Assembly: GCA_014380815.1 (NCBI GenBank) | Contig: JACMJB010000224.1 | Coordinates: 1-34,974, forward strand | Reading direction: 5' to 3' | Source of the DNA: Armatimonadota bacterium | GTDB taxonomy: Bacteria; Armatimonadota; Armatimonadia; Armatimonadales; Armatimonadaceae | Length of the DNA: 34,974 bases | Part shown: one piece after another, positions 1-34,974 of the stretch | Layout: the number at the start of each line of letters is the position of its first letter | Numbering within the stretch: the stretch's first letter is position 1 | Program-made: the position numbers and the translations under genes | The notes under the pieces: model-generated | The model's database searches: none | Seen by the model: the letters and a program-made list of their open reading frames with translations, nothing else | What the model was told of the DNA's origin: nothing

Positions 1-79
1 GACCGTCTGCGGTGCCATCGTCCTTGCTCTGGTGTAACCAGTGGTTCTCTGAGAAGGCGGGCTTTTCCTGCAACCAGTC
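1..79. other. Window edge downstream of the permease gene
   Basis: This short stretch lies after the stop codon of the minus-strand permease. I see no hairpin followed by a T-run. The minus frame stays open to the window edge, but only for about 26 codons, which is not notable at this GC content. No gene is called. Confidence 0.4.
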
Positions 80-2227
80 CTAGATCGCTGCGTGGATCGC
101 GGGGCGTTCGGCGGGATTCGGCTCGGCGCGCCGCAGGATCTCATGCACCACCGGCGCGGTGTCGCCCTCGCCGGTCAGCAGGTACCGAAAGACAAAGCCC
201 AGCGGCGAGCCTTCCGACCAGTTAAAGTACGCGTGCGGCTTCTTTTTCGTCGCGTCGCGAAGGTGGAGCAGAAAGGCCGCGATCGCGTTGGGGACCGCCG
301 AGGCTTCCGCCCGCAGAATGTGGTAGCCGCCCACTTCCGCTCCGGTCACCTTGAGGGAGTGGGTAAAGGAAGATGGATCGGTGATGTAGACTTCGAAAAA
401 GATGACCGGCTCGTTTTCAGGGATGCGATGCTCTGCCCGTGCTTCGTCTTCTTTGCGATGGTACTCCTGCGCGTTTCGCATGTCCGGGTCATTTGCCACC
501 AGATGGATCGGATAACGGCAGGCGGCCATGTCGGAGATAAACCGCTGCGCCACCTCATCAATCTCGACCTGATCCACCCGAAGCTCAAGTGTCCGCCAGA
601 CCCGTGATACCAGCGAGACCAGCACGATTGCCCCGATAAAGAAACCCGCGATCTTGATACCGTCGGGACGCTCGATGATGTTCGCAACAGTCGTGTAGGC
701 GAAGACCAGCGAGATTAGCCCGAACCCGGACGCAGCAAACCTTCCACTGCGCCGCAGTGCGGAGATGGTTACCGCTACCGCCGCCGAGGTCATCAAAAAC
801 AGAACGCCGGTGGCATAAGCGCCTGCCTGGGTGTCCACGTTCGCTTTGAAAAGGATCGTGATAGCGACCGCGATCGAGGTAAAGATGATCACGAGGGGAC
901 GCGTGGCGCGGGTCCACTCCGGCGCCATGCCGTAGCGGGGCAGGTAGCGCGGAACGATGTTTAGCAGCCCCGCCATCGCGGAGGCGCCCGCGAACCACAG
1001 AATCAGGATCGTGGAAACGTCGTAGACGGTGCCGAACCCCTCACCCAGATACTCGTGGGCAAGATACGCCAGCGCGCGCCCGTTGGCCTCACCGGCAGGG
1101 CGCACGATCTCGCCGCTGGGAGAAAGCTTGGCGGGCTGAAAGGCCGCTTCAGGAATCAGAAGCGTGGTCACCAGGCTGCTTGCCAGCAGATAGACACTCA
1201 TGATGAGCGCGGCGGTGATCAACAGCTTTCGGGCGTTGCGGACCCGTCCCACGGGCTTTTCTTCCGTGTCGGTCGGGTCCCCCTTGATCAGCGGCATCAC
1301 CGCGACACCGGTCTCGAAGCCGGAAAGGCCCAGGGCGAGTTTGGGGGACGCGACGATAGAGAGGCCGAGGATCAGCAAGGGATTCCCCTGCGAAGCCCCC
1401 CGCGCGATCCGGGTCTGCCAGTCGGCGAAGGCGTGGGGATTCTGAAGCAGATGCAGGATCCCGTCCCCAACGACAACGGCGTTCAGCACCAGGTACACGG
1501 CCACGAGCACCACCGCGATTCCGATAGCCTCTTTGAACCCTTTGAGAAAGACCACTCCGAGAAGGAGCACCATGAATAGCGTGATCAGGATCTCCTGCCC
1601 GTGCAGAAACGGCAGATGGTTTTTAACCAGGGTGTTTTCGGTAACGTGCGCGGCGGCGTCAGCGGCGGAAAGCGTGATCGTGATGATGAAGTCGGTCGCC
1701 ACGAATCCCAGGAGCGCCAGAACGAACAGTTTCCCCTTCCACCATAGCAGCAAGTGTTCCAGCATGGCGATGGAGCCTTCGCCATGCGGGCTTTCCTCAG
1801 CGACACGGCGGTAGACCGGGACCGCGCCGAACAGAGTCAGCAGGACCAGGATCAGGGTCGCAAAGGGGGAGAGTGCTCCCGCCGCTATCGCCGCGATTCC
1901 CGGTTGATAGCCCAGCGTGCTGAAATAGTCCACCCCCGTCAGGCACAGCACCTGATACCAGGGGCGTGAGGGGTGCCGGGCGTGCTCGCCCACATAGGGC
2001 GCTTCGCGGGACGCGGACTCATCCCCGTTCTCCGGCTCTGGTTCGCTGCTGCCGCCGCTTCCGCCGCTCCCAGGCAGGTAGCCTTCCAGAAGCCATTGTT
2101 TAAAGGGACTAGCAGAGCGCCCTTGCCGCTCCCTGTCCTGCTGTGTCTGAGGCGCAGCCGCGACCATCTGAGGCATCGTTAAGTGTCCATCTATCTTTCG
2201 CAGCGGAGAAGACTCTGCGGTCGGCAC
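80..2227 (-). CDS. APC-superfamily permease with long soluble termini
   Basis: This is an integral inner-membrane transporter, probably for amino acids or another small cation or organic substrate; the substrate cannot be read from the sequence. After a polar N-terminal region of about 90 residues (Gly/Ser/Glu rich) comes [16 protein letters not shown], a signature of one APC permease subfamily, followed by about 12 hydrophobic segments. A soluble C-terminal domain of about 170 residues follows. The longest frame begins at a GTG (2227) with AGGG four bases upstream. An ATG at 2176 ([10 protein letters not shown]) is the alternative start, so the N-terminus is uncertain. It lies downstream of the BtpA-family gene on the same strand, separated by a hairpin, so it is probably transcribed independently. 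I looked for a ydaO-type (c-di-AMP) riboswitch in the 114-base leader and did not recognise one. Confidence 0.85.
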
Positions 2228-2274
2228 GCAGCCCTGTCAGACCATCTATCCCCTGCCGAAGACCCGCCAAAACA

Positions 2275-2305
2275 GGCGACGCGATGGTGTGCCCGCCGCG
2301 TCGCC
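2275..2305 (-). terminator. Rho-independent terminator after the BtpA-family gene
   Basis: A perfect 9-bp stem (GGCGACGCG at 2275-2283 with CGCGTCGCC at 2297-2305) encloses a 13-base loop. On the minus strand it is followed by TGTTTT. It sits 37 bases beyond the BtpA-family stop codon and before the permease start. Confidence 0.5.
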
Positions 2306-2341
2306 AGGATAAAAGTTTTCGTTACGTCCAGCGAACCCTTC

Positions 2342-3229
2342 TTAGATACCTCGCTCCATCACATCGCGCAAGGATCGCACCCTTGCTGCCTCCACAGGGG
2401 CGGCATGATCCCTGCCTTGCTTTAGGCTCGTACCCACGATCGCCCCGTTCGCGCCTGCTTCCAGCAGCGCCGCTGCGTTCTCGTCCCGGAAGCCACTGCC
2501 GATCAAGAGAGGCACCTGTGGCACGGCGCGGGACACGCGGGCCACCATGTCCGGGTCTGTCTCCGCGCCGGTCGCCGTTCCCGTCACGATAATCGCATCG
2601 GCAAGGCCGCGGTAAACGGCGTCCTTCGCGGCGGCCTCCAGGCTGAAGCCTTCACTATCCCCCAGCTGAGTGCCATGCTTGACGAAAACATCCGCGAAGA
2701 TCGCGACATCGGCTCCCAGTTCGCGCCGGTACAGCACTGCCTCGCGGGCCGCCCCCTCGATGATGCCTTGATCCGTGACTGCCGCGCCCACGTAAACGTT
2801 GATTCGCACGAACCGTGCCCCGGTCACCTGCGCGATGGCGATCGCCGCACGGGCATCGTTTCGAAGTACATTGACCCCGATCGGGACCTCCTCACCCGCC
2901 GCGGTTCGTACCGCCATCACGGCCCGCGTCATCGCTGCGATGGTATGCGGTGGCACCGATGATTTTGCAAACGGCGCGTCGAAAAAGTTCTCCACGATCA
3001 GCGCGTCCGCTCCCGCTCCCACGAGTGCGCGCGCATCCGCCTTGGCCCGCTCCATGATGTCGAGCAGCGGCATGTTTTCGGCATCATAGCGGGCACTGCC
3101 GGGCAGCGCGCCCAGATGGACCATCCCGATCAGGGGCTTTTTCGACCAGAATATGGCATCCAGGCCGCCGATGGCGCGCCGCAATGGTTTGTCGTCTTCG
3201 GCGCTGGCGGTGTCACTTGTTGCAGGCAT
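2342..3229 (-). CDS. BtpA/SgcQ-family TIM-barrel protein
   Basis: The protein (295 aa from the chosen start) matches the BtpA family. It has KKPLIGMVHLGALPGS near the N-terminus, the GADALIVENFFDAPF segment, GVNVLRNDARAA, FVRINVYVGAAVTDQG and the C-terminal GANGAIVGTSLK phosphate-binding-type loop. These give the repeating beta/alpha pattern of a TIM barrel. BtpA was named for photosystem I biogenesis in cyanobacteria, but most members occur in non-photosynthetic bacteria and archaea and are uncharacterised; some sit with sugar or nucleoside catabolic genes. Nothing here suggests photosynthesis. I chose the ATG at 3229 because the 21 extra residues from the upstream ATG at 3292 are basic, low in complexity and outside the family core. 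A minus-strand TATGAT (3331-3326) could be its -10 element. Confidence 0.82.
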   Translation of the reverse strand: MPATSDTASAEDDKPLRRAIGGLDAIFWSKKPLIGMVHLGALPGSARYDAENMPLLDIMERAKADARALVGAGADALIVENFFDAPFAKSSVPPHTIAAMTRAVMAVRTAAGEEVPIGVNVLRNDARAAIAIAQVTGARFVRINVYVGAAVTDQGIIEGAAREAVLYRRELGADVAIFADVFVKHGTQLGDSEGFSLEAAAKDAVYRGLADAIIVTGTATGAETDPDMVARVSRAVPQVPLLIGSGFRDENAAALLEAGANGAIVGTSLKQGRDHAAPVEAARVRSLRDVMERGI

Positions 3230-3675
3230 GGTTCTTCGCTGTTCTTTCGCATCCTTGGTTTTTGAGGGACGAGTGCTTCGTACCCACCCCACGTTGTTTG
3301 TTCCACAGCGGCAGGCGGCACGGCTATCATACTAGCAGAAACATGCGGAGAAGGGAACCGCGGTGCGAGGCAGGCATAGCGCGTCAGTCTGACAGGAAGC
3401 GCCCTAGGTGCGGACGGTCACGGACGCCGCCCCGGTCAATGACCCTACTCCGTGGGTTTGTTTGCGTGCTCTCCTACCGCGGGTTCATCCGTCAGTCAGC
3501 CCCAGAGGCTCAGCCTGGGAATGGGGCATCGGTAGATTCGCGGATGCGGAATTCGGCGGCGCGCTGGCCGGGTATAAGAAGCCCAACGACCGCTGCAGGG
3601 CCGCTTCGCGAGGCGCGGTGGGTCCTGCGGCAGATATTCAGCTCAATGGGCTGTAGCGAGCAGGCATGAATTTTC
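3230..3675. other. 446-bp divergent intergenic region
   Basis: This region separates the divergent BtpA-family and flavoprotein genes. Short ORFs occur on both strands but resemble no family and have no convincing ribosome-binding sites. Visible elements are a minus-strand TATGAT (3331-3326), a plus-strand TATAAG (3572-3577) about 100 bases before the flavoprotein start, and an AGGCT-C-AGCCT hairpin flanked by CCC and GGG around 3500-3520. I checked by eye for cobalamin, glycine and T-box signatures and did not find them. Confidence 0.4.
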
Positions 3676-5169
3676 ATGGTAACTTCAGACATCATCGTGA
3701 TCGGCGGTGGGCCGGCAGGCGTCACAGCGGCGCTGCGAGCGCGGGAACTTGGGGCCACGGTTGCGCTGGTGGAACGGGAGCGCATGGGCGGCACCTGCAC
3801 CAACGATGGCTGCGTGCCGACCCGCGTTCTCGCCAAGGCCGCGCGCCTGCTGCGCGACTCTGAACAGTTCGCGGATTATGGCCTGGAGGGCAGCGGTCGC
3901 CCGGTCGTGAACCTACCTCAGCTCCTTGCCCGCACCAAACAGATCGTCGAGCAGGTCCACGAGAAAAAACAGCTGCTCTCACATCTGGAAGAGGTCGGGG
4001 TCACGGTGCGAGCTGGCGCTGGCGCAGCGCGGTTTGTGGACCCCCACACCATTGCTATCGGCGAGGGCAGTGCGGAGAGGATGCTGCGCGGGCAGAAGAT
4101 CGTGATCTGTGCCGGGGGCCATGCGCGGCGCCCCCCCTTTCCCGGCAGCGAGTTTGCCCTGACTTACACTGCTATCTGGAACCTGCCCAGGCTGCCGCGC
4201 TCCGTCGTCGTTGTCGGCGGGGCCGCCACCGGCTGCCAGCTTGCCTCAATCATGGCGGCATTCGGGGTACCGGAGGTGACTCTGCTGGACTCCGCTTCGA
4301 GAATTTTACCGGGTGAGGATGTCTTGATCTCCGACATCGTGACCAGAGGTTTTCGGCGCCATGGTGTCAAAGTCGTCACCGGGATCGGGGGTGTCAGCGG
4401 GATCGAGAAGGCCGGGGGCGACATTCCGGAGTTACTGGTGCGGTACAAGATTTCGGCACACAGCGACGACGAAGAGATCCTGACCACCGAGGCGGTGGTG
4501 CTCGCGATCGGCTGGCCGGGCAATATCGAAGCACTGGATCTCGATGCCGCCGGGGTGAAGACGGAGCGTGGCTATGTCACCGTAAACGATTCCCTGCAGA
4601 CGAGCACGCCCCATATCTTCGCGGCAGGAGACATCACGGGCCGCATGATGCTGGTTCAGTCGGCAGGCGATGAGGCGCGCACCGCCGCCGAGAACGCCGT
4701 TCTGGGCACGGACAAGCAGGAGTTTCATACCGTCGTGCCGCATGGTGGGTTCACCGACCCGGAGTATGCAAGCGTCGGACTGACGGAAGAAAAGTCGCGG
4801 GAGCGGGAATCTGACGCCGTTTCTACCATCGTTCCCTACGCGGACCTGGACCGCGCGGTCATAGATGGCCGCCCAGAGGGTGCCTGCAAACTGATTGTCT
4901 CGCGAACCACGCACCAGATACTGGGAGCACACGTCGCGGGTGAGCAGGCGCTGGAGGTCATCGAGATCATTGCGGCGGGGATGGCGACCGAGATGAAGAT
5001 CGAGCAGCTCGCCGATCTGGAGCTTGCCTATCCGACCTTCACCGCGATCGTCGGTATTGCTGCTCGCGAGATTTGCCGTGAGCTTGGCACCGTGCCCGTT
5101 TCCCCCCACTGGCGAGCGGTGCGCCCACCCCGTGCCGCCGAATGGGAACATTCCTATTTTGAGAGCTGA
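3676..5169 (+). CDS. MerA/Lpd-like FAD-dependent disulfide oxidoreductase
   Basis: This cytoplasmic flavoprotein (497 aa) belongs to the class I pyridine nucleotide-disulfide reductases. Visible are the FAD-binding GGGPAG loop (residues 10-15), the redox pair C41-TNDG-C46 in GGTCTNDGCVP, the NAD(P)H-binding Rossmann motif VVVGGAATGCQLA, the second FAD motif IFAAGDITG, and a C-terminal dimerisation domain. At the interface position where Lpd and glutathione reductase carry HPT...E, this protein has AYPTFTA, so the His-Glu dyad is absent. It has neither an N-terminal HMA domain nor the C-terminal vicinal cysteines of true mercuric reductase. Databases often label such proteins mercuric reductase or Lpd; I would not assign a substrate. 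The start ATG has only a weak ribosome-binding site. The gene stands alone. Confidence 0.88.
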   Translation: MVTSDIIVIGGGPAGVTAALRARELGATVALVERERMGGTCTNDGCVPTRVLAKAARLLRDSEQFADYGLEGSGRPVVNLPQLLARTKQIVEQVHEKKQLLSHLEEVGVTVRAGAGAARFVDPHTIAIGEGSAERMLRGQKIVICAGGHARRPPFPGSEFALTYTAIWNLPRLPRSVVVVGGAATGCQLASIMAAFGVPEVTLLDSASRILPGEDVLISDIVTRGFRRHGVKVVTGIGGVSGIEKAGGDIPELLVRYKISAHSDDEEILTTEAVVLAIGWPGNIEALDLDAAGVKTERGYVTVNDSLQTSTPHIFAAGDITGRMMLVQSAGDEARTAAENAVLGTDKQEFHTVVPHGGFTDPEYASVGLTEEKSRERESDAVSTIVPYADLDRAVIDGRPEGACKLIVSRTTHQILGAHVAGEQALEVIEIIAAGMATEMKIEQLADLELAYPTFTAIVGIAAREICRELGTVPVSPHWRAVRPPRAAEWEHSYFES

Positions 5170-5171
5170 TG

Positions 5172-5214
5172 AGACCGGGTTCCTCTTCACCCAAGGCGAA
5201 GAGGAACCCGGTCT
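5172..5214. terminator. Hairpin terminator between convergent genes
   Basis: A perfect 17-bp inverted repeat (5172-5188 with 5198-5214) flanks a 9-base loop. It lies between the flavoprotein stop (5169) and the stop of the convergent propeller gene (5225). A short TTT follows on the plus strand and no T-run on the minus strand. It is therefore best read as the plus-strand terminator, and may also block minus-strand readthrough. Confidence 0.7.
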
Positions 5215-5224
5215 TTCAGGCGCT

Positions 5225-7081
5225 TCACCTGACCGCGATCACACGCGAGCCGTCATCGTCGGAAAGATAGACGGTCCCATCCGAACCGATTACCGGTGAG
5301 ATAAACTGGGTGCTGGCCCTATCCGGTACGAGAAACGACCACTTCAGGTCACCAGTCGCACCGTTGAGTGCGTACAGCGTGCTCCGTGGAGTCCCGCCTT
5401 CGACCCTGCCGGCGCTGAAATACACGGTGCCATCGGACGCGATGGAAGGGGTGCCGAAAGCGCTGGATCTCGCGCCCGGCGGGGTGAACGACCACTTCTC
5501 CGCGCCGCCCGCGGGGTCGTACGCGGTAACTTTTCCCTCCTGAGCGAGGCCGTAAAGAGTCCCATCCACTCCGAGGGAGGGAGGGCTGCTCGCTCTGCCT
5601 GTGCTCACGTTCCATTTTTCGGTGCCGTCCGGGTTTACCGCGTATAATCGCGGGTCCGCGCTGGCGGCGGCTGTCGTGCGCACGTACAGGGTGCCATCTT
5701 CGCCGACCGAGGGACCGGAGACGATGAAGATTCCTGCCGCCGGCTGGAAGGTCCATTTGATCGTGCCGCAACGTCCGTCAGCCGCGACCAGCCCTCCGGC
5801 TGCGGACAGTCCATAAACGGTCCCGTCCCGGCCAAGGGAACCTCCCATAGCAACACCAGAAAGGGACCATTTTGTGGCACCCGTCAGTCCATCCACTCCC
5901 AGAAGGGTGTTGACCAGCGTGCCCTGTGCATTTTGGAGGGAAGCGCTGGTATAGACAGTGTCATCCGCTCCGATAACGGCGAAAACCGCCCCGGACAGGG
6001 ACCATCTTCTGGTACCAGTCTGGGGATCCGCCGCGATTAGTGCAAGGCCATTAGAAGCATAAATCAAACCATTCGACCCAAGCAGGGGAAACCGACCGAG
6101 ATCCGTCAGCACGCGCCGCCTGGTCCCATCTGCCGTATTCAGTGCGTAGACCGTCCGGGGATCACCATTCCCCCCGGAGATATACAGGGTGCCATCCGCC
6201 GCGATCACCGCGCTGTCAAAGCTCGCGCCTTCAAGCGGAGCGATCCACTTCAGGACGCCGGTCGCTCCGCCCGCCCCGCCCCGGTTGGTCTGGGCGTTAT
6301 CATGTCCAGACATCGGCCATGGTGCATTCGCCGGGCCGCCCGTCCCGGTCACTGGGCCAGGAACACAGCCCTCGGTATCCCCAGCGGTCACCGTGACCGT
6401 GGCGCTGCCGCTTTTACCGGACTCCCGCTCGGTGACCGTGAACCCCGCTGCGCCCACTGCCGCACCCTCGGCATTGATCACCTGCCCGCCGTCGGGGAAA
6501 GGAGCCGCGATGGCAGCGCTGCCCGTGGTCCAGCTAAAGCTCGACGCAAGACAGAGAATGACGTTTCCGGCGGCATCCTTTGGGGTCGCTGTCAGCAGCA
6601 GCCGCGCTCCCACCGCGACCGTGGGGTTCGGCGGGGTGATCTCGATCCGGTCAATCGTGCTCCCCATCGTGAGGGTGACCGAGGTCGTCTGGTTTGCCTC
6701 GATGGCCGTGGAAACGGCGCCCGTCGCCTGCGCAGCCCCGGTCCCATCCGCCAGGGGATACGCGGTCGCGGTCAGTGTTACCGTTCCCGGCACCAGGTCG
6801 TCGAACATTACGGTCGAAGTTTGGGGGTCGTCGAACACAATCGTTCGCGTGCCCACAATGGTTCCGTCACCGCGGGCGAGCGTGACCTTAAGGGCGCGCG
6901 AAGCAGCAGGAACAAGGCGTGATTTCCGCTCCGGCCAAACGAAGACCATCCGGAATCTTCCACGTCCCCGGCTGGTCGGCTTTTCGGCGCTCCCGCTTCC
7001 ACCACATCCGTTCAACACCCCGGAAAAGGCCGCCACCGCGGGCGCCGCCAGGGTCACGAAAACAAAATCTCGTCGTTTCAT
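5225..7081 (-). CDS. Tat-type lipoprotein with Ig-like domain and eight-blade PQQ-like propeller
   Basis: This is a predicted exported lipoprotein of 618 aa. The N-terminus (MKRRDFVFVTLAAP...LNGC) combines a twin-arginine-like start with a lipobox, so the mature protein would begin at a lipidated Cys near residue 26. A beta-rich domain follows, then a bacterial Ig-like domain (about 145-240, starting IEITPPNPTVAVGARLLLTA). From about residue 280 there are eight repeats of the form DGTLY...LYALNPDGT.KW, the signature of a PQQ-type beta-propeller without evidence of bound PQQ. Eight blades plus a lipobox recall BamB, but the Ig-like domain is not typical of BamB. It is the third gene of a minus-strand operon after an outer-membrane barrel candidate and a small lipoprotein, with a 23-base gap, so an envelope function is likely. 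Its role is unknown. Confidence 0.85.
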   Translation of the reverse strand: MKRRDFVFVTLAAPAVAAFSGVLNGCGGSGSAEKPTSRGRGRFRMVFVWPERKSRLVPAASRALKVTLARGDGTIVGTRTIVFDDPQTSTVMFDDLVPGTVTLTATAYPLADGTGAAQATGAVSTAIEANQTTSVTLTMGSTIDRIEITPPNPTVAVGARLLLTATPKDAAGNVILCLASSFSWTTGSAAIAAPFPDGGQVINAEGAAVGAAGFTVTERESGKSGSATVTVTAGDTEGCVPGPVTGTGGPANAPWPMSGHDNAQTNRGGAGGATGVLKWIAPLEGASFDSAVIAADGTLYISGGNGDPRTVYALNTADGTRRRVLTDLGRFPLLGSNGLIYASNGLALIAADPQTGTRRWSLSGAVFAVIGADDTVYTSASLQNAQGTLVNTLLGVDGLTGATKWSLSGVAMGGSLGRDGTVYGLSAAGGLVAADGRCGTIKWTFQPAAGIFIVSGPSVGEDGTLYVRTTAAASADPRLYAVNPDGTEKWNVSTGRASSPPSLGVDGTLYGLAQEGKVTAYDPAGGAEKWSFTPPGARSSAFGTPSIASDGTVYFSAGRVEGGTPRSTLYALNGATGDLKWSFLVPDRASTQFISPVIGSDGTVYLSDDDGSRVIAVR

Positions 7082-7104
7082 GGTCGCTGTTTGTCCCTGC
7101 TTAT

Positions 7105-7383
7105 CTAGTTGATCGTGCCGTTGAGTGCGCCATTTCCCGGCCCCGGCGTCGGTGTCGGTGTTGGTGTAGGGGTCGGTGTCGGAGTTGGCGTTGGGGTCGG
7201 TGTGGGGGTCGAGGTCGCCGGTCCGGTCCGGATCAGCGACGGGTTGAAGGCGTCGTCACTGCCGCCGCAGCCCGTCAGTGCCGTGGCGGAGATCGCCAGT
7301 GCCGACAGCACCACAGCGACGGCGCTCACAAGGATCGTTCTGGGCGGCTTTTCGGTGCCGCGTACCGGTGCGCAGATTCGCAT
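7105..7383 (-). CDS. Small lipoprotein with Thr-Pro repeat tail
   Basis: This 92-aa protein has an N-terminal hydrophobic segment and the lipobox LTGC, followed by GGSDDAF, then about twelve consecutive Thr-Pro dipeptides and a short GPGNGALNGTIN end. After lipidation it would be a short anchored Thr-Pro rod with almost no folded domain, perhaps a spacer or adhesion element. A purine-rich GGGAGAGGG ribosome-binding site lies just upstream of its ATG. It sits 23 bases after the barrel gene and 23 bases before the propeller lipoprotein. The function is unknown, and the repeat length may vary between strains. Confidence 0.75.
   Translation of the reverse strand: MRICAPVRGTEKPPRTILVSAVAVVLSALAISATALTGCGGSDDAFNPSLIRTGPATSTPTPTPTPTPTPTPTPTPTPTPGPGNGALNGTIN
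7139..7212. repeat. (GGTGTC)n-like microsatellite encoding Thr-Pro repeats
   Basis: An imperfect six-base tandem repeat (variants of GGTGTC/GGGGTC on the plus strand) encodes the Thr-Pro run of the small lipoprotein. Third-position variation keeps the reading frame and amino acids constant. This suggests selection on the peptide while leaving a tract able to change length by slippage. Confidence 0.85.
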
Positions 7384-7406
7384 TTGGATCCCTCTCCCGT
7401 CTTCGG

Positions 7407-8204
7407 TCAGCGTCGCAGTGTCAGCCCGGCGTAAAAAGCGCTGGCTCCCCCCAGCCCCGGCGTCAGCGCGGCCCCCGTGGTGCGGCCTGTTCCATTGGAG
7501 TAGCCGATGTCGACACTGAGCGGATTGTCCGGGCGTGCGATCCGAAGAGCGATCCCGTAAACGCTTCGACGCTCCCGGTCGCCATCGTCTGTGCTGCGCG
7601 TGTTCTCACCGGCAAGCAGCGGAGTGATGTCCGCAAGCAGCGATACCCGGTTCGAAAGTCGTGCCTGAACTCCAAAGCCGAAGCCAAGCAGCAGATTGTC
7701 CCTAAGCAGGATCGCCTTTGGATTCAGGTAGAAGGCGGCAGTTTTCCCAAGTGGGTACGCCGCCGAGGCGCCAAGCGTGAGTACTGGATCGTTCTGAGCA
7801 GCGGTGTCCGGGAAACTAATCCCGATCAGACCCGCGACGTGCGGGTCTTTCACCGACCGATACTTTGCGACCAGTTCCACCTCGCTGCCGCCATGCCGAA
7901 TCGCCGCCGCGCCGCCAGGCAGGGAGTAGTTGTCACGACCGGCAAACGTTCCTCGAAGCAGACCGGACCAGTTGTCTCCGAAACGGTACTGGACCCCGAT
8001 GCCCGTGTAGGAAAGGTCCTCGTCACCGCCAAAGGCCCGGATCTCCAGATTTGCGACAAGCCCCCCCTTTGGAGGCACCACCGGGGTATCCAGATGAATC
8101 AGCGAGGTATCGCTTGGAAGTGGCAGCGGGCCACCTGTCTGCGCGCCCCCTGGCGACGCCGCCAAAAGCATCAGTGTTAAGAGCGAAAGACACCTGAGTT
8201 TCAT
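7407..8204 (-). CDS. Predicted outer-membrane beta-barrel protein
   Basis: This 265-aa protein has a Sec signal peptide (MKLRCLSLLTLMLLAASPGGAQ) with likely cleavage after AQ. The mature chain alternates polar and hydrophobic residues in strand-length segments, for example VANLEIRAFGG, YTGIGVQYRFG, SGLLRGTFAG and ALRIARPDNPLSVDIGYSNG, and ends in FYAGLTLRR. This looks like a small transporter or assembly-type outer-membrane barrel, similar in style to uncharacterised OmpA/OMP_b-brl-like proteins. I do not recognise a named family. The start is well supported by GGGAGG (8215-8210) five bases before the ATG and by a TATACT -10 element 43 bases upstream. It is the first gene of the three-gene envelope operon. 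Confidence 0.75.
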   Translation of the reverse strand: MKLRCLSLLTLMLLAASPGGAQTGGPLPLPSDTSLIHLDTPVVPPKGGLVANLEIRAFGGDEDLSYTGIGVQYRFGDNWSGLLRGTFAGRDNYSLPGGAAAIRHGGSEVELVAKYRSVKDPHVAGLIGISFPDTAAQNDPVLTLGASAAYPLGKTAAFYLNPKAILLRDNLLLGFGFGVQARLSNRVSLLADITPLLAGENTRSTDDGDRERRSVYGIALRIARPDNPLSVDIGYSNGTGRTTGAALTPGLGGASAFYAGLTLRR

Positions 8205-8247
8205 TGCAGCCTCCCGAGCAGCGCTCCTAGCGTACTGCTGTTGGGCC

Positions 8248-8253
8248 AGTATA
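8248..8253 (-). promoter_or_regulatory. Putative -10 element (TATACT) of the barrel/lipoprotein operon
   Basis: TATACT reads on the minus strand, about 43 bases before the barrel gene's ATG, in the gap after the regulator gene. No good -35 hexamer is seen at 16-18 bases. The same hexamer precedes alaS and the Lgt-like gene. Confidence 0.35.
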
Positions 8254-8310
8254 CGCAGAGGGTCTTACACCAGCCTTACAGACGGCGGAGGGGCAAAAAA
8301 ACTCTTGGGG

Positions 8311-11300
8311 TCAGTGCAACGTGAGGGCGAGGTCAGCAGCCTGTTCGAGACGGAGGGTGGCACCCTCCGTCCAGGCGGCATCGAAGGCGCTAGCGGGAGC
8401 GCAGTGGCGAGCGTCCTCCCGCAGACGGTGAATGTGCTCAAGATCATCCGGGGAGTGTGGAACAGCCAGGGACTCGCGGGAGGCAGCGGAGGCGGCGAGA
8501 AGTTTGGCGCAGGGCAGGTACTGCCCGGTCAGGAGGGCGTACCAGCCCATCGCTTCGAGCACGAGGAGAATAAGCAGCTTGCCGCCTGTCGCTCGCGCGA
8601 TGACGAGAGCCTCTACCAGAAACATCTTTCCCGCGGCGGTATCTCCGACTCTCAGCATCAGAAAGCCCAGACTATGCAGCGAAAAGGCGACTCCCAGGCG
8701 ATCTCCCAGGGCACGTTTTAGCGGCAGACTCTCCTCGTAGTAGGTGCGCGCCCGGGCGAGATCCCCTTCCTGGTGCGCCAGGTTCCCCAGATTATGCAGG
8801 GTATAGGCGGTCATACGGTGCTCTCCAAGCTCGCGCGAAAGCGCCAGGCTTTCTTCCTGCAAAGCGCGTGCGGTGATGAGGTCCCCCTCATCCTGCGCGA
8901 CGTTCCCCAGGTTTCCGAGCGCCCCGGCGATCGTCAGTCGGTCTCCCTGTTCTCGGTGTATCTCTAGCCCTTGTGTATAGAGCGTCCGCGCGCGGGCGAA
9001 ATCCTTTCGGCGATAGGCGACGTTCCCCAGACAGCCCAGCGCGATTGCCTGTCCCCTGCGGTCACCGAGCACTCTGCAAGTCTCCCGGCTTTCGTTATAA
9101 AGCGTCTCCGCCACCAAAAGATCCCCACGTTCATAGGCGAGTATCCCCGCCCCCTTTAGCGCCTTTGCACGGGTCCGGGTTGGCAGGGCCACGGTTCCGT
9201 CACCGGAGGCGAGAGTGCGTTCCAGCCACATCGCCCCTTCCAGCAGATGCCCTCGCATCTTCCAGAACAGCGCTAGCGCTGCTGCCAGACGAAGCCCGGT
9301 GTCCTCTGAGACACAGTATTCGAGAGCCGCGCGAAAGTTCGCGTGGTCGGCTTCCATTCGGTCGAACCAGGCAGCCTGTTCCGGTCCCTGAAGCAGGGCA
9401 TCGGCAGTCTCTGCGATGCGCACGAAGTGGGCGGCATGGAGTTGCCGCAGCGCGTTGCGTCCACCGGGTTCAAGCTGCGCCTCCGCGAATTCCCGAAGCG
9501 GCTCCAGAAGGCGTATTCGCATCTCCTCTCCGCTGCCTGCCACGGACTCCTCCGTGACAATGAGGGACGCATCGCGAAGCCGCGCCAGCCCCTCCATCGT
9601 CCGCCCGTGAAGCGCGGGGTCGCTGTGGGCGCAGACCGCTTCCACCGCCTCCGGGGTAGCGCCTCCCCGGAATACGGAAAGCTGGTAAAACATCTGCTGG
9701 GTCTCGGGGGACAGCAGATCGCAACTCCAGGCAATTGCCCCTCGCAGACTCCGCTGACGGGACGGCAGATTGGGACTCCGGCTCTCCAGGAGTTCCAGGC
9801 TATGGCTTAGTCGGTCCAGGACCTGAGCCGGGGTAAACAGCTTTGCCCAGGCGGCGGCAAGCTCGATAGCCAGCGGAATCCCCTCCAGCTTTGCGCACAC
9901 TGCGGCGACCGGGGCGCAATTGCGCGGCGTGACCCGGAAATCTACCTTCTGAGCGCGCGCGCGATCCGCGAAGAGCTGGATACTGGGATAGTCGAGCAGC
10001 GTGTCCAGAACCAGAGACGCTTCAGAGGGCACCGGGAGCGGGGGGACAAACAGTTCCTGCTCCCCACTGATACCCAGTGCCTGCCGCGAAGTTGCCAGAA
10101 GGAGGAGAGCGGGAACTCGCTCCAGCAGGAGCCGAACCGAAGCCGCCGCTCCTTTCGGATCCAGGGGACCGTGTCCCAGCAGATGTTCCAGGTTGTCCAG
10201 GATCAGCAGCGCTCCCCCCGCCGCGAAGGCATTCGCGATCTGCTGGAGCGGTTCGTCGCGAGAGGGAGTGAGCCGCAAAGCAGAGCGGACCCGGTTCAAA
10301 AATCCGCTGGTATCGGAAAGGTCCGCAAGGGGTGCGAAAAACACCCCTCCCGGAAAGGTGTCCGTTAGACGCGCGGCAGCCTCGACCGCGAGGCGCGTCT
10401 TTCCGGTTCCGCCCGTTCCGGTCAGCGTCAGCAGGCGGACCGGCTGCGGCGGATGAAGGAGCACCTGTATCTGCTCCAACAGGTCCGTTCGTCCAAAAAA
10501 GCGGGTGAACGGGTGCGGCAGCCCGCCCCCGCCTTGTGCCGCCGGTCTCGCAGGGACAAACGGGGCGGAGCTTGGTGCCGCCAGAGAAGCTTTGGAACGC
10601 AGGGCGGGAGGGCGCACCCTCCCCCCATGACGCATCGCCGCATCGTTTTCTTTGTCGGTCCCCTCTGCCAGGCGCAGCGCCAATTCGCGTATCGCAGCGG
10701 TGGGAGGTGCCTCCCCCTGAGCTTTTCGCAGCTGTTCCAGTTCGTGCAGCTGCTCGCGTGCGGCGGCAGGGCGACCGAGGGCGGCATAAAGGCGCATCAG
10801 TAGCCGCCGCGAAGTCTCGCTCAGTGGGTCAGCCTGAACTGCCAAATGGGCATAGTTCAGCGCACGGTCGAAGTCCCCCCTCTGCATCAGAAGGGCGGAA
10901 AGCCGTCTCAGGATCTGCAGATAGGAGTCTGCCAGTCGTTCCCTTTCCGCGAGCACCCAATCATCATAATAACCGGGCAGCAGTTCTCCCGTGTACAGAG
11001 CGGCGGCGAGGATCAGATCGGTGATAGTCTGCTCATCTGACTCGGCCCGCGCTCCGGCTTCGCGGGCGGATTCAAACTCCATGACATCGGTGATGATGGC
11101 ATCCGGACGCAGACGAACCGTCGAGCGGTCCGCGATCAGGATGCTTCCTATGGAGGCCGCTCCCAGGGTCGCTTCTGGCTCGATCTGTCGGCGCAGAGAG
11201 TTCAGAGCGACACTGAGGCTATTCCGGGCCGCACTCAGGTCGCTATCGGGCCAGAGGGTGTCCAGAAGCACCTCGCGGGGATGGTCTCGTTCTCGGTAGA

Positions 11301-11415
11301 GGGCGAGGTAGGCAAGCAGCAGTCCGGTCTTTTGGGTGCGAAACCGCGCGATCACCTGCTCACCCTGGAGGGCTTCCAATTTGCCCAGGAGTCGAATGCG
11401 CCAGGATTCCGTCAT
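8311..11415 (-). CDS. AfsR/SARP-like regulator: BTAD, NB-ARC ATPase and TPR domains
   Basis: This cytoplasmic multidomain transcription factor has 1034 aa. Domains in order: an OmpR-type winged helix (about 1-95, with RTQKTGLLLAYLAL and HPREVLLDTLWPDSD), a bacterial transcriptional activator domain (about 100-250, with GELLPGYYDDWVLAERE and the LxxLYAALGRPAAA helices), a linker, and an NB-ARC/STAND ATPase with Walker A GTGGTGKT (333-340) and Walker B LLILDNLEHL. TPR repeats near the C-terminus (ALGNLGNVAQDEGDLITA and similar) would sense a ligand or partner. Such proteins act as signal-integrating switches that activate nearby or global genes on ATP binding. I chose the ATG at 11415 because the first 52 residues of the longer frame are Cys/Pro-rich and unlike the family. 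Its target is not evident. It follows pilB on the same strand after a 155-base gap. Confidence 0.88.
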   Translation of the reverse strand: MTESWRIRLLGKLEALQGEQVIARFRTQKTGLLLAYLALYRERDHPREVLLDTLWPDSDLSAARNSLSVALNSLRRQIEPEATLGAASIGSILIADRSTVRLRPDAIITDVMEFESAREAGARAESDEQTITDLILAAALYTGELLPGYYDDWVLAERERLADSYLQILRRLSALLMQRGDFDRALNYAHLAVQADPLSETSRRLLMRLYAALGRPAAAREQLHELEQLRKAQGEAPPTAAIRELALRLAEGTDKENDAAMRHGGRVRPPALRSKASLAAPSSAPFVPARPAAQGGGGLPHPFTRFFGRTDLLEQIQVLLHPPQPVRLLTLTGTGGTGKTRLAVEAAARLTDTFPGGVFFAPLADLSDTSGFLNRVRSALRLTPSRDEPLQQIANAFAAGGALLILDNLEHLLGHGPLDPKGAAASVRLLLERVPALLLLATSRQALGISGEQELFVPPLPVPSEASLVLDTLLDYPSIQLFADRARAQKVDFRVTPRNCAPVAAVCAKLEGIPLAIELAAAWAKLFTPAQVLDRLSHSLELLESRSPNLPSRQRSLRGAIAWSCDLLSPETQQMFYQLSVFRGGATPEAVEAVCAHSDPALHGRTMEGLARLRDASLIVTEESVAGSGEEMRIRLLEPLREFAEAQLEPGGRNALRQLHAAHFVRIAETADALLQGPEQAAWFDRMEADHANFRAALEYCVSEDTGLRLAAALALFWKMRGHLLEGAMWLERTLASGDGTVALPTRTRAKALKGAGILAYERGDLLVAETLYNESRETCRVLGDRRGQAIALGCLGNVAYRRKDFARARTLYTQGLEIHREQGDRLTIAGALGNLGNVAQDEGDLITARALQEESLALSRELGEHRMTAYTLHNLGNLAHQEGDLARARTYYEESLPLKRALGDRLGVAFSLHSLGFLMLRVGDTAAGKMFLVEALVIARATGGKLLILLVLEAMGWYALLTGQYLPCAKLLAASAASRESLAVPHSPDDLEHIHRLREDARHCAPASAFDAAWTEGATLRLEQAADLALTLH

Positions 11416-11525
11416 GGATTTGGCTTCACAGCAACGTCGCACCAGGGGAAGGGGGATGCAGTGAATACCAGGACATGACGCAGCATATTTCGATGGCGCC
11501 GTGTGGAAAATCCTCTCTTTAAGGC

Positions 11526-11559
11526 AAAAAAACCAGCAGCAGAAAGGCTTTGACCTGGT
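11526..11559 (-). terminator. Weak rho-independent terminator after pilB
   Basis: On the minus strand ACCAG...CTGGT pairs (11555-11559 with 11532-11536) and is followed directly by seven Ts (11532-11526, sharing the last stem base). The stem is short and the loop is 18 bases, so only the T-run is strong. It lies just downstream of the pilB stop and upstream of the regulator gene. Confidence 0.35.
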
Positions 11560-11570
11560 GCGGCGGCTCA

Positions 11571-13289
11571 CTACCCCGCATAAATGACGCGGAGGCTTTC
11601 TTCAAGCGTGGTGACACCGAGCAGGATCTTCTCCATCGCGTCTTCTTTCAGCGACTTCATCCCCGCCTCGATGGCGGCCTCCCGGATGGCATAGGCGGAG
11701 GCATGGGCCAGAATCAGTTCGCGCACCTTGTCGGTGACCGGCATCAGCTCATAGCAGCCGACCCGGCCTTTGTAACCACTGCCCTTGCAGACATCACAGC
11801 CCCGACCGCGGAAAAACGTCACCTTGCTTTTGTCAATCTCGTCGAGGTTCATCCCCAGACGTTTAATCGCATCACGCGGTGGTTCGTAAGGCTGCTTGCA
11901 CTTTTCGCAGACCTTACGGAGAAGCCGCTGCGCCATGACACCAATGGTCGCCGACGCGATCAAAAACGGTTCGACTCCCATATCCATCAAGCGAGCGACC
12001 GCACCAGGGGCATCGTTGGTGTGCAACGTGGAAAAGACCAGGTGCCCGGTCAAAGCGGCCTCGATCGCGATCATCGCGGTTTCCTGGTCGCGCATCTCTC
12101 CGACCATGATGATGTCGGGGTCCTGTCGAAGCATCGAGCGCAGACCGGCAGCGAACGTCATGCCCGCCTTGTTGTTAACACCGACCTGGGTGATGCCCGA
12201 AAGCTCATACTCGACCGGGTCCTCGATCGTCAGAATGTTTTTTTCGCCGGAGTTGACCTTGGCGAGGCAGGAGTAAAGCGTGGTGGATTTGCCGGAACCG
12301 GTGGGACCGGTGACCAGGATGATGCCGTAGGTCCGCATGATCATAGACTCGAACATCTCGAACGTGTGCGGCAGAAGCCCCAGCTTGTGCAGTCCCACGG
12401 AGATATTCGACTTGTCCAGGACGCGCATGACGATCTTCTCGCCGAAGACGGCGGGAAGCGTCGAAACACGGAAATCGTACTGCTTGCGCTCGATGGTGGC
12501 GGAAATACGCCCGTCCTGCGGGGCGCGCTTCTCGGCGATATCCATATCCGCCATGATCTTGATACGGCTGGTAAGGCTGGCCTGCGCCTTCTTGGGAACC
12601 ACCAGACCATCGAGCAGGATGCCATCCACTCGGTACCGGATCTTCAGGCAGTCGCGGGCAGGCTCCATATGGATATCGGATGCCTTCTCCAGAATCCCCT
12701 TGGCGATAATCATATTCGCCAGCTTGACGACCGGAGCCTCTTCCGAAAGGTTTTTCAGCTCCTCGATGGAGATGTTCTCATCGTCGCCACGGTGGTTGTC
12801 CAGCGAGACGTCATCCTCGAACGTCTTGAGGACGTCGCCTACCGCCTCGCCGTCGTTGCGGTAAGCTTCGGTGATCGCCAGAAGAATATCTTCCTCGGTG
12901 GCGATCATCGGCTCGACCTCTTTGCCGGTGATGAGACGGATCTCATCGGTCGCGAAGATGTCCAGCGGATTCTTCATCGCCAGCTTCAGGCGATTTCCCT
13001 CCACCTGGACCGGCAGCACTTTGTAGCGGCGCGCTAGATCCTGGGAGACCAGAGTAGCAACCTCGTAAGGGATTTCCACCTCAGCGAGATCAATGAATTC
13101 GATCCCCCAGTGTTCTCCCAGCACTCGGACCCGGTCTTTTTCCGTAATCAGTCCCATGCTGACCAGAAGGTCGCCGAGCTGCTTGTGACCGCCGAGCTGC
13201 TTTTGCTTCTCCAGTGCGCTGGCAATATCCGCTTGGGTCACCAGTCCCTGCCGCACGAAAAGCTCGCCGATTCGTTCTAGTTGCTGCAT
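11571..13289 (-). CDS. pilB: Type IV pilus extension ATPase PilB (GspE family)
   Basis: PilB is the cytoplasmic hexameric ATPase that powers pilin polymerisation. The 572-aa protein has the family's usual length. It starts with an MshEN/GspE N-terminal domain (about 1-145), followed by the linker and the catalytic domain. That domain has Walker A GPTGSGKST (328-336), the Asp box ILTIEDPVEYE, the Walker B region PDIIMVGEMRDQETA, the His box LVFSTLHTNDA, and a zinc-binding tetracysteine motif (CEKC...CDVC). The zinc motif and RASDIHMEP-like segment separate it from retraction ATPase PilT. The ATG is preceded by GAGG with a five-base spacer. It lies downstream of pilQ but beyond a strong terminator, so it probably has its own promoter; GATAAT at 13359-13354 next to an A8 tract is a candidate. 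Confidence 0.96.
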   Translation of the reverse strand: MQQLERIGELFVRQGLVTQADIASALEKQKQLGGHKQLGDLLVSMGLITEKDRVRVLGEHWGIEFIDLAEVEIPYEVATLVSQDLARRYKVLPVQVEGNRLKLAMKNPLDIFATDEIRLITGKEVEPMIATEEDILLAITEAYRNDGEAVGDVLKTFEDDVSLDNHRGDDENISIEELKNLSEEAPVVKLANMIIAKGILEKASDIHMEPARDCLKIRYRVDGILLDGLVVPKKAQASLTSRIKIMADMDIAEKRAPQDGRISATIERKQYDFRVSTLPAVFGEKIVMRVLDKSNISVGLHKLGLLPHTFEMFESMIMRTYGIILVTGPTGSGKSTTLYSCLAKVNSGEKNILTIEDPVEYELSGITQVGVNNKAGMTFAAGLRSMLRQDPDIIMVGEMRDQETAMIAIEAALTGHLVFSTLHTNDAPGAVARLMDMGVEPFLIASATIGVMAQRLLRKVCEKCKQPYEPPRDAIKRLGMNLDEIDKSKVTFFRGRGCDVCKGSGYKGRVGCYELMPVTDKVRELILAHASAYAIREAAIEAGMKSLKEDAMEKILLGVTTLEESLRVIYAG

Positions 13290-13449
13290 AAGCCTCGTTC
13301 AATCAACCGTTCTAAAAACTGGGGCGGGCCGGGAGGCGCCATCCCTCATCCGTATTATCGGGAGACCGCGCTTTTTTTTGCATAGATGCAAAGGGATTCT
13401 GCGCATGGACGCTTGCCGCGCAGTGTGAAACGGTGCGAAACGAAAAGAC

Positions 13450-13481
13450 GGGGCGGACTGTGGTTCTACACAGTCCGCCCC
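13450..13481 (-). terminator. Rho-independent terminator of the pilMNOPQ operon
   Basis: A perfect 13-bp GC-rich stem (GGGGCGGACTGTG 13450-13462 with CACAGTCCGCCCC 13469-13481) has a six-base loop. On the minus strand it is followed by GTCTTTTCGTTT. It lies about 50 bases after the pilQ stop codon, separating pilQ from pilB. Confidence 0.8.
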
Positions 13482-13532
13482 GGACGGATTGATCCCCATC
13501 GCATCTCTCCTGGCGGACTCAGCCGCGAGAGA

Positions 13533-16235
13533 CTATTCTTTAATCAGCCGCGAGGTCAGCAGAACCACGATCTCGCTACGGCTCCGCGTGTTTTGACGGA
13601 ATTTAAACAGCTCTCCGAAGAACGGGATGTCCCCGAGGAACGGCACTTTCTGGATGTTCCTGACATCGCTGTCGCTGATCAAACCGCCGATGGCGATCGT
13701 TTCGCCGTCCTTGACTCGGATTGTGGTATCCACGAAGCGGGTCGCGATCTGGGGAAGCTGAATGCCGTTGCCGACGTTCAGGAACGACGAGATCGAGGAC
13801 ACTTCGGGGTGGACGTACAGCGTGATCGTGCCGTCCGGGCTGTACCGACCTGTCACTTTGAGCGTGATTCCCACCGTCGCTGTTTCCGTGGTGACGTTCT
13901 GTCCCTGCTGCGTCTGCTGGATGTTGGTGACATACTTGATCTGGTCCCCCACAAACACCGTGGCGGTCTGCCCGTCGAGAGCGGAAAGGTTGGGGTTCGA
14001 CAGGATCTTGCCCTTGTTGTTGTTGAGCGTAGCCTGAAGCTGGGCCAGAACACTGTACGGCGTCCGGAAAACCGCCCCGAAGTTCGGGGTTCGACCCGGT
14101 CCAGAACTTTGTGTCGGACCGACGGTTATTCCTCCGGGTCCGCCCTGGTTCGACTCACCGACATTCACCGGTCGGCTGAAATCGTAGGTCAGACCAAGCC
14201 GCAGCGCATCCTGCGCGTTGATGTCCAGGACCTTGGTCTCGTAGATCATCTGCGGCACACGGGTGTCAATCTTCGCCAGCACGTCCTGGGCACGCGCCAG
14301 ATCTTCGGGAAGACCGGTCAGCAGCAGCGTGGTCGTGCTGCTGGTCACGGTCACGTTATTGGTGGTTGCCGGTCCGCCCGTCGCGGTTCCGGGCGGCAGA
14401 ACGACGCCGCCAGGAAGCGGGATTGCGCTCGCCGTGTACGAGAGTGACTGCCCCGTGGAATTCGGCTTGAATCCGGGGGTGGGACCGGGGGTTACGTATA
14501 CATTCGAGACAAGCTGCTGCAGCACCTGGATCAGATCCGGAGCCGAGGCGTACTTGATCTTATAGACCTCTGTCGTCAGGCCCGCGAACCGTTTGCTCTG
14601 GACGAGCTGCTCGCGGTAGGGCGCTTCGATGAGCGCGGTTTCGGTGGCATCAATAAAGCTGCGAACCGCCTCAATCTCCGCGGGCGACGCGGAGACGTTC
14701 ACCACGCCGCCTTTTGGGATCACACGGCTGATGCCGCCGCTCCCTGCCGGCGATGCCGATAATGAGGGGTCCGGCAGTGCCGGCGAAAGGCCGCCAGGTG
14801 TACCAGGCAGAGCGTTTGCGGAGAGCGACGAAGCCGATGTGGGTGACAGGATGCTGCCAAGCCGTCCCTCCGACCCGATAGTCACGACCGTGATCCGCCC
14901 TTTGAGTGTCGGGAACGAAGATTCGATCGAGGATCTCAGCGACACGCCATCCGAAAAGATAAACGGGATAGAAGCTGAGGTCTGGATCCCAACCGAGGAC
15001 CCACGGGCCAGCGCGGAGACGGCGTCCGGAGTCCCGACCGCATAAGTATTGCCGATCCGAGCGTACCGATACCCGCTCAGATTAACGACGGTATCGAGCG
15101 CTTCGGCGAACGAGACGCGCTTAAGGGAGACCGTGATCTTGTCCTGGATGGCTCCCGACGCGCCGGCATTGCTCGCGCCGTTGGTTGCGAGAATGATATT
15201 GATTCCCGACTGCAGCGCGAGCGCCTTAACCACCTCGCTGATGTCCGCGGAGACGAAGTCCAGCGAGACTCGTCGCGCACTGGGGGCGACCGAGGCGGCG
15301 GTAAAGGTCGGAGCCGTGACCGATACCCGGTTCGCCGCCATCACGGCTCGGTTTCTTACCACGGGGGGGCGCTTGACCACGGAGCGGGATACCGCCCCGG
15401 CTGCCGGTTTGGGGCGAGGCTGGAAGGGGACCGCGCGCAGCAGCGGGGCGGACACTATCGCGATTGCCGGCAGACTGGAGACACCCGCCGCGATGCCGGA
15501 CTGCTTCGGAGCGGTCAGCGTGCGAACCCTCGCGGACGAGGCAATGGGGCGTGCTGCCGACCGGGGCAGCGACAGGGCCGGGAGCGTCAGGTTCGCCGGT
15601 TCCGAAGCGGTAGCAACGGTCGAAGCGGCGGTCGCCTGGGGTCCCGAGGAAGCCGCAGCGGCGGCGGTCGCGAGGCGGCGATTCAGCAGGGTTCGCAGGG
15701 TGTTTGAGCCGGTGAGCGTGCCGCTGGCGAAATACTTGCTTTTGCCGACAGCAGCGGAGACCAGGCCCTCCGGGCGGTAACCAGGCTTCCAGATCGTGAC
15801 GGTCCAGCGGCGGCGGTCTGGGGATGACTGCACCGACCACGTTAGGGATTGACGGCTGTTGGCGACCACGCGGACCAGATTTTGCCCGTTCTCGCGGGAG
15901 GAACCCGTTCGGATATTTTGAACGCCATTTTGCCGTACATTCGTGTAGCCGGACCGTCCGTCATTCCAGCTGCCCGCAACGGTAATCATGGTTGCTTTCG
16001 GGCGGGGCAGCGCCTGGATAAGGGGCGTAAACGACTGGTTCGCGGTGAGCGTGATCTGAGTGCCGTTCTCGACCGTCGTGATGTCCAGCGAGGTAAGGGT
16101 TGTTTCGCCCACGCGGGCCACGGCGGGTGCCGCGGGAAGGGCGGCAGCCGAGACGGGGGGGGCGATCCCTCCCCCGACCGACATCAGGCCAAGCGCGGCG
16201 AGGCCCAGAGCGTAAAGTTCCTGTTTAGTTTGCAC
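13533..16235 (-). CDS. pilQ: Type IV pilus outer-membrane secretin PilQ
   Basis: PilQ forms the multimeric outer-membrane channel through which the pilus passes. The 900-aa protein has a signal-like hydrophobic N-terminus (about 8-32), an AMIN domain (about 45-150), a long Ala/Pro/Ser linker (about 190-320), an STN/secretin N0-like domain (about 325-405, DFVSADISEVVKALALQSG), N1-like modules with Gly/Ser-rich inserts (about 420-700), and the C-terminal secretin domain. The last contains NPNLSALDGQTATVFVG and VPFLGDIPFFGELF. I place the start at a GTG (16235) with GGAG nine bases upstream; the longer frame adds 58 residues that overlap pilP. The GTG lies inside the end of pilP (11-base overlap), indicating translational coupling. 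Confidence 0.94.
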   Translation of the reverse strand: MQTKQELYALGLAALGLMSVGGGIAPPVSAAALPAAPAVARVGETTLTSLDITTVENGTQITLTANQSFTPLIQALPRPKATMITVAGSWNDGRSGYTNVRQNGVQNIRTGSSRENGQNLVRVVANSRQSLTWSVQSSPDRRRWTVTIWKPGYRPEGLVSAAVGKSKYFASGTLTGSNTLRTLLNRRLATAAAAASSGPQATAASTVATASEPANLTLPALSLPRSAARPIASSARVRTLTAPKQSGIAAGVSSLPAIAIVSAPLLRAVPFQPRPKPAAGAVSRSVVKRPPVVRNRAVMAANRVSVTAPTFTAASVAPSARRVSLDFVSADISEVVKALALQSGINIILATNGASNAGASGAIQDKITVSLKRVSFAEALDTVVNLSGYRYARIGNTYAVGTPDAVSALARGSSVGIQTSASIPFIFSDGVSLRSSIESSFPTLKGRITVVTIGSEGRLGSILSPTSASSLSANALPGTPGGLSPALPDPSLSASPAGSGGISRVIPKGGVVNVSASPAEIEAVRSFIDATETALIEAPYREQLVQSKRFAGLTTEVYKIKYASAPDLIQVLQQLVSNVYVTPGPTPGFKPNSTGQSLSYTASAIPLPGGVVLPPGTATGGPATTNNVTVTSSTTTLLLTGLPEDLARAQDVLAKIDTRVPQMIYETKVLDINAQDALRLGLTYDFSRPVNVGESNQGGPGGITVGPTQSSGPGRTPNFGAVFRTPYSVLAQLQATLNNNKGKILSNPNLSALDGQTATVFVGDQIKYVTNIQQTQQGQNVTTETATVGITLKVTGRYSPDGTITLYVHPEVSSISSFLNVGNGIQLPQIATRFVDTTIRVKDGETIAIGGLISDSDVRNIQKVPFLGDIPFFGELFKFRQNTRSRSEIVVLLTSRLIKE

Positions 16236-17049
16236 GAGATGGTACTCCGTTGAGTCCGCTGCCGCCGACGGTCGCACCGCCCGCGCGCGCAGAAGAGTTT
16301 GATGAGGAAGATGAGGAAAGAGTGATGATTTTGATGTTGCGTTTGTTTCGGATTTCGACACCACTGGAGCGGACTGCGGACACGTGATAACCGTTGTCCA
16401 CCGGATCACCGACCGTCACAAACCGGCGGCTGCCGGTCGAATCGTGCAGAATGGCGACATCCTGGCCCCGCTTGATGCCGTCGCTGTCGCGCTCGGCGAG
16501 GACGATCCCCGAAACCGCCCAATCCGGAGCGGGCAGTTCCACGGCAGCCGGGATCAGGGGCTTGACGTCGCCTCCCAGGCTCTGCAGACCCGGCGCACCC
16601 TGCGCCGATCCGGTCAGGCCAAGCAGCTTCTGCAGGTTTGACCGCTTGTTCTCATTGGAGACTACCGAGGGCAGCGGGGCGACCGGGGCGGGACGCGCGG
16701 GGGCCGCGGACTGAGGAGCGACGGGTGCGGCGCGGCCATTCGGGGTGAACGGGTCTTTTCCACCCAGAGGTGGTCCGATCCGCAGGAAATCGAGTTCCGG
16801 GTCCGTTGCCAGCGCACCCAGTGCATCCAGCGAACCAGGTGCGCCCGGCACTTTGTCCGTGGCGGAGGCGACCGGGGAACCGGAGGCACTCACGGCTCCG
16901 GGGGTGTCGGGGGTGCCTGTGGTCGCGGCGGCGGTCGGTGTCCCTCCCGGTGCCGCGAGGAACTGCACCAGGGCGAAACCCAGCACACCGACCGCGAGGA
17001 CGATCAAGACGATCAGCTTGGGAAGTTCTTCTTTTTTAATCGGTTTCAT
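16225..17049 (-). CDS. pilP: PilP-like pilus alignment protein
   Basis: This 274-aa bitopic inner-membrane protein has a cytoplasmic KPIKKEELPK start and one transmembrane helix (about 11-33). A long Pro/Ala/Gly-rich periplasmic linker carries a DPF motif. A small beta domain near the C-terminus (DWAVSGIVLAERDSDGIKRG...RRFVTVGDPVDNGYHVSAV) resembles the PilP/GspC homology region, which docks onto the secretin. The Ser-rich tail is unusual. Sequence similarity to proteobacterial PilP is weak, it is not a lipoprotein here, and the assignment relies strongly on its position between pilO and pilQ. It overlaps pilQ by 11 bases and begins 20 bases after pilO. Confidence 0.78.
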   Translation of the reverse strand: MKPIKKEELPKLIVLIVLAVGVLGFALVQFLAAPGGTPTAAATTGTPDTPGAVSASGSPVASATDKVPGAPGSLDALGALATDPELDFLRIGPPLGGKDPFTPNGRAAPVAPQSAAPARPAPVAPLPSVVSNENKRSNLQKLLGLTGSAQGAPGLQSLGGDVKPLIPAAVELPAPDWAVSGIVLAERDSDGIKRGQDVAILHDSTGSRRFVTVGDPVDNGYHVSAVRSSGVEIRNKRNIKIITLSSSSSSNSSARAGGATVGGSGLNGVPSRAN

Positions 17050-17069
17050 GGCGTTCTTCAGGCTTCCTT

Positions 17070-17909
17070 TCAGGCCCCGGCTCGTGTGGCGACAAGCGGG
17101 GAAGAAGCGGCGGGGCGCAGTGCGCGCTGCTGAGCGGGAGTGTTGACCGGAGTCACTCCGGGCGTGACCACGGATGCCGCTCCACTCTCGGGCAGAGCAC
17201 CGGGCGCGACCGGTTTGCCGTCATCCGGGAAGATAAACCCGGTCAAACGGAGTCGGACTCCCAGTTTCGGCGATCCGGCAGCCGCGACCGCCCCGCCCTG
17301 CGGGGTGATCTGGACAGTCTCAACGGACAGGATCTTCGGGAACTCCGTGAGTCGGTACAGCATTTTCGCGGTGCTCCAGTACGAGCCGGTGACATCCATA
17401 TCAATGTGGATCTTGTCGTACGGCCACGTTTTGAAGGTCTTCCGGGCCTCTTTGTCCGCAGGCGGCTTGGGGGCTGGCTCCAGGGTCGGGCGGACAGAGT
17501 TCACCTTCAGGTTCACGGATTTCGCGAGCTGCTCCGTTTGTCGCAGGAGGGTCGGAACATATTCGTTGGCGGTGACCGACGTTTCCAGGAAGCGGATCTG
17601 ACCGGCGGTAAGCGCGTAGTCGTCCTCCACCTTTTTGAGTCGGCTCGCGATCTTCTGACCGGATGCCACCTCGGTCCGCTTTTCATCCACCTTCTTCTGA
17701 ATCTCCGCCATCTCCGCCGTCTGCCAGACATAGAGGGTGACACAGCCTGCCAGAACGAAACCGGTCATGCCGCCCAGAACCCAGATCGTCTGCTTCGAGG
17801 GTTTCAGGGTGAAGCGCGGGGCCTTGATCGGTGCGGGGCTGTCTGGAGCGTTCTCTCCGCTCCGGGCGGGGGGACCCGAGGGACCGGTCCCTGGTTTACG
17901 CAGCGTCAT
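17070..17909 (-). CDS. pilO: PilO-like pilus assembly protein
   Basis: The protein (279 aa) has a Pro-rich cytoplasmic N-terminus of about 40 residues, one transmembrane helix (about 42-63), a coiled-coil stretch (EMAEIQKKVDEKRTEVASGQ) and a periplasmic ferredoxin-like domain (about 115-215, containing IDMDVTGSYWSTAKMLYRLTEFPKILSVE), then a Pro/Ala-rich tail. This is the PilO architecture. PilO heterodimerises with PilN to form the periplasmic alignment complex. AAAGGAG lies seven bases before the ATG. The start overlaps the end of pilN by 14 bases, consistent with coupled translation of the two partners. Confidence 0.87.
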   Translation of the reverse strand: MTLRKPGTGPSGPPARSGENAPDSPAPIKAPRFTLKPSKQTIWVLGGMTGFVLAGCVTLYVWQTAEMAEIQKKVDEKRTEVASGQKIASRLKKVEDDYALTAGQIRFLETSVTANEYVPTLLRQTEQLAKSVNLKVNSVRPTLEPAPKPPADKEARKTFKTWPYDKIHIDMDVTGSYWSTAKMLYRLTEFPKILSVETVQITPQGGAVAAAGSPKLGVRLRLTGFIFPDDGKPVAPGALPESGAASVVTPGVTPVNTPAQQRALRPAASSPLVATRAGA

Positions 17910-18552
17910 TTCCCGTCTCCTTTCGCGAATCCCGACCAGAGGCGGTCTTTGTCTGATCGCCTGCCGCTCCGTCCTTCTTGGTGTCGTCTTTCTTCTCTGT
18001 CGGCGGACGCAGGTGCGCGTTTATCTGAAAGGTGACCTGCTGCACCAGATCGGTGGACTGGCCGTTCGACTGGGTGAAACTAAGATCAATCTTGTCGAAG
18101 ACCGGGTGGCTGCCCAGCCGGGTCATCGTGTCGCCCACCAGTGTCTGCGACGCCGCCGTGCCGTTCAGGGTGATCATCCCGGTGTCCCCACCGCTCGACG
18201 AGAGCGAGGTGATCCAGGCGCTGTCCGGGATGGACTGCGAGACCACGGTGAACAGAGAGCGCCAGCGAAGCGTCTCCGTTTTCGCGGTTTGAAGCGTCTC
18301 GACCTTCGGCTTCAGCTCGTTGGTCTGCGCTTCCACCTCCGCGATCCGATCCAGTGTCGGCTGAAGCTTTTGCATCTTCGCTTCAGCGTCCGCAAGGTCG
18401 GCGCTAATGGAGAAGCGGCGCGCGGTCAGGTAAGTTCCGAGCAGGACCATAACTCCGACCGAAGCTGCCAGTCCGAAGAAGAGCTGCCTCGTAATGCGCT
18501 CCAGGCGCTTCTTTTCTTCGCGGCGAACCGCGATCAGGTTAATATTTGGCAT
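17896..18552 (-). CDS. pilN: PilN-like pilus assembly protein
   Basis: The 218-aa protein begins MPNINLI, the conserved cytoplasmic motif of PilN that inserts into a groove of PilM. A basic stretch, one transmembrane helix (about 26-46), a coiled coil (ADLADAEAKMQKLQPTLDRI...LQTAKTE) and a periplasmic ferredoxin-like domain (WRSLFTVVSQSIPDSAWITSLSSSG) follow, then a charged Lys/Asp tail. Size and order match the family. The start lies 34 bases downstream of pilM. Confidence 0.92.
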   Translation of the reverse strand: MPNINLIAVRREEKKRLERITRQLFFGLAASVGVMVLLGTYLTARRFSISADLADAEAKMQKLQPTLDRIAEVEAQTNELKPKVETLQTAKTETLRWRSLFTVVSQSIPDSAWITSLSSSGGDTGMITLNGTAASQTLVGDTMTRLGSHPVFDKIDLSFTQSNGQSTDLVQQVTFQINAHLRPPTEKKDDTKKDGAAGDQTKTASGRDSRKETGNDAA

Positions 18553-18586
18553 GAGTGCTGTCTTTCGTTTAGTCTCCGAAAAGGGG

Positions 18587-19729
18587 CTAGAGCTTAGTAT
18601 TCAGAACGACGGGGGTCGCCAGGTGCTCTTTGACCGCCAGTCCGGCAGCGATTCCAAGGCGTGGTGCCTGCTCCCGCAGCCACGCTTCCGCCTCGGGAGC
18701 GGCCTCAAAGGCGGTGGAATCGAAGACATCAGCGAGGCGGACCTCGGTACCAAGCCGGGCCATCATGTAGGGCGCGAGGCCACCAAGCTGGGCGTTTCCA
18801 CCGGAAAGGATGATCTCAGCCAGCGGTTTTGGGTCCGCACCTTCCGGCTGCTGGGACTGGTAGAAGTTGATGGAGCGGCGCACTTCGCGGAGAAGTTCGT
18901 CCAGAATGCTCTGAATCGCACGAGGCGCTTCCCCTGCCTGGGGGTCCGTGGCGCTTCCAGGATTGAGCAGGACATTCAGATCCACCTCAGTTTTGCGGCG
19001 CTCAGCCTCGGCAACATCCAGGCGCAGCTGGTTTTTGATCGCATCTGTAAAGGTATCGCCCGCGATATTAATGGAGCGCGTCAGCCCAAATTGAGAGCCG
19101 ATCACCAGGGTTACCTCGGTGTGAGAAGCCCCCATATCCACGAAGGCGCGCAGAGCGCCGTCGTTGTACCGCATCCGGTTGCAGTCCACGAGCGACCGCT
19201 GGAGCGCAAATGCTTCAATGTCCACCGCGACCGCCTCAAGCCCGGTCCGCTCCACGACATCAATCCGCGACTCCACCATGTCTCGCGGCGCGGCGACCAG
19301 CATCACGTTCATCAGGTTCGGATCATCCTCTACCGGGCCGATGATATCGAATGCAATGGCGCTGTCGTCAATATTGGCGGTGATGTACTTGCTCGCCTCG
19401 TACCGCGCTGATTTACGCAGCGCGGCCTCGGTCATCTTGGGGAGAGTGATCTGGCGCACCACCACGGTCGGGCCGGATACCGAGAGCACGGCGCCGGTGG
19501 CGGAGATGCTGGCGGACTTGAGCATCTGGCGAATGGCGCCGGCGACCGCGTCCCGGTCCAGAATCACGCCGTCGCGCATGGCACCGACCGGCATCTTCTG
19601 CTGGGCGGCGCGGGTGACCCGAAAGCTTTCACGGTGCGCTTCGACCTGAACCGCTTTCAGGTATGCGCTGCCGATGTCAAGCCCGATGAGAGTTTCTTTA
19701 CCGAATAAGGAAGCCAAAATGGCGGACAC
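18587..19729 (-). CDS. pilM: Actin-like pilus assembly ATPase PilM
   Basis: PilM is a cytoplasmic FtsA/actin-fold protein that binds ATP and the PilN tail. The 380-aa protein has the phosphate-1 motif GLDIGSAYLKAVQ, the GAVLSVSGPTVVVRQITLPKM region, the phosphate-2 motif AFVDMGASHTEVTLV, and the adenosine loop ILSGGNAQLGGLAPYM. I chose the GTG start (19729) because GGAGG lies eight bases upstream; the ATG at 19762 would add 11 residues that contain this ribosome-binding site. It is the first gene of the pil operon and diverges from the 794-aa gene across a 248-base region rich in dyads. Confidence 0.95.
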   Translation of the reverse strand: MSAILASLFGKETLIGLDIGSAYLKAVQVEAHRESFRVTRAAQQKMPVGAMRDGVILDRDAVAGAIRQMLKSASISATGAVLSVSGPTVVVRQITLPKMTEAALRKSARYEASKYITANIDDSAIAFDIIGPVEDDPNLMNVMLVAAPRDMVESRIDVVERTGLEAVAVDIEAFALQRSLVDCNRMRYNDGALRAFVDMGASHTEVTLVIGSQFGLTRSINIAGDTFTDAIKNQLRLDVAEAERRKTEVDLNVLLNPGSATDPQAGEAPRAIQSILDELLREVRRSINFYQSQQPEGADPKPLAEIILSGGNAQLGGLAPYMMARLGTEVRLADVFDSTAFEAAPEAEAWLREQAPRLGIAAGLAVKEHLATPVVLNTKL

Positions 19730-19773
19730 GAGAATTACCTCCGTTCGTGACGGTTGGAACAATCAAGAGCACC

Positions 19774-19812
19774 AGCTGCTGGACTTCTGTGAATTAGCCC
19801 TGTCCAGCAGCT
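19774..19812. promoter_or_regulatory. 11-bp inverted repeat in the pilM divergent region
   Basis: AGCTGCTGGAC (19774-19784) and GTCCAGCAGCT (19802-19812) form a perfect inverted repeat around a 17-base spacer, 45 bases before the pilM start. No T-run follows on either strand, so a protein-binding site or leader-RNA structure is more likely than a terminator. Confidence 0.5.
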
Positions 19813-19858
19813 CCCCTCAGCAAACTTGTGGGAGCGGGTACGACCCAATTATCGGAGG

Positions 19859-19885
19859 CAATCCAATAAACTGGAGATTGGATTG
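19859..19885. promoter_or_regulatory. CAATCCAAT/ATTGGATTG dyad
   Basis: A perfect 9-bp inverted repeat (19859-19867 and 19877-19885) with a 9-base spacer gives half-sites about 18 bases apart centre to centre. It lies about 50 bases upstream of the plus-strand TATAAT, a position suited to a dimeric regulator. Confidence 0.5.
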
Positions 19886-19935
19886 TGGAAGAAATCCGCA
19901 GGCGGACTTCTCCCATCCCTGCCGGAGTGCAGATC

Positions 19936-19941
19936 TATAAT
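19936..19941 (+). promoter_or_regulatory. Consensus -10 element (TATAAT) for the 794-aa gene
   Basis: A perfect TATAAT lies 36 bases before the ATG at 19978. No good -35 hexamer is seen 16-18 bases upstream, so activation by a factor bound at the nearby dyads is possible. Confidence 0.5.
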
Positions 19942-19977
19942 TCCGCCTGCTATCTGCCGACAATTTAAAGTCTGATT

Positions 19978-22362
19978 ATGAGTCAAGCGCTTGCCATTGC
20001 ACCCGAACGTCGAAGCGAGGAAGAGCAATCCTTCCCTGCGGAGCTTTCACTCGTTACCGCTCCGGTCCCTGTCTCGGGTGTCCCAGCTATCCTGGGTGTC
20101 CCGGCAGCACCGGTCGCCCTAGGGGCATCGCAGCAATCCGCGGCTCACGCCCCGGCTCTGGCAGTTTTTGCGCCCCCCGTTTCGGATGCCAATGAGCTGG
20201 TCTATCGGTTCCCCTACTGCCGCTCAGGCATCGAGATCGTGCCGGACATCAAGGGGTCTTTCTGCACGCGCCTTCTCTGGCACAAGGGGAAATCGGTCTT
20301 CGCACTTGCGGAATCCACCCCACTCCGTCCCCTCGCGCGCGTCACCCTGAACAGCCAGCGATTTGATGTCTTTCTGAACCAGCATGCCCGCAAGAAACGT
20401 GAGCGTATCCTGCTGGCGGGCCGCCGCAAAGTCGCGATCCGGTCCGGGCGCGCCGCGCTTCGCCAGGTGGTTTCTATCGAGGGGCGCGAGGACCGTTATC
20501 TGTGGCGCTGGCGCATCGGGGCGACCGCCGCGGCGATGAGTGTCTTCGCTTCGCCGGAAGCCGAGGCCGATCCGATTAACGAGGTCAGCCTGTTTCTGCC
20601 GTTTGCACCGGGCAAGGCGGTTGTTCTCTCTTTGCCGGGGGCGACGACCGGCCTGGTGCTGTGGATGAACGGGATCGCGATGAGCGTCGTTTCGGGCCGC
20701 TGCGAGGGCGGGGAGGAGCTGCCGGAGCTAAGCCACGACGCCAGAGGCTTTCAGCTAACGTTGCGAGGGGCGCGGCTTGGAGGCGACGGCATCGCGATGC
20801 AGTGGGAGTCCTGGCTGGCACCCGCGCGCACGGAGGCGGAAGCGCGAATGGCTCTGCTGCGCCATCTGGCGGACGCCGCCGACCGGGCACAGCGGACCGA
20901 TGAGACGGCGGAGACAGTACCCGCTCCCGGTTCCCCGCCGCTTTTGAAGCATTTGGGCGATCAGGCTGAGGCGGCGCTGATGGCGGAGGATGCCGCTGAG
21001 AAAAAAGGAATTGATCGCCTGATCTTCCGGGACCGCACAAGTCTGGGAAAAGGCAGTGCGCGGCATCTCGCCGGGGAGACAGTGGATACCGCTCTGGCCG
21101 CCGCCGCTCTGATGGGGCGCGTCCTGCAGACCGGCGAGGATGCCCTGCGCCGCCGCGCCCGGCTTCTCGCCAATGGCATCTGCTCGTTTCAGGTCAACGA
21201 GGAAGAGAGCTGTCACTGGGGAGCGATCTGGGATGCCGTCAAAGGAAAGGGCAAAAGCACCACCTACGAGGACATCGCCGGAGAAAGAACACTCTCGGTC
21301 GCCGTTGCCGCTCGCGCCTCCAAAGGTCTGCATATCCTGCATCGCCACTTCGGGGTGGAGTTATACCAGCGCACTGCGCTGTCAGCGGCACAATGGCTTC
21401 TTTTGAAGATGGACCGCGATGGCCTTATCGTCGGAGAGCGATTCACGGAGGAAGGGCCACCTGTCGAGGACAGAAACTCTCCCTGGATCGTCGGCGAGGC
21501 GTTGATTCCGCTGGTTGAGACCTTTCGCTCGAACGCAAACGAGGTCTTTCTGAAGACGGCTCTGCGTGTGGTAGGGACGATGAAAGAAGGGCTGGAGAGG
21601 TCTACCCTGCCGTTTGACCAGGCTTCGACCGAGCAGCTTGCGGCCTCGATCGAGGGAGTTCTGTTGGTCTCCCGTGAATACGAAAAAGACGACATGATCG
21701 CCCTGGCACTGCAGATCGGGCTGGGACTTCGAGCGCGCCGCCTGCCGGATGGGTCGCTGATGGAACCACCGGGGGTCACGGTTGTCTCGCCGCTGGTCTC
21801 CACGCTTGCCGGAGCGCGGGCGGCGCTCGCGCTGTCGCGGGTGGATGACGACCCCCTTTGGCTTCTCTTTGCCTATCGCGCGCTGGATGCGGCGGCGGTG
21901 AAGGCCGCCGCGCTGGGGGCAGCGGAAGGATCTTCTCAGATCCAGATCGCGGACCAAGCCGCCTTCCTGAACCTTTCGACCGCAGTTCTGCTCGCCGTGA
22001 CGGCGCGTGTCAAGGGCTGTGTCGCGGACAAAGACAAGCTGACCATCACCCGGAACTGGCAGACGTTCGCCCCGGACCCCGCGACACGTGACTATGTCCG
22101 CGTCTTCGCCCCCGGCCCCGGCAGCGAGGAGATTCCGGTGGATTATCTCGCCCTGGTCTGTCCGGTCAGCATGCAGGTTCTGATCACTGTTTTCGCGCCG
22201 CCGTCTGTCCGCGAAGTCACGATTCTCAAAAACTCCCGGTCGCCGTTTGTGAAAAACCTGCTGACGGGCGACTACGATCTTCGCGCCCCCCTGGTCCCCC
22301 TCCGTGCTACCGGGGGAGGCGACCCGGGGGCGAACATCGGGGTATTTCTCGCCGATACCTAA
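19978..22362 (+). CDS. Uncharacterised 794-aa protein, beta domain plus alpha-helical toroid-like domain
   Basis: I do not recognise a named family. No signal peptide is evident. The N-terminus is Ala/Pro/Val rich (about 1-75), followed by a beta-rich region (about 75-290, FDVFLNQHARKKRERILLAG and FLPFAPGKAVVLSLPG). From about 320 to 680 there are paired amphipathic helices (TVDTALAAAALMGRVLQTGEDALRR, HWGAIWDAV, NSPWIVGEALIPLVETF, LALQIGLGLRARRLPDGS) that look like an alpha/alpha six-hairpin toroid, as in many glycoside hydrolases, lyases and lanthipeptide-cyclase-like folds. A final beta-type region (ITRNWQTFAPDPATRDYVRVFAPG) follows. A carbohydrate-active role is only a guess, helped by the sugar kinase 43 bases downstream. 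The ATG is preceded by a TATAAT but no clear ribosome-binding site. Confidence 0.8.
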   Translation: MSQALAIAPERRSEEEQSFPAELSLVTAPVPVSGVPAILGVPAAPVALGASQQSAAHAPALAVFAPPVSDANELVYRFPYCRSGIEIVPDIKGSFCTRLLWHKGKSVFALAESTPLRPLARVTLNSQRFDVFLNQHARKKRERILLAGRRKVAIRSGRAALRQVVSIEGREDRYLWRWRIGATAAAMSVFASPEAEADPINEVSLFLPFAPGKAVVLSLPGATTGLVLWMNGIAMSVVSGRCEGGEELPELSHDARGFQLTLRGARLGGDGIAMQWESWLAPARTEAEARMALLRHLADAADRAQRTDETAETVPAPGSPPLLKHLGDQAEAALMAEDAAEKKGIDRLIFRDRTSLGKGSARHLAGETVDTALAAAALMGRVLQTGEDALRRRARLLANGICSFQVNEEESCHWGAIWDAVKGKGKSTTYEDIAGERTLSVAVAARASKGLHILHRHFGVELYQRTALSAAQWLLLKMDRDGLIVGERFTEEGPPVEDRNSPWIVGEALIPLVETFRSNANEVFLKTALRVVGTMKEGLERSTLPFDQASTEQLAASIEGVLLVSREYEKDDMIALALQIGLGLRARRLPDGSLMEPPGVTVVSPLVSTLAGARAALALSRVDDDPLWLLFAYRALDAAAVKAAALGAAEGSSQIQIADQAAFLNLSTAVLLAVTARVKGCVADKDKLTITRNWQTFAPDPATRDYVRVFAPGPGSEEIPVDYLALVCPVSMQVLITVFAPPSVREVTILKNSRSPFVKNLLTGDYDLRAPLVPLRATGGGDPGANIGVFLADT

Positions 22363-22405
22363 GCGCCGGGCAGGGGCGCGGGGCCGGAGCGGCGAACTCT
22401 ACCGC

Positions 22406-23335
22406 ATGCCTGAAATCGCCTGCCTGGGGCTACTGGTCGCTGATACGGTGGGGGCTACCATTGATCGCCTGCCCACTCGCGGCACCCTTTCGCTCATTGA
22501 TCGGATCGAACTGCACACCGGCGGCTGCGCCGCCAACACCGGCGCCGCCCTCGCCGTGCTGGGAGTCTCGACCGCCGTGCTGGGTAAAGTCGGCGCGGAT
22601 GGTTTCGGCGATTTCGTGACCGAGTCTCTTGCCAAGGCGGGCGTCGAAACGCGCGGTATCGGGCGTGATCCCCAAGTGGCGACCGCCGCCACGATTGTCG
22701 CGGTCCACGGCGACGCGGAACGTTCTTTTTTGCATGTTATCGGCGCGAATGCGACCGTGACCGCCGGGGATGTGGATTGGGATATCGCGGGCGGTGCGGC
22801 GATCTTTCATGTCGCCGGGCTGCAGCTGATGCCCGCGCTGGAGGGCGATGGCATCCGCGAGGTTCTCGTTCAGGCAAAAGCCAGGGGCTTGCTGACCACG
22901 CTGGATACCGTGATGAACCCTCGTTCCCTCGGCTGGGACGGCCTGGCATCGGCTCTCCCCTACCTGGACTGGGCTCTGCCCTCGTTCGAGGAGGCGCGGG
23001 CGCTCACGGGCGAGACCAAAGCGCTTCGGCAGGCCCGGCGTTTTCAGGCGGCGGGCGCGAAAAATGTCGCGGTAAAGATGGGTGCCAATGGCTGCCTGGT
23101 CGCACCCGAGACCGGTAAACCGTTTCATGTCGCACCGCTTGCCGTGGAGGCGGTGGACTCACTGGGCGCGGGAGATGCCTGGGCAGCGGGATTTTTGACC
23201 GGTCTGTTGCGCGGCTGGCCCCTTGAGAAAACGGCCCGTTTCGCCAATGCAGTCGGTGCGTGCTGTGTTCAAGCCTATGGTTCGACCGCGGGCATTCGCA
23301 CCTTCACCGAGACACTGGCTCTTATTGGCGAGTAG
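22406..23335 (+). CDS. PfkB-family carbohydrate/nucleoside kinase
   Basis: This is a cytoplasmic kinase of the ribokinase superfamily (309 aa) that would phosphorylate a sugar or nucleoside hydroxyl with ATP. It has the N-terminal GGCAANTGAALAVLG substrate-binding signature, LGKVGADGFGDF, VKMGANGCLV, and the PfkB signature 2 DSLGAGDAWAAGFLTGLL with GAGD supplying the anion hole and catalytic base. Family motifs are complete but do not fix the substrate. I placed the start at the ATG at 22406 (MPEIACLG); a longer frame starting at 22304 lies inside the upstream gene. It is probably co-transcribed with the 794-aa gene and ends just before a strong terminator. Confidence 0.9.
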   Translation: MPEIACLGLLVADTVGATIDRLPTRGTLSLIDRIELHTGGCAANTGAALAVLGVSTAVLGKVGADGFGDFVTESLAKAGVETRGIGRDPQVATAATIVAVHGDAERSFLHVIGANATVTAGDVDWDIAGGAAIFHVAGLQLMPALEGDGIREVLVQAKARGLLTTLDTVMNPRSLGWDGLASALPYLDWALPSFEEARALTGETKALRQARRFQAAGAKNVAVKMGANGCLVAPETGKPFHVAPLAVEAVDSLGAGDAWAAGFLTGLLRGWPLEKTARFANAVGACCVQAYGSTAGIRTFTETLALIGE

Positions 23336-23347
23336 CGGCCAGAGAAT

Positions 23348-23390
23348 CGAAGGGCCGGACGCGCGGGGTGCGTCCGGCCCTTCGGTTTTT
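23348..23390 (+). terminator. Strong rho-independent terminator after the PfkB gene
   Basis: A perfect 15-bp stem (23348-23362 with 23370-23384) with a seven-base loop is followed by GTTTTT. It lies 13 bases after the kinase stop codon and before the convergent lipoprotein gene, whose transcripts it may also stop. Confidence 0.88.
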
Positions 23391-23403
23391 GTCTCGGCTC
23401 TGG

Positions 23404-24462
23404 TCAGCGGGAGCGGGTCAGTGTGCCGAGGTAAGGCACATTGCCGTTGTAGACCAGCGCGTAGGAGGTCGTCGCTTGACCGAGCGCGATCGCGTTCACG
23501 GGGAAATTACCGCTTTTGATCGTGCCGGTGGCATTGTCAACGAAGGTGAACAGACTGCTGTCAATCCCTTCCTGCGAGATCTGGTTATTGTTGTAGATTA
23601 CTGCCCAGCTATTGTTGACCCCCAGGACGACATGGTTCAGTGTCACCGATGAACTGCTGGAGAGCGTGTTCAGTCGCGTTCCCAATCCCGCGGGAATGCC
23701 GTTTGAATAATAGCCGTTCTGGTTCACCGTAATGGCCCAGACACTGGAATCTGCCCCGATAGCGACCGAAGTGACATTGACGTTTCGCGCATTGAAAAGG
23801 CTCGTGAGCCGGTTGAACATTCCCGGATTGATCTCATTGGCCTCGAACTGCGTGTAGCTCGTGCTGTCATCGTTGAAGATAACCAGCCAGGTATTACCGG
23901 TGCCGAGCGCGGAAGCGCGAATCTTCCCGCCATTCGCCCTGATCTCCGCCAGTTTGTTGGCAAGGGAGACCGGGGCATCGCTGGGCAGGGAGGTCTTTGA
24001 GGCATCCGCCGTATCCGCAGGTGTGTCATCGTAGGCCAGCAGCCAGCGGTCATCCGGGGCAAGCGCGACCGAGGTGACGACGGCACCGGTGAGGCCACCT
24101 ACCCGGGTCAGTTCCGCGGCGAGCTTTAGACTCTGGGGGATAGGGGTCGGCGTGGGAGACGGCGTTGGCGTCGCCGTAGGGGTCGCGGTCGGGGTTGGCG
24201 TCGGCGTCGTGGACCCGGAGGGGATCGGACTGGCCGGACCCGACGGGGTCGGAGTCGGCCCGGTCGAACCCGTGGGCGTCGGGGGGGTCACCACCGGTGG
24301 CTGGGACGGAGCCGGAGTGGGCGTCGTGTTGAACTGAGTGCCGCCACCACAGCCGCCAAGCAGTGTCACCGTGCCGACAATGCCGACAAGGGCGACAAGG
24401 GCCAGCGGCTGCAAAGCCTTCGCACCCTCACGAACCTGGGACGATTTCAGACGAGGTACCAT
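23404..24462 (-). CDS. Lipoprotein with Thr/Pro-rich spacer and repeat domain
   Basis: This 352-aa predicted lipoprotein has an N-terminal hydrophobic helix and lipobox LLGGC, followed by GGG and a 75-residue Thr/Pro/Ser-rich spacer (about 45-115). The C-terminal part contains about five degenerate repeats of the form V..VALG.NNSWAVIYNNNQ (TSVALAPDDRWLLAYDD, GTGNTWLVIFNDD, IGADSSVWAITVNQNG, LGVNNSWAVIYNNN, LGQATTSYALVYNGN). They suggest beta-propeller-like or beta-solenoid blades. I do not know the family. A surface-displayed sensor or adhesin is plausible but unproven. It resembles the 7105-7383 lipoprotein only in the Thr-Pro spacer. It is a single gene, convergent with the kinase. Confidence 0.78.
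   Translation of the reverse strand: MVPRLKSSQVREGAKALQPLALVALVGIVGTVTLLGGCGGGTQFNTTPTPAPSQPPVVTPPTPTGSTGPTPTPSGPASPIPSGSTTPTPTPTATPTATPTPSPTPTPIPQSLKLAAELTRVGGLTGAVVTSVALAPDDRWLLAYDDTPADTADASKTSLPSDAPVSLANKLAEIRANGGKIRASALGTGNTWLVIFNDDSTSYTQFEANEINPGMFNRLTSLFNARNVNVTSVAIGADSSVWAITVNQNGYYSNGIPAGLGTRLNTLSSSSSVTLNHVVLGVNNSWAVIYNNNQISQEGIDSSLFTFVDNATGTIKSGNFPVNAIALGQATTSYALVYNGNVPYLGTLTRSR
24130..24310. repeat. Degenerate GC-rich tandem repeat encoding the Thr/Pro/Ser spacer
   Basis: Imperfect six-base units (variants of GGCGTC/GGGGTC on the plus strand) encode the Thr-Pro, Ala-Thr-Pro and Ser-Pro dipeptides of the lipoprotein spacer. It is more degenerate than the tract at 7139-7212. Confidence 0.7.
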
Positions 24463-24838
24463 TAGGACTCGCGATTTCCTTTCTCCAAACGCAGCGGCAT
24501 AACCGTGCCGCTGCCGGAAGCGCAGTATCTCCGACGCAGTTTTATCAATTTCACGGATAGCGCATCAGTGACCGTTGAGACCACTGGGACCATTGAGACC
24601 GTCATCGAGTGAAAAACGGACCGGTTTCAGGGTCTGGCATGCGGGCGGCGGCCAAGCGAGGCATGGGCAGCTCCCGACCCATAGCATTGGACCATAGGGG
24701 CAGGCTCTTTGTTTCGCCCGGTCTCGAAATAGCTCTTATTCACCCTATTCGACTCTTGTGTCCCGGTTTCCTTCAATGTCCGGGCATGCCGCGCGTGCCT
24801 TTACCAAAGGGGACGCCGCGCCGTATACTGTTGCTGAT
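24463..24838. other. 376-bp divergent region between lipoprotein and alaS
   Basis: This region separates the divergent lipoprotein and alaS genes. It contains a promoter-like pair near alaS (listed separately), a short direct repeat around TTGAGACC (24575-24600), and a 40-codon minus-strand frame that I do not call as a gene. I found no T-box antiterminator motif despite the aminoacyl-tRNA synthetase downstream. Confidence 0.4.
24800..24829 (+). promoter_or_regulatory. Promoter TTTACC-N18-TATACT immediately before alaS
   Basis: TTTACC (24800-24805) and TATACT (24824-24829) are 18 bases apart. Transcription would begin about seven bases after the -10 element, that is at or within a few bases of the alaS ATG (24839). 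The transcript would be leaderless or nearly so, which fits the absence of a ribosome-binding site there. Confidence 0.5.
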
Positions 24839-27481
24839 ATGCAAGCACGCGAACTCAGACAAAAGTACCTGGAATTTTTCGAGCAGAAGGGGGCGCTGCG
24901 CCTGCCCTCCGACTCGCTCGTCGCCGACGACCCGACCCTGCTTTTCACCGTTGCCGGGATGGTCCCCTTCAAGGCCTATTTTGAGGGACGTGCGACGCCC
25001 CCGAGAGACTCCCTGGTCACTGCGCAAAAATGTCTGCGGACTGTGGACATTGACGACATCGGGGATACCTCCCATTGCACGCTCTTCGAGATGATGGGGA
25101 ACTTCAGTTTCGGCGATTATTTCAAAGAGGAAGCCGTGACCTGGGCCTGGGAGTTTCTGACCGGGGTGGTCGGGCTGGCTCCCGAAAACCTGCGCGTCAC
25201 GGTCTTTCAGGACGACGACGAAGCCTACGACCTGTGGACCAAAACCTGCGGCCTGCCAGCGGACCGGGTCACGCGGCTGGGTGAAAAGACCAACTACTGG
25301 CCCGCGAACGCGATCGTGGAGCAGTCACAGGGACCCTGCGGGCCATGCAGCGAGATCTTTTTCGACCTGCGCCCCGACGAGCCGTTTGATACTGCCTGGG
25401 ATGGCGAGGGGACGCGCTGGCTGGAGATCTGGAACCTGGTTTTCACGCAATTTACCGGCGAAGGGGAGGGCGAGAAGTACCGCCTTGTCCCGCTCCCCAA
25501 AAAGAACATTGACACCGGGTCGGGCCTGGAGCGCACGGCGGCGGCGATCAACCGGCTTTCCGGGCCGTTCGAGACCGATGTGCTGCGCCCTATTATCGCA
25601 AGCCTGGAGGCTCTGTCAGGCATCTCGTACACCGCTACACCCGACGCCCTGACGGACATTGCCTTTCGACGCATCGCGGACCATGCCCGCGCCGCGACAT
25701 TCCTGCTGTCCGATGGCGTGACGCCCGACAGGACAGGACGGGGCTATGTTCTGCGCCGCTTGATGCGCCGCGCGATTGTGGCGGGAATCCGCCGCCTCGG
25801 CTTCGAGCACGAGACATTCCTGGATCAAGTAATCCCCACCGTCGTCGAGGTGATGCAGGACGCCTATCCGGAGCTTGCGGAGCGGGAGTCGTATCTGCTG
25901 GAGCAGGTGCGGCAGGAAGAGACGCTGTTCCGCCGAACGCTTCAAAACGGCCTTGCCCGCCTGGAGGAGGAACTCGCGAAGGGAACACTCTCCGGCGAAA
26001 AGGCCTTCGATCTCTACGATACGTTCGGGTTGCCGTTCGAGATCACCCGCGAGCTGGCAGGTGAGCGAGGCTTGGTCGTGGATGAGACCGGCTACCGCGA
26101 AGCCGAAGAGACCGCCCGTCAGCGTTCGCGTGCCGCTTCGGGCCTTGGCGGAACCTGGGATACCAGCAGCGAGGCACTCCTGAGCCTGCTGAAGTCCCTG
26201 CCCCTCACCCGGTTCGTCGGCTACGCACAGACCGAGGCACAGGCAAAGGTCGTCGGCCTGATCGTGGACGGCACGCCTGCGGAGAGCGTTTCCGAGGGGC
26301 AGAACGTCGAGATTCTGCTCGACAACACCCCATTCTATGCCGAAGCCGGAGGCCAGGTCGGGGATTTTGGCGCGCTCCGCGGCGTGACCGGCGCGGTCCG
26401 GGTTACCGACACCAAAAAGCAGAATGGACTTTACTTCCACCGCGCGACCGTTGTTCAAGGCATTCTCTCGGTCGGCGATGCTGTGGTAGCGGAGGTGGAT
26501 ACAGAGCGGCGGCGCGACGTCATGCGGAACCACACTGCGACGCACCTGCTGCACAGGGCACTTCGGGACCGGTTGGGAAGCCATGTCCAGCAGAGAGGTT
26601 CCCTGGTCGCGCCGGAGCGGCTGCGCTTCGACTTCGCGCACGGTGGCGGTTTATCCCCCGCCGACCTGGAGGCCGTGGAGGCTGAGGTCAATGGGGCGAT
26701 CCTTCGCGAACTTCCCGTTGTCACCGAGGAGCTTCCCATCAGCGAGGCGAAAGAACTCGGCGCGATGATGCTGTTCGGCGAAAAATACGGCGACGTGGTG
26801 CGCGTGGTCTCGGTCGGCGGTGAGTTCTCCCGTGAGTTCTGCGGCGGCACTCATGTCGGCAATGCGGCACAGATTGGCCCGTTTCGGCTTGTTTCGGAAG
26901 GGTCGGCGGCGGCGGGTGTCCGGCGTATCGAGGCCATCACGGGTCGGGCTGCTGAGGCGTTCGATGCCGCCAACAACGAGCGGATCAAAACCATCGCCGC
27001 ACTGCTTGGGGTTCCCGCCGCGCAGACACCGGAGACCATTGAGAAGCTACAGGCCGAGGTGAAATCCCTGCGCCAGGCGCTTGCACAGGCACAGCGGGCG
27101 CAGACGGGAAACCAAGCCGCCGCGCTCGCGGGCGAGGCGAAGTCTCTTGGCGGTGTCCTCGTCGTCTTCGCGCAGCCCACCGGCGTGGACACCGGGGACG
27201 CTCTTTCCGCGCTTGCCGATGACATCCTGGATCGCGTACCCGGTGGGGTCGTCGTGCTCGGCGCGGCGGCAAACGGCAAAGTGATCTTCGTTGCTAAGGC
27301 ATCGAGGGATGCCGTCAGCAAAGGGGCCAAAGCTGGTGAGATCGTGAAAGCCGCGGCGCAGGTGACGGGCGGCGGCGGGGGTGGTCGGCCCGACTTTGCC
27401 CAGGCGGGCGGCAAAGACAGCTCCAAAATCGGCGACGCCCTCACGGAGGCAGAGATGGTGCTTGCGCGGCAGTTGGCATAA
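24839..27481 (+). CDS. alaS: Alanine-tRNA ligase
   Basis: AlaRS charges tRNA-Ala and edits mis-charged Ser and Gly. The 880-aa protein has the full bacterial layout. The class II catalytic core starts MQARELRQKYLEFFEQKGA and includes TSHCTLFEMMGNFSFGDYF and QGPCGPCSEIFFD. The tRNA-recognition domain has GVTPDRTGRGYVLRRLMRRA. The editing domain has zinc ligands in NHTATHLLH and CGGTHV, and a coiled coil and C-Ala oligomerisation domain (GGGGGGRPDFAQAGGKD) follow. I chose the ATG at 24839 from homologous N-termini; the frame extends 27 codons upstream without family similarity. It heads the plus-strand run to ruvX and mltG. Confidence 0.97.
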   Translation: MQARELRQKYLEFFEQKGALRLPSDSLVADDPTLLFTVAGMVPFKAYFEGRATPPRDSLVTAQKCLRTVDIDDIGDTSHCTLFEMMGNFSFGDYFKEEAVTWAWEFLTGVVGLAPENLRVTVFQDDDEAYDLWTKTCGLPADRVTRLGEKTNYWPANAIVEQSQGPCGPCSEIFFDLRPDEPFDTAWDGEGTRWLEIWNLVFTQFTGEGEGEKYRLVPLPKKNIDTGSGLERTAAAINRLSGPFETDVLRPIIASLEALSGISYTATPDALTDIAFRRIADHARAATFLLSDGVTPDRTGRGYVLRRLMRRAIVAGIRRLGFEHETFLDQVIPTVVEVMQDAYPELAERESYLLEQVRQEETLFRRTLQNGLARLEEELAKGTLSGEKAFDLYDTFGLPFEITRELAGERGLVVDETGYREAEETARQRSRAASGLGGTWDTSSEALLSLLKSLPLTRFVGYAQTEAQAKVVGLIVDGTPAESVSEGQNVEILLDNTPFYAEAGGQVGDFGALRGVTGAVRVTDTKKQNGLYFHRATVVQGILSVGDAVVAEVDTERRRDVMRNHTATHLLHRALRDRLGSHVQQRGSLVAPERLRFDFAHGGGLSPADLEAVEAEVNGAILRELPVVTEELPISEAKELGAMMLFGEKYGDVVRVVSVGGEFSREFCGGTHVGNAAQIGPFRLVSEGSAAAGVRRIEAITGRAAEAFDAANNERIKTIAALLGVPAAQTPETIEKLQAEVKSLRQALAQAQRAQTGNQAAALAGEAKSLGGVLVVFAQPTGVDTGDALSALADDILDRVPGGVVVLGAAANGKVIFVAKASRDAVSKGAKAGEIVKAAAQVTGGGGGGRPDFAQAGGKDSSKIGDALTEAEMVLARQLA

Positions 27482-27524
27482 CGGGTCCGAGTCCCCCCGC
27501 CCGGCTCTATGGAGGGCGGGGAGA

Positions 27525-29591
27525 CTGAGACTGTACCTGCTCGCGCTCCTAGCCCTGATCGGGGGCGCTGCGCTGGCCCAGCCCGCGAAGACAGCCCGGC
27601 CCAAGACACTGGTGCTTCTTGTTTCGGACCTTTCCTGGAAGGATCTCCAGGCAGACGGTGGCCTTCCCGAAGTGCGCCGGCTCGCATCGGAAGGCAGTGT
27701 GGCCCTGCTGAACACCGCCGTCTCCGGCGAGGCGACGGCGGCGGCGGCGTTTCTTTCGGTCGGGGCGAGCGAACGGATTGCCGCGCCGGGTAAGCGCGGC
27801 CCGCGCGTTTTTGTGGATGACGTGCCGCTCACGGTGGCGTCAATCGCCGCGCAGGCATACCCGACGAACGTTTCCCCAAAAGAGGCGTCTCGCTTGGTCT
27901 ATCTTCGGCGATTTGGTGTGATGCCCCCCCCGGGGAGCGTGGCGGTGGCTCTGGGGTTCCCCCTTATCCGCAACGTTCAGCCGAGCGAGTCGCGCGCCGC
28001 CCTTCTGGGTGCGCTGGGAGAGTCGCTTCGCCGCGGAGAACGCTGGGTGGCGGTTTGGGGAGACTGGCGGGCCGCTCTGGTCGGCATGGACCGGCAGGGG
28101 GTCATCTATCACGGCTCCATTGCCCATGAACTATCGCCGGAGACGCTTCCGGTCGCGCTTGGCGGCGCGGAGGTCGTCATCGCCTCAATTTCCGGACGGG
28201 AATCGCTGCGGAGGCTGTCTCGCGCCGCGCTGCCGCTCGCGCGAAGCGGTGCGGTAAACGTTCTGGTCGCGGCCCTCTCGCCCCCTTTGGATCCCTCAGT
28301 CGGCAGATGGCGGCGGCTCGGCTGGGTCGCCGCCGCCGGTCCCGCGTTTCCGCCGGGAAGCCTGCTGACCGCGACCACCACTCGGACCCCTGGCCTGGTC
28401 GCGAACATTGACCTCGCCCCCACGGTTCTGGCGCTGCAGGGTCTGCCCTCGTTCTCCGGAGCCGCCGGGCACCCCGTTCGCCCCGTCGCTTCGCAGGATT
28501 CGCTTCGCGCGCTGGATCTGCTCGACCGGCAGGTCAATGCCACCGCAAACGCGATGGTGCCGGTGGCGATCGGCTACGCCCTTTTTGCCATCGGCGGTGG
28601 TATCGTCGCTCTGATCTGTCTGGGACGCGGCATCGGCAAGCCCCTCGCCCGCTTCATCCTGCTGACTGCTGCATCGGTCCTGATCGCCCTTCTGCCGACG
28701 GGGTTTCTGGCCCCCACGAGCGCTTGGCAATATGGACTGCTGACGCTTGGGACTGCCGCCGTGATTGCGATCGCGGCGGAGCTTCTCGGCTCGTGGCGGT
28801 CGGTTTCTCCCATGGGTCTGGTGCTTGCCGCGGTCGTCGTCGTTGTCTGCGTGGATGCGCTATTTGGCTCACCACTCGCCGCACGCGCACTGCTCTCGGG
28901 GTTTTATCTGACCGGGATCCGTTTCTACGGGCTGGGCAACGAATACACGGGTCTGCTTATCGGCGCGGCGCTGACCGGATGGGCGCTGCTGCCCTTTCCT
29001 TCCCGGTCCCTGGGGACACTCGCCGCCCTTGGCCTCATCGTCACGCTGCTGATCGGGCTGCCCTGGTTCGGCGCGGATGCCGGCGGGGCGCTGACAGCGA
29101 CGGTCGCCTTCACGCTTGCCGTGATCTCTTCTTCTCGCCGGGCCATGCCGCTAAGGGCGTGGCATCTTGCTGCCGCCTTCGCGGGCGCGTTTTTGGTTGT
29201 CGCGCTGCTGGCAGTCGTGGATCGGGCACAGGGCGCAGGGGCACGAACGCACATCGGGGCGGCGATTGCCACGGGGCAGGCACGTGGCGTCGGTGCCCTC
29301 TGGGAGATCGCGGCGCGGAAGATCTCCATGAATGTCGGGATCGCAAGTAATGGACTGACCATTGCCGCGATTGCTGGGATGGTCCCGATCTGGCTGATGC
29401 TAGGGCGTGGCGGGACGGGTGCGCAGATGGCGACACTGCTCACCAGGCGCCCTGCCCTGCGAAGCGCGCTGCCCGCTCTGCTCTGGGGCGCGGGGACGGC
29501 GCTTGTTTTCAATGACTCCGGCATCGCCATGGCGCTTCTTCTGCTTGCGCCGCCGACCGCTGCCGTGATACACGAGATGCTGGCGGAATAA
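27525..29591 (+). CDS. Polytopic membrane protein with alkaline-phosphatase-like extracytoplasmic domain
   Basis: I do not recognise a named family. An N-terminal signal-anchor (LYLLALLALIGGAALAQ) leads into a soluble region of about 320 residues. Features such as KTLVLLVSDLSWKDLQ, a central alpha/beta pattern and TRTPGLVANIDLAPTVLALQG resemble the end of alkaline phosphatase/sulfatase-like domains. About ten transmembrane helices follow, with polar motifs GIRFYGLGNEYTG and VFNDSGIAMA that may be functional. The start is uncertain. No in-frame ATG lies near the alaS stop. A CTG at 27525 has GGAGGG eight bases upstream and is my choice; a TTG at 27462 inside alaS is the alternative. It lies between alaS and ruvX, so it may take part in envelope metabolism along with mltG. 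Confidence 0.78.
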   Translation: MRLYLLALLALIGGAALAQPAKTARPKTLVLLVSDLSWKDLQADGGLPEVRRLASEGSVALLNTAVSGEATAAAAFLSVGASERIAAPGKRGPRVFVDDVPLTVASIAAQAYPTNVSPKEASRLVYLRRFGVMPPPGSVAVALGFPLIRNVQPSESRAALLGALGESLRRGERWVAVWGDWRAALVGMDRQGVIYHGSIAHELSPETLPVALGGAEVVIASISGRESLRRLSRAALPLARSGAVNVLVAALSPPLDPSVGRWRRLGWVAAAGPAFPPGSLLTATTTRTPGLVANIDLAPTVLALQGLPSFSGAAGHPVRPVASQDSLRALDLLDRQVNATANAMVPVAIGYALFAIGGGIVALICLGRGIGKPLARFILLTAASVLIALLPTGFLAPTSAWQYGLLTLGTAAVIAIAAELLGSWRSVSPMGLVLAAVVVVVCVDALFGSPLAARALLSGFYLTGIRFYGLGNEYTGLLIGAALTGWALLPFPSRSLGTLAALGLIVTLLIGLPWFGADAGGALTATVAFTLAVISSSRRAMPLRAWHLAAAFAGAFLVVALLAVVDRAQGAGARTHIGAAIATGQARGVGALWEIAARKISMNVGIASNGLTIAAIAGMVPIWLMLGRGGTGAQMATLLTRRPALRSALPALLWGAGTALVFNDSGIAMALLLLAPPTAAVIHEMLAE

Positions 29592-29650
29592 CGGGTATCA
29601 ATGGGTATCGCAGAAATGGCGGAAACCATAGGAAACAACGGGTAACAACG

Positions 29651-30082
29651 ATGCGCTATCTTGCGGTGGATTACGGGACCAAACGGGTGGGGCTGGCAGT
29701 ATGCGACGAACTGGAGTTCGGGGCATATCCTCTCGCGACCGTGACACGGGGAAAGTCGCTGAACCATGATCTGGCGGAGATTGCGCGGCTGGGGCGAAAT
29801 GCGGAGGCGGAGGCGATTGTCGTGGGGCTGCCCCTGAACGCGGACGGCTCCCAGGGTCCCGCCGCCAATGCCGCCGCCGCATTCGCGAAGTCTCTGGGAA
29901 GGCATACGCCGCTGCCGATCACGCTTCACGATGAGTTTTTGACCACCTGGGAGGCTCAGGAAGAGATGATTGCCGCCGATGTTTCCCGCAAAAAGCGCCG
30001 GGCGGTAATAGACCAGATGGCTGCCGTGCACCTGCTGGAGGCGTTTCTCCGAGCGAAGAAAGAAAAGTCGAGAGCGTCGTGA
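29651..30082 (+). CDS. ruvX: Holliday-junction-resolvase-like RNase YqgF/RuvX
   Basis: RuvX/YqgF is an RNase H-fold nuclease implicated in 16S rRNA 5'-end maturation in E. coli. The 143-aa protein has the typical size and motifs: catalytic Asp7 in LAVDYGTKRVGLAV, IVVGLPLNADGSQG, DEFLTTWEAQEEM (matching DERLTT-EA in homologues) and the C-terminal IDQMAAVHLLEAFL with the last acidic residue. The ATG at 29651 has no strong ribosome-binding site. Its stop overlaps the GTG start of mltG by the sequence GTGA, indicating translational coupling. Confidence 0.94.
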   Translation: MRYLAVDYGTKRVGLAVCDELEFGAYPLATVTRGKSLNHDLAEIARLGRNAEAEAIVVGLPLNADGSQGPAANAAAAFAKSLGRHTPLPITLHDEFLTTWEAQEEMIAADVSRKKRRAVIDQMAAVHLLEAFLRAKKEKSRAS

Positions 30083-31098
30083 GTTTGAATCAACGAAGAA
30101 GAGGCTGCATCGGTGGGGTGGTCCTGGTTTTTCTGCTCGGGCTGCTTGCCGGAACCGGTGGTTTGCTTTACTGGCGCTGGGGCAGCCAGGCGAGGGGGGG
30201 AGGATCGCGGGTCGAGCGAGTGGCAGTGGCACCGGGAGCCACGCTCGCGACGGTCGGTGAGGCGCTGCAAGAGCGTGGTATTGTCCGCTCTGCCCTCCTC
30301 TTCGGGTTGCTGGGGCGCGGGACGACGCTGAAGCCGGGTGTCTATGACGTTTCCCCCTCCGAAACGCCCCGTCGCCTGCTCCGAAGGATGGCGGACGGCG
30401 ATGTGGCGACGGTGCGGGTCACGTTTCCCGAAGGCTTCACGGTCCAGAAGATTGCAAGGCGGCTGAAAGACCGGGGCATCATCGGGGACGAGACCGCCTT
30501 CTTGCGATTGGTGACCACAAAGGGCGACACATTGCGCGCTTCGTTCGTACCGCCTCGAAATCTGGAAGGCTACCTGTTCCCGGACACCTACCGTTTTCCC
30601 ATTGGGTTTACGGAAAAGCAGGTCGCCCAGGAGATGCTGTCCCTTTTCGACCGGATCGTGGCGAAGGGCAGATCCGAGGACCTTTCTCGGAGTCGGCGAA
30701 GCCTTTCGGAGATCGTGACCATCGCTTCGCTGATCGAACGGGAGGCCGAGACCGAGGGCGACCGCCCGAGGATCGCTGGGGTGATTTACAATCGGCTTGC
30801 CCGGAACCAAAGACTGGAGATAGATGCGACCGTTCAGTACGCGCGGGGTCAGCACAAAGCCCGTCTCCTGTACCGTGACCTGGAAGTGGATTCTCCCTAC
30901 AATACCTACCGCAACGCGGGCCTGCCGCCGGGCGCGATCTGTTGCCCGGGAATCGCCTCCATTGATGCTGCCCTGCACCCCAAGACGTCCCCCTACCTGT
31001 ACTATGTCGCCGGTCCGGACGGCAGATCGCACCTCTTCGCCCGGACATTCGCCGAGCACAAACAGAATATCGCCACGGCTCGCCGCCCGCGCTCCTGA
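30079..31098 (+). CDS. mltG: Endolytic murein transglycosylase MltG
   Basis: MltG is an inner-membrane lytic transglycosylase that cleaves nascent glycan strands and limits peptidoglycan chain length. The 339-aa protein has a short basic cytoplasmic N-terminus, one transmembrane helix (about 11-30), a LysM-like segment and the YceG domain. Visible are LEGYLFPDTYRFPIGFT, the catalytic Glu in IASLIEREAE, and YNTYRNAGLPPGAICCPGIASIDAALHP...PYLYYVAGPDG. It starts at a GTG overlapping the ruvX stop (GTGA). The gene pair ruvX-mltG after alaS is a conserved housekeeping cluster in many bacteria. Confidence 0.95.
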   Translation: MSLNQRRRGCIGGVVLVFLLGLLAGTGGLLYWRWGSQARGGGSRVERVAVAPGATLATVGEALQERGIVRSALLFGLLGRGTTLKPGVYDVSPSETPRRLLRRMADGDVATVRVTFPEGFTVQKIARRLKDRGIIGDETAFLRLVTTKGDTLRASFVPPRNLEGYLFPDTYRFPIGFTEKQVAQEMLSLFDRIVAKGRSEDLSRSRRSLSEIVTIASLIEREAETEGDRPRIAGVIYNRLARNQRLEIDATVQYARGQHKARLLYRDLEVDSPYNTYRNAGLPPGAICCPGIASIDAALHPKTSPYLYYVAGPDGRSHLFARTFAEHKQNIATARRPRS

Positions 31099-31107
31099 TT
31101 GCTTTTA

Positions 31108-31629
31108 ATGAAAACTCGTAAACAACTCCTGACACCCGACCGGCTTGTCCGTCATGTCTCCGATATCTCCCCTGCGCTGCTCGCGGAGCAGTTCGGGGTC
31201 CGCGCCGTGATCTGCGATCTCGACAACACGCTCGCGGAATGGCACAGCGAGAAGATCGCCACCGAGGTCGCAGGCTGGATCGCCGCGCTGAAGAAAACGG
31301 GAATCGGGGTATGTATCGCGTCCAATACCCGTAACCTTCGGCGGCTGGAGCGGGTTGCCGGGGCGATGGAGGTCCTGCATGTGCCCGGCAATGCCGGTAA
31401 GCCCGGGGTCAGCGGCTTGAAGCACGCTCTCAGCCTGCTGGATGCCCACCCTGGCGAGGCGGCAATGGTCGGCGATCAGCTTTTCACGGACATCGTCGCC
31501 GGAAACCGTCTTGGTCTCTACACGGTTCTGGTGAACCCACTGGCTCCCCATGAATTCTTCGCGACCAAGTTCATCAGTCGGAATCTGGAACGGCTGATTT
31601 TGCGCGGGGAACGGGCACGGCTAAGATAG
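31108..31629 (+). CDS. YqeG-family HAD-IIIA phosphatase
   Basis: This 173-aa cytoplasmic protein has HAD motif I in ICDLDNTLAEW (nucleophile Asp followed by D-N-T), motif II in CIASNTRN, the Lys of motif III in NAGKPG, and motif IV in AMVGDQLFTDIVAGN. This is the YqeG subgroup; in mitochondria and plants the relative PTPMT/GEP4 dephosphorylates phosphatidylglycerophosphate, so a role in phosphatidylglycerol synthesis is possible here. I prefer the ATG at 31108 to the TTG at 31099, since homologues start close to the LLTPD motif. It follows mltG by nine bases and is probably the last gene of the alaS transcript. Confidence 0.88.
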   Translation: MKTRKQLLTPDRLVRHVSDISPALLAEQFGVRAVICDLDNTLAEWHSEKIATEVAGWIAALKKTGIGVCIASNTRNLRRLERVAGAMEVLHVPGNAGKPGVSGLKHALSLLDAHPGEAAMVGDQLFTDIVAGNRLGLYTVLVNPLAPHEFFATKFISRNLERLILRGERARLR

Positions 31630-31673
31630 ACCGTGCGCTTCGTCACCGATGGGGGTCCTTTTAGCCATGATCC

Positions 31674-31934
31674 TCACAGCAGATGCCCGAACTGCCGCCA
31701 CCCCTCGAATAGAAACACCCCGACCCAGAACAGGGTCACCCAGGGCGGCTTGGCCCAGCAGTGCCACTCTTTCACGCCCTTTGCGGCGGCGAGCAGATAA
31801 AAGACCGCCGCCAGACCGGACAGCGCGAACAGAGCGTATTTTTGAAACAGCAACACCAGAAATGCGGCCTTACAGAACGTAAAAGCCCATCCCTCAAAGC
31901 GCCGCCCCTGCTGCTGTTTATCCCACTCGCTCAT
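31674..31934 (-). CDS. Small membrane protein, last gene of the radical SAM cassette
   Basis: This 86-aa protein has a charged cytoplasmic N-terminus (MSEWDKQQQGRR), two closely spaced hydrophobic segments (about 17-51) and a third aromatic-rich one (PPWVTLFWVGVFLFEG, about 63-78). The whole chain is Trp/Phe rich. No family is recognised. It begins 18 bases after the radical SAM stop, so it is very likely co-transcribed. A membrane partner of that enzyme is a reasonable guess. Confidence 0.7.
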   Translation of the reverse strand: MSEWDKQQQGRRFEGWAFTFCKAAFLVLLFQKYALFALSGLAAVFYLLAAAKGVKEWHCWAKPPWVTLFWVGVFLFEGWRQFGHLL

Positions 31935-31952
31935 GTCCGCGTTCCCGCCCGT

Positions 31953-33359
31953 CTACTTAGCCATCATCAGGGGCATCGCGCCCGATTTGGGTTTGCGGCC
32001 CCGGTGAAAGACGTTGTACTCGCAGAACGAGACCGCCTCTCCCTTTTCGTTGACGATCTTGGTGCAGCACTGGTCAATGCGTTTGTGATCGTAGGTCTGG
32101 GCGTCCATAAACGGCTTTACAGCGACCCGAAACAGCCGCCGTCCGATCTCTTCCGGCTTGTTCAGCAACGGGAGAGCATCGCGCAGACCGCCCCGCGCGA
32201 ATAAGACGGCGAGGTCGCGCATCGTTTGACCGCCGCGCAGATGCGAAACATCCGACCAGACGCGGCGGGCCGCCCCGCCGAGAATCCCCTCGAACGTGAT
32301 GCGGTCGGCAAAGAGATCGAGGTACCGCGCGACATCCAGGTGGCGCGGCAGTGGCGTGATCACCTCGCGGCGGGCATCCAGGAAGCCAAACGTCAACACG
32401 CAGCAGTCGGGGTGCGAGCAGGGCAGACCCACGAAGTCTGATGGCACCAGCGCTCCGTTCGTCTGCTCGGCAAGCAGGGTAAGGACACCGGTCAGTGTCA
32501 GGCGGTCGGCGGCATCGTAGCGGTTTTCGTAGCGCCCGTTGTCCATCACCGGCTGAAAGGTCATGCCGTTGATATTGTCCATCGAGAGCGCATAGCGGTA
32601 CAGATCACCGATTTCGCCGTCATTGACGCCCCGCTCGACCGTGGGGACGAGCGTCATCAGGATTCGCGCTTCGCGCGCACGCTCCATCGCTGCCTGCTTG
32701 ATGGCGACAAGGTCCCGCCCATACAGGCGCTCATGAACCTCCGGGCGAAACGAGGCGAACGAGAAGTACAGCTCGACCCGTGCCCGGTGTTCGTGCAGCA
32801 GCGACACAAGCGCCTCGCTCTGATTCAGCCGCAACCCATTGGTGTTCACCAGAATCCGCCCGATCGGATAGGAGAGCGCCAGTTCCAGGATCTCACTGAA
32901 GTGCGGGTGGATCGTCGGTTCGCCGCCGGAAAGCATCAGCATATCCAGGCGAGGCTGGGCGCGGAAGAAGGTGTCCAGCCGCCCTTTTGCCTCCGCGACC
33001 GTGAGGAAGTCGTGCCCGTGGGCATCGGCGTAGCAGGTGGGGCAACGCAGATTACAGGCCTGCGTGATCTCCAGCAGCAGGACGCAGGTCGGCGGACCAT
33101 CGCCGGGGGCACAGACCTCGCCGGGTCCGCAGCAGGCTCCGGAAACGCGCCCCGGCACATAAGTGCGGAAGCGCAGATATTCGTCGGCATCGGAGGCGAG
33201 CAGGGCGCGACTCTCCCCGTGGCGTGAACAGTTCTGTGTAATCCAGATGGTGTTATCGGGTTCGCGCCGCAGAACGGCGGGCACCGTCCGCAGACAGGCG
33301 GGACAAAGTCCTGTCGTTTCTTCCCCCCATTCCGAAATCACAACGTTCTCCAGGTTCAT
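31953..33359 (-). CDS. Cysteine-rich radical SAM enzyme, tetraether-lipid-synthase (Tes/MJ0619)-like
   Basis: This 468-aa radical SAM protein binds its catalytic [4Fe-4S] cluster through C102-NLR-C106-PT-C109 and SAM through SGGEPT (144-149). It contains 16 cysteines in distinct sets: C19-PA-C22 and C44 near the N-terminus, C76, C77, C83 and C92 before the radical SAM motif, C314, C319 and C320 in GLPCSHPDCC, and C431, C432 and C446 (SFCEYN) at the C-terminus. The N-terminal LCPAC...NCSRHG module, the CNLRCPTCYADAHG core and the late Cys sets resemble archaeal Tes and related bacterial proteins, which join lipid tails by C-C bonds. The substrate is inferred and unproven. I chose the ATG at 33359; it overlaps the zinc-ribbon gene's stop as ATGA, indicating coupling. 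Confidence 0.85.
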   Translation of the reverse strand: MNLENVVISEWGEETTGLCPACLRTVPAVLRREPDNTIWITQNCSRHGESRALLASDADEYLRFRTYVPGRVSGACCGPGEVCAPGDGPPTCVLLLEITQACNLRCPTCYADAHGHDFLTVAEAKGRLDTFFRAQPRLDMLMLSGGEPTIHPHFSEILELALSYPIGRILVNTNGLRLNQSEALVSLLHEHRARVELYFSFASFRPEVHERLYGRDLVAIKQAAMERAREARILMTLVPTVERGVNDGEIGDLYRYALSMDNINGMTFQPVMDNGRYENRYDAADRLTLTGVLTLLAEQTNGALVPSDFVGLPCSHPDCCVLTFGFLDARREVITPLPRHLDVARYLDLFADRITFEGILGGAARRVWSDVSHLRGGQTMRDLAVLFARGGLRDALPLLNKPEEIGRRLFRVAVKPFMDAQTYDHKRIDQCCTKIVNEKGEAVSFCEYNVFHRGRKPKSGAMPLMMAK

Positions 33360-33664
33360 TGAAAACCGCCCCTCGCCCCCACCCCGATACAGAGCAGGAA
33401 TAGTCCCAGTCCGAGCAGCGCCACCACCCCGACAATCGCAAGGAGGACGATCAGAATGACGCCCAGCGGGCCGGTGGGCCATCCCCCTTTGCGGGGCAGT
33501 TGTCCCTGCATCAGAGGCAGCGGTGGTCCCTGCGCAGGCGGGGGGGGCGGTGGCGGCGGGGATGACGGCGGTGATGGGTTACCGGGAAGCACCGCGCCGC
33601 AGTTGGGGCAAAGCCGGGCTGCCGCGTCCTCCACCATCGTTTCGCAGTTAGCGCAAAGCCGCAT
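33356..33664 (-). CDS. Zinc-ribbon single-pass membrane protein
   Basis: This 102-aa protein starts with a zinc ribbon (CANC...CPNC, residues 4-23), followed by a Pro-rich linker with a run of prolines and one strongly hydrophobic C-terminal transmembrane segment (about 70-96, VILIVLLAIVGVVALLGLGLFLL). The architecture is that of the small zinc_ribbon_2-type membrane proteins of unknown function. The ATG at 33664 is preferred because the zinc ribbon starts three residues later. The gene overlaps the Lgt-like gene by 17 bases upstream and the radical SAM gene by four bases (ATGA) downstream, so all three are translationally coupled. It might tether or regulate the radical SAM enzyme at the membrane. 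Confidence 0.8.
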   Translation of the reverse strand: MRLCANCETMVEDAAARLCPNCGAVLPGNPSPPSSPPPPPPPPAQGPPLPLMQGQLPRKGGWPTGPLGVILIVLLAIVGVVALLGLGLFLLCIGVGARGGFQ

Positions 33665-34370
33665 AGGACACCATCCCCTCCCTCCCAGTCCGGGCACCGG
33701 GGTCGCGGAGCAGCCGACTTAAAAGCGTTCCAAACACTGTGGCCCCAGCTAGGCACACCCACTGTGCCGTTGTCAGCCCCATTGCGGTGTGGTTCCCCTC
33801 CCGGTAGAACTCGATCACGAACCGCAGCACACAGACCAGCACGCCCTGGACATAGAACAGGCCGTTTTCGCGCAGGACCCGCCGCCCCTCCAGCCACAAA
33901 AGAAGCGCGAGTGTCAGGAGCGCGGCAAGCGAGAGGTATGCCTGGGTCGGGTGCCGGAGCGCGCCGTGCTGAAAGATCGCCCACGGCACCGCGCCGATTT
34001 TGCCGTGACAGCAGCCACCCACAAAGCAGCCCCATCTTCCCACTGCCTCGCCCGCGCTAAGCGCGACCGCGAACAGGTCGCCGGTAGGTCGCCGAAGCCC
34101 GAGGGCGCGTTTGGCGAGGAAGACCGCGAGGTAGCCGCCTGCGATACCGCCCAGAATCGTCTTACCCGCCGCCGTGCCGCCCGATCCGATCCACTGCCCC
34201 AGGTTCGCGCCGATCAGACCGCCGAGCAGAGCGGCAAAGGAGAGCAGCCAAACGCCGGTCGTGGAGAGGCGACGGCGGCGTGCCATCCACGCAAAGGCGG
34301 CGATCCCGGTCGCATAACCGGCGGCATAGAGCGCGACAACCAGATGATTTTCAGCAAGAAGCGGCGGCAT
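33648..34370 (-). CDS. Lgt-like integral membrane protein (diverged diacylglyceryl transferase family)
   Basis: This 240-aa polytopic protein has six to seven hydrophobic helices. Lgt signatures are visible but altered: GRWGCFVGGCCHGK (111-124) in place of GR-GN-F-N-E--G, RHPTQAY (139-145), and RFVIEFYRE (183-191). At the position of the essential His in the HGG motif of canonical Lgt this protein has KTILGG (70-75), so the His is Leu73. It is therefore a member of the Lgt fold family that may not carry out lipoprotein diacylglyceryl transfer. Such proteins presumably bind phosphatidylglycerol or another lipid. It is the first gene of the four-gene cassette. A TATACT lies about 30 bases upstream of the ATG. 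Confidence 0.82.
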   Translation of the reverse strand: MPPLLAENHLVVALYAAGYATGIAAFAWMARRRRLSTTGVWLLSFAALLGGLIGANLGQWIGSGGTAAGKTILGGIAGGYLAVFLAKRALGLRRPTGDLFAVALSAGEAVGRWGCFVGGCCHGKIGAVPWAIFQHGALRHPTQAYLSLAALLTLALLLWLEGRRVLRENGLFYVQGVLVCVLRFVIEFYREGNHTAMGLTTAQWVCLAGATVFGTLLSRLLRDPGARTGREGMVSYAALR

Positions 34371-34550
34371 TGTTTACCGGTACAGGAAGACTGTCTGAAG
34401 TATACGGTATTTCCCGATTTTCCGGGCAGCGCTTTACAGTAGTCTCAAGATCGAGATGGTCTTTCTTCCCGATGGCTATGGAAGTGCCAGTTTTAACCTT
34501 TTGAAGCGCAGAGTTTTACCACTTACCGCTTAAAAAATTGCATCGGAATG
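34371..34550. other. AT-richer intergenic region upstream of the radical SAM cassette
   Basis: Apart from the TATACT element and a small CCCGATTTTCCGGG dyad around 34415-34430, nothing is evident. Short frames on both strands resemble no family. The base composition becomes clearly more AT-rich from here to the window end, which fits decayed or imported DNA. Confidence 0.4.
34399..34404 (-). promoter_or_regulatory. Putative -10 element (TATACT) of the radical SAM cassette
   Basis: TATACT reads on the minus strand 28 bases before the ATG of the Lgt-like gene, giving a short leader of about 22 bases. No convincing -35 hexamer is seen. Confidence 0.4.
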
Positions 34551-34974
34551 GTGGATAGGGAAAACATAGCTGCTTTCACCGAAATTACGGGACATTCGGT
34601 TTTTACCAAATTGCCAGAGCGGCTCGATAAAGGCAGCGGCAAAACGAGCATCGTGGAGGTCTTGAACACCAAATGGCGGCAGCGGCAATCGGGATTGGTT
34701 CGGAGATCGTGCGACGTCAGTTGGCGTATCCTGGATAATGTTGTTGAGCGGTTCTTGATTCTGGTGAATCAGCACAACCGCTACTGCATTCAAAAATGGA
34801 AGCAAGATCAAACAGCGCTCCTTACCATTTTAGTTATATTGTATGGACTGCTAAAACTCGATGTACGAAAGCGGCTGACCAAGATCTGCGGGAACTGGTA
34901 CTTCGGCGTACCAACCGCGCCCCGGCCAAACGCAGATCAGAGCAGTGGACTCGTAGTAATAGGCAAAACTCTTA
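34551..34974 (+). pseudogene. Degenerate IS1-family transposase, C-terminal remnant
   Basis: A plus-strand frame open to the window edge encodes KGSGKTSIVEVLNTKWRQRQ (about 34629-34688), then SGLVRRS and FLILVNQHNRY. The pattern GKT..-E-LN---RQR-S-LVR-(S) followed by an N--HN segment matches the catalytic-Glu region and tail of IS1-type InsAB' transposases. No start codon region, DDE aspartates or IS ends are present, and the sequence after NQHNRY no longer looks like a transposase. An opposite-strand 93-codon frame here is a shadow. I consider this an old insertion fragment. The assignment rests on a motif seen by eye. Confidence 0.5.

Follow-up and report, generated by a model that had tools for sequence, protein, structure and literature searches.

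In the radical SAM enzyme Tes (GDGT-MAS), the first substrate radical is stored on an auxiliary cluster through a bond between carbon and sulfur (PMC9433317). Met439 and Tyr459 are invariant in the archaeal Tes homologues, and variants at both positions are reported as still active in vitro (PMC9433317). The bacterial homologues of Tes number in the hundreds and have been considered candidate producers of branched tetraethers, lipids that serve as climate proxies (PMC8941075). For the lipid transferase Lgt of E. coli, PMC4728403 names R143 and R239 as essential for diacylglyceryl transfer and proposes that H103, which lies in the HGGL motif, binds the lipobox peptide; no replacement of H103 tested there was tolerated. 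A linkage between Lgt and Tes-type enzymes was not found described in the open-access literature. Here, we report a gene set that brings relatives of both enzymes together. The set is genuine and ancient, and it has no name in the family libraries used. It comprises an Lgt paralogue of its own, a Tes-superfamily radical SAM enzyme and from one to several small membrane proteins, which together form an evolutionarily coherent unit. Its carriers span at least seven phyla of bacteria and one lineage of archaea.

Results

The window, which is the whole analysed stretch of DNA of 34,974 nucleotides, derives from the 4.2 Mb draft genome of an armatimonadote of the order Capsulimonadales. It contains a cassette of four minus-strand genes. 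The first gene (33,648-34,370) encodes an Lgt-like integral membrane protein of 240 amino acid residues and overlaps by 17 bases with the second (33,356-33,664), which encodes a zinc-ribbon membrane protein of 102 residues with a single TM segment. A 4-base overlap, ATGA, leads into the third gene (31,953-33,359) for a Tes-superfamily radical SAM enzyme of 468 residues, and an 18-base gap separates this from the last gene (31,674-31,934) for a small membrane protein of 86 residues. Longer reading frames with starts at 33,697 and 33,482 are mechanical calls, and the shorter starts are backed by the alignments of the orthologues. A previous sequence-only reading had described four coupled genes with these overlaps and this gap, and the coordinates agree with it. 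The downstream neighbours, encoding RuvX/YqgF, MltG and a YqeG-type phosphatase, run in the opposite direction. An Rfam scan of the window gave no match, and nothing clear emerged from scans for promoters and terminators. The arrangement of the cassette is not due to chance and recurs within the order.

The spread of the gene set was followed by scanning 84,980 species genomes with a family profile, which yielded 80 loci of about 29-70% identity. Together with further Armatimonadota and plasmid records, 120 radical SAM loci were obtained. The sequence-only reading had named a conserved neighbourhood of the Lgt-like and radical SAM genes as a key test, and such a neighbourhood was found: at 83 of the 120 loci an LGT-family gene was encoded in the same direction no more than 2.5 kb away, upstream at 57 and downstream at 26, and the two genes were neighbours in seven phyla of bacteria. 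Given about two LGT genes per genome, we estimate that such an adjacency would arise by chance at well under 1%. The linkage was looser in Woesearchaeota, where the Lgt-like gene is 2.9 kb off and was therefore left out of the 83. On a plasmid of Mycobacterium branderi, the annotation lists a "prolipoprotein diacylglyceryl transferase family protein", two hypothetical proteins and a "radical SAM protein". Next to the true Tes of Nitrosotalea (L187), no Lgt neighbour was seen on its short contig. Instead of the LGT gene, 19 of the 120 loci carried a TrsM-type methyltransferase with a CC..HPGG motif, one of which was tested and scored to the DVU_1556 and the arsenite-methyltransferase models.

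The pairwise identities of the Lgt-like proteins tracked those of their radical SAM partners (r 0.825), and none of 500 permutations gave a value as high. Among 19 genomes of the Capsulimonadales, 14 had a radical SAM match, which was strong in 12. Of the 12 order genomes that carry the radical SAM gene, 11 also had the cassette-type Lgt-like gene, which was present in none of the 7 that lack the radical SAM gene; in two genomes of one genus the two genes were located on different contigs. These results show that the two enzymes are linked, share a common ancestry as a pair and are inherited together.

The Lgt-like protein matched PF01790 (LGT) with 86.3 bits at a cut-off of 24.9, and its model (pLDDT 87) had E. 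coli Lgt (5AZB, E 4e-6) as the only significant fold match in the PDB. The diverged protein of lipid-transferase fold that had been proposed before is thus a real relative of Lgt. Plain filing as an ordinary Lgt was rejected, since the protein reached 40.5 bits with the TIGR00544 equivalog, under the cut-off of 118.9, and is without H103. Its residues R112, R183, E187 and R190 are the equivalents of R143, R239, E243 and R246 of E. coli Lgt. The equivalents of R143 and R239 were present in 81/81 cassette Lgt-like proteins, and the positions of E243 and R246 were acidic and basic, respectively, in all of them but one each. H103 was found in 0/81; its place is mostly taken by V, L, M or I after a [KR][TS] pair, and in the window's protein by a Leu preceded by Lys-Thr-Ile. 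Several ordinary Lgts in the comparison set have a Tyr there. This pattern suggests that the donor site has been kept and the acceptor site changed. A second, ordinary Lgt is encoded on contig C398 of the source genome, and another Lgt was present in all 10 other cassette genomes searched. The cassette Lgt-like proteins form one clade against the ordinary Lgts with a support of 100.

The radical SAM protein belongs to PF04055 (radical SAM) and PF23545 (N-terminal zinc ribbon). Its best solved relative was Tes/GDGT-MAS (7TOL), matched over residues 13-464 with an E-value of 8.5e-50, and its model (pLDDT 82, pTM 0.86) superimposed on 7TOL with TM-scores of 0.75/0.72, whereas the other folds listed gave at most 0.38. 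The enzyme is therefore a member of the Tes superfamily with the Tes fold over its full length, as had been read from the sequence, and a peptide maturase identity was rejected on the fold (0.38 against 0.75). The comparison with Tes/MJ0619 that had been suggested earlier stood for the structure but not for the family: the protein scored 176.8 bits with the Tes equivalog NF045702, under the cut-off of 450, and lies outside archaeal Tes on the tree. The plain filing as Tes was dropped on tested features such as these. The TrsS equivalog NF045646 was the best-scoring named model, with 226.1 bits under a cut-off of 490; filing as TrsS was likewise rejected, on this score and for want of a TrsM-type neighbour.

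On the radical SAM tree the archaeal Tes, the TrsM-linked clade and a clade of 52 rows were separate. The last (SH-aLRT 95, with a weak placement near the root) contains nearly all Lgt-linked members, drawn from Planctomycetota, Chloroflexota, Bacteroidota, Bacillota, Melainabacteria, Actinomycetota, Woesearchaeota and Armatimonadota, and the window's protein falls inside a fully supported group of it. An Armatimonadota MAG from the Capsulimonadaceae carries a radical SAM gene with 63% identity. One TrsM-linked group of Planctomycetota and one Lgt-linked row of Chloroflexota were on the other side of the tree, so the partners have been swapped a few times. One alternative is that the cassette acts on a small molecule or a metalloid, as TrsS/TrsM relatives may, and that the lipid transferase activity has been lost. 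TrsS is the nearest named family by score, and in a sister clade the partner is an arsenite-methyltransferase-like enzyme, but Lgt stands in place of TrsM at nearly all loci of the clade and the catalytic arginines of Lgt are kept without exception. We regard this explanation as distinctly unlikely.

The radical SAM motif CX3CX2C (CNLRCPTC, residues 102-109, encoded at 33,033-33,056 on the minus strand) is invariant in the radical SAM alignment. The window's protein has kept the rubredoxin-like ligands in a CX2C...CX2H site (columns C9, C12, C33 and H36) and also the columns C338, C455 and C470 of the C-terminal auxiliary [4Fe-4S] cluster, which are taken as its ligands from their conservation with archaeal Tes. 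A Lys is found at Met439, an Ile or Leu at Tyr459, and the His of the N-cluster is lost. The cluster cysteine columns have disappeared in most Lgt-linked members of Bacteroidota and Bacillota and in the cassettes that contain DUF4395, where they read A/C-S-E/D or R-E-S. Since the cluster cysteines on which Tes relies are missing from many members, Tes chemistry is unlikely across the whole Lgt-linked family. For the clade of the window's protein, the residues would make it possible.

The sequence-only reading had proposed that the cassette cross-links membrane lipids. In such a system for membrane-spanning lipids the radical SAM enzyme would join the tails, the Lgt-like protein would handle the glycerolipid or the head group, and the zinc-ribbon and small proteins would be scaffolds. 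The full-length Tes fold, the rubredoxin-like site, the radical SAM cluster and the three C-terminal cysteine columns kept in the clade are consistent with this, as is the kept donor site of Lgt, and it has been proposed that Tes homologues of bacteria produce branched tetraethers (PMC8941075). The score below the Tes cut-off, the position outside Tes on the tree, the replacement of Met439 and Tyr459 and the absence of the cluster cysteines from most Bacteroidota and Bacillota Lgt-linked enzymes argue against it. DUF2229, which we take to be a proxy for the PlsA/Ger-type ether-lipid enzymes, was absent in 19/19 genomes of the order and in 9/10 other cassette genomes. To our knowledge, no such lipids are known in Flavobacterium or Paenibacillus. 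On balance, the proposal was not upheld and we consider it unlikely.

The zinc-ribbon protein consists of a CxxC-x11-CxxC ribbon, a proline-rich linker and one TM helix that ends in Cys92 (GLGLFLLCIGVGARGGFQ) near the C-terminus (codon at 33,389-33,391, minus strand). The conserved cysteine had been missed in the sequence-only reading; it appeared in the alignments of the partners and of the close relatives. In 10 closely related zinc-ribbon proteins with a mean identity of 31%, the four ribbon cysteines, a Leu-Gly pair and the C-terminal cysteine were invariant. Among 22 small partners from seven bacterial phyla and Woesearchaeota the cysteine was the only invariant column, although these had been chosen after the cysteine was noticed and a count by rule is the fairer test. 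With or without a zinc ribbon, the small cassette proteins have a basic stretch followed by a TM helix ending in the cysteine, and the residues beside it are small (LNAACFG, FGACF, LGICG, GGLCTG, FIACSG). From the positive-inside rule, which alone gives the topology of these proteins, the cysteine is predicted at the outer face of the membrane, as a lipobox cysteine would be.

By one objective rule, a TM-Cys partner was present at 40 of 53 non-redundant Lgt-linked loci and at 1 of 19 TrsM loci. As background, 8 of 60 equally wide windows from other parts of these loci had one. The counts are not independent trials, as the loci share ancestry, and some of the candidates are spurious reading frames. 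An earlier version of the rule had given 80/117 against 58/224 reading frames. The remaining 13 of the 53 loci were without a candidate, some having a cysteine on an inner helix, and 15 cassettes had two to three candidates. The window's own protein (LFLLCIGVG) fails the lipobox match and the small-residue rule, and its cysteine still aligns. TM-Cys partners thus accompany the Lgt-like gene and not the methyltransferase-linked relatives, often in tandem copies. By alignment, the zinc-ribbon gene belongs to this widespread set of small membrane proteins, which is new here. Their copy number and variability would be expected of a substrate more than of a subunit of an enzyme.

As a substrate, the small protein could also be modified by the radical SAM enzyme itself, in the manner of a RiPP at or near the conserved cysteine, with the Lgt-like protein as a membrane partner. 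Peptide maturation is common among radical SAM enzymes, and the tandem, fast-evolving partners with one conserved residue would agree with it. However, the fold is that of Tes and not of a peptide maturase, the TM-Cys partners follow the Lgt-like gene rather than the whole radical SAM family, the catalytic arginines of Lgt are kept and the cysteine is predicted on the outer side of the membrane. This makes a RiPP-like modification improbable.

The 86-residue protein of the last gene had no Pfam match. It contains the invariant motifs AFxFCK and C-x4-P and is 70-77% identical in the Capsulimonadales and 31-38% identical in other Armatimonadota cassettes. The cassettes of Clostridium, Mangrovibacterium, Woesearchaeota and some Armatimonadota encode a DUF4395 or DUF4395-like protein, and several have an ICMT-like methyltransferase. 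When the 86-residue protein was compared with the DUF4395 profile, hhalign gave a probability of 5%, which is not significant, and the AFxFCK motif was alike; a distant kinship to DUF4395 is possible.

Discussion

A lipid-related role of the cassette naturally suggests itself from these data. The conserved cysteine of the zinc-ribbon family moves the best guess from a free lipid to a lipidated membrane protein. We tentatively favour, at somewhat less than an even chance, that the zinc-ribbon protein is the acceptor of the Lgt-like enzyme and that the radical SAM enzyme modifies the lipid, a scheme of which we infer every chemical step. The Lgt-like enzyme would take the diacylglyceryl group from a phospholipid and, with an acceptor site unlike that of ordinary Lgt, transfer it to the conserved cysteine in which the TM helix of the zinc-ribbon protein ends on its outer side. 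Afterwards, or beforehand on the donor lipid, the radical SAM enzyme would activate a C-H bond of the lipid tail and then modify or couple the tail. The kept donor-side residues, the lost acceptor histidine, the conserved cysteine and the tandem copies, as seen in the alignments, count in favour. Against it, the conserved cysteine could serve another purpose, and radical SAM enzymes of this family are cytosolic whereas the chemistry of Lgt is periplasmic. A version that would be a protein-lipidation system apart from ordinary lipoprotein biogenesis, in which the dedicated Lgt paralogue lipidates the TM-end cysteine of a zinc-ribbon protein facing the cytosol, and the Tes-type enzyme couples or remodels the bound lipid, for example to a protein-anchored membrane-spanning lipid, appears rather unlikely.

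If a large share of the bacterial Tes homologues are members of an Lgt-linked set that has small membrane proteins of its own, and many of these members lack the cluster cysteines, finding a "Tes homologue" should not count as evidence for branched tetraethers. The set is in addition a testable case of a lipid transferase that has specialised and for which a substrate candidate exists, and its carriers include genera that are easy to grow, such as Flavobacterium and Paenibacillus.

Compared with the known systems, the cassette shares parts with Tes, TrsS and Lgt. The radical SAM enzyme is of the same superfamily as TrsS (NF045646), its best-scoring named model, but its neighbour is Lgt-like and not a DVU_1556-type methyltransferase, none of which is encoded in the window's cassette. 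The Lgt-like protein has the fold of E. coli Lgt (5AZB), its PF01790 domain and the four charged residues, but it belongs to a separate clade in which [KR][TS][IVL]xGG replaces the H103/HGGL acceptor motif. Mss is a bacterial radical SAM enzyme that joins lipid tails and whose modelled structure has been described as resembling Tes (PMC13274423). As a control, Thermotoga maritima, which makes membrane-spanning lipids, was searched with the Tes model and had no hit at 1e-30. With Tes/GDGT-MAS (MJ0619, 7TOL) the cassette enzyme has in common the full-length fold, the CX2C...CX2H site, the radical SAM cluster and the three cysteine columns of the auxiliary cluster; it differs in its identity of about 25%, its score below the cut-off, its place outside Tes on the tree and the exchange of Met439 to Lys and of Tyr459 to Ile/Leu.

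Gene neighbourhoods of the radical SAM families

In a sister clade within the Tes superfamily, the radical SAM relatives of archaeal tetraether synthase, the partner encoded by the neighbouring gene was a DVU_1556/arsenite-methyltransferase-like enzyme. This pairing was found in Chloroflexota, Actinomycetota and Acidobacteriota as well as in a Nitrosotalea, and the methyltransferase carries the motif CC..Y..HPGG. The loci concerned are L072, L076, L088, L093, L104, L106, L107, L110, L161 and L162, the last of which is located on a haloarchaeal plasmid, where a methyltransferase gene likewise adjoins the radical SAM gene.

In some extended cassettes, two further genes were observed between the radical SAM and the Lgt-like genes, one for a membrane methyltransferase resembling ICMT and the other for a protein that either belongs to DUF4395 or is similar to it. 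These are the loci L097 (7983-11617), L085 (7977-11393), L175, L184 and the Woesearchaeota locus L044 (867-6897), in which a complete ICMT-like gene was not seen.

Within the order Capsulimonadales, two genomes of one genus (G009 and G010, loci L021 and L023) have kept both the radical SAM and the Lgt-like genes, located on separate contigs. At locus L029 of another genome of the order (G012, contig C261), both genes are broken by stops or frameshifts, and therefore the set may be decaying together there, or else the breaks may be errors of the draft assembly.

Other genes of the window

Three long ORFs had no match in a Pfam search, with a threshold of E 1e-5 for those of 715 (80-2227) and 794 (19978-22362) amino acid residues and of E 1 for that of 736 residues (27381-29591). 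Genes for a type II/IV secretion ATPase (GspE/PilB-type) and a secretin are located close to each other at 11571-13289 and 13533-16409, a locus of the ordinary kind for type IV pili or type II secretion.
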